Positions 1 to 64,000 of a stretch of DNA of 64,000 bases are shown here, piece after piece. The stretch's first letter is position 1; every line of letters starts with the position of its first letter. The notes beneath the pieces were generated by a model. That model was not told the DNA's origin and did no database searches. It worked only from the letters and a program-made list of their open reading frames with translations. Source of the DNA: Limnobacter sp. SAORIC-580 (GTDB lineage: Bacteria > Pseudomonadota > Gammaproteobacteria > Burkholderiales > Burkholderiaceae_B); contig NZ_CP053084.1 in the NCBI RefSeq assembly GCF_013004065.1, positions 1,054,001 to 1,118,000 of the forward strand, in the 5' to 3' direction. The position numbers and the translations under genes are program-made.

Positions 1-1
1 G

Positions 2-391
2 TCTGTGGTGTCTTGGGCAGCGTCCAATGGGGATCGCTCTGAAAATGGAGATTACCTGTACGGCAAAAAACGCCTGCGTGAAATTGATCGGCGCATTCGT
101 TTTCTCACCAAGCGCACTGAAATTGCCGAGGTGGTAGATCCCGCCACGCAGCAAGAGCTTGAAAGCATTTTCTTCGGCGCTACAGTCACCTATATCAATT
201 CAAAAGGTGAGGAACTGACCGTGAAAATAGTGGGGGTTGACGAAGTGGATACCGCCAAAGGGCACATCAGCTGGATTTCTCCGGTGGCCCGTGCTTTGTT
301 GAAAGCAAAGGAGGGCGATGTTGTGCAATTGATGACACCGGCAGGGCGCGATGAGCTAGAGATTGTCGAAGTGCGGTATGTGATTGATTGA
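2..391 (+). CDS. greB: Transcription elongation factor GreB (5' end outside window)
   Basis: GreB binds in the secondary channel of RNA polymerase and stimulates cleavage of backtracked transcripts so that stalled complexes can restart. The visible part begins inside the N-terminal coiled coil: 'WAASNGDRSENGDYLYGKKR' carries the acidic tip of Gre factors, and 'KRLREIDRRIRFLTKR' is the GreB form of the helix. The C-terminal FKBP-like domain follows and ends in 'ALLKAKEGDVVQLMTPAG'. About 30 N-terminal residues are missing because the reading frame is open to the left edge; the GTG codons at 5 and 8 are internal. It converges on spoT, as in other Burkholderiales, but a long repeat lies between them. 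Confidence 0.93.
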   Translation, partial: SVVSWAASNGDRSENGDYLYGKKRLREIDRRIRFLTKRTEIAEVVDPATQQELESIFFGATVTYINSKGEELTVKIVGVDEVDTAKGHISWISPVARALLKAKEGDVVQLMTPAGRDELEIVEVRYVID

Positions 392-953
392 CTGGGTGAC
401 TGAGAGCCGAACTTGAATAGTCGGCGTCGCGGTTTGCGGCCAACTCGGCGTGGGTGATTTCTGATCTGAACTTGAAGGGTCACCGCTGCCCGAAAACTTG
501 GCACTTCGGCTTGTCGTCTTGAGCCTGCACTAAGCCAAGCCCTCCAAAAGTAACGGTCGGGTCTTGGCTTTCGCGCCAGGGCGCGATCGTTAGTCTCGGC
601 GCGCCAAGCCGGCAAGTTTTCTGACTGGTCATCGTGCGACCCATTGCAAGTTCAGCTCTCCGCACTCCCGTGCAGCGCTTCGCCATCACCACGCAACTCG
701 CAGCTGTGTTTGGTGCCCAATCGGCGGCGGTGTTTCGATCGCCTCGCCTTCAAGAAAACCTGCCCTTGCGTGCCGAGCAGGGCCGGTGTTGCCCAGCATG
801 GGCAACAGAGAACGGACCCGACCCGCCTTTTTGGAGGGCCGTTCTCAGGCATCGCAAGGCTCAGCAAGGGAGAAACAGGTTTTCTGGCGAGAGAGCGAAA
901 TCCAAGCCGAGTGGGCTACCAAGAAAGCGGCGAGAGATCGGAACCCAAGCCGA
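392..953. repeat. Intergenic structured repeat, copy 1
   Basis: No credible gene lies in these 560 bases between the convergent ends of greB and spoT. The region holds a structured element, about 439-957, with a second copy at 42997-43515. Positions 692-765 match 43257-43330 at 71 of 74 bases. The right part (868-957) matches 43425-43513 and contains two tandem versions of a motif of about 40 bases. Inverted partners are visible: AGAAAACCTG at 754-763 pairs with CAGGTTTTCT at 876-885, and smaller hairpins lie between (for example TTGCCC..GGGCAA near 790-808). The short open frames here are by-products of the repeat, since similar peptides appear at the other copy. Role unknown; it could be a MITE-like element or a complex bidirectional terminator. 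Confidence 0.75.
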
Positions 954-3194
954 TTAGTGTGTCGCCGTGTCTGCCACGGGCAAACGCACTTTCGCAAAAG
1001 CCCGGCCCTTCACACGGGTTACACGCTCCACGTATTCAAGCCTGCGCAGCGCCATCAAAATGCGCGCCAAGTGCACTCGGTCAGTGACCTGAATTGTGAA
1101 ATGCAACAGTTTGCGGTAAGCCGTTTCATCACTCATCGTCAGGTTGGTAATGTTGGCTCCGGCATCTGACAAAGTGGCCGCAATCGTGGCCAGTGCGCCT
1201 TTCTCGTTCACCGCCTGCAAATCTACATTCACATCGAAGGGGCGGGTAATTTCAGGCGACCACTGAACATCGGTCCAGCGCTCAGGTTCCTTGCGAATCT
1301 GCTTGCGGGCTGTTTCGCATTCGTCGGTGTGAATGATCAAGCCTGAGCCCTTGCGCACGTAGCCAATAATATTGTCGCCAGGAATTGGCAAGCAGCAGGG
1401 CGCGCGTTGAACCGACATGCCTTCACCACCGTGAATCATGATAGGCGCACGGGCTTCACCCACGTTGCCTGAAGGTGCATCCACCCTCGCATCAGCACGG
1501 CCCATGGCGATCAGTACACGGCGCGCCACAACTGGCGCCACACGGCGGCCTGCGCCAATGTCGGCCAGCAATTCGTCTCGGGTGCTCACTTGCGAGTCTT
1601 TTTGTAAACGGTCCCACACCTCGTTGGTGAGGTGCTCAAGCTTGATCTGGTCGGCTTCAAGCGCCTGTTCCAGCAATCTGCTGCCCAAGCGCACGGTTTC
1701 CTCAAGATTCATGGACTTCAAATAGTGCCGAATCTCGGAGCGTGCCTTTCCTGAGCGCACAAAACCAAGCCAAACCGGATTGGGGCGGCTGTGGGGTGCA
1801 GTAATAATTTCAACCACATCGCCACTTTTCAAAATGGTGCGCAGGGGTTCAATCACCTGATTCACACGTGCAGCCACACAGTGATTGCCCACATCGGTGT
1901 GCACTGCATAAGCAAAGTCGACTACGGTTGCGCCACGGGGCAGGCTCATGATCTTGCCGTTCGGGGTGAACACGTACACGGCATCCGGGAACAGGTCCAC
2001 CTTGATGTGTTCCAGAAACTCGGCCGAGTCGCCGGTTTGGTTTTGAATGTCAAGCAGGCTTTGCAGCAGGCGGTGGGTTTGCGTTTGAATGGTGTTCAGC
2101 GCTTCGCCTTCGCCTTTGTACAGCCAATGCGATGCCACACCTTTTTCGGCCACCTGGTGCATTTCTTCGGTACGAATTTGAAACTCGACTGGCGTGCCGT
2201 ACGGACCCAGCAAGGTGGTGTGCAGACTTTGGTAACCGTTCAGTTTTGGAATGGCGATGTAGTCTTTGAACTTGCCTGGAACTGGTTTGAACAACTGGTG
2301 CAGCATACCCATGGCCATGTAACAACCAGGCATGTCTTTCACCACCACGCGGAAACCATACACATCCAGCACCTGAGAAAAGCTCAGGCGCTTTTCAATC
2401 ATTTTGCGGTAAATGCCGTACAAGGCCTTTTCCCGGCCATACACCTGGCATTCAATGTTCGCGTCGCTCAGGCACTTTTCAACAGCTTCCAGAATTTTGC
2501 CCACCACTTCACGGCGGTTGCCTCGTGCTGCCAACACCGCTTTTTTCAGCACTTCATAACGCATGGGGTAAGCATGCTGAAAGCTCAGTTCTTGTAGTTC
2601 GCGGAAAATTTCATTCAAGCCCAGTCGGTGGGCAATGGGGGCGTAAATTTCGAGGGTTTCAAGTGCAATGCGGCGTTTTTTGGCGGGGCTCATAATGTCG
2701 AGCGTTCGCATATTGTGCAAACGGTCAGCCAATTTCACCAAAATAACCCGCAGGTCTCGGGCCATGGCCAGCAGCATTTTTCGGAAATTTTCAGCCTGGG
2801 CTTCTTCCCGGGAAGAAAACTCCATTTTGTCGAGCTTCGAAAGCCCGTCGACCAAATCGGCCACCGAGCCACCAAAGCGCTCAATCAGGTCTTCTTTGGT
2901 GGTGCCCGAGTCCTCCATCACATCGTGAAGCAGGGCGGCTTGAATGGCCTGGCTGTCCAGGCGCCAGCTGGCGCAGAGTTCAGCCACCGCGATGGGGTGA
3001 GTTACATAGGGTTCACCCGTGGCGCGAAACTGCCCCAGGTGCGCAACGTCAGAAAACTTGTAAGCCTCGCGAACGCGCCGAATCTCAGCCTCGGGCAGAT
3101 AAGTCGAGGCTAGTCCGATAAGCTGTGCGATAGAGACCACATCGGGTCGGTTTGGCTCAGGTTGAAGTTCTCTGGCTTGCATTGCCCCCCGCAT
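954..3194 (-). CDS. spoT: Bifunctional (p)ppGpp synthase/hydrolase SpoT
   Basis: A long RelA/SpoT homologue (746 aa) that makes and degrades (p)ppGpp. Domains in order: HD hydrolase with 'LLHDVMED' (H90, D91) intact; synthetase with 'GKFKDYIAIPKLNGYQSLH', where the KFKD motif corresponds to the RxKD form of bifunctional enzymes, and 'EFQIRTEEMH'; TGS around residues 405-465 ('VYVFTPNGKIMSLPRG'); a zinc-finger-like region with 'CCLPIPGD'; and a C-terminal ACT domain. The first start is ATG at 3194, but ATG at 3182 has a G-rich Shine-Dalgarno-like stretch just before it and may be the true start. It lies downstream of minCDE rather than directly after rpoZ. Its EFDD-type partner RelA is at 38942-41236. 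Confidence 0.95.
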   Translation of the reverse strand: MRGAMQARELQPEPNRPDVVSIAQLIGLASTYLPEAEIRRVREAYKFSDVAHLGQFRATGEPYVTHPIAVAELCASWRLDSQAIQAALLHDVMEDSGTTKEDLIERFGGSVADLVDGLSKLDKMEFSSREEAQAENFRKMLLAMARDLRVILVKLADRLHNMRTLDIMSPAKKRRIALETLEIYAPIAHRLGLNEIFRELQELSFQHAYPMRYEVLKKAVLAARGNRREVVGKILEAVEKCLSDANIECQVYGREKALYGIYRKMIEKRLSFSQVLDVYGFRVVVKDMPGCYMAMGMLHQLFKPVPGKFKDYIAIPKLNGYQSLHTTLLGPYGTPVEFQIRTEEMHQVAEKGVASHWLYKGEGEALNTIQTQTHRLLQSLLDIQNQTGDSAEFLEHIKVDLFPDAVYVFTPNGKIMSLPRGATVVDFAYAVHTDVGNHCVAARVNQVIEPLRTILKSGDVVEIITAPHSRPNPVWLGFVRSGKARSEIRHYLKSMNLEETVRLGSRLLEQALEADQIKLEHLTNEVWDRLQKDSQVSTRDELLADIGAGRRVAPVVARRVLIAMGRADARVDAPSGNVGEARAPIMIHGGEGMSVQRAPCCLPIPGDNIIGYVRKGSGLIIHTDECETARKQIRKEPERWTDVQWSPEITRPFDVNVDLQAVNEKGALATIAATLSDAGANITNLTMSDETAYRKLLHFTIQVTDRVHLARILMALRRLEYVERVTRVKGRAFAKVRLPVADTATH

Positions 3195-3241
3195 TTTGTA
3201 CCACTGTTACAACTAAAACTACGATCTTCTATTGTGCAGTC

Positions 3242-3496
3242 TTACTTCTGGTCCGGCAAGACGATATTGACTTCCAACATCTCCATATTGCCTTGTTTTT
3301 GAAGGTTAAACTTCACGTCTTGTTGATCAATCTTGACGTATTTGGCAATGACTTGCATCAATTCGTCCCGCATTTGGGGCAAAAAGTCGGGACCGTCCTG
3401 GTCAACACGCTCGCGCGCAATGATCAAAGACAGTCGTTCTTTTGCAACATTGGCCGATTTTTTCTTTTCGCCAAACAGCATGCTCAGTAGTGACAT
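3242..3496 (-). CDS. minE: Cell division topological specificity factor MinE
   Basis: MinE stimulates the ATPase of MinD and drives pole-to-pole oscillation of MinCD, keeping the FtsZ ring at mid-cell. The 84-aa protein starts '[15 protein letters not shown]', the N-terminal amphipathic membrane-targeting segment, followed by the anti-MinCD helix '[13 protein letters not shown]' and the C-terminal topological domain. I chose ATG at 3496 because GGAGG stands 8 bases before it; a longer frame to 3511 would add five unsupported residues. The start lies just past the minD stop, so translation is probably coupled. It is the last gene of a minC-minD-minE operon. Confidence 0.95.
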
Positions 3497-3500
3497 GGCC

Positions 3501-4313
3501 TTAACCTCCAAACAAGCGCTTCAGCAGGCTTGGCTTTTCATAGTCTACGAATCGCAAGGGTTTGGTTTCACCCAAAAAGCGTGAAATGCAGTCTTGGTAG
3601 GCCAGTGCAGCGTCATTTTCCTCTGCGTGAATCACTGGCATGCCCTGGTTTGAGGCCTGCAATACAGTTTCACTTTCAGGAATTACGCCCAGCAAAGGCA
3701 CGCGAAGCAGGTCGGCTACATCGGTGTAGCTCAACATTTCGCCGTCAGCGGCGCGCTTGGCCGAGTAACGCGTAATCAGCAGGTGTTCTTTTACCGGCTC
3801 ACCGCCTTCCTTGGCGCGTTTGCTCTTGGCTTGCAAAATGCCAATGATCCGGTCGGAATCGCGAACCGAGGACACTTCCGGGTTGGTCACCACAATGGCT
3901 TCATCGGCAAAGGTCAAAGCCATTACCGCGCCACGTTCAATGCCAGCCGGGCTGTCGCACACAATGTATTCAAAACCCATTTCGATCAGGTCCTTGATCA
4001 CTTTCTCCACGCCTTCTTCTGTCAAGGCGTCTTTGTCGCGTGTTTGCGAGGCGGGAAGGATGGACAGCATGGGGCAGTGTTTGTCTTTGATCAAAGTTTG
4101 TTGCAGGCTGGCTTCGCCATTGATCACGTTGACCAGGTCATAAACCACCCGGCGCTCGCAACCCATGATCAGGTCCAGGTTTCGCAAACCCACGTCAAAG
4201 TCGATCACCACTGTTTTAAAACCACGCAAGGCCAGGCCTGCGGAAAAACTTGCGCTGGTGGTAGTTTTACCAACGCCACCCTTACCGGATGTAACAACAA
4301 TGACTCGACTCAC
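3501..4313 (-). CDS. minD: Septum site-determining ATPase MinD
   Basis: MinD is a membrane-associated ParA/MinD-type ATPase that recruits MinC and is released by MinE. The deviant Walker A 'KGGVGKTT' lies at residues 11-18, with '[11 protein letters not shown]' and 'VCDSPAGIE' following. The C-terminus '[11 protein letters not shown]' is the amphipathic membrane-targeting helix. The GTG at 4313 is preceded by AGGAG and gives 270 aa, the same length as the E. coli protein; the frame is open to 4379, but those extra residues do not resemble MinD. It starts 10 bases after the minC stop. Confidence 0.96.
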
Positions 4314-4323
4314 AAATGGTCTC

Positions 4324-5136
4324 CTAGCGGATGTTGATGGCCTTGAGTCGCAATACTGCCGGCTCAGTGCCATGGTCAAGATGAATTAATGTAGGTTTGG
4401 AACGGTTCTCTTCGGGAAAGCCGCCTTCGAAAGTTAAGTAGTAACCAGCAACGGCCACCAGTTCCGCTTCGAAACAAGTGGAGATGATTCTGGCTTGGGT
4501 ATCGCCTGCGGCGCCCGCCAAGGCGCGACCACGCAACACTCCGTAAACGTGCACATTGCCATCGGCGATGACTTCGGCGCCGGCTGACACCTGACCCATC
4601 ACGATCAAGTCAGCCCCTTGGGCATAAATTTTCTGTCCACTGCGAACTGATTGATCAATCACCATGGTTCGGCGGGCGTTGTCGAAATTGGGTACAGCGG
4701 GGTGACTGGCCTGCTCGGAATCGGTTTCGAGCAATTCAGCTTGTACGGCCTGGGCGGCTTGTTCAGTTTTTTCTGGTTGCGGCTGTGGCTCAGGTTCAAG
4801 CTGCTCTGTCTGGCCCGTTTCGAAACGAATGCCCAGCTCTTCTGCCTGCGCTTCAAGGGCTTCGCTTTGGCCACGCACCTCAGCCAACAGCACGCCAGCA
4901 GCCCTCAGCATTTCTGCGTAGGTTTTCAATTCGATGCCATGCTCGGCCAGTTCGGTATCGTTCCAGCCAGAAAAGTCGAGCACCGCAGGCTCGGCGGAAT
5001 ACACACCGGGCGTTGGGCCCAAGCGCTTCTTCAATGCCTCAATACTTTCTTGCAGCGGAGCGGGGCGCAAAGCGAATGTCACTGCCTTGATTTTGGCAAA
5101 TTTGATGTCCAGCAATGCTGAGGAAGGTTTGTTCAA
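4324..5136 (-). CDS. minC: Septum site-determining protein MinC
   Basis: MinC is the FtsZ-polymerisation inhibitor of the Min system. The 270-aa protein has the usual two halves: an N-terminal domain (about 1-110, '[16 protein letters not shown]') that acts on FtsZ, a Q/E/P-rich linker (about 110-155), and a C-terminal beta-helix (about 160-270, '[23 protein letters not shown]') that dimerises and binds MinD. The only upstream start before an in-frame stop is TTG at 5136, with no strong ribosome site, so expression may be low. Two direct copies of CTGAGTTTTCAG lie just upstream. It heads the minCDE operon. Confidence 0.93.
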
Positions 5137-5157
5137 GGTAATCGAGGTCCGGGAATT

Positions 5158-5185
5158 CTGAGTTTTCAGCCAGCTGAGTTTTCAG
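5158..5185. promoter_or_regulatory. Direct repeat upstream of minC, possible operator
   Basis: The 12-base sequence CTGAGTTTTCAG occurs at 5158-5169 and again at 5174-5185, a 16-base period. The pair sits between the rpoZ-side hairpin and the minC start, where the minCDE promoter should be. Each unit is itself partly palindromic. Whether a protein binds here is inference. Confidence 0.35.
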
Positions 5186-5198
5186 TCAATTTTACGAA

Positions 5199-5234
5199 CA
5201 AAGCCCGAGCCGTGTGCCGGTCTCGGGCTTTTTG
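5199..5234. terminator. Rho-independent terminator between rpoZ and minC
   Basis: A 9-bp stem, AAGCCCGAG at 5201-5209 pairing with CTCGGGCTT at 5222-5230, has T-rich flanks on both strands (TTTTTG on plus, TTTGTT on minus). It would end the leftward gmk-rpoZ transcript and so separate it from minCDE. Confidence 0.75.
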
Positions 5235-5254
5235 AGATGCGCAATTGCCCGGTA

Positions 5255-5461
5255 TTAGATGGGCACGCGTTTCAGCATTTCAATACCAATTTCCCCAGCT
5301 GCTATTTCACGCAGCGCGGTCACGGTGGGCTTGTCTTTGTCAGATTTGACTTTGGGTGTATGGCCTTGGGCCAGCATGCGGGCGCGGTAAGTGGCGCACA
5401 GGGCCATGTCGAAACGGTTAGGGATCTTTTTCAAGCAATCTTCAACGGTGATGCGGGCCAT
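5255..5461 (-). CDS. rpoZ: DNA-directed RNA polymerase omega subunit
   Basis: Omega helps fold beta-prime and forms part of a (p)ppGpp-binding site in proteobacterial RNA polymerase. At 68 aa it has the family's usual length. '[30 protein letters not shown]' is the conserved first helix pair, and '[16 protein letters not shown]' is the conserved following helix. The ATG at 5461 has AAGGA about 7 bases upstream, and the gene follows gmk after 9 bases, so gmk-rpoZ form an operon. Downstream in Burkholderiales one expects spoT; here minCDE intervenes. Confidence 0.95.
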
Positions 5462-5470
5462 CTGGTGTCC

Positions 5471-6118
5471 TTACAGTCCAATACTTTTGAGTTGCGCCCC
5501 GTGGCGCGCCATTTGCTGATTGAAACGGCAACGGGATGCGAAGACGATTGATTTCAGCTCCAAAAGAGCCTGTGTGAAATCATCGTTAAGGATAACATAA
5601 TCAAAGCGTCTCGCTTGCTCGATCTCGAGTTGTGCGGCACCCATTCGCTTCAAAATGACGTCTTCGCTGTCTGTGCCACGCCCACGCAGCCTTTTTTCGA
5701 GTTCTTCCATGCTGGGTGGAAGAATAAAGATAGACACCACGTTGTCCACCTTGCGCACCACTTGCTCGGCACCTTGCCAGTCGATTTCCAGAAGTACATC
5801 GCGGTCAATGGCCATTTGCCCTTCAACCCAGGCGCGGGATGTGCCGTAGTAATTGCCGTGTACATGGGCCCATTCAAGGAAGCCGTCCTGATCGCGAATG
5901 GCTTCGAACTCGGGTTGGGAGATGAAATGATAGTCCTTGCCGTCTACCTCGCCGGGGCGGGCATTGCGGGTGGTGTTTGAAATGGACAGCCCAATGCCCT
6001 GAACTTCAGCCAGAAGTGCTTTCACCAGAGACGACTTGCCCGCGCCAGAAGGTGCACTGACGATAAACAGGCTGCCGGAATACTGTGGCGTGTGCTGGGG
6101 TTGGGCCAAGGCGGTCAT
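5471..6118 (-). CDS. gmk: Guanylate kinase
   Basis: Guanylate kinase phosphorylates GMP to GDP with ATP in the cytoplasm. The P-loop 'SAPSGAGKSSL' lies near residue 20, followed by the GMP-binding region 'SNTTRNARPGEVDGKDYHFIS' and the lid region 'RLRGRGTDSEDVILKRM'. ATG at 6118 gives 215 aa, close to the usual length; a TTG at 6133 would add five residues. Its location with rpoZ is classical and links GTP supply to the (p)ppGpp genes nearby. Confidence 0.95.
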   Translation of the reverse strand: MTALAQPQHTPQYSGSLFIVSAPSGAGKSSLVKALLAEVQGIGLSISNTTRNARPGEVDGKDYHFISQPEFEAIRDQDGFLEWAHVHGNYYGTSRAWVEGQMAIDRDVLLEIDWQGAEQVVRKVDNVVSIFILPPSMEELEKRLRGRGTDSEDVILKRMGAAQLEIEQARRFDYVILNDDFTQALLELKSIVFASRCRFNQQMARHGAQLKSIGL

Positions 6119-6188
6119 GAAGCGCTCGAACAAAGATCAACAAGCCGTGATTCTATGGGATTTCGTCTAGACTCGCCATGTCGATTGC

Positions 6189-7091
6189 TTATTCAGCAGG
6201 CTTCGTATGCTCGGTCAGAACAAACCACGGTTTTGTAGAACTTTCATCGCCGAATCCACTTCCTTTGCTGACTTTGTAGCTTGAAATAGGGGCGGCGATC
6301 AACTCCCGTTCATTGGGCCGCAAGGCATTTGACACGGAAATGTCTTTGGCCAGCTCGGATTCAATTATGCAGCTGACAGCACCAAATACACTTGGAATCA
6401 GTGGAGTCGACGCATCCTCGCGCTTGCTCATGCTTAAAAAGTAGTCGGGCACAAATGGCTTTCCGGTTTTTTCGGCGTCCACCAAGGTCTGAAACATGGG
6501 TGATTTCGGGTTCAGATTGTGTTGGGCCTGGGCGGACTGAACCGGCAAGGCATTCAAAAGGCTGACCAGTATCAAGCTTCTTTCTCGCATGTCCGAGTGC
6601 TGCTGTGGCTCGCCCTTGAACTCCCCACGCAAAAATTCGTTCATGACTTGTGAATATCCGTCTGTTGCAATGTAGTCCCGAAGCACGCACCGCTCTGCTG
6701 CACTGACCGGTAGCGCTTGTGGACCCTCTTTAGGCGCATTGGGTAGGGTTTGTGGAGCTGAAAGCGCCTCAATCCGCTCTTGAACAGACAAGGTGTTTTC
6801 AAATTTGTATTGCTCACCCACTTTGACTTTTGGAATTTCACCCTGACTGGAATTGCCAATTTCCAATCGACCGCTTTTGATCAGGTCCATATCAGCCAGT
6901 TTTTCCTGACCAACCCGGTATTGCGCGAGATCGTAGCGTTGCAGCCGCAGTGTGGGGTGGCACAACAAGGCTTGTGCCGCTCGCTGCTGCCCTTTGGCGA
7001 CCAAAAGCAGACCGGCAAGGCGCGGGTCTGTGGCTGCATGGGGTAACACGCACTTAAGTAGTTGATTGAGAAAAGAGATAGGCGTGGTCAT
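6189..7091 (-). CDS. Putative ADP-ribosyltransferase-like protein, divergent
   Basis: A 300-aa protein with no identity I can name with certainty. Its C-terminal half resembles the ADP-ribosyltransferase (ART) exoenzyme fold. 'YIATDGYSQVMNEFLRGE' (about 140-157) fits the N-terminal helix motif; 'GKPFVPDYFLSMSK' (210-223) fits the position of the F-x-S-T-S motif; and 'ISVSNALRPNERELIA..SYKVSK' (251-276) fits the stretch carrying the ExE catalytic pair, here E261-R-E263. The canonical arginine before the STS motif is not evident, since the region reads 'SPMFQTL'. There is no signal peptide or membrane helix. It stands between yicC and gmk, where I would not expect an extra gene. A catalytically dead relative is possible. 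Confidence 0.5.
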   Translation of the reverse strand: MTTPISFLNQLLKCVLPHAATDPRLAGLLLVAKGQQRAAQALLCHPTLRLQRYDLAQYRVGQEKLADMDLIKSGRLEIGNSSQGEIPKVKVGEQYKFENTLSVQERIEALSAPQTLPNAPKEGPQALPVSAAERCVLRDYIATDGYSQVMNEFLRGEFKGEPQQHSDMRERSLILVSLLNALPVQSAQAQHNLNPKSPMFQTLVDAEKTGKPFVPDYFLSMSKREDASTPLIPSVFGAVSCIIESELAKDISVSNALRPNERELIAAPISSYKVSKGSGFGDESSTKPWFVLTEHTKPAE

Positions 7092-7173
7092 TGGGCAGGG
7101 TCTCGAACAAGGATATGTTCGATTGGGTGCCCAGGTATTCAGATTGGTTCAGTTCAATCCCAAACTCGGTCGT

Positions 7174-8103
7174 TCATTCAATATTCTGAATTTGCTCCCT
7201 GAACTGTTCAACCAACACCTTCAAGTCAATTGAGGCCTGCGTTTGCGCAATTGCGTGTGCTTTGCTGCCCAAGGTGTTGGCCTCGCGGTTCAATTCCTGA
7301 GTTACAAAATCCAGCCGTTTGCCAATCACCCCGCCTTTTTTCAGAATACGGCGCACCTCAGTGAAGTGCGTTTGCAGCCTCTCGACTTCTTCTTTTACAT
7401 CAATGCGTACGCTGTGCAGGGCCACCTCGTGTTTGATGCGTTCTTCAAGGTCTTCCACGGTCAGGTGGCTGGCTTTGTCCGAAATAATTTTGTCGAAGGC
7501 CTCGGTCATGCGTTCCCGAATCTTGCCCTCATAGTGGGCCAAAAACTGGGGCAACATCGGCAGCAGGCTGTTGACAATCGCTTCCATGCCATCCACTTTC
7601 TCCAACAGCACTGCCGCCAGGCCTGCACCCTCACGTTCGCGGCTTTGCTTCAAGGCATCAATGGCCTGGTCGCACAAGGCTGAAATGGTCTCTTGCAGTT
7701 CTTCGCCGCTCAGGCTGTTGTCTTCGACCACACCAGGCCAATTCAGCACCTCGGTAATGCGAAAGCCGTTGGCCTTGGGCAAGGCGCTTTGAATGCTGAC
7801 CTCAAGTGCAGCCAATTGTTTGACTTGTTCCAGATCAACCTTCGGAATCCGTTTTTCACCCTCTGCACGTCCCCAGGAAATCCGGCATTCCACCTTCCCA
7901 CGGCTCAGCGCGTTCATCAGTTTTTCGCGAATCAGTGGTTCCACCATGCGCAGGTCATCGGCCATGCGAAAGTTCAGGTCCAGAAAACGGGAATTCACGC
8001 TGCGCAACTCCATGCTCAGGGTGCCAGCACGGGTGGTGCTTTGTGCATTGGCAAAGCCTGTCATGCTGTGTACTGCTGCGGTGTTTTTGCTGTCCTTGCT
8101 CAT
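7174..8103 (-). CDS. yicC: YicC family endoribonuclease
   Basis: The YicC family includes stress-linked endoribonucleases. The 309-aa protein has the N-terminal signature 'SMTGFANAQ', 'LRSVNSRFLDLNFRMADDLR', and the C-terminal conserved block 'GKRLDFVTQELNREANTLGSKA' with 'LKVLVEQFREQIQNIE' at the end. The start at ATG 8103 gives a dozen residues before the conserved MTGF; initiation nearer to it cannot be excluded. yicC commonly lies next to gmk; here a 300-aa gene separates them. It is divergent from dinB. Confidence 0.93.
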   Translation of the reverse strand: MSKDSKNTAAVHSMTGFANAQSTTRAGTLSMELRSVNSRFLDLNFRMADDLRMVEPLIREKLMNALSRGKVECRISWGRAEGEKRIPKVDLEQVKQLAALEVSIQSALPKANGFRITEVLNWPGVVEDNSLSGEELQETISALCDQAIDALKQSREREGAGLAAVLLEKVDGMEAIVNSLLPMLPQFLAHYEGKIRERMTEAFDKIISDKASHLTVEDLEERIKHEVALHSVRIDVKEEVERLQTHFTEVRRILKKGGVIGKRLDFVTQELNREANTLGSKAHAIAQTQASIDLKVLVEQFREQIQNIE

Positions 8104-8180
8104 TTGCGGCCTGTGCGTGTGTGTCGGTGGTGCATGGATTGTAAACTCTGGGCTGGTGCTTGTTTTCTTCGGGGGTGTTT

Positions 8181-9383
8181 TTGTCGGGTCGAATCATTGC
8201 CCATTTGGACATGGACGCCTTCTACGCCAATGCCGAATTGGTGCGCAACCCGGCTTTGCGGGGTTTGCCCGTGGCTGTTGGGGGGCGCAGAGGCATGCAG
8301 CCGCTGCCAGGGCAACGGTTTCCAACACTGGCTCAGTATGAAGGACGCGGGGTGTTGACCACCGCCAATTACGAGGCCCGTGCGCTGGGTTTGCATTCGG
8401 CCATGCCGACCATGAAAGCCGCCAAGTTGGCACCCCATGCGGTATTACTTCCTGCCGATTTCGACTGGTACAAAACCCTGTCAAGGCAGTTCAAGACCGC
8501 TGTGCGGGAATTGGCACCCAACGTGGAAGATCGCGGTATCGATGAAATCTACATTGATTTGACCGGGGAAACCGGGGGAGATTTTGAGGCGGCCATTGAA
8601 CTGGCGCGCCACTTGAAGGCTGCGGTAACCCGGGCCACTGGCGGCATGACCTGTTCAGTGGGTTTGTCGGAGAACAAGTTGACCTCCAAGATTTGCTCCG
8701 ACTTGCAAAAACCAAACGGCTTAAGCGTGGTGCGTCCCGACCAGTTTCAGGAAATGATCTGGCCGCTTCCGGTGGGCAAAATCAACGGTGTGGGGCCCAA
8801 GGCTCAGGAAAAGCTGAAAGCCATGGGTGTCAACAGCATTGCCGAGCTGGCTGCTCAACCTGTCGATTTGCTTAGAGAACGTTTCGGCGAAAGTTATGGG
8901 CTTTGGATGCATGAAAGTGCCCATGGCATTGACCGGCGGGAAGTCACTTTGTTTTCGGAACCGAAAAGCATCAGCCGTGAAACCACGTTCGAGAACGACA
9001 TGCATGTGCGCAGGCAACGCGACAATTTGACGCAGGTACTTGAGCACCTTGCGGACAAGCTTTCTCAAGACCTGGCCCGAAAACAGCGGTTGGCAAAAAC
9101 CATCGGCGTGAAAGTGCGTTTCGCGGATTTCAAATCGCTGACCCGCGATGTCACCACTGGATTGACCGTCCGCACAGCGGATGAAGTTTTGCAAGCCGCT
9201 CGAGCTTGCCTGAAGAAAATTCCGTTTGAAGACAAAGGAGCCAGATCAACCATTCGACTGTTGGGAATCAAAGCCAGCCATCTGATTACCCCTGCGGAGG
9301 ATGCGCTTGAAAAGGCTGCCGAGGAAAGCAGGCGAACCAAAGGGCAAGCCCAATTGTTTCTCGACCTGGAAGATGCGCCATAA
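8181..9383 (+). CDS. dinB: DNA polymerase IV (Y-family)
   Basis: An error-prone translesion polymerase. The N-terminus 'IIAHLDMDAFYANAE' holds the first catalytic aspartate. 'DRGIDEIYIDLT' holds the D-E pair but has G where E. coli DinB has S in SxDE, and an insertion of about 17 residues ('GMQPLPGQRFPTLAQY') precedes 'GVLTTANYEAR'. I recall both traits from other Burkholderiales Pol IV proteins, so they look lineage-typical. A helix-hairpin-helix 'KINGVGPKAQEKLKAMG' and a little-finger domain follow. There is no obvious C-terminal beta-clamp motif beyond 'QAQLFLDL'. I chose TTG 8181 after a GGGGG stretch; the frame is open to 8160. Confidence 0.92.
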   Translation: MSGRIIAHLDMDAFYANAELVRNPALRGLPVAVGGRRGMQPLPGQRFPTLAQYEGRGVLTTANYEARALGLHSAMPTMKAAKLAPHAVLLPADFDWYKTLSRQFKTAVRELAPNVEDRGIDEIYIDLTGETGGDFEAAIELARHLKAAVTRATGGMTCSVGLSENKLTSKICSDLQKPNGLSVVRPDQFQEMIWPLPVGKINGVGPKAQEKLKAMGVNSIAELAAQPVDLLRERFGESYGLWMHESAHGIDRREVTLFSEPKSISRETTFENDMHVRRQRDNLTQVLEHLADKLSQDLARKQRLAKTIGVKVRFADFKSLTRDVTTGLTVRTADEVLQAARACLKKIPFEDKGARSTIRLLGIKASHLITPAEDALEKAAEESRRTKGQAQLFLDLEDAP

Positions 9384-9421
9384 TGCGTGCACTACGAAAG
9401 AACACGCACTGGAGAATTTGA

Positions 9422-10153
9422 ATGAATGCCACCACAGCCCGCCCTGATGGACGAAGCCCCCACACCTTGCGCAATATCAGCCTGGAGCGCAATTACACCA
9501 AGCATGCCGAGGGTTCAGTCATGGTGCGTTTCGGCGACACCCATGTGTTGTGCACCTGCAGCGTTGAAGACAAGGTGCCGGGCTTTTTAAAGGGTCAGAA
9601 TCAGGGTTGGTTGACTGCCGAATACGGTATGCTGCCCCGTTCTACCCATTCCCGAATGGATCGTGAGGCGGCCAAGGGCAAGCAAAGTGGCCGTACGCAG
9701 GAAATTCAGCGTTTGATTGGCCGTGCCTTGCGCGCAGCAGTCGATTTAAACAAGCTGGGTGAACGCACCCTGAAAATTGATTGCGATGTGATCCAGGCCG
9801 ATGGCGGTACACGCACGGCATCGATCACGGGCGCCATGGTCGCTGTGGCAGATGCAATTGGCAAACTGGTGGCCAGCGGCGCTTTGGCTGAAAACCCGAT
9901 CAAGCAGTTCGTGGCGGCTGTGTCGGTGGGAGTGGTCAATGGGCAGGTGGTGCTTGACTTGAATTACGACGAAGACTCCACCTGCGAAACCGACTTGAAT
10001 GTGGTGATGACCGAGAAAGGTGGCTTTGTAGAAGTGCAGGGCACCGCCGAGGGCGATGCTTTTAGCCGGGACGAATTGAATGGCATGCTGGATTCGGCTG
10101 CAGCTGGAATTGCTGAGCTGGTTCGCCTGCAAAAAGCGGCTTTGCAGGCGTAA
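9422..10153 (+). CDS. rph: Ribonuclease PH
   Basis: RNase PH is a phosphorolytic 3'-5' exoribonuclease that trims tRNA 3' ends. The 243-aa protein has '[27 protein letters not shown]' at the N-terminus, 'MLPRSTHSR', '[16 protein letters not shown]' with the conserved RNA/phosphate-binding arginines, and '[19 protein letters not shown]' with the active-site aspartates. The ATG at 9422 has GGAG 8 bases upstream. It begins the run rph-rdgB-hemW, a common betaproteobacterial order. Confidence 0.96.
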
Positions 10154-10176
10154 AAATTAATTTGGATTACAAAGCG

Positions 10177-10806
10177 ATGGTACCGAACAGCGAATGGGTA
10201 TTGGCCAGTGGCAACAAGGGCAAACTGCGGGAATTTCAAGACCTGTTTGCCCCATGGGGTGTGAATTGGGTGGCCCAAGGTGAACTGGGTGTGCCCGATG
10301 CCGAGGAGCCCTTTCATACCTTTGTGGAGAATGCCCTCACCAAGGCGCGCCATGCAAGCCTCCTTACAGGCCGCCCCGCGCTGGCCGATGACTCGGGCTT
10401 GTGTGTGCCGGCCATTGGGGGGGCACCGGGCGTGTTGTCGGCCCGCTATGCCACCTTGTTTGGTCAAGAAAAAAGCGATGCCAACAACAACGCCTGCTTG
10501 ATTGATAAGCTCAAGGGTGTTGAAGACCGCCGCGCGTATTTTGTGTGCGCCATGGTGTGGGTGGCCCACGCCGACGACCCCACACCCACCATTGCTCAAA
10601 AAATGTGGTGGGGTGAGGTCATTGATACACCGCAAGGTGAACACGGTTTTGGTTACGACCCTCACTTCTGGTTGCCAGAACACCAGTGCACGGCGGCGCA
10701 AATGCCCAAGGAACTGAAAAACCGTTTCAGCCATCGTGCCCAGGCCACTCAAGCCTTGTTGCAGGAATTGCAGCAGCGGCTGGGTTTGAAAAAGGCGATT
10801 GTGTAA
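10177..10806 (+). CDS. rdgB: XTP/dITP diphosphatase (RdgB/HAM1)
   Basis: This enzyme hydrolyses dITP, ITP and XTP to monophosphates, cleaning non-canonical purines from the nucleotide pool. 'LASGNKGKLREF' at the N-terminus is the substrate-binding loop, 'ADDSGLCVPAIGGAPGVLSARYA' carries the catalytic aspartates, and 'GFGYDPHFWLPE' is the conserved late motif. ATG at 10177 gives 209 aa; a TTG at 10162 would add five residues with poorer family fit. It lies 23 bases after rph. Confidence 0.94.
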   Translation: MVPNSEWVLASGNKGKLREFQDLFAPWGVNWVAQGELGVPDAEEPFHTFVENALTKARHASLLTGRPALADDSGLCVPAIGGAPGVLSARYATLFGQEKSDANNNACLIDKLKGVEDRRAYFVCAMVWVAHADDPTPTIAQKMWWGEVIDTPQGEHGFGYDPHFWLPEHQCTAAQMPKELKNRFSHRAQATQALLQELQQRLGLKKAIV

Positions 10807-10887
10807 GTGGGGCAGGGCGAGGAAAAATCAGGCAAGCCGGCATTCATGGCTTCAACCACGGCTGGCAACCTAGTGGGCCGTGTCTTC

Positions 10888-12150
10888 ATGCCCAGTGAAC
10901 TTCGATTTGCCGCCATGCCGCCTTTGGCTCTTTATATTCACCTGCCTTGGTGTGTGCGCAAATGCCCTTACTGTGATTTCAACAGCCACTTGGCGCCGGA
11001 AAGCAAGCTGCGTGAAGTGGGCGTACCGCTGTTGTCCGAGATACAGCGCGTCGACATTGATCCCTCAAGCGCTGGTGAGCAGGGTTTTGCAGAGTCGCTG
11101 CCCTTGGACTTGCAACGCCGTTACCTCAATGCCCTGATTGCCGATCTTGACCAACAGTTGCCCAAAATCTGGGGCCGTAAGTTGTACTCAATTTTCATCG
11201 GTGGAGGCACACCTTCCCTGTTTGCGCCCGAGTTGATTGATGAATTGTTGGGCGCGGTGCGTGCACGTTTGGGCATGCCGCAAAGTGGCGAAATCACCAT
11301 GGAAGCCAACCCCGGAACTTTCGAACAAGCCAGGTTTGAAGGGTTTCGTAAAGCAGGTGTTAATCGCTTGTCGATCGGTGTCCAAAGTTTCTCGGATTCT
11401 CACTTGAAGGCCTTGGGACGGGTGCACAACCGCGGGCAGGCCTTGGCCGCAGTGCGCAGTGCCGTGGCCTTGTTCGATGAAGTGAACATTGATTTGATGT
11501 ATGCCTTGCCCCATCAAAACGTGGAGCAGGCACTGGCCGATGTGGCGCAGGCTGTGGCGCTGAACAGCACGCACTTAAGCCTGTACCAGTTGACCATGGA
11601 GCCCAACACGCTGTTTGCCGCAAAACCGCCGCCTCTGCCCGATGACGACACCTTGATCGATATTGAAGAGGCTGTTCACAAGGCTGCGAAGGAGGCAGGC
11701 TTTGAGCAATACGAAATTTCGGCCTTTGCCAAACCCGGACACCGCTGCCAGCACAACCTGAATTATTGGGGGTTTGGCGACTACTTGGGGCTGGGTGCCG
11801 GGGCGCACGCAAAAATAAGCTACCCCAACCGCATTGAACGGGAAACCCGCCACCGCAAACCCATGGCTTATATGGAAGAAATGGAGGGCGCTGCGCAACC
11901 GCTGGAGGTGCGCACCCTGGCCGTGAAAGAGTTGCCATTCGAGTTCATGCTCAACGCCTTGCGCTTAATCGATGGTGTACCCGAAAGCTGGTTCGTGGAG
12001 CGTTGTGGCAGGCCATTGAGCGATTTGCAAAAGCCTTTGAAACAGGCATTGACCAAAGGTTTGATTGAAACCCAACCTGGCTTGTTCAAGCCCACTGAAT
12101 TGGGCTTTCGTTTTCTGAATGACCTTCAGGAAATGTTCTTGGCCAGTTAA
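10888..12150 (+). CDS. hemW: Radical SAM heme chaperone HemW
   Basis: HemW, long misannotated as an oxygen-independent coproporphyrinogen oxidase, binds heme and an iron-sulfur cluster and delivers heme to respiratory proteins. 'CVRKCPYCDFNSH' is the CxxxCxxC cluster motif in the HemW form, followed by 'IFIGGGTPSLF', 'EANPGTFE', 'SIGVQSFSD' and 'QHNLNYWGFGDYLGLGAGAHAK'. An extra stretch of about 30 residues ('ESKLREVGVPLLSEIQ...') lies just after the cluster motif and is absent in E. coli HemW. The start is uncertain: the frame is open from GTG 10807, ATG lies at 10846, 10888 and 10915, and conservation begins at 10915. Confidence 0.9.
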   Translation: MPSELRFAAMPPLALYIHLPWCVRKCPYCDFNSHLAPESKLREVGVPLLSEIQRVDIDPSSAGEQGFAESLPLDLQRRYLNALIADLDQQLPKIWGRKLYSIFIGGGTPSLFAPELIDELLGAVRARLGMPQSGEITMEANPGTFEQARFEGFRKAGVNRLSIGVQSFSDSHLKALGRVHNRGQALAAVRSAVALFDEVNIDLMYALPHQNVEQALADVAQAVALNSTHLSLYQLTMEPNTLFAAKPPPLPDDDTLIDIEEAVHKAAKEAGFEQYEISAFAKPGHRCQHNLNYWGFGDYLGLGAGAHAKISYPNRIERETRHRKPMAYMEEMEGAAQPLEVRTLAVKELPFEFMLNALRLIDGVPESWFVERCGRPLSDLQKPLKQALTKGLIETQPGLFKPTELGFRFLNDLQEMFLAS

Positions 12151-12166
12151 GCGCTTTTAGTCCGGT

Positions 12167-12691
12167 TCAGTTCAAGTGGCGCGTTTCTGGCCGCTCGATA
12201 ATGCTGGGCACACTCTTGAAATGCAAACCCCAATCAGCCTGCCCGCAGGTTTTGATCAACAAGTCAGCGAAGCCGTGCTGCAACTGTTCGGCCATTCGCA
12301 TCTCAAATCCCTTGCCACTGCCTGCAACCAGTTTCAATACCAAATCGGTGTTGTGCGCTTCGCCACTGGGGCGCAGTTCAATTTGGGTAATCAGCAGTGG
12401 GTCAGCACCCAGCGGCGTGGTGGTATTTTTGTCTTGAAACGGGCTTTTGAAATCAGCGGAATACAGCGATACTTCACGGCTCATTTCCAGCAGTGCTTTG
12501 CGGCCCGCCTCGTTCAGCGGTCTGTCGCTGGCCAGTAGTTTTTGCATCATCTCGTCCAGGCTGGGTATCAACATGCGCACCATGCGGCGCGTCAGCCATA
12601 CCCTTACCTCTTGGTTTTCAGCCGAATTGATTCGCATCAGGATGCGATCATGCTCGGGCGCGTAAGCAACTTGGAGTTGTTTGATTTGCAT
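12167..12691 (-). CDS. Conserved hypothetical protein
   Basis: A 174-aa soluble protein I do not recognise by function. It begins 'MQIKQLQVAYAPEHDRILMRINS', continues with the charged helix 'EVRVWLTRRMVRMLIPSLDEMMQKLL', and has a glycine-bounded C-terminal half ('LKLVAGSGKGFEMRMAEQLQHGFADLLIKTC'). No signal peptide, membrane helix or catalytic motif is visible. It converges on hemW with a gap of 16 bases and is divergent from clpB, with which it shares a 123-base intergenic region holding the proposed heat-shock promoter. Its composition is like that of its neighbours. Confidence 0.75.
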   Translation of the reverse strand: MQIKQLQVAYAPEHDRILMRINSAENQEVRVWLTRRMVRMLIPSLDEMMQKLLASDRPLNEAGRKALLEMSREVSLYSADFKSPFQDKNTTTPLGADPLLITQIELRPSGEAHNTDLVLKLVAGSGKGFEMRMAEQLQHGFADLLIKTCGQADWGLHFKSVPSIIERPETRHLN

Positions 12692-12737
12692 GGCAGCGTA
12701 CTTGAAAAATAGTGCAAGTCATTTGTGTTGGCGTTAT

Positions 12738-12765
12738 CTTGAAATCACCACGCTCGCCCACACAT
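12738..12765 (+). promoter_or_regulatory. Candidate sigma-32 heat-shock promoter of clpB
   Basis: CTTGAAA at 12738-12744 matches the sigma-32 -35 element exactly. It is followed after 12 bases by CCCACACAT at 12757-12765, close to the CCCCAT-type -10 element. It lies about 50 bases before the clpB start, where regulation by RpoH is expected. AAGAAGGG before the ATG at 12815 is the ribosome-binding site. Confidence 0.55.
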
Positions 12766-12814
12766 ACGGTTCATGGGTATTGTGACTCAAAATTGTTAAG
12801 AAGGGTTTGCACAC

Positions 12815-15403
12815 ATGCGTTTAGATCGACTCACCACCAAGTTTCAGGAAGCTTTGGCCGACGCCCAAAGTCTGGCTGTGGGAAAAGACAACCCCACAGT
12901 TGAACCTGCACACGTGTTGTTGGCCATGCTCAAGCAGGGCGAGGGGTCTGTTCGAGGGGTGATCAGCAAAGCGGGCGGTAACCCGCAGGTGTTGGTCAAA
13001 GGCGTTGAGGCCGAGGTGAACAACCTGCCTCAAGTGGCGAACAATGCCGGTCAAATCCAGATTGGCAGCAAATTACAAGCTGCCTTGAACCTCACCGACA
13101 AAGAGGCGCAAAAGCGTGGCGACCAGTTTATTGCCAGTGAGCTTTTTTTGCTGGCTTGTTTGCAAGACAGCACCGGCTTGGCCAAGGTCATGAAAGAGGC
13201 GGGCTTGAATGCCCAGTCGCTGAACACTGCAATTGAGCAGGTGCGCGGTGGCGCAGCTGTCGACAGCGCCGATGGGGAAAGTCAGCGCGAAGCTTTGAAA
13301 AAATACACCATAGACCTCACTGAACGTGCCCGCATGGGCAAGCTAGACCCTGTCATTGGTCGCGACGACGAAATTCGTCGTGCCATTCAAATTTTGCAAC
13401 GCAGAACCAAAAACAACCCGGTACTGATCGGCGAACCTGGTGTCGGAAAAACCGCTATTGTGGAAGGCTTGGCGCAGCGTATTGTCAATGGCGAGGTACC
13501 CGACACCTTAAAGAACAAGCGTGTGTTGGTATTGGACATGGCCTTGTTGCTGGCCGGTGCCAAGTACAGGGGTGAATTTGAAGAACGCCTTAAAGCCGTA
13601 TTGAAAGACGTGGCCGCTGATGAAGGCCAAACCATTGTGTTTATCGATGAAATTCACACCATGGTGGGTGCGGGCAAAGCCGAGGGTGCAATTGATGCCG
13701 GCAATATGTTAAAGCCTGCACTGGCCCGCGGCGAATTGCATTGTATTGGCGCCACCACGCTGGATGAATACCGCAAGTACATTGAAAAAGATGCAGCACT
13801 TGAACGCCGTTTCCAGAAAGTGCTGGTGGGCGAGCCCAGTGTTGAAAGTACCATTGCCATTCTGCGTGGTTTGCAGGAACGCTATGAGTTGCACCACGGC
13901 GTGGACATTACCGACCCCGCCATTGTTGCGGCTGCGGAGCTCAGCCACCGCTACATCACCGATCGCTTCCTGCCCGACAAAGCCATTGATCTGATCGATG
14001 AGGCTGCAGCCCGAATCAAGATGGAAATTGATTCCAAGCCTGAGGAAATGGACAAGCTGGATCGCCGGATCATTCAACTGAAAATTGAACGCGAAGCCGT
14101 CAAGCGTGAGCAGGACGACGCTTCTAAAAAGCGCCTGGCCTTGATCGAGGAAGAAATTGTTCGACTTGAGCGCGAGTACGCAGACCTCGACGAAATCTGG
14201 AAAAGTGAAAAAGCAGCGGTGCAGGGCAGTGCTGCCATCAAGGAAGAAATTGATCACATTCGTGCAGAAATCGAGCAGTGGAAACGCAAGGGCGATTGGC
14301 AGAAAGTGTCTGAACTTCAGTACGGAAAATTGCCTGATCTGGAGAAAAAGCTTAACGATGTGAAAGACAACGAGGGTGGCGAGAAGAAACCCAACAGGCT
14401 GTTGCGCACGCAGGTGGGCACTGAAGAAATTGCAGAAGTGGTTAGCCGCGCAACCGGCATTCCGGTGAGCAAAATGTTGCAAGGCGAACGCGACAAATTG
14501 CTGCAAATGGAAGCGGCCCTACACATGCGCGTAGTTGGGCAAGATGAAGCCGTTACTTTGGTATCAGACGCCATTCGCCGTTCTCGTGCGGGGCTTTCCG
14601 ATCCCAACAAGCCCTTGGGTTCATTTCTTTTCCTGGGCCCCACAGGCGTGGGTAAAACAGAATTGTGCAAAGCCTTGGCGGGTTTCCTGTTCGATTCGGA
14701 AGATCACCTTGTTCGCATCGACATGAGCGAATTCATGGAAAAGCACACCGTAAGCCGATTGGTGGGTGCACCCCCCGGCTATGTGGGGTACGACGAAGGC
14801 GGTTACCTGACCGAAGCCGTGCGCCGCAAACCTTACAGCGTGATTTTGCTGGATGAGGTTGAAAAGGCCCACCCCGATGTATTCAACGTGCTGTTGCAAG
14901 TGCTGGATGATGGCCGCCTGACTGACGGACAAGGCCGCACGGTGGATTTCAAAAACACAGTGATTGTAATGACCTCAAACTTGGGGTCGCTTGAAATTCA
15001 GCGTTTGGCGGGTCAGGATGGCGAAGTGATTAAAGCAGCGGTCATGGAAGAGGTGAAGCTGCACTTCCGTCCGGAATTCATCAACCGTGTGGATGAGCTG
15101 GTGGTGTTCCACGCTTTGGACAATGCGCACATTGCGAATATCGCCCGCATCCAGTTGCAGCGTTTGCAGCAGCGCTTGGCCAGCCGCGACATGCGCCTGG
15201 AAGTCAGTGATGCCGCATTGGCCGAAGTGGTCAAGGCAGGTTTTGACCCCTTGTATGGTGCAAGGCCTTTGAAGCGAGCCATCCAGCAAATCATTGAAAA
15301 CCCGGTTTCAAAAATGATTCTGGAAGGCCGGTTTGGGCCGAATGACGTGGTACCAGTGGACTTCAAGGAAGGGGCGTTCACTTTTGAACGGGTGGTTCAC
15401 TGA
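12815..15403 (+). CDS. clpB: Protein disaggregase ClpB
   Basis: ClpB is the hexameric AAA+ chaperone that, with DnaK, extracts polypeptides from aggregates. The 862-aa protein has the full layout: N-terminal Clp repeats (about 1-145), AAA-1 with Walker A 'GEPGVGKT' and Walker B 'IVFIDEIH', the middle coiled-coil domain ('[29 protein letters not shown]...', about 400-525), AAA-2 with 'GPTGVGKTE' and '[11 protein letters not shown]', and the C-terminal D2-small domain. The presence of the middle domain and absence of a ClpP-binding loop separate it from ClpA. The ATG follows a good ribosome site and the proposed sigma-32 promoter. Confidence 0.97.
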
Positions 15404-15748
15404 GTGCAGCTATTTGAAATCGCATAGCTGTGCTCATCGAAGTCGCGTGGCTTCTTTCTTCGAAGCCGCTAAACTCCGCGCCTGAGAAGCCTTGCCCCAG
15501 TCACTTACTCGCGACGTTCAAGACCCGCCCGCCGTTCCCCGTTTGGAATGGATTAGACGCGAAGCGGCTCCGCAAGACGCGTTAGCGTTTGCGGCATCCA
15601 TTCCGAACGGGGTCAGAACGGCCACCGCCGCAATATTCACGTTGGGCGGGGCTGTCGAGAGAAGTGACTGGGGCCAGGCTTCTCCAGCGCGAGTATTGGT
15701 TCTTGCGCTGCACAGTGAACAATACACAGGCCTCGCGATGCCCACGTA
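15404..15748. repeat. Intergenic palindromic element with near-perfect terminal inverted repeats
   Basis: The 345 bases between the convergent ends of clpB and the next gene hold no credible gene. Positions 15477-15506 and 15662-15691 are inverted repeats matching at 27 of 30 bases. Inside them GAATGGAT (15546-15553) pairs with ATCCATTC (15596-15603), extended by CCCCGTT-type flanks, and at the centre CCGCAAGACGC (15570-15580) folds onto GCGTTTGCGG (15585-15594). The result is a nested hairpin of about 215 bases. It looks like a MITE or a large bidirectional terminator; no target-site duplication is evident. Confidence 0.65.
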
Positions 15749-16627
15749 TCAATGCGCTGCAGCGTACATTGCCTCGCCAGCCTCGACCGGGTTACCTGTC
15801 TTGTTGAAGGTTTCAAGCCACACCCCATAGTTATGAACAGTGGGGTCTTGCCATGGATGAAAGCCTGGTTTGAAGTAGTTCAACAATTTGGGCAATAGGC
15901 TGCTGTACAGCCCCTTGGGTCCCAACAGCCACACCAGGCCTTTCGAGTACATTTTGAACCGGGTCCAGCCCTTGAAACCATCGGTGCCCAAAATAATCCA
16001 TGTGAACACCAAGGTGTGGAGCGTGAAGTTGAACATGGCGTGAGCCATCGCAAGGCTTCGCTTGAAGTAACCTACTTTGGCCACTTTCTGCATGACATCA
16101 AATGCCACGGCCTTGTGTTCCATTTCTTCCACTGCATGCCAGGCCAGCATGGCACGAACCCGATGATCCGCGCCCGCCATCACCTCTTTGCGCGCAAAAA
16201 ACATCTCGGCCATCATGGCCGTGAAATGCTCCAGTGCGGCTGTCATGGCCAGGTTGTATTCAGGCGAAAGCACCTGCAAACGGCGGTTCATGATTTTTGT
16301 GATTACATGCAACATTTTGTCCACCGGTACGCCTTGTTCCTTCAGGCGCTTGTTGTAGTCGGTGTGTACTTTGCCGTGTTGACCTTCCTGAAAAGAAAAA
16401 TCTTTTACCGCCTTCAGCAACTCAGGATCGGTAATTTTGTCTTTGAAATTCCGCACGCTCGAGATGAAATAGCGTTCGCCGTCCGGAAAACTCATTTGGA
16501 CACCATCAATCACGCGGGTTTTGAACGCGTCTCCATCCATCCAATAGCGTGGAATGTCTTTGTCGGTGATTCCAAAATCCAGATCTTTCCGGACCACGAT
16601 GTCTTCTTTGAACGATGTTGTTGTCAT
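15749..16627 (-). CDS. Predicted metal-dependent hydrolase (PF10118 type)
   Basis: A 292-aa protein of the poorly characterised 'metal-dependent hydrolase' family with a ferritin-like helical core. Putative metal ligands lie in 'FQEGQHGKVH', 'AALEHFTAM' and 'WHAVEEMEHKAVAFDVM'. A hydrophobic segment 'FNFTLHTLVFTWIILGTDGF' lies near residue 215. The family often sits near lipid or steroid metabolism genes, but no substrate is proved. I chose ATG at 16627 because AGGAGG stands 6 bases upstream; the frame is open to 16681. It is divergent from an AraC-type regulator, which may control it. Confidence 0.85.
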   Translation of the reverse strand: MTTTSFKEDIVVRKDLDFGITDKDIPRYWMDGDAFKTRVIDGVQMSFPDGERYFISSVRNFKDKITDPELLKAVKDFSFQEGQHGKVHTDYNKRLKEQGVPVDKMLHVITKIMNRRLQVLSPEYNLAMTAALEHFTAMMAEMFFARKEVMAGADHRVRAMLAWHAVEEMEHKAVAFDVMQKVAKVGYFKRSLAMAHAMFNFTLHTLVFTWIILGTDGFKGWTRFKMYSKGLVWLLGPKGLYSSLLPKLLNYFKPGFHPWQDPTVHNYGVWLETFNKTGNPVEAGEAMYAAAH

Positions 16628-16752
16628 GACTGCCTCCTGCTGCATTGTGTGAATAAAGATTACCGAATCACCACAACACACGATATGATTTGAAATGACA
16701 AAAAAGGAAGAATTCGCGACAGATTTAATCTGATCACGCTACAGGGGGTTTG

Positions 16753-17757
16753 GTGGAAACCATCAATTTTCAAATGCTTGCAAGCCTGGCCAACGCCGCG
16801 CGGCGCTGCGACATTGATTTGAACAGTGTGATGCAAGAATTGAAACTGGAAATTGACATGAGCGGGGACCCACGCCGGCGCATGTCTTTGTCGTGCTTCA
16901 GTTCCTTGTTCTCTGCGGTTGAGGCACGCAAGCCCAGCCAACACTTTCCCCTGGTGTTTGGTGATTCTTTCAACTTCGATGGCTTGCCCGAGTTGGCCAC
17001 TTTTGTGACAAGCGCTTCAACCCCACAAGAGGCCATGCGTGTGCTGGACTGGTCGCCCAAGCTGTTGCACCCCAATTTGCACTTCATCACGCTTGACCTG
17101 GGGGACGAGGCTGCACTGGAAATCAAGGTGTCCGATCCGGAAGGTGTGAACGAAGACCTGCCCGGTTTTGTTGAAGCTTCCATGTCAGCCGTATTGAAGT
17201 TTATTCATCTTCTCAGCCCCGGTTCACACTTGATCAAGCGGATTGAGTTTCGCCATGCGCCTTTGACGCTGGAATCTGCTTATCAAGAAGTGCTAAAAAC
17301 CACGGTGTTGTTCCAGCAGGCCCACAACCGTTTGGTGGTTGATTCTTCTGCACTGGATTTGCCTTTGCCAGGAGGAATTCCTTCAGCACACCACAAGGCG
17401 CAGGCTGTAATTTTGAACCGCCTGTTGCCGGATGTTGAGGAGCAAACCCTTGAAAAACAGATCAAGCGCTTGTTGAAGTCGCGCTTGAGTATGTTAAGTG
17501 AACCAATACAGACGATAGCCGACGTGCTGCACATTCACCCCCGCACCTTGCAGCGAAGGCTTAAAAGCGAAGGTAAGTCGTATGCTGAAATTCTGGGGGA
17601 TGTTCGCCACGAACTGGCCTGCGAGATGTTGAAAGGCTCGGTGCTTGACATTGAAACCATCGCTGCGAACCTTGGCTATTCCGATCGCCGCAGCTTTACA
17701 AGCGCATTTCTAAAATGGCAGGGTATCTCCCCGAGGGAATTCAGAAATCAGCAGTGA
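16753..17757 (+). CDS. AraC family transcriptional regulator
   Basis: A 334-aa regulator with an N-terminal ligand-sensing domain of the 'arabinose-binding' type (about 15-200) and a C-terminal double helix-turn-helix (about 235-332). The signatures are 'ADVLHIHPRTLQRRLKSEGKSYAEIL' and 'IAANLGYSDRRSFTSAFLKWQGISPREFR'. This architecture resembles OruR/ArgR-like activators. GTG at 16753 follows an AGGGGG stretch; the preceding TTG at 16750 is an alternative. It is divergently placed next to the metal-dependent hydrolase, a common regulator-target arrangement, so control of that gene is plausible. Confidence 0.9.
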   Translation: METINFQMLASLANAARRCDIDLNSVMQELKLEIDMSGDPRRRMSLSCFSSLFSAVEARKPSQHFPLVFGDSFNFDGLPELATFVTSASTPQEAMRVLDWSPKLLHPNLHFITLDLGDEAALEIKVSDPEGVNEDLPGFVEASMSAVLKFIHLLSPGSHLIKRIEFRHAPLTLESAYQEVLKTTVLFQQAHNRLVVDSSALDLPLPGGIPSAHHKAQAVILNRLLPDVEEQTLEKQIKRLLKSRLSMLSEPIQTIADVLHIHPRTLQRRLKSEGKSYAEILGDVRHELACEMLKGSVLDIETIAANLGYSDRRSFTSAFLKWQGISPREFRNQQ

Positions 17758-17835
17758 AACCTTTCGGTCATGTTTAGTGCCTGAATTTCATGTTTAAATT
17801 TTGGCTATTCATTCACTTAATTTTCGGAGCTTTCC

Positions 17836-18327
17836 ATGACCCCTACCACTGATCTTTGCGATGCCAACGAGGACAAAATTGCCGCAGGCACTTTGCGTGT
17901 TGTTGAGCCGATGTTTCAAAGTTGGGGCATGAAAAGCAGTTTTATGGGGCAAGCCCACACTTTGAAAGTATTTGAAGACAACTCACTGGTGCGCAGCGCC
18001 CTTGAAAAAGACGGGCAGGGCAAAGTATTGGTGGTCGATGGCGGTGGAAGCATGCGTTGCGCCCTGGTGGGCGGCAACTTGGGCATGCTGGCTGAGAAAA
18101 ACAATTGGGCGGGCATTGTGGTGTATGGCTGCGTGCGCGACACCCTGGAGCTGGATGAATGTGATGTGGGAATTCGTGCCTTGGCTGCGCACCCCATGAA
18201 AAGCCAGAAGCGAGGCATTGGTCATGAGAACATCGAAGTGGCCTTGAGTTTCACCACTGTGCGCCCCGGCAATTGGGTGTATGCGGATGAGGACGGTGTT
18301 TTGATTTCAGAAACAGCCTTGAGCTAA
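17836..18327 (+). CDS. RraA family protein
   Basis: A 163-aa RraA-like protein. The family includes the RNase E inhibitor RraA and 4-hydroxy-4-methyl-2-oxoglutarate/oxaloacetate aldolases, which share one fold. The shared motifs are visible: '[24 protein letters not shown]' and '[35 protein letters not shown]', including the R-D pair used for substrate and metal binding in the aldolases. The C-terminus '[15 protein letters not shown]' is also typical. Sequence alone does not decide between RNase regulator and aldolase. Its stop is only 5 bases from the stop of the convergent next gene. Confidence 0.88.
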
Positions 18328-18332
18328 TTGTT

Positions 18333-18782
18333 TCAGGACAGGTCTCCGGTCAAAAAATTTGGTGGCCTTGTTTCATCGGTTTGAATCAACGAAGTTCGAC
18401 TTATCCGAATGGCGCCAGTGCCAGAAACTATTGATATTTCATCGTAGCCTTTTTTCACGATGGGCAGCGTGCCATAAGTTTTTACCAGCGAATCAACGAT
18501 TTCATTGGTGCTTTTGTCCACGCCGGCCGTCACGCACAAGAATTTGCTGGGATTCGGGATCAGTTGATAAATTCGATCAACTGATTCTTTAATCTTGTGC
18601 AATTGATCCGGTTGTATGTGAGCCACCAAGGCCTTGCCATCGGACTCGCGCCACAAGGCCAGGCCCACGCAAAGCGCGCACCCTGTAGTGCCAATCCGAA
18701 CTGAATGGTTGTGGTTCGCGGCAGATGAGATCAAGCCATATTGGTTCTGACCAACCATGTGGGATGGAAGCGAGCGAGTCAT
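18333..18782 (-). CDS. Small protein with a CheD/CNF-like Cys-His signature
   Basis: A 149-aa protein I do not recognise as a whole. Residues 28-56, beginning 'VRIGTTGCALCVGLALW' and ending 'VAHIQ', resemble the catalytic region of CheD and related cysteine deamidases: a Gly-Cys turn (C35) after a strand, a hydrophobic strand, then His (H55) about 20 residues later, compared with 17 in CheD. The rest has alternating strand and helix character ('KFLCVTAGVDKSTNEIVDSLVKTYG'). No signal peptide or membrane helix is seen. If the reading is right it could be a protein-glutamine deamidase, but the similarity is short. It lies alone between the rraA-like gene and aceA. Confidence 0.55.
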   Translation of the reverse strand: MTRSLPSHMVGQNQYGLISSAANHNHSVRIGTTGCALCVGLALWRESDGKALVAHIQPDQLHKIKESVDRIYQLIPNPSKFLCVTAGVDKSTNEIVDSLVKTYGTLPIVKKGYDEISIVSGTGAIRISRTSLIQTDETRPPNFLTGDLS

Positions 18783-19141
18783 GTGGATGTCCGTTGGTTG
18801 TTTTTTTTGAGTGGTTCGGCAAGGCCAAAATGTTCACACGAACCATTTTTAGTAGGTTGCGCCGCATGATTTAGAGTGGGTACTCTTTTTCATTTAGAGA
18901 AAAAGTATTTCACATCGTGATTAATTTAACGTAAGTAATTGATTTTAAACAATACGAAAAAAAGTCTTGTATAAGATATAACTCTTGTTGCTCTGCGAAA
19001 TGATCTGTAAGATACGGCTCATCACCTGATCGACACCACTTGCCCAAGTGATACCCGCGAAGCTGCACCCGCAGGGCACCGCAAGTAGGCCATCAAGCGA
19101 ACCGTTTTCTTTTTTCTCTATTGCCTTCTGAGGACATCACT
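18783..19141. promoter_or_regulatory. Regulatory region and leader upstream of aceA
   Basis: These 359 bases carry no gene. The first half is AT-rich. TCTTGTATAAGA at 18965-18976 is an imperfect palindrome overlapping a possible -10 box (TATAAC, 18977-18982), a plausible operator for acetate or fatty-acid control. Further down, CACTTG/CAAGTG near 19035-19050 forms a small hairpin in what would be a leader of about 150 bases. No clear -35 element is visible, which suits an activator-dependent promoter. GAGG precedes the aceA ATG. Confidence 0.4.
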
Positions 19142-20458
19142 ATGAAATCTTTTGACCAACAGGTTCAAGAACTCAACAAAGACTGGGAAACCAACCCACG
19201 CTGGAAGCTGGTAAAGCGCGGCTACAAGGCCGAAGACGTGGTACGTCTGCGTGGTTCACTGCAGCCAGAATACACACTGGCCAAGCGCGGTGCTGAAAAG
19301 CTGTGGGAAAAAGTAAACGGCACAGCCAAAAAGGGCTATGTAAACGCTTTTGGCGCGATCACTGCTGGCCAGGCCATGCAGCAAGCCAAAGCTGGTCTGG
19401 AAGCCGTTTACCTGTCAGGCTGGCAAGTTGCTGCTGACGGCAACAGCTCCGAGACAATGTACCCAGACCAGTCTTTGTATGCATACGACTCTGTGCCAAA
19501 AATGGTTCGTCGTATCAACAACACATTCCAGCGCGCTGACGAAATTCAGTGGAAAAACATTTGCGACGGCAAAATGAAAGCTGAAGACGCAATCGACTAC
19601 TTCCTGCCCATCGTTGCTGACGGTGAAGCTGGTTTCGGCGGTGTACTGAATGCTTACGAACTGATGAAGAACATGATTGCTGCGGGTGCAGCTGGTGTTC
19701 ACTTCGAAGACCAATTGGCCGCTGTGAAGAAGTGTGGTCACATGGGTGGCAAGGTGTTGGTTCCAACCGCTGAAGCGATCCAGAAGTTGATTTCTGCTCG
19801 TTTGGCAGCCGACGTAATGGGTGTTCCTTCAATCGTTCTGGCCCGTACAGACGCTGAAGCCGCCAACCTGTTGACTTCCGATTTCGACGAAAACGACAAG
19901 CCATTCCTGACTGGCGAGCGCACTCCTGAAGGCTTCTACCGCGTGAAAAACGGTCTGGAACAGGCCATCAGCCGTGGTATCGCATACGCACCTTATGCTG
20001 ACTTGGTGTGGTGTGAAACAGGCACGCCCGACATCGGTTTTGCCCGTGAGTTCGCGCAAGCCGTTCTGGAAAAGAACCCAGGCAAGCTGTTGAGCTACAA
20101 CTGCTCACCCTCTTTCAACTGGAAGAAGAACCTGAACGACAGCCAAATCGCTTCCTTCCAGGAAGACCTGTCTGCCTTGGGTTACAAGTACCAATTCATC
20201 ACATTGGCCGGTATCCACGTCAACTGGTACAACACATTCAAGTTCGCAAACGCCTACGCTCAAGGCGAAGGCATGAAGCATTATGTCAATATGGTTCAAG
20301 AACCTGAGTTTGCAGCACGCGAACAGGGTTATACTTTCGTATCTCACCAGCAGGAAGTTGGCGCAGGCTACTTCGATGATGTAACCACTGTGATCCAGGG
20401 TGGTGCTTCTTCAGTAACAGCCTTGAAAGGCTCTACAGAAGAAGAACAGTTCCACTGA
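19142..20458 (+). CDS. aceA: Isocitrate lyase
   Basis: Isocitrate lyase splits isocitrate into glyoxylate and succinate, the first step of the glyoxylate shunt used on acetate or fatty acids. The 438-aa protein carries the catalytic signature '[14 protein letters not shown]', the N-terminal '[22 protein letters not shown]', and '[15 protein letters not shown]'. ATG at 19142 follows GAGG; the frame is open to 19121 but the added residues are not conserved. Codon use looks strongly biased, as in highly expressed genes. Malate synthase is not in this window. Two terminator-like hairpins follow. Confidence 0.96.
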
Positions 20459-20585
20459 TTTGCTGGTTGAACTGAATTTGTCGGCAATCTTGGCAGTCTC
20501 CCACCCCAAGAGGGGTGGATAGATTGACCGACTGAGGGGGAGAGGAGACAAGCTCAAAAAATCAATTCAAGAGTATTTTTCCCCT

Positions 20586-20656
20586 TGCTGGGCCTTTACA
20601 AAAGGCCCAACAGCGAGTGCTGAAGCCCGGTAAGAAACTTGCCGGGCTTTTTATTT
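20586..20656. terminator. Tandem terminator hairpins after aceA
   Basis: GGGCCTTT (20590-20597) pairs with AAAGGCCC (20601-20608). A second stem, 20623-20634 with 20638-20649 (AAGCCCGG/CCGGGCTT at its base), is followed by TTTTTATTT. The second stem overlaps the stop of the convergent chemoreceptor gene and probably serves both directions. Another hairpin, CCACCCC/GGGGTGG, lies at 20501-20518. Confidence 0.8.
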
Positions 20657-22273
20657 GAATGTACTGATCGCATGCACAAGCACATTCGATACGGATTGAA
20701 GTTGCTGTGCTACCCGGGTGTTGTTTTGTGCAGCTTGGGTATTTTCTTCGGTCATTCTCGCCACTTTCTCCACACTTTGGCTAATCTGTACACTCACCTG
20801 CGACTGTTCCCTCATGGACACGGCAATGGTTGAAATTGCGTCTGAAACCCGTTCAGAATGGTTTTTGATGTCCAGGATAGTCATGTTCACTTGATTGGCC
20901 TGGCTCAAGCCAGCCTGAACCAGTTTCACAGAATTACCCATACTGCCGACCGCACCTTGAGTCATGCGTTGAATGTCATAGATCATGTCCGAGATCCGAT
21001 GCGTTGCGGTCTTGGTTTGTTCTGCAAGTTTTCGAACCTCGTCCGCAACCACTGCGAATCCACGGCCCTGGTCCCCGGCTCTGGCAGCTTCAATGGCTGC
21101 ATTCAAGGCCAGCAGGTTCGTGTGTTCAGCTATTTCAGTGATGGTTGAAATGATTTCTGAAATATCATTCGAACGTGCCTCGAGTGTTTGTACTGTCAAT
21201 GCGCTTTCATCAACCGAGTGGGCGATTCGTTCAATTCCACCCACGACCATTTTCAAAGTGGCAATGCCATTTTCAGCAGCATTTCTAGCAGTGTGTGCCG
21301 TGTCGCTGGCCTGAGAAGTATTCTCCGAGATGTGCGAAATGCTGACGGTGAGTTCTTCAACTGCCGCAGCCATGGTCGAAGTGGCCTCGGCTTGTTCGTC
21401 ACTGGACTTGGCCATGGACTGCGACAGGCTAGACACCTGATTTGAGTTGTCATCCAGTTCCTGTGCTGATTGGCGAATGCCGTTGATCAATACCCGAAGA
21501 TTATTCTGGGCTTTGGATATCTCTTGCAACAGTGTGTCGATTTCATCTTTGCCTTGAGTGTGAACGGTGCGCCCAAGCTGACCGTTTGCCAATTCCCGAA
21601 TATGCTGGTTTGCTTTGGCGAGTTTGGTTCTGAGCAATTTCCCAAGGCGAAGCATGATCATGACACCCGCGAGCAAGGACAAGACAACCACTGAACCTAC
21701 CGCCCACAGAGAACTGGTGTAGGTTTGAACAGACTGGGCAGTGCGATTCTCAAGCATGGTTTTTTCGGCAGATTCAACCTGATCCAGCAAGGCCTGCATT
21801 TTATCCATGATGGGCTTGCCAGACATGGCTGCAAAGATGTCCAGAAAATCAGCCTGATCAAGTTCACCCTTGTCCAGGCTTTGACGCAGTTTGATGGTTT
21901 CATCGATCGAAAAAGTCAGCCATGGCGAATAGAGGGTTTGCAATTCCTCAACCCAGACGAATGATTCTGGCAGTTCATTTTTGCGTTTTGACAGATAAGC
22001 AAGTTCTTCCTGATAGCGTTTTTTGCCAAATTGGTATGTCGACAAATAGGAGTCATCGCCAGTCAGCAAGTATCCCCGTTGGCCCGATTCAATGAAAACC
22101 AGACTCTCACGAATGGTGCTGACATGTTGCAGTGTTTTGAAACTGTCGGTGTTGTTCAGCCCACTGACTTGAATGCGTTGCATGTTCCACAAGCCCAAGC
22201 CCCCTCCAATGGCGACGCAAACGATCAACAAGGCGAAGCCCAATACTATTTTTGACTGTATGGTTTGAAGCAT
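20651..22273 (-). CDS. Methyl-accepting chemotaxis protein with CHASE3-type sensor
   Basis: A 540-aa transmembrane chemoreceptor. TM1 (about 8-28) is followed by a periplasmic domain with the CHASE3 signature '[21 protein letters not shown]', TM2 (about 188-208, '[21 protein letters not shown]'), HAMP, and a cytoplasmic signalling domain with the conserved hairpin tip '[41 protein letters not shown]'-type sequence. AGGAA precedes the ATG. The signal it senses is unknown. It is a clear paralogue of the receptor at 24212-25840, sharing 'SGKPIMDKM' in the sensor and the same overall plan, with a YbaL-type antiporter between them. Confidence 0.93.
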
Positions 22274-22339
22274 CGAAATTCCTGAATGACAAAGATTGAA
22301 ATTTTGTCAATTATCAGCAGTTCGGTTGACTTTCAAAAC

Positions 22340-22377
22340 CTTGAAATGCGGGGTGGTTCTGAACCCCGCAATTCAAG
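22340..22377 (-). terminator. Long hairpin after the antiporter gene
   Basis: A stem of about 15 bp, CTTGAA.TGCGGGGT at 22340-22354 pairing with ACCCCGCA.TTCAAG at 22363-22377, has one mismatched base and an 8-base loop. On the minus strand the stem is followed by GTTTTG, so it is a plausible terminator of ybaL, before the next leftward gene. Confidence 0.5.
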
Positions 22378-22406
22378 CAAATTCACGAATTTGAAACAAA
22401 AATCAA

Positions 22407-24104
22407 TTAGGCGTTTGAAGGCTCTGGCCGGGTTTTGATGAGGTCGTGAACAATGGCGTCGCTCAATGTGTCTTCCCAGCGGTATACATGTACATCGGGC
22501 AGGGCACCCAGCATTTGTTTTTCCTCTTTCGAGTACGCCTGCACAAAAATCTGAATTGCCGGGTTCAGCATTTTGGCGTTTTCGATCATCTGGCTCAGCC
22601 CCGGGGTATCGCCAGTGGCAATAACAAGGCTATTTGCATTGGTGGTGTGCGCTTGAACCAGGGTCACCGGGTCTGCATATTCGCCAGACACGGCAGCCTG
22701 TCCATTCTTTCTCAGTTTGGCCACTACTTCACGGCTGGTGTCGACAATCACCAACGGTACATTTTTCTTCTTTAGTGATTTCGCAATTTTTTTGCTCAGT
22801 TCGGTGTGCCCCACCAGCACCACGTGTTTACCAAGGTACTTGCCATCCGTTTGCTCAGGCAGTTCTTCCATTGTGTGGCTGCGCGCATTCAAATTGCGAA
22901 CCCATTGAAACCGTTTCACCATGCCATCGTTCAGTTTCGGGATTAAAGAGAACACCACCGGGTTCAGGGCAATCGACAAGATTGCACCCGACACCACCAG
23001 GCTTTGCACTTGAAGATCCACCAGCCCCAGGTACAAACCAAGTCCAATCAGGATGAATGAGAACTCGCCAATTTGTGCAAGGCTGGCCGCAATGACCAAG
23101 GCGCTCTTGAGGGGGTATTTGAACAGCAGCACCAGTGCTCCGGCGGCCAGCGATTTGCCCAGCACGATGATGGCTACCACAGCGAGTACGCGCAGGGGAT
23201 ATTCCAGAATAACGTCGAATTGAAACAGCATGCCCACTGACACAAAGAACAGCACAGCAAATGCGTCTCGCAAAGGCAGGGATTCCTCTGCTGCACGGTG
23301 GCTGAGTTCCGATTCCCGCATTACCATGCCGGCGAAGAAGGCGCCGAGTGCAAAAGACACATCGAACAGCCCTGCGGCAACGAAAGCCAAGCTGATGGCC
23401 AGTGCAATGACTGAGAGTGTGAACAATTCACGGGAGCCTGTTTTCGCAATGTGCCAAAGCATCCAGGGAATAACACGCTTGCCCACAACCAGCATCAAAC
23501 CCACGAAAAGCGCCACCTTCACCAAGGTGAAACCGATGTCGAAGATCAGATTGGTTTCCGGGTCCAGGGTTCCGCCTTTCAACAAACCTGCCAGTGGCGG
23601 AAGCAAAACCAGAATCAGTACCATGGCCAGGTCTTCAACCACCAGCCAACCCACTGCAATTTGACCGTTTGCACTTGTTAGCATGCCGCGGGCTTCCAGG
23701 GCTTTTAGCAACACCACCGTGCTGGCCACCGACAAAGCTAGGCCAAACACCAGGCTCTGGCCCATGGGCCAATCCCAGAAATAGGCCACTCCCATGCCCA
23801 GTAGCGTTGCAGCCGTCATTTGAACGATGGCGCCCGGCACGGCAATCTTCTTCACGGCCAGCAAATCATTGAGCGAAAAGTGCATGCCCACACCGAACAT
23901 CAGCAGCATCACACCGACTTCGGCCAATTGATTGGTTAGTGCGGGGTCCGCTACAAAGCCAGGGGTGGCTGGGCCAATCAGGAATCCGGCAACCAAATAA
24001 CCCAACAAGGCGGGAGCCTTTAGTTTTTCTGCGATAAAACCGAAGATGAGCGCAAGGCCAAAACCAAATGCCAGGGTGGCAATCAGGGAAACGTCATGGG
24101 GCAT
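22407..24104 (-). CDS. ybaL: YbaL-type monovalent cation:proton antiporter
   Basis: A CPA2-family K+(or Na+)/H+ antiporter of 565 aa. About a dozen hydrophobic helices fill residues 1-390, with the conserved 'GYLVAGFLIGPATPGFV', 'LMFGVGMHFSLNDLL' and 'SVASTVVLLKALE' typical of KefB/YbaL proteins, and 'SFALGAFFAGMVMRESELSHRAAEESLPLRDAFAVLFFVSVGMLF'-type sequence. A cytoplasmic TrkA-N nucleotide-binding domain (about 415-530, 'KHVVLVGHTELSKKIAKSL') regulates transport. Similarity to E. coli YbaL extends over the whole length. It is flanked by two paralogous chemoreceptors, which is unusual. Confidence 0.92.
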   Translation of the reverse strand: MPHDVSLIATLAFGFGLALIFGFIAEKLKAPALLGYLVAGFLIGPATPGFVADPALTNQLAEVGVMLLMFGVGMHFSLNDLLAVKKIAVPGAIVQMTAATLLGMGVAYFWDWPMGQSLVFGLALSVASTVVLLKALEARGMLTSANGQIAVGWLVVEDLAMVLILVLLPPLAGLLKGGTLDPETNLIFDIGFTLVKVALFVGLMLVVGKRVIPWMLWHIAKTGSRELFTLSVIALAISLAFVAAGLFDVSFALGAFFAGMVMRESELSHRAAEESLPLRDAFAVLFFVSVGMLFQFDVILEYPLRVLAVVAIIVLGKSLAAGALVLLFKYPLKSALVIAASLAQIGEFSFILIGLGLYLGLVDLQVQSLVVSGAILSIALNPVVFSLIPKLNDGMVKRFQWVRNLNARSHTMEELPEQTDGKYLGKHVVLVGHTELSKKIAKSLKKKNVPLVIVDTSREVVAKLRKNGQAAVSGEYADPVTLVQAHTTNANSLVIATGDTPGLSQMIENAKMLNPAIQIFVQAYSKEEKQMLGALPDVHVYRWEDTLSDAIVHDLIKTRPEPSNA

Positions 24105-24211
24105 GATGGGGGTATTCCAAATAGTATTGTTCTAATGATAACAAGTGCGTATGGAACGCACTTGATTCATAGACAAAGACTTTGCCCCAAAGTTGCGTAG
24201 AGGAATGCGGC

Positions 24212-25840
24212 TTATTCTGTTTTGAATACTTTGACCGCATTCATCATCGATTGCGACACGCCAGACAAATGTGCAGCCACCTGTGTATTCTGCTGCGCGG
24301 CGGCTGTATTTTCTTCCGTCATCTGTGCAACACGCTCTACGTTGCGGCTGATCTCGATGCTGACATTCGATTGCTCTTTCATGGACACCGCAATCGCTGC
24401 AATCGCCTCTGAAACCCGATCCGAGTCAGACTTGATTTTCTGGATGGTTGTATTCACCACATCGGCTTGGTTAATTCCTTCCTGTACCAGTTGTACCGAA
24501 GTATCCATGGACTTCACTGCGCCTTGTGTGATGTTTTGAATTTCAAATACCATGCTGGAAATTCGGTCGGTGGATCCCTTGGTTTGTTCAGCCAGTTTGC
24601 GTACCTCATCCGCCACCACGGCAAAGCCCCGACCCTGTTCACCTGCCCGGGCAGCTTCGATGGCCGCATTCAATGCCAGCAGATTGGTGCGGTCAGCAAT
24701 CTCGGTGATCGTGGATACGATTTCCGAAATGTCTGCCGATTGTTTCTCCAGTGTTTGAACCGCTTGCGCACTGGTTTCTACGGCCTGTGCAATTCGCTGA
24801 ATGCCTGCAACCACCTCACCCAAAGTCACCATGCCATTGTCGGCCGATTCGCGTGCCGCATTGGCGGTGGCTGTTGCGTCGTTTGAATTCTCGGAAATTT
24901 GAGAAATACTGACGGTCAATTCTTCAACCGCAGCAGCCATCGACGAAGTGGCGTCGGCTTGTTCCACACCCGCATTGGCCATGGTTGTTGAAGACTCTTG
25001 AACTTGTGTTGCGCTGCTGCTGAGCTCAAGTGCCGATTGGCGGATGCCATCAATCAATTTTTTCAGGTTGCCCTGTGCTGTGGCCAAGGCGGCCAGCAAT
25101 TGGTCTACCTCATCCTTATTTTGGTGTTGGATGGGGCTGTTCAATTCACCATTGGCCAAAGCATTGATGTGTTTGCCTGCAGTGCCCAATTTGTTTTGAA
25201 GCAGCTTAACCAGACTGATGGTGGCAAAAACGCCCACCACGAAGCTTGCAATCAAGGCCGCTGCCACTGACCACAAGGCTGTTTGATATGTTGCCTGAGC
25301 CGCTTGTGTGCGAGTTTTCAGCAAATTCAGCTCTTCTTGTTCAATCTGCCCAATCAGCTCGCGCATTTTGTCCATGATGGGTTTGCCAGACAAGGCGATG
25401 AACCGGTTCATGAACTCGGTCTGGTCGATCTCTTGATTGTTCAGCGATTGGCGCAACTCAATGGTCTTCTCGATTGAAAGATTCAGCCAGTTCGAATACA
25501 TCTCCCGCAGTTGCTTAAGTCTTTCGGTTTGTGCACGATTGTCTGAAGTGAGTTTGATCGCTGCTGCAAAGTGCGTGTCGATTTCTTTTTTGCCCTCGGT
25601 GTAGGGCTCAAGGTAGGTGGGATATCCAGTGACCAGAAACCCGCGTTGCCCGGTTTCAATATTGGTCATGTTTTCCCGAATAAGGCCAACTTCCCGCAGC
25701 ACTTCGTGGGTGTGCTCGTTGGCCTGAGCCCCATCCATTATTTCTTTGGCGTTAATCAACCCGAGCGCACCTGTCAGCAGGCCCAGGGCAATCACGAGAG
25801 CGAAGCCAAATCCCAGTTTGGCACGTATGGTATTGAACAT
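24212..25840 (-). CDS. Methyl-accepting chemotaxis protein with CHASE3-type sensor, paralogue 2
   Basis: A 542-aa chemoreceptor built like its neighbour: TM1 (about 6-28), a periplasmic CHASE3-type domain with '[21 protein letters not shown]' spread over the signature, TM2 (about 190-212), HAMP ('[15 protein letters not shown]') and a signalling domain ending 'AVKVFKTE'. The hairpin tip is again of the class '[20 protein letters not shown]'. I chose ATG at 25840 because AGGAAG stands just upstream; the frame is open to 25891. The tandem arrangement with the receptor at 20651-22273 suggests duplication, with the antiporter gene between the copies. Confidence 0.93.
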
Positions 25841-25949
25841 GGCACTTCCTTTGTGGTGGTTTGCTTGTTGTAGTTCAGCAAGTATCACCAATGTTCACAA
25901 AGTGAAGTATCTCTAGTTTTGGGGGATTCCCCTTTTGAGTGTTTTGATA

Positions 25950-28900
25950 TTAAAGCGATTTTGTGGATTGTTGCCCTTGAATATCCAGCAGTATCCGAAT
26001 CAGGGTCTCTTTCTTGAATGGTTTGATGACGTGCTCGCACATGCCCGCATTCAGAATGTCCATTCGATCCTGTTCGCTGGCTGATGCAGTCACAGCAACA
26101 ATGGGTGGTGCCGCATTGCCCAGTTCTTCAAGAATCCTGGCAGTGGCTTCATAGCCGTCCATTTCCGGCATTTGCAGGTCCATCAACACCATGTCGTACC
26201 GTTCAGAAACGCACGCTTGCACGGCCTCCTTGCCGTTTTCCGCCAGGTGTACCTGCGCACCCCATTTTTTCAACATCTCCGAGGCCACCATGCGGTTCAG
26301 TTTGTGGTCATCCACCACCAGCACACGCTTGTTCAACATCGGTGGAACTGCTGGTCCAGTGTCAGCGGGTGCTGCCAGCGTTTGCAATTTCAAGGCCTGC
26401 TGGTCTTCAGCCCTGATCTTGAATTCCGGCTCAACGCAATTGACCGTGAAATGGAAAGTTGTACCCACACCGGGCGTGCTCTCCACCCAAATTCGACCAC
26501 CCATCAGTTCTACCAGATTCTTGCAGATCGACAGGCCCAGTCCGGCCCCGCCGTAGCGGCGCGATGAACTGTCATCCACCTGGCTGAAAGGCTTGAACAG
26601 CGCTTCACATTGCTCCTTGTTCATGCCTATGCCGCTGTCTTTCACACTGAATTGAAGTTGCTTGCCATCGGCTACGCTTTGTACCTGCAAATGAATACGT
26701 CCTTTCTCTGTGAATTTCAGAGCATTGGACAACAGGTTGTTCAGAATTTGTGCCAAGCGAAGGCGATCGCCTTTCAGGCTGACTGGGCAGTTTGCATCTT
26801 TGGTGCAGTACAACTGAATCGCTTTTTCTTCTGCACGGTAAGCAAATAAATCGGTGGCCTTGCTAAGGACCTGGTCCAGCAGAAAACGATTGTGGCTCAG
26901 TTCCAGCTTATTGGCTTCAACCCTTGAAATATCCAGAATATCGTTCAAAACGTTCAGCAATACATCAGCAGCAGAGCCAATTTTGCTGAGATAGTCGCGT
27001 TGTTTGGCCTGCAGGTCGGTGTCTTCCAGCAATTGCAGCAAGCCCATGATCGCATTCATGGGCGTGCGAATTTCATGACTCATATTGGCCAAAAATGCAC
27101 CTTTGGCCTTGCTTGCTGCTTCAGCTTGTTGGGTGCGCTCGGTCAACACATGGTTAATTCGTTCAAGTTCACGTTGTTGCGCCTTGAAGTCGGTAATGTT
27201 GGTTGAAATCGAGAAAAAGCCTTCAACCTTGCCGTACAGTACATCCGGAATCAAATGCACCAACATGTCGGCATAGCCGCCAGAGGGCAGTGGTTTTCTG
27301 CGTTCGAAACGCTGCTTTTCGCCTTTCAGTACGCCCAGCACATAGTGGTGGTCATGAATAAACAGTTCTTCACCCAGCACCTTGCGCATGTGTTGCCCAC
27401 GCATTTTGTCTGCTGGAATGCTCGACCATTTTTCATGGTTGCGGTTGGCAAAATGGCAACGCAAGTCAGTGCTCCAGTACGACACCAATCCCGGTAAGCA
27501 TTCAGACAGGGTTCGCAGAAAATGTTCCCGCTCAATCAGGGTTGCCTCATTGCGCTTACGTTCAGATATGTCCTGGATTTGGGAAATAAAGTAGATCACC
27601 CGGCCTTTGTCATTGCGTACAGCCGACACCGAAAGATGCACCCACACCACATGTCCTTCCTTGTGTATGTAGCGTTTTTCAAGTTGGTAGTTGTGGCGGC
27701 GTCCCTTCAGTACATCGCGTACCAGGTGGGTGTGTTGCATGGTGTCTTGCGGGTGGGTAATCGCATCAAAACTAAAGCCCAGCAACTCCTCTTCGCTGTA
27801 TCCCAGAATTTCTGACAATGCCTTGTTGACTTGCAGGAATTGACCTTTGAAGTCCAGCATTGCCATGCCAATTGCCGCCCATTCAAACGAGGAACGGAAT
27901 CGGGCTTCTGCCTCGCGCAAGGCATCTTCAAATTGGCGTTGTACAGTCACATCCACATTCACCCCAATCATTCTGAAAGGAATTCCTTTGGCGTTTCTGT
28001 GGGTTTTTGCACGGGCTTGTATGTGGCGAATACGCCCGTCACTTGCCCTGCGAATGTTGAAGTTGAATTGAAATGTGTCCTGGTTCTTCGAGGCCTCGAG
28101 CAACACGGTGCCCAGTTTATTGACATCCTCTGGAAGCACGTAACTCAGCCACTCTTTGTAGGACACCAGTTCCTGTTCATCTTTTACGCCGTAAATTTTG
28201 CGCATGGCGCTGTCCCAGCGAATGAACTTGTCCTGAATGTTATATTCCCAAACTCCAATACCTGCACTCTCGGTGGCCAATTGAAAGCGTTCGTCGTTGA
28301 ATTGCTGGTCAGCCTTGGCTTTTTCTTTCGCCAAAACCTGTTGAACCTGATAGGTCATGCTGGCCTTCACCATCAGCACTGCCAGTATGCAAAAGGCCAG
28401 GTAACCCAGAAAAAGGCTAATGGTTTGTTCTCGCCACTGGGCTTTCATGGGCGCCGCATCGGCCCAGGTGATCAGGTACAGGGGAATGGGCGTATTTAAC
28501 TGGTCGGAATTTGCCAGTGACAGGCTTGCGAAATAATGGTCTTTGAACAAGCCGTGTTCAATCAAATTGCTTGCCGCCTGCGTTTGGTCTGCCAGCGTCC
28601 GGAGGGACTCGAAATAAGGCAATTGTTTGCCCACAATTTTTTTGAACTCAGGTTGCACAAGTAGCACCGTGCCATCTTTAAAGGCAATACCGCTGCGCAT
28701 GTGTTCGCCCAGTTGAAGCGAGGCCACTTTGCGCTCCAGGTACCGTGCATTGAGTCTGCCTTGAATTACACCCAGCATTTCGCCTTGCGCGTCTTTAACC
28801 TGGTAGTTGATCACCAGCACCAACTGGCCGTTGGCATTGAAAGAGTTTGAAAAGGATACGAGCCTTTCGTTGTGCAAAAGTCTTGCATTGGGTGTGAAAG

Positions 28901-29327
28901 CGGCTTGGGTGTTGATCAGGTCTTGGTCTACCCTGGTTTGTCCCACGATGTTGCCAGCAGAATCACGGGCCACGATGGTCTCCATGGCGGGCAGCGCACT
29001 TTTCAGCAATTCAAGGCGCTTGTGAATGTTGTTGCCGTTGTTGATATCAATACTGTCCGCCAGCTGCAGGGTGGCTTCGTCAAATGATCGAACAACTGCA
29101 CTGAATTCGTCGTGCAGAATGTCGTGAAGCAATCGAAGCTGGGTTTGGGTATTTTGTTCAGCCGAATCATTGATACGGCGCAGGTCAGCAGCAGCCATTG
29201 CAAGCAAGGCAAGGCCGAGCACGCAGAGCATGGCTCCGGCGAGAATCCATTGATATCGGATTTTGCTTGTAGTCACCTGATACAACCTGTGGCAAGTGGA
29301 AAAAGTAGAGCTGATTGTTCGGGGCAT
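25950..29327 (-). CDS. Hybrid sensor histidine kinase with periplasmic sensor and three PAS domains
   Basis: A 1125-aa membrane kinase. Order: TM1 (about 27-46), a periplasmic Cache-like sensor (about 50-300), TM2 (about 305-325), PAS 1 ('ATESAGIGVWEYNIQDKFIRW'-type, about 350-465), PAS 2 ('SSFEWAAIGMAMLDFKGQFLQ', about 475-590), PAS 3 (about 605-720), a coiled linker, HisKA with 'NMSHEIRTPMNAIMGLLQLL' around 760, HATPase with 'GIGMNKEQCEALF' and 'GAGLGLSICKNLVELM', and a C-terminal receiver with phospho-acceptor D in 'VLMDLQMPEMDGYEA'. There is no output domain, so it must act through another receiver, an Hpt protein or CheY-like partners. It is a single gene with no cognate regulator adjacent. 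Ligand unknown. Confidence 0.92.
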   Translation of the reverse strand: MPRTISSTFSTCHRLYQVTTSKIRYQWILAGAMLCVLGLALLAMAAADLRRINDSAEQNTQTQLRLLHDILHDEFSAVVRSFDEATLQLADSIDINNGNNIHKRLELLKSALPAMETIVARDSAGNIVGQTRVDQDLINTQAAFTPNARLLHNERLVSFSNSFNANGQLVLVINYQVKDAQGEMLGVIQGRLNARYLERKVASLQLGEHMRSGIAFKDGTVLLVQPEFKKIVGKQLPYFESLRTLADQTQAASNLIEHGLFKDHYFASLSLANSDQLNTPIPLYLITWADAAPMKAQWREQTISLFLGYLAFCILAVLMVKASMTYQVQQVLAKEKAKADQQFNDERFQLATESAGIGVWEYNIQDKFIRWDSAMRKIYGVKDEQELVSYKEWLSYVLPEDVNKLGTVLLEASKNQDTFQFNFNIRRASDGRIRHIQARAKTHRNAKGIPFRMIGVNVDVTVQRQFEDALREAEARFRSSFEWAAIGMAMLDFKGQFLQVNKALSEILGYSEEELLGFSFDAITHPQDTMQHTHLVRDVLKGRRHNYQLEKRYIHKEGHVVWVHLSVSAVRNDKGRVIYFISQIQDISERKRNEATLIEREHFLRTLSECLPGLVSYWSTDLRCHFANRNHEKWSSIPADKMRGQHMRKVLGEELFIHDHHYVLGVLKGEKQRFERRKPLPSGGYADMLVHLIPDVLYGKVEGFFSISTNITDFKAQQRELERINHVLTERTQQAEAASKAKGAFLANMSHEIRTPMNAIMGLLQLLEDTDLQAKQRDYLSKIGSAADVLLNVLNDILDISRVEANKLELSHNRFLLDQVLSKATDLFAYRAEEKAIQLYCTKDANCPVSLKGDRLRLAQILNNLLSNALKFTEKGRIHLQVQSVADGKQLQFSVKDSGIGMNKEQCEALFKPFSQVDDSSSRRYGGAGLGLSICKNLVELMGGRIWVESTPGVGTTFHFTVNCVEPEFKIRAEDQQALKLQTLAAPADTGPAVPPMLNKRVLVVDDHKLNRMVASEMLKKWGAQVHLAENGKEAVQACVSERYDMVLMDLQMPEMDGYEATARILEELGNAAPPIVAVTASASEQDRMDILNAGMCEHVIKPFKKETLIRILLDIQGQQSTKSL

Positions 29328-29413
29328 ATCACCCCACAGCTATTTTGTTACACCTGCCTGCGCATCAATTTGTGGATTAAAGGGGCCTTTTCGCGGTTTA
29401 TTGCACTCAAGTT

Positions 29414-30316
29414 TCAGGTATTCCAGTAAGAGTCAATGCTGTAGCGGTGCTTGAGAAAATCGATCCACAAGCGCACGCGCAAGGGCAGGTGCTTCCTTTG
29501 GGGGAACACCGCGTAAATTGCATTGGGTGGCGCAATAAAATCGTCCAGCACGGTTACCAACTTGCCACTGCGCAGGTGTTGTTGTACTTCCCAGCGGCTG
29601 CGCCAGGCCAGGCCCGCATCGTTCAAGGCCCAATCGAGAATGGACGAACCGTCATTGCATGCAAGGCTGCCGCTCACCCTGATTGGAGTGGCTTCACCCT
29701 GAATGGTAAACAGCCAGCCACTCGGGGCGCCCGAGCTCACCAGGTTCAGGCAGTTGTGATTGGCCAGGTCACTTGGATGCTGCGGCCTGCCGTGCCGTTG
29801 AAGGTAGGTGGGCGTGGCAACCACCAGCCGCTGGTTGTCAGCCAGTTTCACACCCACCAGGCTGGAGTCGGGCAGCACCCCAATTCTTACAGCGCAGTCC
29901 ATGTTTTCATTCAACAAATCAACAACCCGGTCTGACAGATCCAGTGACACGGTTACTTCAGGGTGCTCACGTACAAAGTCATGCACCAGAGGTGCCACAT
30001 GCTGCCTACCGAACCCGCCAGGTGCAGACACGCGAAGGTGCCCGCTGGCCTTGATGCCGCCCAGGCTGACACTGGCCTCGGCGTTGGACAGGTCGTTCAA
30101 TATTCGCTGACAGTCCTCGAGAAACGCCGAGCCTTCATAGGTCAGGTTCAAGGTCCGGGTTGTGCGAAGCAAGAGCTTGACCCCCAGTCGCTCTTCCAGC
30201 GCATCCAGGCGCCTGCTAATGACGGCTGGTGCCACACCTTCTTCTCTGGCAGCAGCAGAAAGGCTGCCTTTGGTCGCCACCGCAGCAAAGGTCGTGATTT
30301 GTTTAAAGTGGTCCAT
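29414..30316 (-). CDS. LysR family transcriptional regulator
   Basis: A 300-aa LysR regulator: N-terminal winged helix-turn-helix (1-60, 'FAAVATKGSLSAAAREEGVAPAVISRRLDALEERLGVKLL') and a C-terminal substrate-binding domain (about 88-295). The C-terminal style ('LVVATPTYLQRHGRPQHPSDLANHNCL') is that of the CrgA/DmlR-like group. It is divergent from the haloacid dehalogenase gene, with a 103-base AT-rich gap. TTCAATTAATTGGAA at 30343-30357 is a partly symmetric site in that gap and a good candidate for autoregulation and control of the neighbour. Confidence 0.92.
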   Translation of the reverse strand: MDHFKQITTFAAVATKGSLSAAAREEGVAPAVISRRLDALEERLGVKLLLRTTRTLNLTYEGSAFLEDCQRILNDLSNAEASVSLGGIKASGHLRVSAPGGFGRQHVAPLVHDFVREHPEVTVSLDLSDRVVDLLNENMDCAVRIGVLPDSSLVGVKLADNQRLVVATPTYLQRHGRPQHPSDLANHNCLNLVSSGAPSGWLFTIQGEATPIRVSGSLACNDGSSILDWALNDAGLAWRSRWEVQQHLRSGKLVTVLDDFIAPPNAIYAVFPQRKHLPLRVRLWIDFLKHRYSIDSYWNT

Positions 30317-30342
30317 GCTTTTGCTTAAAAAGTAAAAATGTC

Positions 30343-30357
30343 TTCAATTAATTGGAA
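30343..30357. promoter_or_regulatory. Candidate LysR-type operator
   Basis: TTCAATTAATTGGAA has TTC/GAA ends around an AT-rich core and lies between the divergent LysR and dehalogenase genes. Its position and symmetry fit LysR-type binding sites. Binding is inferred, not shown. Confidence 0.35.
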
Positions 30358-30419
30358 GAGTATGGTGGTTTTATTCAATAAACTAAAGACTACTCAATCT
30401 GTAGGGCGAGGTGTAAGGA

Positions 30420-31088
30420 ATGGCGACTCCAAAATTGGTTCTTTTTGATGCCTATGGCACCTTGTTCGATGTGTATTCTGTGTCAAGCACTGCCGAGCAG
30501 ATTTTCCCCGGGCACGGCTCGGCCCTCTCGGTGTTGTGGCGTGATAAACAAATTGAATACACCCGCCTGCGCGCCATGGCGGGGCGCTACAAGCCTTTTT
30601 GGGACATCACTATTGATGCCTTGCGTTATGCCTGCGAGGCACTCAAGCTCGATTTGACGGAGGAGCGGCAACGTCGGCTGCTGAATGTGTACTCAAGCCT
30701 GGCTGCGTACCCTGAAAACAGGGCAGTGTTGCAGGCATTGAAAAGCCGCGGCATCAAAACTGCGATTCTGTCCAATGGCAATACGGAGATGTTGAATGTG
30801 GCCGTGCGTGGTGCCAACTTTCAGGGCTTGCTGGATGCGGTGTTGTCAGTCGATGCACTGCAAACTTTCAAAATTCACAGTGCTGTGTATCAAATGGGTT
30901 TGAATCACTTCGGCGCAAAGGCCTCGGAAACCCTGTTTGTTTCCAGCAATTGCTGGGACGCGTGCGGAGCCACCTGGTTTGGTCTTCCAACGCTGTGGGT
31001 GAACCGCGCCGGTTTGCCTTTGGAAAGGCTGGACGTGGAACCCATGGCCACCGGTCGTAATTTGAATGATGTTTTATCCCTCGTGTGA
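30420..31088 (+). CDS. Haloacid dehalogenase, type II
   Basis: A 222-aa HAD-superfamily hydrolase of the (S)-2-haloacid dehalogenase group, which replace the halogen of 2-haloacids with hydroxyl. Motif 1 'FDAYGTLFDVYS' has the nucleophilic aspartate, motif 2 is 'ILSNGN', the lysine region reads 'FKIHSAVYQMGL' (usually YKPHPxVY), and motif 4 'FVSSNCWDACGA' is close to the usual SSNxWDxxGA. The altered YKPHP region leaves the substrate less certain; a general phosphatase-like role is less likely because of the SSN..W-D signature. Divergent from a LysR gene that probably regulates it. Confidence 0.88.
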   Translation: MATPKLVLFDAYGTLFDVYSVSSTAEQIFPGHGSALSVLWRDKQIEYTRLRAMAGRYKPFWDITIDALRYACEALKLDLTEERQRRLLNVYSSLAAYPENRAVLQALKSRGIKTAILSNGNTEMLNVAVRGANFQGLLDAVLSVDALQTFKIHSAVYQMGLNHFGAKASETLFVSSNCWDACGATWFGLPTLWVNRAGLPLERLDVEPMATGRNLNDVLSLV

Positions 31089-31189
31089 GGGAGTGAGAGC
31101 TCTGGTTTTTGCCAGCTGACTTGATTCGTGTCACCTTAATAAAAAAACACTGTCAGTCCTTGTCTTGAATTCAAGCAAAGGAAGTTGTA

Positions 31190-33058
31190 ATGGCTGGTTC
31201 TCCACCATTGGTTTTAACCCATACACACGCAGTTGCGCCTGTTGAATTAAAATACACGCCCGCGACAGACAATTTCTCTTTGCCAAATTGCCGGGCCCAC
31301 ACCATTCGCAAGGCGAATTACAAATCGCTTGGCAATGGGCAACTGGTTCGCACAGGCTGGCAATCCAGGCTAAGGGCCTGGGTTGAGGGCAACAATGCAG
31401 ACCAGCGCTACCACCGGGCGGCTTATGAAAGCAGCCAGCGGGTGTCGGCGGCACTTTTCTCGGAACATTACAAATGCGCAGTCGAGGGTAAACCGGAGAA
31501 TGTCTCAGACAGCCCTTTGGTCAAGGCGCGTTTTTACCGGCAAGACAATTTGCGGTTTAATCCGCAGCTGCGTGATCCACGGTTTGGTTTGTCCAAACAG
31601 GATCAACGCGCAGTCAAGCTCTCCAGATGGGCCCATTACGCCAATGGGGTTACCGAACTGGGCGCAGCACCCACCGGGTTGTTGCTCAAGGTCAGCAAAA
31701 TATTGTTCACGCCAAAGCGCGATGACAAATCATTTACAAGCCAATTGCGTGTTCTTGCGGTATTGCCCGTGGTCGCGGGCATTGTTGCGCTCTTCTCCCG
31801 CGGGGTATTCACTGAAGGCATGCACAGGGCCTTCAACAATGTGAAACAGGCTTTGCAAACCGACATGCGCGCGCTGGCTTGCAGCTTCAGTGCCATATCC
31901 GCGGTGTCTGCTTTGGTATCGCTGGCCTTGGGGGCAAGCAGTTGCATGGTCGGTTCCAAATCGAAATTGAGCAGTGCGATAACAAACCTGATTCAGTTCA
32001 ACAAGGACAAGCACCTTCACCGAATTTATCTGTTGCTCAACGACGTGAACAACAAACCCGGTGCGGTTGCTGTGCTTTCAAGGGCTTTGCGGCAAAAAAT
32101 TGGGCAGAACCATCGCACGGCCGAGGGAACTCCAATTCTTCTGGATCGTTTGTTGAACGATGTTCATGGCAGACAAAATGAAGTGCAAATCAAGCAGGCC
32201 ATTGAAAAGACGATTGGGTCTTATCTGACAGAATTTAGCCCCTCGGGCAGCACGCAAGGCCGTTTTCTGAATCCCAAGTCTGACAAAGCCGAACTGTTGG
32301 CCCGTGAGAATCATTTTCTCGCTTTGACCAATCTGATTGAGCATTCTGCCATTCATGCTGATCCACATGACAATTTCAAGGACATGCGCCATCACATTGA
32401 AAGTGGGGCAGAAAGTTTTCGAAAACTTGTTTTGAAGGGGACTGGTAATTTGCTCAACGTGCTTGCTTGTGCACGGAAAGACACACAGGATTCAGGCTCT
32501 GTGTTGAAGCACCCAGCGACAGGACTGCGTTACAGCGCAGAGAACATGCTGAACAACGCGCACCAATATGGGCCTTTAACCCGTGGCTTGGCCAGGTTCT
32601 CAGAGGGCTTGCGGGTTTTTAACCACGGTGTATTGTTGTCTCTTAACTACCAACTGACTCGCCCAATCGCCAAGCTGGCGGGATACATCACCGAGGCCGC
32701 GCTGAAACGGCCCAACTCCCGTGTAACCAGCTTTAGCATTGGCAGGGCAATCGCCAGTTCGATCTGGGCCGCTGTCGATGCGTTCTTGATACTTTCTCTC
32801 GCAGCTGGCAATGGAGTGGCTTTCGGCGGGCCCGAGGCAGGAACCAAATTGAAGTTTCCGCTAAACATACCGCTTGGGTCTTTCAGCTTGGGAATTTCCA
32901 TTATCAGCACGGCTGCACAAATGCTGGTGGTGGCTATACCTGCCGCTATTTTGATGGGTGCTGCAAAAGGCGCTTGCTATATCGAAGGGTGGAATGGCAA
33001 TGTGGCACGGCCCCTAGAATTGTCTGGAAGCAAGAGAAAAGCCGTGCAGTGGGCATAA
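31190..33058 (+). CDS. Unrecognised 622-aa membrane protein
   Basis: I recognise no family. The 622-aa protein has no Sec signal peptide. Four hydrophobic segments come in two pairs: about 187-203 and 229-249, then about 519-545 and 566-592, each pair separated by 20-25 residues. The long middle part (250-510) is soluble, basic and helix-rich. The start is firm: ATG at 31190 follows AGGAAG. Composition is like its neighbours, and the gene ends in a strong terminator. Paired hydrophobic hairpins without a signal sequence occur in some secreted membrane-inserting effectors, but that is only a structural analogy. It stands alone, without operon partners. Confidence 0.7.
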   Translation: MAGSPPLVLTHTHAVAPVELKYTPATDNFSLPNCRAHTIRKANYKSLGNGQLVRTGWQSRLRAWVEGNNADQRYHRAAYESSQRVSAALFSEHYKCAVEGKPENVSDSPLVKARFYRQDNLRFNPQLRDPRFGLSKQDQRAVKLSRWAHYANGVTELGAAPTGLLLKVSKILFTPKRDDKSFTSQLRVLAVLPVVAGIVALFSRGVFTEGMHRAFNNVKQALQTDMRALACSFSAISAVSALVSLALGASSCMVGSKSKLSSAITNLIQFNKDKHLHRIYLLLNDVNNKPGAVAVLSRALRQKIGQNHRTAEGTPILLDRLLNDVHGRQNEVQIKQAIEKTIGSYLTEFSPSGSTQGRFLNPKSDKAELLARENHFLALTNLIEHSAIHADPHDNFKDMRHHIESGAESFRKLVLKGTGNLLNVLACARKDTQDSGSVLKHPATGLRYSAENMLNNAHQYGPLTRGLARFSEGLRVFNHGVLLSLNYQLTRPIAKLAGYITEAALKRPNSRVTSFSIGRAIASSIWAAVDAFLILSLAAGNGVAFGGPEAGTKLKFPLNIPLGSFSLGISIISTAAQMLVVAIPAAILMGAAKGACYIEGWNGNVARPLELSGSKRKAVQWA

Positions 33059-33085
33059 AAAAAGCCGCCCTGGGGCGGCTTTTTC
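33057..33085. terminator. Bidirectional terminator
   Basis: GCCGCCC at 33064-33070 pairs with GGGCGGC at 33073-33079 around a TG loop. A run of A precedes it and a run of T follows, so it can end both the rightward 622-aa gene and the leftward cold-shock gene. Confidence 0.9.
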
Positions 33086-33100
33086 ACGTAGGCGCGAGTA

Positions 33101-33310
33101 TTACAGCGCTGTTACGTTTTCAGCTTGTGGGCCTTTCTGACCTTGAGTCACAGTGAAAGACACTTTCTGGCCTTCAGCCAAGGTTTTGAAGCCGTTGCCC
33201 TGAATGGCGCTGAAGTGTACGAACACGTCAGGACCGTTTTCACGGGAAATGAAGCCAAAGCCTTTGGATTCGTTGAAAAATTTAACTTGACCGGTTACGG
33301 TATCAGACAT
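33101..33310 (-). CDS. cspA: Cold-shock family protein
   Basis: A 69-aa single cold-shock domain protein that binds single-stranded RNA and DNA. RNP1 is 'KGFGFISRE' and RNP2 is 'DVFVHFSAI', both intact. ATG at 33310 is preceded by AGGA; the longer open frame to 33427 lies in the leader. The upstream non-coding stretch of about 190-250 bases is long, as usual for csp genes whose leader RNA controls translation with temperature. The paralogue letter cannot be fixed from sequence alone, so the symbol is approximate. Confidence 0.93.
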
Positions 33311-33564
33311 AGCAATATCCTGGATTTCTGAATTGAACAAAATAGCTAAAAAACTGGGTGAAATTCGAGAAACAGAACTATTGCTTAAGCGGTTTGCCTG
33401 AATTGAACTGACCTGAAGTAGCGCCAAATTTTTTTTGCTGAAGTCAGTTTAGGCTTTTCCTCAGGCTTGTCAAGCAACATTTTCAGTTCAGTCACCTTTT
33501 CTTCATATTTCTTTTATAGCTCTGTCACATGCAGTCCGTACATTTCGTGTCATCGAAATGACAA

Positions 33565-34365
33565 ATGGACCCTTGGATGGAAGCGATCAAGCACGATGTC
33601 ACCAAGCAAGATGCCTTGAGAAATGCCTTGTACCTAAGCACGCCCGCGCGTGCACAGGCCCCTTCGTTGGAGGTTTGTCTGGCCAAAACAGCTGCTGAGG
33701 TGCTGGAAGCCCAAAAACTACGTTTCAATATTTTTTCTGAAGAATATGGTGCAGATCTGGGTAGTAACGGGATTGATCATGATGTGTTTGATGCCTACTG
33801 TGATCACCTTCTTGTAAGAAACAGCCAAACCGGCGAGGTGGTGGGTACCTACCGCATTCTCGCGCCAGAAAATGCGGCGCGCTTGAAGTGCTGGTACTCT
33901 GAAACCGAGTTTTTCATGAATCGCATTGAACGGCTTCGCAAAACAACGGTGGAAGTGGGCCGCTCCTGCGTACACCCCGATTACCGCAATGGCGCGGCCA
34001 TCATGTTGTTGTGGAGCGGTATTGCGCAATACATGAAATTGGGCGGTTACAAACACCTGATTGGTTGCGCCAGTGTGAGCCTGCGGGACGGTGGCCACCA
34101 GGCTGCCAGCCTGTTCAAGCAGCTTGAGCCGCACCTGGCCGAAGCCAGTTGCCAGGTATTCCCCAAGAACCGCTTGCCAGTGGAACGCTTGCGTTGCGAT
34201 GTGGAAATTGAACCACCACCCTTGGTGAAGGGTTACTTGCGCCTTGGCGCAGTGGTGTGTGGCGAGCCAGCCTGGGATCCCGATTTCAACACCGCTGATT
34301 TCATGATGTTGTTGTCGATTGACCGCATGAGCCCACGTTACGCCAGGCACTTCGGCTTCATCTAG
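33565..34365 (+). CDS. OlsB-like GNAT N-acyltransferase (ornithine lipid synthesis)
   Basis: A 266-aa acyltransferase of the OlsB group, which transfers a 3-hydroxyacyl chain from ACP to ornithine to make lyso-ornithine lipid. Characteristic blocks are 'EAQKLRFNIFSEEYGAD', 'HLLVRNSQTGEVVGTYRIL', 'EVGRSCVHPDYRNGAAIMLLWSGIAQYM' and 'LIGCASVSL'. Ornithine lipids replace phospholipids under phosphate limitation in several bacteria, and the gene lies next to ppx and ppk, which supports a phosphate-economy role. No olsA is adjacent. The start could be ATG 33565 or 33577. A short palindrome (GTCATCGAAATGAC) overlaps the upstream region. Confidence 0.83.
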   Translation: MDPWMEAIKHDVTKQDALRNALYLSTPARAQAPSLEVCLAKTAAEVLEAQKLRFNIFSEEYGADLGSNGIDHDVFDAYCDHLLVRNSQTGEVVGTYRILAPENAARLKCWYSETEFFMNRIERLRKTTVEVGRSCVHPDYRNGAAIMLLWSGIAQYMKLGGYKHLIGCASVSLRDGGHQAASLFKQLEPHLAEASCQVFPKNRLPVERLRCDVEIEPPPLVKGYLRLGAVVCGEPAWDPDFNTADFMMLLSIDRMSPRYARHFGFI

Positions 34366-34385
34366 GCGGGTTTGAAGGGCCCGGC

Positions 34386-35885
34386 CTAGCGTCGGGTCAA
34401 TAATTCAAGTTGCAGCCCGATTCGTTGCCACTGTTCAACCTCGGTTTCAAGGCTGTATTGCGTCAAGGGGTGGGTGATCAGCCAGTTTTTCGGCACGCTC
34501 ATTTGAATGCCTTGTTCAAGCAGTTTCACCTTGAGCTCTGGCAAAGCCTCGACTTCCCGGCGGCGCAAAAAAAGCGCGGCAAGGCGCAAGCACATGGGCG
34601 CAGCCCAATGTACAGCGGTATTGGCAAGGTCGCTGACCTTGCCCAGTTTCCCGTTGTGGGCCAATACCCAAGTGGATAGCAGCTGTTGTTCCCGTTTTGA
34701 AAACCCGGGCATGTCCGCATTGCTGAGAATGTATGCCGCATGTTTGTGGTGGCCGTTGTGACCAATCGACAAGCCAATTTCATGCAACATGGCTGCCCAA
34801 TGCAGCATGGGCAGTTGTTCTTTCAACTCGGGCAGTTGCTTCATCAGTTGCTTGAACAACAACTCGGCAAGTACTTTGACTTTGCCGGCATGTTTGCTGT
34901 CAATTTTGTAGCGGTGAAGAAACTGGGCCACTGTAATTTCGCGCATGTCTTCGTTGTGCTGGCGGCCCAACATGTCATAGAGCAAACCTTGGCGCAGCGC
35001 GCCGTCAGTCACATCCATGTGCTCGATTTCAAGTTCTTCAAATACTGCACTCATCACAGCCAGGCCGCCAGGCATCATGGGCAGGCGATCTACTTTCAAT
35101 CCCTCAAGGGTGATGTTGTCGAGGTGGCCTGCGGCTGAAACATGTTCGCGAATCAAGTGCAAACCCTCGGCAGACATGCCATGTTGCGTAAATCCGTTGG
35201 ATACACATATTTCAGCCAAAGCCCTTGCTGTGCCTGAAGAACCAATAGCGTGGGTCCAGCCCATGTCCAGCATCTGGCGGCGCAGCACAGCCACTTCCTT
35301 GCGGGCTGCCATCACCGCGTTTTTCATGGCGCGGGGGCTGATACTGCCGTCAGCGAAGTACTGTTGTGCCGTGCTGACACAGCCAATGTACAAACTCTCC
35401 ATGGCCTCGGGTTCATAGTCTTCACCGATGATGAATTCTGTAGAGCCACCACCGATGTCGACCACCAGGCGTTTGCCCTGACCGATTGGCAACTGATGGG
35501 CCACGCCGCAGTAAACCAAGCGGGCTTCTTCCACGCCTGAAATGACGTCAATCGGGAAGCCCAAGGCCGCCTCGGCCTTGCCGATAAATTCCACAGCATT
35601 GCGAGCCACGCGTACCGCGTTGGTGGCCACCGCGCGTACCTCTCCGGGTTTGAAAGAGCGCAGGCGTTCTCCAAAGCGGCTCAGTGCACCCAGGGCGCGT
35701 TCTTGGGATGCATCGTCCAGGTACTTTTGGGCGTTTAGGCCCGCACCCAAGCGGACGGGTTCGCGCAGGGTGTCGATGATGTAAATTTGAGATTGACCGT
35801 TGAGTTCTTCTACGCGTGCAACAATCATGCGAAAGCTGCTTGAACCCATGTCTACGGCTGCAATCAACTGGCGTTGCTTGGACAT
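34386..35885 (-). CDS. ppx: Exopolyphosphatase / pppGpp phosphohydrolase (Ppx/GppA)
   Basis: A 499-aa Ppx/GppA enzyme that releases phosphate from polyphosphate ends and may convert pppGpp to ppGpp. 'AAVDMGSSSFRMIVARVEE' is the phosphate-1 motif of the ASKHA fold and 'VDIGGGSTEFIIG' the second. The C-terminal HD-like domain shows 'LHWAAMLHEIGLSIGHNGHHKHAAYIL'. It is divergent from ppk, across a 132-base region, and its end is 20 bases from the convergent OlsB-like gene. In a genome with both RelA and SpoT it links polyphosphate turnover to the stringent response. Confidence 0.94.
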   Translation of the reverse strand: MSKQRQLIAAVDMGSSSFRMIVARVEELNGQSQIYIIDTLREPVRLGAGLNAQKYLDDASQERALGALSRFGERLRSFKPGEVRAVATNAVRVARNAVEFIGKAEAALGFPIDVISGVEEARLVYCGVAHQLPIGQGKRLVVDIGGGSTEFIIGEDYEPEAMESLYIGCVSTAQQYFADGSISPRAMKNAVMAARKEVAVLRRQMLDMGWTHAIGSSGTARALAEICVSNGFTQHGMSAEGLHLIREHVSAAGHLDNITLEGLKVDRLPMMPGGLAVMSAVFEELEIEHMDVTDGALRQGLLYDMLGRQHNEDMREITVAQFLHRYKIDSKHAGKVKVLAELLFKQLMKQLPELKEQLPMLHWAAMLHEIGLSIGHNGHHKHAAYILSNADMPGFSKREQQLLSTWVLAHNGKLGKVSDLANTAVHWAAPMCLRLAALFLRRREVEALPELKVKLLEQGIQMSVPKNWLITHPLTQYSLETEVEQWQRIGLQLELLTRR

Positions 35886-36017
35886 TGTTTGTTCTGTGTT
35901 TCAGGTCAGGCGCTAGGATGCCACAAATGCAGCACACTGGCTTTGTTTGTGGTCATTTGACCACTTTCAAATGTTTGTCACAATTTTGAAATAACATTTG
36001 AAGAGTTTCACTTATAC

Positions 36018-38168
36018 ATGGAGTATTGCTTGAAAGTTGCCGCTGTCTCTGATGTAGCACCGAACAAAGAACTGTATTTAAATCGCGAGTTGGGTGTTTT
36101 GGCGTTTAACCGCCGGGTTTTGGCCATGGCAGAAGACCAAAGCGTGCCTTTGCTGGAGCGTTTGAAGTACTTGTGTATTGTGTCCAGTAACATGGATGAA
36201 TTTTTTGAGATTCGGGTGTCGGGTTTGCAAGAGCAGATTCGTCAAAACCCTGAGTTCATGGACAAGGATGGCCTCAGCGCACTTGAAACCCTGCACAAGG
36301 TATCCACTGTCTCGCAAGAAATTGTAGAACAGCAGTACCGTTTGCTCAATGAATCGGTGTTACCAGCCATGCGGGACGAGGGCATTGCCCTGATGACCCT
36401 GGCCACCTGGAATGAAGAGCAGGCCCATTGGGCCCGCCAATATTTCAGGCACGAAGTATTGCCGGTGTTGACGCCCATCGGGCTTGACCCAGCTCATCCG
36501 TTTCCGCGAGTGCTGAACAAATCCCTGAACTTTGCCGTTGAATTGACGGGTCATGACGCATTCGGGCGCGCATCGAATGTGGCGATTGTGCAGGCACCCA
36601 GGGCTTTGCCACGTCTGGTTCGAATGCCATCAAACCTGTCTGGTTACCAGCATGGTTTTGTGATGTTGACCTCAATTTTGCAAGCCTTTATTCCAGAACT
36701 GTTCCCGGGCATGGAGGTGCATGGTGTGTATCAGTTCCGTGTCACCCGAAACAGCGACTTGTATGTGGACGAAGAAGAAATCACCAACTTGCGTGTGGCT
36801 TTGCAGGGTGAATTGTCGCAACGACACTTTGGGGATGCGGTACGTCTGGAAGTCAGCGATCAAACTTCGCCCGACATGACTGCCCGCTTGTTGAAAGAGT
36901 TTGGACTGCCCGAACAGGCCCTCTACAGGGTCAACGGCCCCGTGAATCTTGTTCGGCTGATGCAGTTGCCCGATTGGGTGGATCGTCCCGATTTGAAATT
37001 TACGCCATTTGCTCCGGGTCGCCCCGACGCGCTGGTGAAGCAGCCCGATATATTCAAGGCGATTCAAAAAGGTGATGTGCTGTTGCACCACCCCTATCAA
37101 AGTTTCAGCCCAGTGCTGGAATTCATCAAAAAAGCAGCGACCGACCCCGATGTGGTCGCGATCAAGCAAACCATTTACCGCACCGGCACTGAATCGGTAC
37201 TGATGGACAGCCTGTTGGCTGCCGCGCGCAGTGGCAAGGAAGTGACAGTGGTGTTAGAGCTGATGGCCCGTTTCGATGAAGAAGCCAACATCAACTGGGC
37301 CTCGAAGCTGGAGCGCGTGGGTGCACACGTTGTGTATGGCGTGGTTGGCCAGAAAACACACGCGAAAATGTTGATGGTGGTTCGCCGTGAAAAAACTGAA
37401 ACTGGCAAGGTGATGCTGCGCCGTTATGTCCATTTGGGTACAGGCAATTACCACCCAAAAACGGCACGTTTGTACACCGACTTCGGCTTGTTTTCCTGCG
37501 ATGAATCGCTGGGCCACGACGTGCACGAGGTGTTCAATCACCTGACGGGTTTGGGCCGTGCCCGCAAACTGAACAAAATATGGAATTCACCATTCAACCT
37601 GCACAGCAATGTGGTGATTGCAGTGCGCAAAGAAGCCGAACTGGCCAAGGCCGGCAAAAAGAGCAGAATCATGGCACGCATGAATGCCTTGCTGGAGCCG
37701 CACTTGATCAATGAACTGTACGCCGCATCACAGGCTGGGGTGAAAATTGATCTGATTGTTCGGGGAGTTTGTGCGCTGCGCCCAGGCGTACCGGGCTTGA
37801 GCGACAACATTACCGTGCGTTCAGTGGTTGGCCGTTTGCTGGAGCACAGCCGCGTATTTTACTTCAGCAACGATGGTGAAGAAGAGGTGTACATTTCCAG
37901 CGCGGACTGGATGGACCGAAACTTCTTCCGGCGCGTGGAGCTGGCAGTGCCAGTGACCGACAAAAAATTGAAGAAGCGGGTAATTGATGAGGGTTTGAAG
38001 GCTTTACTGGCGGACAACATTTTGGCGTGGACCATGGACTCCAACGGCAATTATGTCCGCCGAAAGCCGACAGGCGCACGTCGAATGAATTCACAGAATT
38101 ATTTGTTGAGTACACTTGCGGCCAGTTTTGTGGAGCAGAGCGAACCTGTTTCAAGCAATCCTGTTTGA
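36018..38168 (+). CDS. ppk: Polyphosphate kinase 1
   Basis: Ppk1 reversibly makes polyphosphate from ATP. The 716-aa protein has all four domains: N-terminal ('YLNRELGVLAFNRRVLAMA'), the head domain that mediates dimerisation, and two catalytic domains of phospholipase-D type. The autophosphorylated histidine lies in 'GQKTHAKMLMV', and the second conserved histidine motif is 'HLGTGNYHPKTARLY'. The start ATG 36018 is the first in frame. Upstream lies the divergent ppx gene; the intergenic TTTGTCAC-containing stretch is only loosely like a Pho box. Confidence 0.96.
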   Translation: MEYCLKVAAVSDVAPNKELYLNRELGVLAFNRRVLAMAEDQSVPLLERLKYLCIVSSNMDEFFEIRVSGLQEQIRQNPEFMDKDGLSALETLHKVSTVSQEIVEQQYRLLNESVLPAMRDEGIALMTLATWNEEQAHWARQYFRHEVLPVLTPIGLDPAHPFPRVLNKSLNFAVELTGHDAFGRASNVAIVQAPRALPRLVRMPSNLSGYQHGFVMLTSILQAFIPELFPGMEVHGVYQFRVTRNSDLYVDEEEITNLRVALQGELSQRHFGDAVRLEVSDQTSPDMTARLLKEFGLPEQALYRVNGPVNLVRLMQLPDWVDRPDLKFTPFAPGRPDALVKQPDIFKAIQKGDVLLHHPYQSFSPVLEFIKKAATDPDVVAIKQTIYRTGTESVLMDSLLAAARSGKEVTVVLELMARFDEEANINWASKLERVGAHVVYGVVGQKTHAKMLMVVRREKTETGKVMLRRYVHLGTGNYHPKTARLYTDFGLFSCDESLGHDVHEVFNHLTGLGRARKLNKIWNSPFNLHSNVVIAVRKEAELAKAGKKSRIMARMNALLEPHLINELYAASQAGVKIDLIVRGVCALRPGVPGLSDNITVRSVVGRLLEHSRVFYFSNDGEEEVYISSADWMDRNFFRRVELAVPVTDKKLKKRVIDEGLKALLADNILAWTMDSNGNYVRRKPTGARRMNSQNYLLSTLAASFVEQSEPVSSNPV

Positions 38169-38245
38169 TTGATTAAATTAAATGGAACTACGTTAAAACA
38201 AAACGTTACCGAGGAGTCCTTTTTACCTAGTTAAAGGACATCCAA

Positions 38246-38914
38246 ATGACCGCAGTTTCAAGCGTGAATATATCTTCTCAATCGTCTGTTGACGCCCGTA
38301 GTCATACGGCTCAAAGTCGATCGGCTCGTTCTCCGAGTCTGTTGCATTTGGTCAAAGCCGCGGGTGTTTTAGCGCTCGCTTTGTCTGGTGGCGCACAGGC
38401 CGCTGGTGTTCGGAGTTTCCCGAATGACCGGCGTTTGCTGCAATCGGCTGACCAGCCAACCGTACCGGAGCCTTACGATTACGACTCGATTTGTAAGTCA
38501 GGCATTCTGGATTCCTATGCAGAGGGTTTGAATTATGAGGATTGCATCACACAGGAAAAGGCGTCGATTGATTCAATTGAGAAAACAAAGCCTTTGGCAA
38601 CACTCAAAAAGTGTTATCAAGTCAGTGGTTACCTCGCGGCGGCATTGATGGGTGTTGGTTTGCTTTCATCCATGACATGCAGCAATGCGGGGACTATAGT
38701 CGGCAGTGTTAGCGGTTCACTGGGCATTACGGCATTAATTCCAACTGCCGTTTGCGGCGGTATGTATGCTCATATTGACGGTCGTTTGAAACAATCCAGG
38801 GAAGTCGCTGAGAAATGTTGTCGTTTTTTCCCGAAAAAGGCGGACATCAAAGCAATGCAACCAGCACCCGCACCCAAGCAAGGTTTGCCTTCTCCTGAGG
38901 GTAATAAGCCCTGA
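38246..38914 (+). CDS. Unrecognised 222-aa exported or membrane protein
   Basis: I do not recognise this protein. Residues 1-35 are rich in Ser, Thr and Ala with few acidic residues; a hydrophobic stretch at 36-53 ('VKAAGVLALALSGGAQAAG') looks like a signal peptide with an AQA-A cleavage site, giving an unusually long n-region. Two further hydrophobic segments at about 125-143 and 150-174 form a hairpin, and a Pro-rich tail ends the protein. Six or more cysteines lie in the mature part. AAGGA precedes the ATG. The Ser-rich start could instead be a secretion signal of another kind. It converges on relA. Confidence 0.65.
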   Translation: MTAVSSVNISSQSSVDARSHTAQSRSARSPSLLHLVKAAGVLALALSGGAQAAGVRSFPNDRRLLQSADQPTVPEPYDYDSICKSGILDSYAEGLNYEDCITQEKASIDSIEKTKPLATLKKCYQVSGYLAAALMGVGLLSSMTCSNAGTIVGSVSGSLGITALIPTAVCGGMYAHIDGRLKQSREVAEKCCRFFPKKADIKAMQPAPAPKQGLPSPEGNKP

Positions 38915-38941
38915 TGATTTATCGGATTGGCATTGTGGGTA

Positions 38942-41236
38942 CTAACGCCGCCGTACTTCAAACACCCCGTTGATTTCCAGCAGGTGAGTCAGTGCCCCAC
39001 GCAACTGCTCACCGCTGCTTACCTCGGCGGTGAATTGCATTTTGGCAATGCCGCGTTGGGTTTCAGTTTGTACGCCAATCACGTTGATTTTGTCTTTTGA
39101 AAATACTTCTGTGATGTCGCGCAACAAACCCTGCCTGTCGTTCGCGGTTACTGCAATGTCCACGGGGTAGTGCAAACCCGAGGACTCTCCCCAAGTGGTT
39201 TCAATCAGCCGTTCGGGTTGGCGGCGCATCACCTCGGCCAGGTTGGAACAACCCAGCCGGTGAATAGACACACCTTTGCCGCGGGTAACAAAACCAATAA
39301 TCGGATCGGGTGGGGCAGGGCGGCAGCATCGCGCCAGGTTGGTCATTAGTGTGCTGACACCCACCACCAGCACACCCGATTCCTTGCCTGCGGAGTTACC
39401 AGAAGAGCCCGGTTTGCGTTTGTTGAGTATTTCAACCTGTTCTTCCTCGGACAAAGGTCCGGCGGGTTGCAGGTCGGCGCGCAATGCGTTTTCAATGGCG
39501 CGGGGCCGTATTTCCTCTCGGGCCAAGGCCACATACAAATCATCGGGTTTTTCGTACCCCAACTTCTGGGCTAGCAGTTCCAGGTTTTGTGCGGTCTGCC
39601 CGATGCGTTGCAGTTCACGCTCGGCAATCGCACGGCCGCGTTCAAGTGTTTCCTTGCGTTCTTGCTGGGCGAACCACTGCTTTACCTTTTGACGAGCACG
39701 GTGGCTGATCAGGTACTTTTGCGTGGGGTTCAGCCAGTCGCGCGAGGGACCGGTGGCCGCATCGCCGCGAGCACTCACAATTTCAACCGTTTGGCCATTG
39801 TCCAGGGGCGTGTTCAGTTGCACCATTTGCCCGTTGACCTTGGCACCGCGGCAACGATGGCCCAATTCGGTGTGCACGTGGTAGGCGAAATCCAGTGGCG
39901 TGCTGCCAGTGGGCAATTCAACCACTTTGGCTTGCGGTGTGAATACATACACGCGATCGTTCAGCGCGCTGGTTTTCATTTCCTGCGCCCAGTCGCTGGC
40001 TTCACCCATGGTGTCGGTGACGTCTTTTTGCCAGGCCAACAGTTGGCGCAACAAGGCAATGCGCTCTTCAAACTGGCCCTCTGCCCGGCTTTCGCCGGTG
40101 TAGCCGTCCTTGCCCGATTCTTTGTAGCGCCAGTGCGCCGCCACACCATATTCAGCAAACTGGTGCATGGCTTCTGTGCGAATTTGCACTTCCAGCGTTT
40201 TGCCTGTTTCGTCCTGTACCACGGTGTGCAGGCTTTGGTAGCCATTCGGTTTGGGCTTGCTGATGTAGTCGTCGAATTCTTCAGGTATGGGTGTCCACAA
40301 ATTGTGAACAATCCCCAATGCGGTGTAGCAGTCATCGACTGTGTCTACAATCACACGGCATGCGCGCACGTCGTACAGCTTGTCGAAGCTAATGCCTTTA
40401 CCGCGCATCTTGTTCCAGATGCTGTAAATGTGTTTTGGACGCCCGCTGATTTCACAATGAATACCAGCCAGCAACAAATTTTCCTTGATGCTGGCCATGG
40501 CCGATTCAATGAATGCTTCACGTTCGACGCGCTTTTCATCCAGCATCTTGGCCACGTTTTTGTACGTGTTGGGTTGCAAGATGCGGAACGACAAATCTTC
40601 GAGTTCCCACTTCAACTGCCACAGCCCCAACCGGTTGGCCAGGGGGGCGTAGAGATCGAGGGTTTCCTGCGCATGCGACACCGCATAAGGCCACAGAGGG
40701 CCTTTCTCGTTTTTGATGTCCTCGTGGCTGGTGAAGTGCCTCAAGGTTTGGAGCCGGGAACACAAACGGATCATGATGACGCGAATGTCAGTGGACATGG
40801 CCAGCAACATTTTGCGCAAGGTTTCAATTTGGTCGGCCCACCGCAGGGTTTCAATGGTGGTGCGCGTGGCGCTGGGCCCTACCATGGATCGCATTTTGAA
40901 AAGCTTGCGCAGGCTGGCCAGCATGCGGCCCACCTCATCACCAAACTTTTTCTCCATTTGGCTTTCAAGGTGTTTGTCAAAAAACACCAGTGGCCCCAAG
41001 GCACCTGCAATGCGGGTGTTGGCATCGGCACGCAACTCCGCCAACAGGTCGGCCACAGCCAACATGTGTTGAATAGCGGGTTCTTGGGTGTCCAGAATAT
41101 GGTCAGCCGCGTGAAGCCTTGCGTAATTCAGTGCTTCTTCGACTCGGGCCGCGTCAAATTTGTTCAACAACACCAGGGCTGGCGCAGAAGCGCTGCCTTT
41201 TTTCTCGGAGCCCAGTGTTGATGAAACTGAAACCAT
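38942..41236 (-). CDS. relA: GTP pyrophosphokinase RelA
   Basis: The second long RSH protein (764 aa), a ribosome-associated (p)ppGpp synthetase. The N-terminal HD domain is degenerate: where SpoT has LLHDVMED, this protein reads 'GALGPLVFFDKH', so it cannot hydrolyse (p)ppGpp. The synthetase has 'EEFDDYISKPKPNGYQSLH', the EFDD form of ExDD typical of monofunctional RelA, and 'EVQIRTEAMHQFAE'. TGS ('VYVFTPQAKVVELPTG'), the cysteine region 'LARCCRPAPPDPI' and a C-terminal ACT domain follow. A long open frame on the opposite strand is a shadow. Confidence 0.96.
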   Translation of the reverse strand: MVSVSSTLGSEKKGSASAPALVLLNKFDAARVEEALNYARLHAADHILDTQEPAIQHMLAVADLLAELRADANTRIAGALGPLVFFDKHLESQMEKKFGDEVGRMLASLRKLFKMRSMVGPSATRTTIETLRWADQIETLRKMLLAMSTDIRVIMIRLCSRLQTLRHFTSHEDIKNEKGPLWPYAVSHAQETLDLYAPLANRLGLWQLKWELEDLSFRILQPNTYKNVAKMLDEKRVEREAFIESAMASIKENLLLAGIHCEISGRPKHIYSIWNKMRGKGISFDKLYDVRACRVIVDTVDDCYTALGIVHNLWTPIPEEFDDYISKPKPNGYQSLHTVVQDETGKTLEVQIRTEAMHQFAEYGVAAHWRYKESGKDGYTGESRAEGQFEERIALLRQLLAWQKDVTDTMGEASDWAQEMKTSALNDRVYVFTPQAKVVELPTGSTPLDFAYHVHTELGHRCRGAKVNGQMVQLNTPLDNGQTVEIVSARGDAATGPSRDWLNPTQKYLISHRARQKVKQWFAQQERKETLERGRAIAERELQRIGQTAQNLELLAQKLGYEKPDDLYVALAREEIRPRAIENALRADLQPAGPLSEEEQVEILNKRKPGSSGNSAGKESGVLVVGVSTLMTNLARCCRPAPPDPIIGFVTRGKGVSIHRLGCSNLAEVMRRQPERLIETTWGESSGLHYPVDIAVTANDRQGLLRDITEVFSKDKINVIGVQTETQRGIAKMQFTAEVSSGEQLRGALTHLLEINGVFEVRRR

Positions 41237-41266
41237 GTGTATTTGGGTGGATTCGTTAAGACCAGT

Positions 41267-42127
41267 TTAAAACAAAAAATCGCGAACAATATTAATTTGC
41301 TCGTTCTGCATGAAAGTAGGGGCATGACCAACGCCGTGCACCTCGATAACGCGTGGCTTGGGACCACGTTGACTCATTTCCGCCACGGTCTGTTTTGACA
41401 GAAGATCAGAATGTTCTCCGCGCACCACCAATGTGTCGGCCTTGATGGCGTCAAATGCAGCCCACAGGGCTGTTTCATGCAGCAAGGTGGTGGATTCTGA
41501 CAGGTTTTGAAACGCCTGGCCGATCGCTGGGTCATAGTGGGGTTGCCAATGTCCGTTTTTTTCGAGCAGTACCGAGTCGCACAACTCATTCCATTGCGAT
41601 TCAGTGTGGGGACCAAAAGGTTGCGATATGGTGCGAATGTATTGCCTTGCCTCTTGAAGTGTTTGAAATTCAACGGGTTTCCCCACGTAGTCGCCAATGC
41701 GCTGCAGCGCGCTAAAGTTCAGGCTCGGGCCGACATCGTTCAGTATCAGTTTTCGAATGGGATTATTGGGCAAGCTTGTGTAAGCCATGCCGATCAGGCC
41801 GCCCATGGAAGTGCCAAACCAATCCAGCGTACCGGCATTCAAGCGGGCGACCAGGGCCACGCAGGCATTTACGTAGGTGGGCACGCCGTACAGGGCAGCA
41901 TCGGACAGCCAATCGGATGCTCCCCGACCGGGCATGTCGGCAGCAACCACGCGCAGGTCTTTTCCAAGGTCCTGGGCCATTGTTTCAAAATCAGCACTGC
42001 TGCGGGTTAGGCCATGAACACACAACAACACATGTGGGTTGTCGGGATCGCCCCATTCGCGGTAGGCTAATTTGTGTAAACCATGTGGACTTAACCATTG
42101 AACCGTGTGCAAGCGCGCTGTCAGCAT
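41267..42127 (-). CDS. Alpha/beta fold hydrolase
   Basis: A 286-aa alpha/beta hydrolase. The oxyanion-hole motif is 'LLCVHGLTRSSADF', the nucleophile elbow 'GTSMGGLIGM' (Ser), and the C-terminal histidine lies in 'VHGVGHAPTF', with an acid in 'VVRGEHSDLLS'. No signal peptide or lid insertion of note. The substrate cannot be read from sequence; esterase or C-C hydrolase activity are both possible. It follows relA's start on the same strand after 30 bases in the opposite transcriptional order (it is upstream of relA), so the two may be co-transcribed. Divergent from 3-hydroxybutyrate dehydrogenase. Confidence 0.85.
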   Translation of the reverse strand: MLTARLHTVQWLSPHGLHKLAYREWGDPDNPHVLLCVHGLTRSSADFETMAQDLGKDLRVVAADMPGRGASDWLSDAALYGVPTYVNACVALVARLNAGTLDWFGTSMGGLIGMAYTSLPNNPIRKLILNDVGPSLNFSALQRIGDYVGKPVEFQTLQEARQYIRTISQPFGPHTESQWNELCDSVLLEKNGHWQPHYDPAIGQAFQNLSESTTLLHETALWAAFDAIKADTLVVRGEHSDLLSKQTVAEMSQRGPKPRVIEVHGVGHAPTFMQNEQINIVRDFLF

Positions 42128-42196
42128 TGTTCAATACCCTCCATTAAATTGTTTTAATCAGTATTTCAGAGTTTCATTATCGAAAGAGGTTCATCC

Positions 42197-42979
42197 GTGG
42201 ATTTTAAGAACATGAATGCGTTGGTCACCGGCTCAACCAGTGGTATCGGTTTGGGCATCGCCCAGCGTTTGGCGGCCAAGGGTGTGAATGTGATGTTGAA
42301 TGGTTTTGGCACACCAGAGCAAATTGAAGCGGCCAAACAAAGCGTTGCAGCGTACGGTGTGAAGGTGGGTTACCACGGTGCCGATTTAACCAAAGTGGCC
42401 GAAGTGGAAGACCTGGTAAAAAGCACTGAGCAGTTGTTTGGCCAAGTGGATGTGCTGGTAAACAACGCAGGTATTCAGCATGTGTCCCCGGTTGAAAGTT
42501 TTGATCCTGCCAAATGGGATGCGGTAATCGCCATCAATCTAAGTGCGGCATTTCACACCACTCGCTTGGTGTTGCCGGGAATGCAGGCACGCAACTGGGG
42601 GCGAATTGTGAATATTGCGTCGGCCCATGGTTTGGTGGCCTCGGCCAACAAGTCGGCCTATGTCGCAGCCAAGCACGGTATCGTGGGGCTGACCAAGGTA
42701 GTCGCTTTGGAGAATGCAAAAACAGGCATTACCTGTAACGCGGTGTGCCCAGGCTGGGTACTAACACCCTTGGTGCAGGCACAGGTGGATGCACGTGCGG
42801 TGCGGGAAGGTGTCTCTGTTGAAGAAGCGAAAGTAGGTTTGTTGAGTGAAAAACAACCTTCGCAAGAGTTTGTAACGCCAGAGCAGTTGGGTGGTTTGGT
42901 GGTGTTTTTGTGTTCCGATGATGCGCAGGAAGTGCGGGGCGTGGCGTGGAACATGGACGGCGGGTGGGTGGCGCAGTAA
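42197..42979 (+). CDS. bdhA: 3-hydroxybutyrate dehydrogenase
   Basis: A short-chain dehydrogenase (260 aa) that oxidises (R)-3-hydroxybutyrate to acetoacetate with NAD+, a step in use of polyhydroxybutyrate. 'VTGSTSGIGLGIAQRL' is the cofactor motif, 'NNAGIQHVSPVESF' follows, and the catalytic tetrad includes S in 'NIASAHGLVAS' and 'YVAAKHG'. 'CPGWVLTPLVQAQ' and 'EKQPSQEFVTPEQLGGLVVFLCSD' are highly typical of this enzyme rather than of generic SDRs. GTG at 42197 follows AGAGG. It is monocistronic and followed by a structured repeat. Confidence 0.93.
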   Translation: MDFKNMNALVTGSTSGIGLGIAQRLAAKGVNVMLNGFGTPEQIEAAKQSVAAYGVKVGYHGADLTKVAEVEDLVKSTEQLFGQVDVLVNNAGIQHVSPVESFDPAKWDAVIAINLSAAFHTTRLVLPGMQARNWGRIVNIASAHGLVASANKSAYVAAKHGIVGLTKVVALENAKTGITCNAVCPGWVLTPLVQAQVDARAVREGVSVEEAKVGLLSEKQPSQEFVTPEQLGGLVVFLCSDDAQEVRGVAWNMDGGWVAQ

Positions 42980-43536
42980 GCGTCGCGTTTTTTTACCAAC
43001 TCGGCATGGGTTACCTGTTCCGCACAGAAAACCGCTTGATCCCTTTTTGAATTGATTCTTGCTCACCGAGCTCGGCAAAAGTGCGGGCCGAGTCTCGGTA
43101 TCGGCATGAAGCCGACCGCCGCGAATCCACTCAAACGGGGCGGTTTTCTTGAAGTGCGCCCCAAGCAATCCCACTGCCGAGTTGGCTCAAACCCGCAGAG
43201 TGCGCCCATCTGCAAGTTCAGCTTCAAGTCACCCGGTCAACGCTCTGCCACCACCACGCAACTCGCAGCTGTGTTTAGCGCCCAATCGGCGGAGGTGTTT
43301 CGATCGCCTCGCCTTCAAGAAAACCTGCCCGTTTGAATTCACCTGCCACGGTCGGCCTTAGGCCGGCACCGAGACTCGGCTCGCCCTTTTGCCGAGCGAG
43401 GTGAGTCAGGGTGAATATCAAAAAGGGAAATACAGGTTTTCTGGCGAGAGATCGGAACCCAAGCCGAGTGGGCGATCAAGAACGACGAGAGATGCGAACC
43501 CAAGCCAATCAGTCTATAAAAAAACCAGCGAGTGAT
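42980..43536. repeat. Intergenic structured repeat, copy 2
   Basis: The 557 bases between the convergent ends of bdhA and the transglutaminase gene hold the second copy of the element at 439-957. The conserved core 43257-43330 matches 692-765 at 71 of 74 bases, and 43425-43513 matches 868-957. The motif at the left edge (42997-43036, CCAACTCGGC...AGAAAACC) recurs inverted at the right edge (AGGTTTTCTGG...GCCGAGTGGG, about 43436-43472) and directly in the middle (43271-43327). The unit is therefore a nested array of one motif of about 40 bases in both orientations. The variable stretch between holds hairpins such as GGCCTTAGGCC near 43354. No gene is credible here. Confidence 0.75.
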
Positions 43537-44340
43537 CTAGCCAACCCGTTCAATGGTTACTTGCACGTCAAGGGTCTCTTGCCCACCCCCGGTGCGAATG
43601 CCACGAATTGGAGAGGCACCTGTGAAGTCTTTGGCCACTGCCAGGCGGCAGTGATTGCCCTGCACCAACGATTTGTGCGTTGCATCCACCCCCAGCCACT
43701 GCTGGCGGTTTTCATCGAACACTTCGACCCAGGCGTGGCTGTCGTGCTGCTCCACATTGGGATTGAAAAAGTAGCCGCTCACGTATCGCGCAGGAATGCC
43801 GTGTGCACGCAGGCACGCCAGCATCACATGAGAATGGTCCTGGCAAACACCTTGTCCATTTTCAAATGCCTGCATCGCCGAGTCTGCCACAGTGGTACTG
43901 CCTTTGGTGTACACAACTCGGTCCGCCACTGCATGCGCCAGGGTGAGTATTCGATGGGCAAACGGAATGTGAGTGTCAGCGACGAAGCTTGCGAATTCGC
44001 GCATTTCATCGTTGAATTGCGTAAGCTGCGTGGTAGGTGTGTAGACCAAAGGGTGAAGTGAAAAGGATTGATGTGGGGTGTAGCCATCATCGAGCGAATC
44101 AATTTCAACATGGCCATGGGACTGCACAGTCAGCTCCCGGTGTTGCTGGTTCACCGAGAATGTGTGCACTGCATTGCCATGGTGATCGCAGGCGCTGTGG
44201 TGTTTGGCTGGTGTTCTTATTTTCCAGTCAAGAATGCGTTGTTTGATGTCCTGTTGCGGGGTAAGGCGCACGTGCTGAATGCTGTACAGCACGGGCCAGG
44301 TGTAGCGGTAGGTGGTGTGGTGTTGAATGCGCAGTTTCAT
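43537..44340 (-). CDS. Transglutaminase-like cysteine protease family protein (cluster 1)
   Basis: A 267-aa protein with an N-terminal beta domain ('MKLRIQHHTTYRYTWPV') and a transglutaminase-like core. The triad is visible: C166 in 'GVCQDHSHVM', H202 in 'DSHAWVEVF' and D219 in 'GVDATH'. Bacterial members are mostly peptidases or peptide-linking enzymes rather than true transglutaminases. It overlaps the alpha-E gene by 4 bases and is the last gene of an ATP-grasp / alpha-E / transglutaminase operon, a set predicted in comparative-genomic work on amidoligases to modify peptides or proteins. A second copy of the set lies at 59841-64000. No signal peptide, so cytoplasmic. Confidence 0.88.
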   Translation of the reverse strand: MKLRIQHHTTYRYTWPVLYSIQHVRLTPQQDIKQRILDWKIRTPAKHHSACDHHGNAVHTFSVNQQHRELTVQSHGHVEIDSLDDGYTPHQSFSLHPLVYTPTTQLTQFNDEMREFASFVADTHIPFAHRILTLAHAVADRVVYTKGSTTVADSAMQAFENGQGVCQDHSHVMLACLRAHGIPARYVSGYFFNPNVEQHDSHAWVEVFDENRQQWLGVDATHKSLVQGNHCRLAVAKDFTGASPIRGIRTGGGQETLDVQVTIERVG

Positions 44341-45296
44341 GCCTCAAGTGGCACCAGGAAATCTTTGCTGATCCGGTTGCCCAAATCATTGACTCGTTCA
44401 AGAAAGTTGGTGAGGTAGGCGTGCAAACCCATTTGCAAAATGTCGTCGATTTGGCTGTACAACAGCTCAGCGCGCAGCTTGCCAGCACGCCGTTCGGTGT
44501 TGGCCGAGTAATCGTTCCGAATCATTTCAAGGTTGGCACACACTTCATTCAATGAAGCCAACAGAGAGCGTGGCATGTCGTCGCGCAGGATCAGCAATTC
44601 AGCAACGCGGTCGGGCGTGATTACATCCCGGTATACCTTTCGGTAAGTTTCAAAAGCAGACACCGAGCGCAAAATGGCGGCCCAGTGGTAATAATCGGCA
44701 TGGGGGTCAGCAGTGCTCAAATTGGCCAAGGGGCTAAAAGGCATGCTGTGAAACTTCACATCCAACAATCGTGCGGTGTTGTCTGCACGTTCCAGAAACG
44801 TACCCAAGCGAATGAACCGGAATGCATCGTCTTTCAACATGGTGCCAATGGTGACACCACGGGACAAATGACTGCGAAATTTCACCCACTCAAAGAACTC
44901 AGAGGGGTCGCGTTCAACCGTGCCGTCAGCCAATACTTTCTTTAGTTCAAGCCATGTGGTGTTGTTGGTTTCCCAAACTTCGGTGGTCAACGCACCACGC
45001 ACGGCACGTGCATTCTCGCGGGCACCTTGAAGGCAGCAGTAAATGCTGGAGGGGTTGTTGGGGTCTTTTACCATGAAGTCGATCACGGCCTCTGCGCTGA
45101 CCTCATCGTGTTTTTTTGCAAATGCTTCGGTCAGTTCACAAATCGACAGCATGGCTCGCCAGCCTTGTTCTGCATTCTCAGGATCTTGCGGAAGCAGGGC
45201 GGTTTGCACATTCACATCAAGCATGCGGGCGGTGTTCTCGGCGCGTTCAATGTAACGGGCCATCCAGAACAAATGGTCAGCAGTTCTACTCAGCAT
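44337..45296 (-). CDS. Alpha-E domain protein (DUF403; cluster 1)
   Basis: A 319-aa all-helical 'alpha-E' protein, starting with the family signature 'MLSRTADHLFWMARYIERAENTARML'. Its biochemical role is unknown; the family almost always occurs with circularly permuted ATP-grasp proteins and transglutaminase-like proteins and may form a scaffold or product-binding partner. It lies 12 bases after the ATP-grasp gene and overlaps the transglutaminase gene. In the second cluster the same domain is fused to the C-terminus of the ATP-grasp protein, strong evidence that the two interact. Confidence 0.9.
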   Translation of the reverse strand: MLSRTADHLFWMARYIERAENTARMLDVNVQTALLPQDPENAEQGWRAMLSICELTEAFAKKHDEVSAEAVIDFMVKDPNNPSSIYCCLQGARENARAVRGALTTEVWETNNTTWLELKKVLADGTVERDPSEFFEWVKFRSHLSRGVTIGTMLKDDAFRFIRLGTFLERADNTARLLDVKFHSMPFSPLANLSTADPHADYYHWAAILRSVSAFETYRKVYRDVITPDRVAELLILRDDMPRSLLASLNEVCANLEMIRNDYSANTERRAGKLRAELLYSQIDDILQMGLHAYLTNFLERVNDLGNRISKDFLVPLEA

Positions 45297-45308
45297 GGTG
45301 TTTGCTCC

Positions 45309-46724
45309 TTATCGTTCCAGTACCCAGGTGTCTTTGGTGCCGCCGCCCTGGCTGCTATTCACCACAAGCGATCCTTCTCGCAGTGCCACCCGGCTTAGTC
45401 CACCAGGGATCAGGCTGACTTTGCTGCCCGACAATACAAACGGCCGAAGATCAATGTGGCGGGGGGCCAAGCCCTGTTCTACAAAAGTTGGGCAGGTTGA
45501 CAATGCCAGTGTGGGTTGGGCAATGAATTTTGCAGGGTCTGCAATCAGCTTCTGGCGAAAGTCTTCAATTTGCGCCTTGGTAGATGCCGGGCCCACCAAC
45601 ATGCCGTAGCCGCCTGCGCCGTGCACTTCTTTTACAACCAACTCGGGTAGTTTGGCCAATACTTCTTTCAACTGATCTGGTTTTCGGCATTGCCAGGTAG
45701 GTACGTTTTGAATAATGGGTTCTTCGCTCAAATAAAAACGAATCATGTCGGGCACATAGGGGTAAATCGATTTGTCGTCGGCCACACCGGTACCAATTGC
45801 ATTGGCAAGGGTCACATTGCCTGCCCGGTAAACAGAAAGCAGACCGGGCACGCCAAGTTGTGAATCTTCGCGGAATGCCAGTGGGTCAAGAAAATCGTCA
45901 TCCAGCCTGCGGTAAATAACATCAACACGTTTGGGACCTTGTGTAGTGCGCATGTAAAGCACTTCTTCATCCACAAACATGTCTTTGCCTTCCACCAGTT
46001 CAATGCCCATTTGTTGAGCCAGAAATGCATGTTCGAAATAGGCCGAGTTGTACATGCCCGGTGTCAGTAACACCACGGTGGGGTCGCTGCTGTTTTGGGG
46101 TGAAACCGAACGCAGGTTTTCAAGCAGATTGTCGGGATAATGTTCAACCGGGGCCACGCGATTGCGTGCAAACAGTTCCGGAAACAGGCGCATCATCATT
46201 TTCCGGTTTTCGAGCATGTAGCTAACGCCTGACGGTACGCGCAGGTTGTCCTCGAGTACGTAAAACTCACCCTCACCGGCACGCACTACATCAACGCCCG
46301 CAATGTGGGCGTAGATGTCGCCTGCCACTTTCACACCCTGCATTTCCGGGCGGTATTGTTCGTTGTTGAAAATCTGTTCAGGCGGAATAAGCCCCGTGCC
46401 CAGTATTTTTTGTTCGTTGTAGATGTCTTTCAAAAACATGTTCAAGGCTTGAACACGCTGGCGCAAGCCTGCTTCAAGTGTTTTCCATTCAGACGCTTTA
46501 ATTACCCGCGGCACAATATCGAATGGAATTAACCTTTCGGTACCAGATTCTTCGCCGTACACGGCAAAGGTAATTCCGACCCTTCTGAAAATAAGGTCGG
46601 CTTCCGCACGCTTGTTCTGCAATTTTTCAGAGGATTGCATCTCAAGCCAACGCGAAAAGTCCTGATAATGCGGGCGAACTTCACCGCTTGGCGTGTACAT
46701 TTCGTCGAAGGGTGTTGATGACAT
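45309..46724 (-). CDS. Circularly permuted ATP-grasp protein (cluster 1)
   Basis: A 471-aa protein of the circularly permuted type-2 ATP-grasp family (formerly DUF404/DUF407), predicted to form peptide-like amide bonds using ATP. Characteristic blocks are 'YEHAFLAQQMGIELVEGKDMFV'-type sequence, 'YRRLDDDFLDPLAFREDSQLGVPGLLSVYRAGNVTLANAIGTGVADDK', 'VVKEVHGAGGYGMLVGP' (nucleotide-binding) and the C-terminal 'GGLSRVALREGSLVVNSSQGGGTKDTWVL'. It is the first gene of the cluster-1 operon, upstream of the alpha-E and transglutaminase genes. The substrate is unknown. The matching half of the fusion protein at 60763-63336 is its paralogue. Confidence 0.92.
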   Translation of the reverse strand: MSSTPFDEMYTPSGEVRPHYQDFSRWLEMQSSEKLQNKRAEADLIFRRVGITFAVYGEESGTERLIPFDIVPRVIKASEWKTLEAGLRQRVQALNMFLKDIYNEQKILGTGLIPPEQIFNNEQYRPEMQGVKVAGDIYAHIAGVDVVRAGEGEFYVLEDNLRVPSGVSYMLENRKMMMRLFPELFARNRVAPVEHYPDNLLENLRSVSPQNSSDPTVVLLTPGMYNSAYFEHAFLAQQMGIELVEGKDMFVDEEVLYMRTTQGPKRVDVIYRRLDDDFLDPLAFREDSQLGVPGLLSVYRAGNVTLANAIGTGVADDKSIYPYVPDMIRFYLSEEPIIQNVPTWQCRKPDQLKEVLAKLPELVVKEVHGAGGYGMLVGPASTKAQIEDFRQKLIADPAKFIAQPTLALSTCPTFVEQGLAPRHIDLRPFVLSGSKVSLIPGGLSRVALREGSLVVNSSQGGGTKDTWVLER

Positions 46725-46823
46725 AAGTTGATTATTCCTGTTCTGTGTAGTCTTGAAGTAACAAGAAGCATGCCAAGCGCATGCAGGCTGATTGTGTCGC
46801 GCACAGCCATAAAGTTAACAGTC

Positions 46824-49259
46824 TTAACGACCTTTTGCACCGCTTTCGTGCATGTGCCAGTAACGCTGACGTAGCGCGTGTGCATTGTCCACTTCGGGTT
46901 GGAAGTCCAGGTGCTTAAACCTCCATTTCATTGCACCATTTTGGGCGGTATTCGACCATTGGACGCCCATGGCTTCGTATCGTTCAATCACGGCCTTGTG
47001 CGGGTGACCAAACTGGTTCTCCCAGCCTGCTTGTATCAGTGCATATTCAGGCCGCACGGCTTGAAGAAAGGGCATGGTGGAGGAGGTTTTGGAGCCATGA
47101 TGCGGCACAATCAGAACACGTGATTTCAAGGCATTTGCACCGTGTTGGGTTAGCAATGCTATTTCTGAAATCGCTTCAATGTCGCCGGTCAGCAGCACAC
47201 TGTGATTCGCATTGCTGACTTTTAACACGCAACTTTGATTGTTCTTGGCCAATAATTTTTGGTGTGAATGTGCGGGCGTATCAAGCCCGATTGGTGTGAA
47301 TGTGACGCCATCCCAGGTCCATGGCTTGAGCACGTGGCATTGCGCTGTGTCGCTTTTCAGGGTTTGCGCGAGCAGGTTTAAGCTGTGTTGTTTGTTGATC
47401 GAGGACGCGAACTGTACGGGCGGTGCCTTTTGTAGCAGCAGGGGCGCGCCGCCTGAATGGTCTGCATCATCATGCGACAGCATGAACATATCGGCCCGCC
47501 GATAACCATGCGCTGCCATCCAGGGCAGCACTACACGCCGGGCCGAATCAGCGCGCGCGTTGAACGCAGGGCCTGCATCGTAAATCAGCAGATGGTTTTG
47601 GGTTTGAATGCTGATGGCCGTACCTTGACCGACGTCCATCAAGGTCATCCAGAAATCATGGTGTTCGGGCCTTGGCGGTGGAAGTAGAAGCAGGGCAATC
47701 AGCGTGATTCCTGTCCACCTTGGAATCAGCCCCGCCGGCAGAATCAAAATCAAGCAACCCAAGCCCACCAAGCCATTGACCCACCATGGCTGGTTGTGTA
47801 TCGGCAAAGTGGCCCAACTCAATTCATTGAAGAACACAAGCCACTCGCGTTGCAGCGAAAGACTGTTGCCCGCAAGCCAAAGCAACACGGGCTGCTGTGT
47901 AAGCCCACCGAGCAGAGCCAGTGGCGTGCTCACGAAACTCATCCATGGAATGGACAGGGCATTGGCCAAGGGGCTGATCAGCGACTGCTGGTTAAACAGC
48001 ATCGCGCAGGGCAGTACCAATCCGATGGTCACCGTGTATTGGGCTTTCACTGCGTTGGCGATGAATTCATGCTTCGGTTTGATGAAGTGGTAGTGTCCCT
48101 GTGTCACGAAAATAAGGACTGCCACGGCACCGAAAGAGAGAATGAAGCCCGTATCCAGCACAGCCCAGTTGTCAAAGGCAAGGGTTAAAAACAAGGCGAG
48201 AAAAAAGGTGTCCCAACTGCTTTGCATGCCACCACGTACTTGCCCAACAAACAACGCAAACAACATGAACACCGTGCGTTGGGCTGGCACTCCCCAGCCT
48301 GCAACCAGGCCGTACAACACTGCAAACAGCAATCCAAATGCGCTACCTGCCAAAGGGGCCGGTACGCGAAGGCACAACCGGGTTGATCGACGCCAAAGCG
48401 CGCCGAAAAGTTTGCCTGCAAGCATGGCGAACAGGGTAATGTGCAAACCGGAAATGGCAACCAAATGTGCAATGCCAGTGGCGCTGAACATTTCCCGATC
48501 CTCTGGGCTGATCAGGCCTTGATCACCCACCACCATTGCTAGCACCAAGGCTTGCTCAGGGTGGCTTTGTAAAGCAGTGACGATCGTGCCTGCAATCTGT
48601 AGGCGTGCCCGTTCCATCCAGACCAGCGGGTTCAATGTGGTTTGTTCAGGCAGTTGTTCAAGCTTGCTTTTGAATTGAGCTGTGCCCGCAATTCGGTTGG
48701 CAAACCAGTGGCGATGAACATCAAAACCTTCCAGTTGCAAAGGCGCCTTGGGCGATTTGATGCGAACGGTTGCCCGAAAATACTCGCCTGGCTGAAGCGC
48801 TCGATACGTAGATACCGTTTCGACAAAATTTTGCAAGCGTGCACCTGTGACCAGGCATTGTGTCGCAACCGCATGGTCTCGCGGCGTGTGTTCGATCAAC
48901 CAGGTTTGTGCGTTGTTGTCGCGAAACGCTTTTTCAAGAAGCCGAAATTCAGATTGAATGGTTTGCTTGTTGCAGGCCAGGGGCACTTGCGCTTGTTGAT
49001 GTGCGGCGGCCTGAATGCCTGTACAAAGCTGCGCCATCGCAAAACCCAGAATGAACCAGCCTAGTTTTTCAGTGGCTTGTCGACTGACTCCGCCCCGAAT
49101 ACCCAACAACAGGAAAACTGCCGACCAAGCGAATAAAATGACGCTTTTTTCGCCGAAAGTGTCAAAGGCCATGCTCCAAATCCATGGCAGCGTGGCTTGG
49201 CCGTGAAACAGCAAAAGGCTAAGCAGGTAGGCTGTGGTGAACAGCGGCAGGGAAGGCAC
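46824..49259 (-). CDS. comEC: DNA internalisation competence protein ComEC/Rec2
   Basis: An 811-aa inner-membrane channel for single-stranded DNA uptake in natural transformation. The N-terminal part has hydrophobic segments and a DUF4131-like domain. The central 'Competence' domain starts near 230 ('ATGIAHLVAISGLHITLFAMLAG'), and the C-terminal metallo-beta-lactamase-like domain (about 540-790) has 'LMDVGQGTAISIQ', 'LSHDDADHSGG' and 'LLTGDIEAISE'. All three parts are intact, so the protein is probably functional, though other competence genes are not in this window. Confidence 0.93.
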   Translation of the reverse strand: MPSLPLFTTAYLLSLLLFHGQATLPWIWSMAFDTFGEKSVILFAWSAVFLLLGIRGGVSRQATEKLGWFILGFAMAQLCTGIQAAAHQQAQVPLACNKQTIQSEFRLLEKAFRDNNAQTWLIEHTPRDHAVATQCLVTGARLQNFVETVSTYRALQPGEYFRATVRIKSPKAPLQLEGFDVHRHWFANRIAGTAQFKSKLEQLPEQTTLNPLVWMERARLQIAGTIVTALQSHPEQALVLAMVVGDQGLISPEDREMFSATGIAHLVAISGLHITLFAMLAGKLFGALWRRSTRLCLRVPAPLAGSAFGLLFAVLYGLVAGWGVPAQRTVFMLFALFVGQVRGGMQSSWDTFFLALFLTLAFDNWAVLDTGFILSFGAVAVLIFVTQGHYHFIKPKHEFIANAVKAQYTVTIGLVLPCAMLFNQQSLISPLANALSIPWMSFVSTPLALLGGLTQQPVLLWLAGNSLSLQREWLVFFNELSWATLPIHNQPWWVNGLVGLGCLILILPAGLIPRWTGITLIALLLLPPPRPEHHDFWMTLMDVGQGTAISIQTQNHLLIYDAGPAFNARADSARRVVLPWMAAHGYRRADMFMLSHDDADHSGGAPLLLQKAPPVQFASSINKQHSLNLLAQTLKSDTAQCHVLKPWTWDGVTFTPIGLDTPAHSHQKLLAKNNQSCVLKVSNANHSVLLTGDIEAISEIALLTQHGANALKSRVLIVPHHGSKTSSTMPFLQAVRPEYALIQAGWENQFGHPHKAVIERYEAMGVQWSNTAQNGAMKWRFKHLDFQPEVDNAHALRQRYWHMHESGAKGR

Positions 49260-49349
49260 AACTTGAATTTGATGTGGACGCAGTTTTGCAAGCGTGCACC
49301 AATGCGCGTACGTTCACCAATGATGAACACGACCGGGTGATGCCTTTGG

Positions 49350-50135
49350 TTAGCCATGAAGGGCCAGGGCGGGCAAAACCCGCTGCGCGTTCAATTGTGT
49401 TTGCCTGGAGAGTACTTCCACGCTTGACTGACGCAGTTCAGCGATTGTTTCTGCAATTCTTGGCAAATGTTCGGGCGCATTGCGTTGTTTGTTGATCCAC
49501 TCCGGCGCAATGTCTGGCCCATCAGTTTCAAGTACCATGGCGTCTTCTGGCAGTTTGGCGGCCAATCTACGCAACTGTAGTGCCCGAGTAAAGGTACTGG
49601 CACCGCCAAATCCAAGACACATGTTCAAGTTCAGAAAATGATCCGCTTGCTGAAAGCTGCCGTTGAATGCGTGGGCAATGCCGCTGCGTGGTTTGTAAAT
49701 TCGAAGGCCTTTTAAAACGGGGTCTTGCGCTTTGCGAACATGCATCACTACCGGCACATCGAAATCACGGGCCAATTTGAGCTGTGCATGAAAAAATTGA
49801 ACCTGTTTGTCCCAGTTCAAGCCAGGCACAAAGCCATCGAGTCCTATCTCTCCCAAACCCGCGAATTTTGAGTCGTCGATCGAGGCCTGAATTTTTTGCT
49901 TTAAAGTCAGCAGGTCTTCTTCTTTGGCTTTGTCGACAAACATGGGGTGTATACCTAGGCAATACACTGCACCCGGGATGCTGTGAGCCAGGCTTTTTAC
50001 CTCATCAAAATTGAAAGCGCCCACGGCGGGCAATACAAACCGGGTAACATGCAATTCACGCGCACGTTGAACCACCGCGAGGCGATCGCTGTCGTATTCA
50101 GAAGCATCAAGATGAAGGTGCGTGTCGGTCCACAT
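49350..50135 (-). CDS. TatD family metal-dependent hydrolase
   Basis: A 261-aa TatD-family amidohydrolase-fold enzyme; the family includes metal-dependent DNases. Ligand motifs are 'TDTHLHLD' at the N-terminus, 'GEIGLD' near 95, 'VVMHVRKA' near 130, 'IAHAFNGSF' near 155 and 'LETDGPDI' near 205. The short form and 'HAFNGS' wording are closest to YjjV-like members. It lies between comEC and the divergent DUF2062 gene. Substrate in this organism unknown; a DNA-processing role near comEC is suggestive only. Confidence 0.9.
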   Translation of the reverse strand: MWTDTHLHLDASEYDSDRLAVVQRARELHVTRFVLPAVGAFNFDEVKSLAHSIPGAVYCLGIHPMFVDKAKEEDLLTLKQKIQASIDDSKFAGLGEIGLDGFVPGLNWDKQVQFFHAQLKLARDFDVPVVMHVRKAQDPVLKGLRIYKPRSGIAHAFNGSFQQADHFLNLNMCLGFGGASTFTRALQLRRLAAKLPEDAMVLETDGPDIAPEWINKQRNAPEHLPRIAETIAELRQSSVEVLSRQTQLNAQRVLPALALHG

Positions 50136-50150
50136 ACTTTAAAGTTTGCC

Positions 50151-50708
50151 ATGTTTCGTCGGAAAATTCGCAAGTACCTTCCCACTGTCGACCACTTCGA
50201 GCGTTTGCCTTGGGCTCGGCCGTTCAAGCGCTTCCTCGGGCATCCCAATATTTGGGCGTTGAATCGAAAAAGCATTGCGGGCGGGGTGGCTGCGGGTTTG
50301 TTCTGTGGGCTAATTCCCGGACCCTTTCAAATTTTTGGCTCTCTCATTTGGGTGTTGGTTGCCAAAGTCAATTTGCCGGTGGCCTTTGCGGTTACCTTGT
50401 ACACCAACCCGCTCACCATTGTGCCGCTGTATTTGATCGCTGTTGCTTACGGACAGTTTTTATTAGGGGAAATTGGCGAGGCCAATATGCAGCCCTTGCC
50501 GCAATGGAACTGGTCAGCGTGGGGTGATTCCACCCACGCGATGGTGGACTGGATGTTGTCTATGGGCCCTTCGCTGGCGGTTGGTTTGCCCGCACTGATG
50601 GTGACTTTGTCGATACTCGGATATTTCAGTGTGCGTTTGGCCTGGAACATTGGTGTTCGAATTGCTGTGGTTCGCAGGCGCAGGCGGAATCTCTCCGCCA
50701 TTCGCTAA
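50151..50708 (+). CDS. DUF2062 membrane protein
   Basis: A 185-aa membrane protein of the DUF2062 family. 'SIAGGVAAGLFCGLIPGPFQIFGS' near residue 40 is the family signature, with further hydrophobic segments at about 60-105 ('VAFAVTLYTNPLTIVPLYLIAVAYGQFLLG') and 140-170. The C-terminus is arginine-rich, so it is probably cytoplasmic. I chose ATG at 50151 ('MFRRKIRKYLP'); the longer frame from 49983 runs through the divergent tatD start and is not conserved. Function unknown; in betaproteobacteria it often stands near comEC and lol genes, as here. Confidence 0.88.
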   Translation: MFRRKIRKYLPTVDHFERLPWARPFKRFLGHPNIWALNRKSIAGGVAAGLFCGLIPGPFQIFGSLIWVLVAKVNLPVAFAVTLYTNPLTIVPLYLIAVAYGQFLLGEIGEANMQPLPQWNWSAWGDSTHAMVDWMLSMGPSLAVGLPALMVTLSILGYFSVRLAWNIGVRIAVVRRRRRNLSAIR

Positions 50709-50718
50709 CCCAGCTAAT

Positions 50719-51408
50719 TCATTCCGCTTTCAGTTCACCTTTCTCAAGACGCAACACCTTGCTGCATTTGCGGGCCAGTTCCATGGAATGCGTCACGATA
50801 ATCAAGGCTGATTTGTTGGCCGCCTTGCTGTGAATCAGGCTTTCAAACACTTGGTCGGCGGTGTCCTGGTCCAGATTACCCGTGGGTTCGTCGGCCAAAA
50901 TGGCTTTCGGATTGGTCACCATGGCGCGGGCAATCGCCACGCGTTGGCGTTCACCACCGGACAATTCCGCGGGGCGATGGTTCAGCCTGTGCTCCAAGCC
51001 AAATTGTTTCAGCAGCACCGCACTTTTTTCACGGGCCACCTGTTTGTTCTCACCGCCAATGCGAAGGGCCATGGCCACATTGTCCAGCGCATGGAATTCG
51101 GGCAGCAAATGGTGAAACTGGTAAATGAAGCCCAGGGTTTTGTTGCGTTCCATGCCCAGTTTGCGAACAGACCATGGCTCGATGGCCTGGCCCGCCCAAA
51201 GCACTGAACCGCTGTCGGCTTTTTCAAGACCACCCAGCACATGCAGCAAGGTACTTTTACCCGCACCAGAGGCACCCACAATCGCGACGGTTTCGCCAGC
51301 CTGCACTTGAAAGTTCAGGTTTTTGATGACCTGCGTGGCTTGGTCATTCGCAGTGATCCCCTTGAATGCCTTGCTGAGGTTTTTGGTTTCCAGAACAACA
51401 TTACTCAT
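50719..51408 (-). CDS. lolD: Lipoprotein-releasing system ATP-binding protein LolD
   Basis: LolD powers extraction of outer-membrane lipoproteins from the inner membrane. Walker A '[11 protein letters not shown]', signature '[15 protein letters not shown]' and Walker B '[12 protein letters not shown]' are intact; '[22 protein letters not shown]' is typical of LolD. ATG at 51408 gives 229 aa and overlaps the end of the lolC-type gene by 8 bases, so the two are translationally coupled. The frame is open to 51444, but those residues fall within the neighbour's coding sequence. Confidence 0.95.
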
Positions 51409-52657
51409 AACGCAGGGCCTCCGCAGGTTCGGCACGCGATGCACGCCAGCTTGGGTAAATGGTGCTGAGCACGCTGAGTACCAAGGCCACGGTTACGATG
51501 GTGACCACATCGCTTGCGCGAGGGTCGGAAGGCAACTGGCTGATGAAGTAAATTGATTTTGGCAAAAACTCAACGCTGAGCGCCCGTTCAATGGCGGGCA
51601 CAATTGTGCCCAAATTAATGGCAAGCAACCAACCTGCTGTTACACCCAAGAAAGTACCGATCCAGCCGACCAGTGCACCTTGCAACATGAAAATTCGCTG
51701 AATGGCAAACGGACTGGCGCCCAAGGTACGCAGAATGGCGATTTCCCCGCGCTTGTCTTTCACGGTCATGACCAGCATTGACACAAGGTTAAATGCGGCT
51801 ACCGCAATAATCAGGGTCAAGATAATGAACATCATGCGTTTTTCGGTTTGTACCGCGGCAAACCAGGTGCGGTTTTGCACCGACCAATCGCGAACCCACA
51901 CCGTGGGTGGCAATTGGCGTTCAATGTCGCGGGCGACAAACGGCGCTGCATCCATGTCGTTCAACTTCACGCGAATACCGGTTGGTCCAAGGCTGCGGTA
52001 AAAGCGGGCAGCGTCGTCGAGGTTCATCAACACCAGGCCGCTGTCGTACTCATAGTGGCCGGTGCTCACCAATGCGGTAATTTCGAATGCTTTCAGGCGC
52101 GGAATCATGCCGGCGGGCGTCATTTGGCCGGAAGGAGCAATCAGCGTGATGCGGTCACCCACGCTGACTCCAATTTGTTTGGCCAACTCGATCCCCAGCA
52201 CCACGCGGAATTCGCCTGCTTGCAAGTTGCTCAGGCTTCCGGAAATGACTTCTTTGAAATCAGATACTTCGCGTTCCTGGGCAGGGTCGATGCCACGAAC
52301 AATGGCAGGGCGCAGAAGATCGCCGTGCGCCAGCATGCTTTCGCCAGCGACATAGGGCGCAGCACCAATCACTTTGGGGTTGGCCGCCTTGATTGCACCG
52401 ACCAAGGCCTCGGGGTTGTCAAAGCCCTCTTGGGGCGCCAGTACCTCGATGTGTGCAATCACCGACAGCATGCGATCGCGCACCTCTTTTTGAAAGCCGT
52501 TCATGACGGACAACACCACGATCAGCGCTGCGACACCAAGCCCAATGCCAGCCATGGACAATCCGGAAATAAAGGAAATGAATTTGTCACGGCTTCTATG
52601 GCCACCACCGCGCACATAGCGCAGTGCAATTTCAACATCAAAGGGTAAACTAATCAC
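51401..52657 (-). CDS. lolC: Lipoprotein-releasing system permease LolC/LolE
   Basis: The transmembrane subunit of the LolCDE lipoprotein exporter. It has an N-terminal helix ('FISFISGLSMAGIGLGVAALIVVLSVMNGF'), a large periplasmic domain (about 60-260) and three C-terminal helices from about 285, with FtsX-like character ('GEIAILRTLGASPFAIQRIFMLQGALVGWIGTFLG'). Only one permease gene is present, so it probably works as a homodimer (the LolF-type arrangement) with LolD, unless a second gene lies elsewhere. GTG at 52657 is preceded by GGGA; TTG at 52678 is the alternative. Divergent from the rpfE-like gene. Confidence 0.92.
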   Translation of the reverse strand: MISLPFDVEIALRYVRGGGHRSRDKFISFISGLSMAGIGLGVAALIVVLSVMNGFQKEVRDRMLSVIAHIEVLAPQEGFDNPEALVGAIKAANPKVIGAAPYVAGESMLAHGDLLRPAIVRGIDPAQEREVSDFKEVISGSLSNLQAGEFRVVLGIELAKQIGVSVGDRITLIAPSGQMTPAGMIPRLKAFEITALVSTGHYEYDSGLVLMNLDDAARFYRSLGPTGIRVKLNDMDAAPFVARDIERQLPPTVWVRDWSVQNRTWFAAVQTEKRMMFIILTLIIAVAAFNLVSMLVMTVKDKRGEIAILRTLGASPFAIQRIFMLQGALVGWIGTFLGVTAGWLLAINLGTIVPAIERALSVEFLPKSIYFISQLPSDPRASDVVTIVTVALVLSVLSTIYPSWRASRAEPAEALRYE

Positions 52658-52715
52658 AAATTGTCCCGAATTGTTCAAATGCGCTCTTGAAGTTTCAAGG
52701 CGCTCTCATTGTAGT

Positions 52716-53909
52716 GTGAATAAAACCGTGTCCAAACCTAGCAATGCGCCTTTGTGGGTGTTCGTTCCCAACATTCTTGTGCCCGAAATGGCGCTGGAAC
52801 GCCTGTCTGCCAATTCGCGGGCCCAGTCTTTTGCGGGCCTGCCAGCCGGTTTGTTACAAACCATGGCCCGAAACGCTGCGCCTGAATATCAAAATGCCGA
52901 TGGGCTGGACCGTATCGAAGCCTGGCTGATGCGCTACTTGGATTCCCAAGCGCAAGCAAAGTTCGACCAGTACCCGGCCTGGGCCATGCTTGAAATGCCC
53001 AAGCTTGAGGCCGACGCAGCGCAAGTAACGCCTTTCACCCGGTTTTGGAGCACGGTTGGGTGTCTTGAAATTGAGCGGGATGGTGTGCGTTTTTCGCCGC
53101 CCGAGGTATTGCTGGTGGGCCAGTCTGACCTGGATGCCTTCTGGAACGTGGTGATGCCCCTGTTGCAGCAACACGGTTGGACATTCAACACACCGGCAGG
53201 TTTTCACAGCCTGCTCAGCAACCCGACGCCAGTGCCTATGGAACAGGCGTCGCCCTGGTCGGTGCAGGGTATTCGATTGACGGACTACCTGCCCATGAAC
53301 CATGAATGCAGCGACTGGCGGCGCATGTGGCTGAATATGCAGGTGGAGTTGCACAACGCCGAATTCAACAAGGTTCGCGAAGCCAAGGGTTTGAAGCCCC
53401 TGAATGCGTTGTGGTTTTGGGGTGGCGGTGAGGCTTGGCAAACCGATGTCGCCTTGCCACGTGTGAAATCCGTTTCCGAAGACGGTGTATTTGATGCCGT
53501 AAAAATGACCGATGGCGCAGATGAGGCCGTGAATCGATTTGTGTTCTGGACCCAACTGTTAAGTCAGCTTGGTACGGGCACGGATGTAAAACCCGACCAT
53601 GTCTACTGCGTGAACTTTCAAGGTTGGGGCGGCAATATTGGCGTGTTCAAACTGCTGGAAAGCGAGGTGCTGCAACCCATGCGCCTGGCCGGTCTGGCCT
53701 TCAACTGGGTGCTGTTGGGCAACAATGGCTGGAAAACTTTAAAAAGCAACTGGATGAATCGATTCAAGTTTTGGCAAAACAAACCCGATTGGGCCTTACT
53801 GGGCGAGCCTGAAATGCAGGAAGGTCCTTCCGAGGAAGACCTTCAAGCCGCTTGGCAACAGGGTCAGCGAGACCAAGACAGCATTCAGGCTGAATGGGAG
53901 GGCCGGTAA
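52716..53909 (+). CDS. RpfE-like conserved protein
   Basis: A protein of about 397 aa, conserved in betaproteobacteria and xanthomonads next to recJ; in Xanthomonas the corresponding gene is called rpfE. Some databases liken such proteins to cofactor-independent phosphoglycerate mutase, from the C-terminal alkaline-phosphatase-like part, but I see no complete metal-binding set. Blocks include 'LWVFVPNILVPEMALERL', 'LNALWFWGGGEAW' and 'HVYCVNFQGWGGNIGVFK'. No signal peptide or membrane segment. It overlaps recJ by one base (TAATG), so the two form an operon. The start is uncertain: GTG at 52716 or 52728, with the frame open to 52671. Function unknown. Confidence 0.78.
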   Translation: MNKTVSKPSNAPLWVFVPNILVPEMALERLSANSRAQSFAGLPAGLLQTMARNAAPEYQNADGLDRIEAWLMRYLDSQAQAKFDQYPAWAMLEMPKLEADAAQVTPFTRFWSTVGCLEIERDGVRFSPPEVLLVGQSDLDAFWNVVMPLLQQHGWTFNTPAGFHSLLSNPTPVPMEQASPWSVQGIRLTDYLPMNHECSDWRRMWLNMQVELHNAEFNKVREAKGLKPLNALWFWGGGEAWQTDVALPRVKSVSEDGVFDAVKMTDGADEAVNRFVFWTQLLSQLGTGTDVKPDHVYCVNFQGWGGNIGVFKLLESEVLQPMRLAGLAFNWVLLGNNGWKTLKSNWMNRFKFWQNKPDWALLGEPEMQEGPSEEDLQAAWQQGQRDQDSIQAEWEGR

Positions 53910-55651
53910 TGAATACCAATATAGTTCAGCACCGGGTTAGAACCCCTCGCCCTCAAGTTGAAGCAGTACTTCGCAGCCAGGGCATGCACCCCTTGATGGC
54001 ACGCCTCATGGCAGCGCGGGGCGTGGATTCTCAGGCCGAAGCTGAAACCCGGCTGGCCGATTTGATTCCACCGGCTCAGCTCAAGGGCATTGAGCAGGCC
54101 GCAGAAATTCTGGCAGACGCGCTGGAAGCTGGAGCCCGCATTGTGGTGGTGGGTGATTACGATTGCGATGGCGCCACAGCCACGGCGGTGGGTGTTCGTG
54201 GTTTGCGCATGTTGCTGCAAAGCCTGGGTGCTGACGAAGAAGCCGCCAAGTACCACATCGATTTTTTGGTGCCCAACCGGTTTGAATACGGTTACGGCCT
54301 GAGTCCTGAAATTGTTCAACTTGCTGCTCAGCAGTTTGAGCCCGATTTGCTGGTGACCGTGGACAACGGCATTGCCAGTGTGGAAGGCGTGAACGAAGCC
54401 AATGAACTGGGCATTGGTGTCATTGTGACCGATCACCATTTGCCCGGCGACCAGTTGCCCCAAGCACTGGCCATTGTGAACCCCAACCAGTCTGGTTGTG
54501 AATTTCCGAGCAAGTCGATTGCCGGGGTGGGGGTGATGTTTTATGTGTTGTTGGCCACCCGTGCAGTGTTGCGTGAGCGTGGCGTTTTTGATGCGGCCAC
54601 TCAGCCCCGTATCGATTCTCTGCTTGATTTGGTGGCTTTGGGCACTGTGGCTGATGTGGTGAAACTGGACGCCAACAACCGCCGTTTGGTGGCGCATGGT
54701 TTGCAGCGCATCCGTGCAGGCCGTGCCCAGCCTGGCATGTTGGCCTTGTTTCACGAGGCTGGCCGTGACCCCCGCAAGGCCACAGCCGCTGACATGGGCT
54801 TTGCCCTGGGCCCGCGCTTAAATGCAGCTGGCCGTTTGGCCGACATGGCCATTGGTATCCGTACCCTGTTGGCCGACGACGCAGGCGAGGCCGGCGCTTT
54901 GGCTGCCCAGCTTGGGAAAATGAACGAAGAACGCAAGCGCATTGAAGCCGACATGAAACGCGATGCCTTGGAAGACATCGAAAAATTCATTAGTCAGGAC
55001 GAACCTGCAGCCGGCATTGTGGTGGCGCACAGCACCTGGCACCAGGGGGTAATCGGTATTTTGGCCTCACGAATCAAAGAGCGCCTATACCGCCCCACCA
55101 TTGCACTGGCCCCGGGCGATGACGGTTTCTGGAAGGGCAGTGGTCGCTCCGTGCAGGGTGTTCATTTGCGCGACGTACTGGATTTGGTGTGCAAGCGACT
55201 GCCTGAAGGCAGCATGCCCAAGTTTGGTGGCCACGCCATGGCGGCGGGTTTAACCATTGCGGAAGGCGCGATTGAACAGTTCAAAATTGAATTTGCCAAA
55301 GCGATTCTGGATTTGAGCGATCCCAGCGCGCTGACGCAGGTGGTAGAAACCGATGGTTCAATTCCCGCCGACTACATTGCCGCCAGTGCTGCTGATCTGT
55401 TGGAAACACAGGTGTGGGGGCAAGGCTTCCCGGCGCCCTTGTTTTGTGATGAATTTGAGGTGGTCGAGCACCGTTTGCTGAAAAATGCCCACAGCAAGTT
55501 TACTTTGCGCCGCGACGGCAAAACCTTTGTGGCTTTGCGCTGGCGCGCCGTGGAAGCCCTGCCAGCCAAGGTAAAACTGGCTTACCGGTTCGAGCGGGAC
55601 ACGTTCACGGGTGGCGATGCCGTGCAAATCATTGTGGAGCATGTGTTGTAG
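53909..55651 (+). CDS. recJ: Single-stranded-DNA-specific exonuclease RecJ
   Basis: RecJ is a 5'-3' single-strand exonuclease for RecF-pathway recombination, mismatch repair and base excision. The 580-aa protein has the DHH-family motifs 'VVVGDYDCDGATATAV', 'VTVDNGIAS', 'VTDHHLPGD' and 'LDLVALGTVADVV', a coiled stretch ('KMNEERKRIEADMKRDAL'), then the DHHA1 domain ('VVAHSTWHQGVIGILASRIKE', 'GSGRSVQGVHLRD', 'FGGHAMAAGLTI') and an OB-like C-terminus. ATG at 53909 follows GGGAGGGCC; ATG 53894 is less likely because the ribosome site lies after it. First gene after the rpfE-like gene and before prfB. Confidence 0.95.
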   Translation: MNTNIVQHRVRTPRPQVEAVLRSQGMHPLMARLMAARGVDSQAEAETRLADLIPPAQLKGIEQAAEILADALEAGARIVVVGDYDCDGATATAVGVRGLRMLLQSLGADEEAAKYHIDFLVPNRFEYGYGLSPEIVQLAAQQFEPDLLVTVDNGIASVEGVNEANELGIGVIVTDHHLPGDQLPQALAIVNPNQSGCEFPSKSIAGVGVMFYVLLATRAVLRERGVFDAATQPRIDSLLDLVALGTVADVVKLDANNRRLVAHGLQRIRAGRAQPGMLALFHEAGRDPRKATAADMGFALGPRLNAAGRLADMAIGIRTLLADDAGEAGALAAQLGKMNEERKRIEADMKRDALEDIEKFISQDEPAAGIVVAHSTWHQGVIGILASRIKERLYRPTIALAPGDDGFWKGSGRSVQGVHLRDVLDLVCKRLPEGSMPKFGGHAMAAGLTIAEGAIEQFKIEFAKAILDLSDPSALTQVVETDGSIPADYIAASAADLLETQVWGQGFPAPLFCDEFEVVEHRLLKNAHSKFTLRRDGKTFVALRWRAVEALPAKVKLAYRFERDTFTGGDAVQIIVEHVL

Positions 55652-55703
55652 GGTGGCTTGCGTTACAATATCGGGTTACGCACATTGAATTTGTTAGAGA
55701 AAC

Positions 55704-56808
55704 ATGGAAGCCGAACGCCTGAATGCCATCATCAACGCCCTGACTGACCTTGCCGACCGCGCTGGCCAGTTGCGGAGGTATCTTTGACGTCGACCGCAAG
55801 GCCGAACGACTCACGGTAGTTGACGCCGAACTGGAAGATCCCAACGTTTGGAACGACCCCAAACATGCGCAGGAACTGGGCAAAGAAAAAAAGATGCTCG
55901 ATGGCGTGGTAGTCACCATGAACACTGTGCAAGCCAACATTAGCGACGCGCAAGAACTTGTTGAAATGGCGCAAGCCGAAAGCGACTTCGACACGCTTGA
56001 AGCAATTGAAAGCGATGTGGCCGAATATGAAAAGATCATTGCCGATCTGGAATTCCGCCGCATGTTCAGCAACCCGGCCGACCCGGCCAATTGCTTTATC
56101 GACATCACCGCAGGTGCAGGAGGCACGGAAGCCCAAGACTGGGCCAGCATTTTGTTGCGCCAGTACCTACGCTACTGCGAACGCAAAGGCTTCAAAGTCG
56201 AGGTGATGGAGCAATCGGACGGCGATGTGGCGGGTATCAAATCGGCCACAGTCAAAGTGGAGGGTGAATATGCTTTCGGCTATTTGCGCACCGAAACGGG
56301 TGTGCACCGCTTGGTTCGCAAATCACCTTTCGATTCCTCCGGTGGCCGCCACACCTCTTTCGCATCGCTGTTTGTGTACCCGGAAGTGGATGATTCTTTT
56401 GAAATCGAAATCAACCCGGCCGATGTTCGCACCGACACCTACCGCGCCAGTGGTGCAGGTGGCCAGCATATTAACAAAACCGATTCTGCGGTTCGCTTAA
56501 CCCACATTCCAACCGGTATTGTGGTGCAGTGCCAGAACGACCGTTCCCAGCACCGCAACCGCGATGAAGCCTGGGGCATGTTGAAAGCCAAGCTGTACGA
56601 GTTTGAAATGCGCAAGCGCATGGCCGAGCAACAGGCCTTGGAAGACACCAAAACCGATGTGGGCTGGGGCCATCAAATTCGCAGCTATGTGCTGGACAAC
56701 AGCCGCATCAAAGACCTGCGAACAGGTGTGGAAATTTCCAACACCCAGCGCGTACTCGATGGCGACCTCGACCCATTCATTGAAGCCAGCTTGAAGCAAG
56801 GTATCTAA
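55704..56808 (+). CDS. prfB: Peptide chain release factor 2, with programmed +1 frameshift
   Basis: RF2 ends translation at UAA and UGA. The gene is in two frames: 55704-55784 (27 codons from ATG) and 55786-56808. At the join the message reads GGAGG (55774-55778), TAT, CTT (55782-55784), TGA: the classical autoregulatory site in which an internal Shine-Dalgarno, a slippery CTT and a UGA codon let the ribosome skip one base when RF2 is scarce. The product is 367 aa. The stop-codon recognition motif 'SPF' and peptidyl-release motif 'GAGGQHIN' are intact. This is a normal gene, not a pseudogene. Followed by lysS after 3 bases. Confidence 0.96.
55774..55788 (+). promoter_or_regulatory. prfB programmed frameshift site
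   Basis: GGAGG at 55774-55778, three bases (TAT), CTT and TGA C form the RF2 recoding signal. Spacing between the Shine-Dalgarno-like sequence and CTT is 3 bases, as in E. coli. The in-frame TGA at 55785-55787 is read as stop when RF2 is plentiful. Confidence 0.95.
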
Positions 56809-56811
56809 ACC

Positions 56812-58344
56812 ATGAACGACAAAATACAAGCCGCTGGTGACGAACAGCCAGTTGACGAGAATCAGATTATTGCCGAGCGCCGTGGCAAGCTGGCCAAATT
56901 GCGTGAGAAAGGCCAGCCTTTCCCCAACGGCTTCAAACCTGAGCACCGCGCTGCCGATTTGCATGCCAAATATGGCTTGCTGGACAAAGAAACCCTCGAT
57001 CCGCAGGGCATTGAAGTGTCTGTTTCTGGTCGCATGATGTTAAAGCGCGTGATGGGCAAGGCCAGTTTTGCAACCGTGCAAGATGGCACCGGCCGCATTC
57101 AGTTTTACATCAACAATGAAGGCGTTGGCGAAGACGTTCACGGTGAATTCAAGCACTGGGATTTGGGCGATATTATTGCGGCCAAAGGCAAGCTGTTTAA
57201 AACCAACAAGGGCGAGTTGAGCGTGCACTGCACGGAAATTCACTTGCTGGCGAAAAGCCTGCGCCCGCTGCCCGACAAGTTTCATGGCTTGGCCGATCAG
57301 GAAATCAAGTACCGCCAGCGTTACGTGGACTTGATCGTTTCCGAGCAAACACGTGACACCTTTGTTGCGCGTTCACGGGCCATGTCGTCTGTTCGCAATT
57401 TCATGGCAAACCACGGCTTTCTTGAAGTGGAAACGCCCATGTTGCACCCCATTCCTGGCGGTGCATCGGCGAAGCCTTTCATTACCCACCACAATGCACT
57501 GGACATGGAAATGTACTTGCGCATTGCGCCCGAACTGTATTTGAAGCGCCTGATTGTGGGCGGTTTCGAGCGTGTGTTCGAGATCAATCGCAATTTCCGC
57601 AACGAGGGTGTCAGCCCACGCCACAACCCGGAATTCACGATGATGGAATTCTATGCGGCGTACTGGAACTACCGCGACTTGATGGACTTCACCGAGCAGG
57701 TGATTCAACACGCTGCCACCACTGCGACCGGCAGTGCGAAGTTGACTTACCAAGGCCGCGAACTGGATTTGTCCAAGCCTTTTGCACGCCTGACAATTGT
57801 TGAAGCCATTCAAAAATACTTCCCGGAATATGGCACGGAAGACTTGCAAAACATCGACTGTCTGAAAAAGGCCTTGGCCAAGAAAGGTGTGCATGTGGAC
57901 AAAGAGCCTGCGCTGAAAAACGCGGGCATCGGTGCATTGCAGTTGGCCCTGTTCGAAGAAACCTCGGAAAGCCTGTTGTGGGAACCCACTTTCATCGTGG
58001 ACTACCCGGTTGAAGTGTCACCCTTGGCGCGCGCATCCGATGCGAATTCACAAATCACTGAACGATTTGAATTGTTCATCACTGGCCGTGAAATTGCCAA
58101 TGGTTTTTCTGAGTTGAACGATCCGGAAGACCAAGCCGACCGGTTCAAAAAGCAGGTTGAGGCCAAAGAAGCGGGCGATGATGAGGCCATGTTCTTTGAT
58201 GCCGACTTTATTCGTGCGCTTGAATATGGCATGCCACCCACCGGCGGTTGCGGCATTGGTATCGACCGTCTGATGATGCTGATCACCGATAGCCCCAACA
58301 TTCGCGATGTGATTTTGTTTCCCCATTTAAGGCGCGAAGACTAA
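56812..58344 (+). CDS. lysS: Lysyl-tRNA synthetase (class II)
   Basis: Charges tRNA-Lys. The 510-aa protein has an N-terminal OB-fold anticodon-binding domain (about 60-165) and a class II catalytic domain: motif 1 '[21 protein letters not shown]'-type, motif 2 '[20 protein letters not shown]', motif 3 '[14 protein letters not shown]'. It begins 3 bases after prfB, an order shared with E. coli (prfB-lysS). It is the last conserved housekeeping gene before the inverted-repeat cassette. Confidence 0.97.
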
Positions 58345-58699
58345 TCAAGTTTGACTCACCGTGCATGCGTGTTTACAGCACCGTGCGCGGTTTGTATTCG
58401 ATGTACTTGTTGGTTCTCCCCACTTGTAAGTTCACCACACGTGTCGCACCGTCCCGCCAAGGCGGGCTTTTATCCCTTCTTGATTGCTGCCTCGGTTCAT
58501 GCGAAACGCAAAAGCGTGTTCGCATCGATTGCTTTCGCAATCGCCCCTCGCTGCGCATCAAGCGGGAAGCCCACCTGAGATCGGCGGAACGGCGCGACAC
58601 ATGCGGTGAATCTACCCCCGGGTGATTCAGAACGGGGTATGAGTTTGGTCGCCTAAACACACTTCACTAAACTCCATTTTTATTTTTGGAGGTTTAATC
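58345..58699. repeat. Left inverted-repeat arm of a two-gene cassette
   Basis: The 355 bases between lysS and the M23 peptidase gene hold no gene. Positions 58441-58587 are inverted relative to 59623-59768 and about 87% identical by my count. The arm contains three hairpins: CCCGCCAAGGCGGG (58453-58466), ATGCGAA...TTCGCAT with an ACGC/GCGT inner stem (58499-58525), and GATTGC/GCAATC with a TTTC loop (58527-58542). From 58588 to the gene lies AT-richer sequence with a T-rich run and GGAGG before the ATG at 58700, probably the promoter and ribosome site of the cassette. Confidence 0.8.
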
Positions 58700-59158
58700 A
58701 TGTCCAACATTGAAAGTACCTTGTTTTGTTCACCGACCGGGTCAAATACAGTGCGAGGGACTGATTCTTTCGGGCAAGGGCGATTTGCCGCCTCACGCGG
58801 AGCGAGGCTCCACAGTGGAGTAGATTTTAATGTTAAGGCTGGTGACGACGTTTATTCTCCAATATTTGGAAAAATTGTTCGCGTAGCTATTCCTTATAAG
58901 TCCGATGAGAGATTTAGGGGTGTGGTGATCGAAGGTATCGGACGATACGTAGGCTATTCGGTCAAACTCTTTTATCTCGATCCGCTTAAAGAAATTGTGG
59001 GAAGAACTGTGAAGCAGGGCGAATTGATTGGAACGGCTCAAGATTTGACAATCAAGTATCCCGGTATCACAAACCATATTCACTTTGAGATCACCTTCAA
59101 AGGAATCCAGATTGATCCCTCGCGCTTTTTGGAGAAAGAAGAATTATGCAAAGTTTGA
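58700..59158 (+). CDS. M23-type metallopeptidase without signal peptide
   Basis: A 152-aa protein made almost wholly of an M23 (LytM/lysostaphin-like) domain. The zinc ligands are visible: H38 and D42 in 'RLHSGVDFNVKAGD', and H128 in 'NHIHFEI' (HxH, 126-128). The surrounding 'GDDVYSPIFGKIVRV' and 'VKQGELIGTAQD' are typical. Most M23 cell-wall hydrolases carry a signal peptide; this one does not, beginning 'MSNIESTLFCSPTGSN'. The next gene overlaps by 13 bases and encodes a lipoprotein. Base composition is clearly poorer in GC than the neighbours. A secreted peptidoglycan-hydrolase effector with its immunity protein is one reading; a cytoplasmic or phage-derived endopeptidase is another. Confidence 0.85.
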   Translation: MSNIESTLFCSPTGSNTVRGTDSFGQGRFAASRGARLHSGVDFNVKAGDDVYSPIFGKIVRVAIPYKSDERFRGVVIEGIGRYVGYSVKLFYLDPLKEIVGRTVKQGELIGTAQDLTIKYPGITNHIHFEITFKGIQIDPSRFLEKEELCKV

Positions 59159-59574
59159 AAATTTTTCTCGCTTTGATCTTTATCCAGATATCGGTGGCAT
59201 GTTCAAAATCTAATGATTCGTCGCTGGTTCGATTACATCTACAGTCGAAAACTGATTGTGAGTTGGTTTTCAAGGCTGAAAATTTTTCGGTGATCGAGAA
59301 TTTTTGCAGTATCGAAGGAAAACCCATTTTGATCAGGGTGGACGATCAAGAAATCAGGTCTGACTGGATCGATGAACGGACTAGCCGCTTTCTCTTTCAG
59401 GAAGGTTGCGCCAGTTCAGATGAATGTTTCTATGAGCTGAGTACAAACGAAGTCGGGGTGCGTGGCCGCTTCTCATATCGAATCAATATGACAGAAGGTG
59501 AATACAGCTTCGAAGTCGATAAATCTGGACAGTCGAAGGTGTTCAAGCAGTCATCCAAGGATATTCCATCTTGA
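59146..59574 (+). CDS. Putative lipoprotein, possible immunity protein
   Basis: A 142-aa protein with a lipoprotein signal: basic start, hydrophobic 'IFLALIFIQ' and lipobox 'ISVAC', so C19 would be acylated. Residues after the cysteine (SKSND) carry no aspartate at +2, which in proteobacteria favours outer-membrane sorting. The mature part is beta-rich with four cysteines and no family I recognise. Its ATG lies inside the end of the M23 gene, so the two are translationally coupled. GC content is low, as in its partner. An inner-face periplasmic position suits a protector against the peptidase, but that is inference. Confidence 0.75.
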   Translation: MQSLKIFLALIFIQISVACSKSNDSSLVRLHLQSKTDCELVFKAENFSVIENFCSIEGKPILIRVDDQEIRSDWIDERTSRFLFQEGCASSDECFYELSTNEVGVRGRFSYRINMTEGEYSFEVDKSGQSKVFKQSSKDIPS

Positions 59575-59840
59575 AAGGATTATCACAGGCTTTTTTAAGT
59601 CTCTGCGCCTGTTGCTTCATCTCGCCGATTTCAGGTGGGCTGCCCGCTTGATGCACAGCGAGGGGCGCTTCCGCCAGGAAGCGATGCGAAGACGCTTTTG
59701 CGTTTCGCATGAACCGAGCCAGCAATCAAGAAGGGATTCAAGCCCGCCAAGGCGGGATGAAGCGACATGCGCAGAGGCCGTCAAGAAACCGGTGGGATGT
59801 GAAGCAACAGGCGCATAGGCAATCAAGAAACTGGCGATGT
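59575..59840. repeat. Right inverted-repeat arm of the two-gene cassette
   Basis: Positions 59623-59768 are the reverse complement of 58441-58587 with about 87% identity. The same three hairpins occur: GCTTCC/GGAAGC with GCCA loop (59667-59682), ATGCGAA...TTCGCAT with an inner ACGC/GCGT stem (59684-59710), and CCCGCCAAGGCGGG (59743-59756). The first stem differs from its partner in the left arm by two changes that keep base pairing. It lies between the convergent ends of the lipoprotein and transglutaminase genes; no gene is seen. Confidence 0.8.
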
Positions 59841-60758
59841 CTAAAAAACCGTCACCGCCACCTTCAAGGTATGTTCCCCACCACCATGCACAACTCCGCG
59901 CATCGGCGGCACATCCGCGTAGTCTCGCCCAACTGCCACAGTCACATACCGGATATCCGGCAACTGGTTGTTGGTCGGGTCGAAGTCTACCCACCCTACA
60001 TCAGGACCACACCAAAGCGAAACCCAGGCATGACTGGCATCGGCACCCAACAGCTTGGGTTGCCCGGGCGGTGGTTCCGTCAGCATGTAGCCACTCACAT
60101 AGCGTGCAGACAAACCCAATGAACGCAGAACACCCAACATCACGTGTGCGAAATCCTGGCAAACGCCCTCGCGGCTTTGCATCACTTCTTCCACAGTGGT
60201 GTGGATGGTGGTGGAACCACTCTGGTAGGTGAATTCCCGAAAAATACGCTGCATCAAGGCCTGCCCGGCGTGTACCACCTGGCGTCCGGGCCAGAAATCA
60301 AGACTGCCATAGTCGCGCAGGGAATCGAGCAAGGGCACATGCTTGGATTCAAACCTGAACTGGTAATCGTCGGAAATTGCTTGGCCAGCCTGGTAGCGCA
60401 GCTGGTCCACCAACTCATTCCAGCTTGGGCTGATCAAATCATCAATTGGTCCCGTGTGTAAAAAGCTGCTCACCTCGACTTCGCTTTCGCTGTGCACTTC
60501 GAGGTGATCGTGTGGGTAATTCATCTCGAAGTGATGAACGACATTGCCGAATGCATCGGTGTTGCTTTGTACGGTCGACGGATTGGGGCGAATTTTCAAG
60601 GTGTGCGAAATCAGCCTTTGACCCTTGCGCAAAGGCCCGGCTTCCATGCCTTCGCCTTCTTGCGGCTGCAAAATACAAATTTGCTGCGAACATTCCGCAG
60701 GCTGTTGATAATCGTAATCGGTGACATGGGTCACCTTTCTTCTTTCCGAGAAGGGCAT
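59841..60758 (-). CDS. Transglutaminase-like family protein (cluster 2)
   Basis: A 305-aa protein with the same plan as the cluster-1 protein: N-terminal beta domain ('RRKVTHVTDYDYQQPAECSQQICILQP') and a transglutaminase core with C200 in 'GVCQDFAHVM', H243 in 'ASHAWVSLW' and D258 in 'GWVDFDPTNN'. ATG at 60758 ('MPFSERRKV') follows GGGAAG and lies 4 bases from the stop of the ATP-grasp/alpha-E gene; the frame is open to 60824 within that neighbour. Last gene of the second peptide-modification cluster. Cytoplasmic, as no signal peptide is present. Confidence 0.88.
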   Translation of the reverse strand: MPFSERRKVTHVTDYDYQQPAECSQQICILQPQEGEGMEAGPLRKGQRLISHTLKIRPNPSTVQSNTDAFGNVVHHFEMNYPHDHLEVHSESEVEVSSFLHTGPIDDLISPSWNELVDQLRYQAGQAISDDYQFRFESKHVPLLDSLRDYGSLDFWPGRQVVHAGQALMQRIFREFTYQSGSTTIHTTVEEVMQSREGVCQDFAHVMLGVLRSLGLSARYVSGYMLTEPPPGQPKLLGADASHAWVSLWCGPDVGWVDFDPTNNQLPDIRYVTVAVGRDYADVPPMRGVVHGGGEHTLKVAVTVF

Positions 60759-60762
60759 TGAT

Positions 60763-63336
60763 TTATCTTCCCTGAATGACCTGGTCGGGCAACTCTGCCA
60801 GTCTGAAATATTGGGCACCCACAAGGTCTGAAACTTTGTAGGCCGTGTCGAGTAATTCTTGCAGCCAAACGCGCAATTTGCGCCCGGTATCGGCCGGGAA
60901 GGGCGGTTGCAGTCCCTCCAGGCTCAGGCCGTCCGGCATGTCGCCATTGCGGTACACGCTGTTGAACAGTTGTCGAATCTGGCTGGTGTCGCCGGGCAAG
61001 CGGTCAATCACAATGTCCAGCTTATACAGAATTCGGCGAATGGCATAGGGCGCATCTTCGTCAAAGATCAACAGGTCGAGCGTGGGCAACCACTCAAAGC
61101 GGTGTTGATAGCGCGACCTGTAGGTGATGGTACTGTCGGCCAAAGCGATGGCCAAAGCCAGACCGTGTTCGCCCGCGCGCCCTGGCATGCTGGTCAGTGA
61201 CAGCAAACAATCGCAGGCACCGCACAAACGTTCAAGCTGACGGCCCAGCTGCAAAAAGCGCCAACCGTTGTCGCGGGTCATGTGATCGCTTTGTTCGCCG
61301 TGCATGGCCAGCAAATACAACTGAACCTGCTCCAGCGAAGCGGTGGGCAAGCTGCGTTGAAAACGTACCCACTCAGGCTCGATCAGCACTTTGGCGCAAT
61401 CGTTCAGCAATCGCCAATGGCCGCTGCTCAAGCGCTCCCGCAATTGGCCAGCCACATTGGCCAAACCATTCAATTGCCCAGCAAGGCCCACCGCTGCGGG
61501 TTCATCTAGGCCAGTTTTGTACCAAAGCCTCTCGAGAATATTGGCCTCAAGTTCATCTTGGGTCAGTGGTTCGGCCGGGTCAAATTCGGTACTCAATCCC
61601 TGCTTTCCACACAATTCATGCAAGAGGCCCAGAGTAGTTGTGTCCAGGTACTCTTCTTCGTTCAATAGCAACTGGGCACGCAGTAGCAAACGCAATGAAA
61701 AACTGGCCCGCTCGGTGTAACGGCCAAGCCAGAACAAATGCTCCGCCGCCCGGCTAGACACTGGCCTGCGCAGCGCCTGTAAATCTTTGGCTTGCAGTTT
61801 TTCTTTCAGGTTGGTGGTGCGTTCGACAGGTTCGCCACTGCGCACCCAGGTGTCCAGGCTGGTGCCACCCTTTTGCATGCTCACAATGCCGTGTTGGTCA
61901 CCGGCCACGCGGGTCAGCCCACCTGGCATCACGGTGTAGTTGCCTTGTCCATCGGTTACAGCAAACAGGCGCAGCATCATGGCGCGTTCTTCAATGCCGC
62001 CCGCACCAGTCCAAATCGGTACGCGCGAAAGCGGTATCAATTCCTGAAGGGTGTATTGCGAGGGTCGCTGGCTGATCTTGGACAACCAGGCGCGTTTCTC
62101 TATTTCATCCAGCTCCGAGCCCATGATGGAATCCATGGTACGTCCTCGGCGGTTGGGTCCAGTGGATTTAATCACCAGGTTGTTCAGCCGTTCGCTGGCC
62201 TGCGCCCATGCGGGTGATTCGCCGCACCACCAGCTGGGCACGCTGGGCAACAGCAAATCTTCTTGAAGGTAGTGTTGGCCCAGCCCCGGCATAAAGCCGT
62301 GTATGGCCGGGCTTTCCAACCAGCCTGCGCCGGGCATATTGGCCATAACAACCCCACCGGTGCGAATGGCCTGCAACAGGCCAGGCACGCCCAGTTGGGA
62401 ATCCTCGCGCAGCTCGAGCGGGTCTAGCCATTGGTCATCCGTTCTGCGAATCAATCCATCGATTGGCTCAAGTCCATTCACGGTTTTTAGAAACACATTG
62501 TTGTTGCGCACAGTCAGGTCGCTGCCTTCAACCAGCGAAATACCCAGGTAACGCGCAAGGTAGGTGTGTTCAAAGTAAGTTTCGTTGTAGGGGCCAGGGG
62601 TCAGCAGGGCGATGCGTGCATTTTCACCCTTGGGCGAAAGCCTGCGAATACCATCGATGTAGTCGCGGTAAAAACCGGCCAAATGCTGAATGTGCATTTC
62701 TCGAAAGCCGCGTGTAAAACTGCGCGAAATACTCAGCCGGTTCTCAAGTGCATACCCAAGCCCGGAGGGAGCCTGCATGCGATGGGTGATCACCCACCAT
62801 TTGCCATCCGGGCTGCGGCCGAGATCGAACGCCACCATGTGCAGCCACACCTTGTTAGGTGGTTCCGTGCCTTGCATTTGTGGCAGGTAGCCTGAATGCC
62901 CAAAGACCAGGTCTGCCGGGAGCAGACCTTTGGAAAGCAATTCGCGCTTGCTATACACGTCGGCCATCATCGCATTCAACAGGCGCGCACGTTGGGCAAT
63001 GCCTGTTTGCAGTACCGCCCAATCAGCCTGGTCAATGATGAAAGGCAGCAAGTCGAGCGACCAAGGGCGCGAGGTGCCCTGTGCGTGGTCGGCGTACACA
63101 TTGTAGGTAATACCGTTGTCCCGAATTTGCTTGGCCAGGGCATTGAGCTTGCTGTCCAGATGGTCGCTAAGCCCAGTGGTGGGTAATCGGCTGACGAAAT
63201 CTGCCCATGCCGGGCGCAGAACACCTTTGACCGCCAGCTCGCTGTAGTACGCGCTGGTGCCTTGAAGGATGCTCTGCTGCCAGGGCACCTCGACATTTGC
63301 TAGGGTGGTGTTCGGGTTCGCGCTCAAAGCGGTCAC
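60763..63336 (-). CDS. Fused circularly permuted ATP-grasp / alpha-E protein (cluster 2)
   Basis: An 857-aa fusion. Residues about 1-510 are a circularly permuted ATP-grasp domain ('MQAPSGLGYALENRLSISRSF', 'YFEHTYLARYLGISLVEGSDL', 'LREDSQLGVPGLLQAIRTGGVVMANMPGAGW'-type sequence, 'MPGGLTRVA'), and from about 530 an alpha-E domain begins with 'SSRAAEHLFWLGRYTERASFSLRLL'. The same domains are separate adjacent genes in cluster 1, so the fusion marks a physical partnership. In place of the 'HGAGGYGM' nucleotide motif of cluster 1, this protein reads 'STGPNRRGRTMDSIMG'. It stands between the DUF2126 gene and the transglutaminase gene. Confidence 0.92.
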   Translation of the reverse strand: MTALSANPNTTLANVEVPWQQSILQGTSAYYSELAVKGVLRPAWADFVSRLPTTGLSDHLDSKLNALAKQIRDNGITYNVYADHAQGTSRPWSLDLLPFIIDQADWAVLQTGIAQRARLLNAMMADVYSKRELLSKGLLPADLVFGHSGYLPQMQGTEPPNKVWLHMVAFDLGRSPDGKWWVITHRMQAPSGLGYALENRLSISRSFTRGFREMHIQHLAGFYRDYIDGIRRLSPKGENARIALLTPGPYNETYFEHTYLARYLGISLVEGSDLTVRNNNVFLKTVNGLEPIDGLIRRTDDQWLDPLELREDSQLGVPGLLQAIRTGGVVMANMPGAGWLESPAIHGFMPGLGQHYLQEDLLLPSVPSWWCGESPAWAQASERLNNLVIKSTGPNRRGRTMDSIMGSELDEIEKRAWLSKISQRPSQYTLQELIPLSRVPIWTGAGGIEERAMMLRLFAVTDGQGNYTVMPGGLTRVAGDQHGIVSMQKGGTSLDTWVRSGEPVERTTNLKEKLQAKDLQALRRPVSSRAAEHLFWLGRYTERASFSLRLLLRAQLLLNEEEYLDTTTLGLLHELCGKQGLSTEFDPAEPLTQDELEANILERLWYKTGLDEPAAVGLAGQLNGLANVAGQLRERLSSGHWRLLNDCAKVLIEPEWVRFQRSLPTASLEQVQLYLLAMHGEQSDHMTRDNGWRFLQLGRQLERLCGACDCLLSLTSMPGRAGEHGLALAIALADSTITYRSRYQHRFEWLPTLDLLIFDEDAPYAIRRILYKLDIVIDRLPGDTSQIRQLFNSVYRNGDMPDGLSLEGLQPPFPADTGRKLRVWLQELLDTAYKVSDLVGAQYFRLAELPDQVIQGR

Positions 63337-63367
63337 TGCCTAAAGTTCGGTGCCCTATTGTAAATGC

Positions 63368-64000
63368 CTAACACCATCTTAGGTCTAGTGTGATGGGGAA
63401 CTCGGGTCTTCCACTTGGGCTTTTTACACTAACCTTGCCATGGGTATGGCCCATGCGGAAGAAGCGGGTTAGACGTCGGCTTTCTGCTTCGAAGGCATTC
63501 ACCGGGAATAGGTCATAATTGCGCCCGCCCGGGTGGGCTACATGGTACTGGCAACCACCCAGGCTGCGGCCATTCCATGTGTCGATCAAATCGAACACCA
63601 AAGGGGTGTGTACGCCAATGGTGGGGTGCAGGGCATTGGGTGGTTGCCAGGCCCGGTAGCGCACGCCAGCCACGTATTCGCCCTCGGTGCCCGTGCTGTG
63701 CAGGGGCACTTTTACACCATTGCAGGTCAGGGTGTAGCGTTCATCGACAAAGTTTTTCACTTTCACTTCCAGGCGTTCAAGTGAGGAATCGACATACCGC
63801 ACAGTGCCACCGGGCGCGCCTTCCTCGCCCAATACGTGCCAGGGCTCTAGGGCGCTGAATAACTCCACCTCAACACCACGGCTGGAAAAGTCGCCCATCT
63901 TCGGAAAACGGAACGCAAAGTGCGGTGCAAACCAGTCCATCTGGAACGGGAAACCGGCAGCATTCAGATCGGCCACAACATCTGCGATGTCGTTTTTGAC
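63368..64000 (-). CDS. DUF2126/transglutaminase-family protein, C-terminal part (5' end outside window)
   Basis: The last 210 residues of a leftward gene cut by the window edge. Visible blocks 'FPFQMDWFAPHFAFRFP', 'GVEVELFSALEPWHVLGEE', 'YRAWQPPNALHPTIGVHTPLVFDLIDTW' and 'GGCQYHVAHPGGRNYD' are the C-terminus of the large DUF2126 proteins, which usually carry an N-terminal transglutaminase-like domain and total about 1100 aa. The reading frame continues through 64000 without a start, and the GTG at 63976 is internal. It lies 31 bases before the ATP-grasp/alpha-E fusion and is the first visible gene of cluster 2. Confidence 0.88.
   Translation of the reverse strand, partial: VKNDIADVVADLNAAGFPFQMDWFAPHFAFRFPKMGDFSSRGVEVELFSALEPWHVLGEEGAPGGTVRYVDSSLERLEVKVKNFVDERYTLTCNGVKVPLHSTGTEGEYVAGVRYRAWQPPNALHPTIGVHTPLVFDLIDTWNGRSLGGCQYHVAHPGGRNYDLFPVNAFEAESRRLTRFFRMGHTHGKVSVKSPSGRPEFPITLDLRWC

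Follow-up and report, generated by a model that had tools for sequence, protein, structure and literature searches.

A LECT2-type M23 protein and an overlapping lipoprotein gene in Limnobacter: a candidate cell-wall toxin-antidote pair at a variable, repeat-flanked site

The window considered here is a 64,000-nucleotide stretch of Limnobacter sp. SAORIC-580. It lies in a 3.3-Mb single-contig genome (hereafter G000) that belongs to a set of 16 genomes of the genus, G000 included. Between lysS and a transglutaminase gene are two genes, encoding a small M23 peptidase and a lipoprotein with a start that is lipobox-like by eye (Table 1). The second gene begins inside the first; their reading frames overlap by 13 nt and their translation is probably coupled through this overlap. 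GC content, which is 0.51-0.59 outside, drops to 0.42-0.43 in the innermost pair of 500-base windows, and both genes are enclosed by inverted arms that are 85% complementary and 1010 nt apart. The first-pass annotation had described two low-GC genes between inverted arms, the second starting within the first, and this description holds; only the arms, given there as 147 bp, prove slightly longer, at 158 nt each. What it overlooked is that the arms are palindromes of a dispersed family, that CCCGCCAAGGCGGG occurs at both outer ends, and that the peptidase has a tyrosine at the place of a catalytic histidine. Near-duplicate 35-nt units beside the right arm provide it with alternative outer stems (59601-59619 with 59800-59818).

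Table 1. Features of the lysS-transglutaminase site, in positions of the window.
Feature	Position	Strand	Basis or remark
lysS	ends 58344		name by eye from sequence
Left arm, structured palindromic repeat copy	58442..58599	+	covariance-model match 58456-58584
14-bp palindrome CCCGCCAAGGCGGG, left arm outer end	58453..58466	no strand	
Block without alignment to G005	58641..59241	+	peptidase gene and first ~32 lipoprotein codons
GGAGG, likely ribosome-binding site of peptidase gene	58688..58692	+	just 5' of first ATG
M23 peptidase gene (LECT2-type), 152 aa	58700..59158	+	ORF calling
Lipoprotein gene, 142 aa, proposed immunity protein	59146..59574	+	ORF calling
Right arm, second copy of left arm's repeat, inverted	59610..59767	-	covariance-model match 59625-59753
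14-bp palindrome CCCGCCAAGGCGGG, right arm outer end	59743..59756	no strand	
Near-duplicate 35-nt units	59758..59834	+	59758-59792 and 59800-59834
Transglutaminase gene	59841-60824	opposite to the pair	name by eye from sequence

The left arm is a large, imperfect, branched palindrome with a DNA fold z-score of -6.3, and none of 200 shuffles was as stable. A covariance model finds 13 copies of the repeat in G000. BLAST likewise finds 13, of which one is a fragment of 30 nt, and the two methods agree on 12 places. In a search of 60 genomes with this model, using stricter filters that lose weak matches, the matches listed place the repeat in at least 12 of the 16 genus genomes, G000 included, and in none of the 44 outside the genus. 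Across 16 copies 95.2% of cells pair, compared with 31-43% when the partners are slid, and 69 cells have changed on both sides and yet remain paired, against 21.5 in shuffles, none of 500 reaching 69; the structure was derived from the same sequences as those scored, and further pair types do not exceed the shuffles. The outer stem (helix 1) varies between copies and stays complementary, with changes on both sides in nine of its ten pairs. Twelve copies in G000 have a mechanically called ORF on both sides; at 9 of them the two ORFs are convergent, and all 12 have a forward ORF on their left. The profile of the REP-associated Y1 transposase (PF01797) has no match in G000 and matches in 5 of 14 control genomes; on this absence the repeat was not classed as a REP/RAYT element.

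The 152-residue product of the first gene is a single domain scoring 40 bits against Pfam PF01551 (M23; curated cut-off 28.7). The zinc ligands and signal-less start reported for it in the first-pass annotation are present: there is no N-terminal hydrophobic stretch by eye, H126 is kept, and H38, D42 and H128 (the HxxxD motif and the second histidine of HxH) are found in 130 of 130 aligned sequences. The LytM-type catalytic histidine is absent. Its place is held by Tyr92, at a position which we take to correspond to the H260-type catalytic histidine of LytM. Tyrosine occupies this position in 128 of the 130 sequences, the two with histidine both being ordinary M23 rows, and in a set of 78 the catalytic histidine is present in all 16 ordinary M23 proteins and tyrosine in the other 62. 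The closest solved relative of the Limnobacter protein is human LECT2. We use the name LECT2-type M23 subgroup, coined in the present analysis, for proteins that have this tyrosine, residues equivalent to H38/D42/H126/H128 and a best match to LECT2, all of which are found in the 152-residue protein.

Across the genus the pair is not fixed at this place without the arms, the finding that would have told against the earlier reading; other genomes have an empty site, an inverted one or other content there. The pair stands in the window orientation in G000, where it is intact, and in G003 and G007, where the peptidase frame is broken. It is inverted between lysS and the transglutaminase gene in G009 and inverted relative to lysS in G008, whose other flank is on a separate contig. 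The lipoprotein gene alone is present in G005, G006, G011 and G013, the last having it twice, on separate contigs and in one case without lysS, in an assembly rated 4% contaminated. A locus without the pair, which the first-pass annotation suggested looking for, also exists: both genes are absent from G012, G014, G015 and G004, with 161, 273, 316 and 950 bp between the flanks. In G001 the genes for a 455-aa protein, which weakly matches a kinase, and a 157-aa ORF take the place of the pair (L106:1771-3604), so that the site may be a hotspot for accessory genes. In G010 the pair is at a different locus adjoining a pyrroline-5-carboxylate reductase gene, and in G002 no lysS match beside the transglutaminase gene was found. 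The peptidase is intact in four of the six genus genomes that carry it, the three other intact copies being 53-74% identical to that of G000. The match of the 455-aa protein of G001 is to the actin-fragmin kinase catalytic domain, at 21.5 bits where the Pfam cut-off is 24. By eye, the 950 bp of G004 (L112:1760-2709) hold extended duplications in direct orientation and a series of nearly identical units of ~50 bp.

With orientation and content both variable, are the arms what moves these genes? The first-pass annotation had suggested as much, and the variation itself agrees with it. A mobile or invertible cassette ending in the two arms and moved by an enzyme acting on palindromic repeats would find support in the arms themselves, in CCCGCCAAGGCGGG at both ends, in the 161-bp site of G012 and in the inverted orientations of G009 and G008. 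However, a deletion between short repeats would look like the combination of terminal palindromes and the G012 intergenic region, in which one hairpin makes up the whole site by eye. The arms are also copies of a dispersed repeat of which 11 of 13 in G000 are single. In G000 no other gene pair was found between the same arms, this being the sole inverted pair among the 13 copies; the recurrence of the ends round other cargo that would mark a transposon or insertion cassette was not seen in this genome. No transposase gene was seen between the arms by eye among the ORFs, nor was an attC motif noticed by eye at the locus, and the lack of a Y1 transposase in G000 also counts against a cassette of this kind. 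In G009 a single repeat copy separates the inverted pair from the transglutaminase gene, the match on the lysS side being at chance level (12.8 bits, E 1.2). Copies of another repeat, directly oriented and 90% alike, bracket the inverted pair of this genome (L108 2558-2776 and 3953-4172). This second repeat is palindromic by eye, with hairpin motifs resembling those of the first family. In G007 the right-hand place has, by eye, a short bare hairpin without the repeat core, so gain and loss of the core are independent of the genes; it may have entered, or been lost, at the hairpin tip, with short repeats at the junction. A cassette defined by the arms is thus unlikely, and the flanking copies may supply homology for exchange and inversion rather than being transposon ends.

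Comparison with G005 (intergenic positions 300-900, where position 1 is 58342 of the window) also bears on this. Alignment of the two genomes breaks off after 58640 and resumes at 59242; on both sides, on the left as far as lysS, they are 93% alike. Because the alignment resumes inside the lipoprotein gene, the 5' part of that gene and the peptidase gene differ as one piece. All 79 base differences between the two lipoprotein genes fall in codons 1-56, codons 57-142 being identical, and residues 21-57 are 43% identical. This is the only allelic block detected, and it ends at the left repeat and inside the lipoprotein gene, not at the two arms, which is a further point against the arms as the ends of a cassette. 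The pattern is what would be expected if a toxin traveled with the portion of the antidote that fits it, and at this locus a putative toxin gene appears to have been exchanged jointly with the start of its partner gene.

Where else does this domain occur? Among 398 genomes of the phylum it is matched at E<=1e-12 in six, namely G000, three with RHS proteins and two with short proteins (227 and 242 aa) that have a hydrophobic N-terminus and the same tyrosine. The RHS-repeat proteins, of 1296, 1146 and 2086 aa (G088, G340 and G119; Pfam RHS_repeat at 5e-51, 1e-21 and 5e-39), carry it at the C-terminus, in the last ~130 residues, a placement that marks polymorphic toxins. In all three a small lipoprotein gene, lipobox-like by eye, lies directly 3' of the RHS gene, 3, 14 and 9 bp after the stop codon. 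If lipoprotein genes make up some two to three percent of genes, this adjacency in three of three is unlikely to be due to chance. G088 and G119 share one family and G340 belongs to another class; the lipoproteins of G088 and G340 are nevertheless homologous (2e-10). A downstream gene whose product is directed to the compartment under attack is what marks an immunity gene, and the Limnobacter pair has this arrangement too, its lipobox being read by eye. Behind the RHS and lipoprotein genes of G088, a 285-aa ORF (L142:4445-5302) resembles, by eye, another RHS C-terminal piece and precedes a 95-aa ORF that looks like a membrane protein; it is perhaps an orphan toxin tip. Free-standing forms were also seen. 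In a Saprospiraceae MAG (L037:1499-3519) a LECT2-type gene is followed by a 348-aa ORF, its family unassigned, and a 166-aa lipoprotein-like ORF, and on a Phenylobacterium plasmid typed as conjugative (NC_011143.1; L147:5812-6411) a Tyr-type M23 gene sits amid metal-resistance genes.

Nine viral loci with the domain were collected. On phage contig L154 a holin gene (4e-19) and a gene for an Rz-like spanin (9e-11) come after the domain gene, and in L159 an Rz-like spanin lies two genes beyond it (5e-6); the other loci that were scanned have weak, unspecific or no lysis-gene support. Since the domain gene occupies the place of an endolysin in L154 and L159, the tyrosine form is probably lytic. 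Could the Limnobacter protein then be a domesticated phage lysis enzyme, an endolysin captured for the cell's own wall turnover or lysis, with the lipoprotein as an envelope partner and not an antidote? The company of holin and spanin genes in L154 favors this, as do the matches to metallo-endopeptidase and endolysin families in a PHROG scan of the peptidase and lipoprotein. Yet no holin was recognized by eye among the neighboring ORFs of the Limnobacter pair, the lipoprotein gene persists in genomes with a missing or broken peptidase, and attack on other cells is what the RHS forms suggest. Domestication is, on this evidence, improbable.

The retention of the lipoprotein deserves closer attention. 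In the four genus genomes that have the lipoprotein without the peptidase all five copies are open frames, and the gene is intact in both genomes with a broken peptidase frame. Among the five orphan copies dN/dS over codons 21-142 is 0.15-0.35 in 10 of 10 comparisons, and higher (0.23-0.69) over codons 21-57 alone. G000 itself has relatives of the lipoprotein without a peptidase gene at two other places (L116:4677-5105 and L117:3979-4494), of which one follows putative nuo genes and a 100-aa ORF and the other lies behind a putative czcA by eye. Such orphans, together with the broken or missing peptidases, could mean that the lipoprotein, from a small Limnobacter envelope family, is the useful gene and the peptidase a decaying hitch-hiker. 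Against this stand the four of six peptidases that are intact with conserved zinc-site residues, and the gene overlap, which is kept in six of six Limnobacter genomes (13 nt in five and 25 nt in the sixth, at another locus). We regard this as the least probable of the alternatives. If the pair is a toxin and its antidote, the locus offers cases in which the candidate antidote gene is present on its own, the toxin being absent.

The reading we favor is that the two genes form a cell-wall toxin-antidote (effector/immunity) pair, familiar in kind but unusual in its toxin domain. Judged from sequence comparisons, we put its probability at roughly two in three, a grade set slightly lower because two of the three RHS genomes come from one family. 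The first-pass annotation had made the same proposal, and it gains comparative support from the RHS C-termini with their downstream lipoprotein genes and from the lipoproteins kept without a peptidase or with a broken one. The gene overlap in all six Limnobacter pairs and the endolysin-like setting of the domain in phages also speak for it. In such a system the first gene would make a small LECT2-type zinc protein with the conserved tyrosine in place of the second catalytic histidine, which would cut peptidoglycan cross-links once in the periplasm of a target cell. An injection device would place it there, while the lipoprotein, anchored at the periplasmic face, would bind and block the toxin in the producer and its kin, the pair itself sitting at the variable lysS-transglutaminase site. 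Type VI secretion is a candidate present in the genome: a gene for the sheath protein VipB (PF05943) lies at G000:C1:3136873-3137784, and this gene, the only component sought, is found in 14 of the 16 genus genomes. The 152-residue protein is a single domain with lysS and the transglutaminase gene as neighbors, and by eye it has no fusion or linkage to VgrG, PAAR, Hcp, RHS or MIX; for this reason it was not assigned to a type VI effector class.

The part most surprising to a specialist is the tie of this bacterial domain group to LECT2. Two papers present LECT2 as a vertebrate protein, made chiefly by the liver, with signaling roles (PMC9258709, PMC10034042), a third describes it as degenerate, the M23 catalytic histidine being absent (PMC9662197), and a fourth reports an amyloid disease of its own in humans (PMC13385698). 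A literature search, most subscription journals being outside its scope, found nothing that links LECT2 to polymorphic toxins. We know of no lipoprotein partner of LECT2. A bolder proposal, which we offer tentatively and rate somewhat short of even odds, is that tyrosine M23 domains of the LECT2 type are a distinct class of active peptidoglycan hydrolases, used as weapons by bacteria and phages: as endolysins, as the tips of RHS toxins and as free toxins, the last with lipoprotein antidotes. LECT2 of vertebrates would then be a captured member, and its "missing" histidine would reflect the ancestral state of an enzyme of bacterial conflict rather than decay. If the bacterial tyrosine forms do cut peptidoglycan, the "degenerate" label on LECT2 needs rethinking and a bacterial origin of the vertebrate gene becomes testable. 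A human protein gains a bacterial and phage setting, and a group of likely antibacterial effector domains becomes recognizable by one residue, with candidate antidote genes adjoining.

Several known systems resemble parts of this locus. Like REP/BIME palindromes, the Limnobacter repeat is dispersed, structured and located at gene 3' ends, but it is ~130 nt long and branched, with five consensus helices, and is seen in Limnobacter only, among the matches listed from the 60 genomes. The 152-residue protein has the fold and the HxxxD and HxH motifs of M23 hydrolases of the LytM, lysostaphin and EnvC types and differs from them in its tyrosine. The three RHS polymorphic toxins found here have the same LECT2-type domain as an M23 tip, and a lipoprotein gene next to it, whereas the Limnobacter protein is free-standing and without RHS repeats, and its lipoprotein is unlike theirs in sequence. 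M23 domains also occur in antibacterial effectors, and the papers on Tpe and WHIX effectors deal with effectors encoded with immunity proteins (PMC6833914, PMC12135965). As described there, the type VI effectors Tpe4, Tpe14, Tpe18, Tpe24 and Tpe29 of Acinetobacter are 674-848 aa long with LysM and/or NlpD-type domains (PMC6833914), and WHIX effectors with M23 domains carry an export domain (PMC12135965); compared with both by size and domains, the Limnobacter protein stands apart as a single domain of 152 aa. Tse1/Tsi1 (PDB 4eqa, 3vpj, 4fgi, 4fqb) is likewise a cell-wall toxin with a small immunity protein, and a predicted structural model of the Limnobacter lipoprotein aligns with Tsi1 over 95-97 residues.
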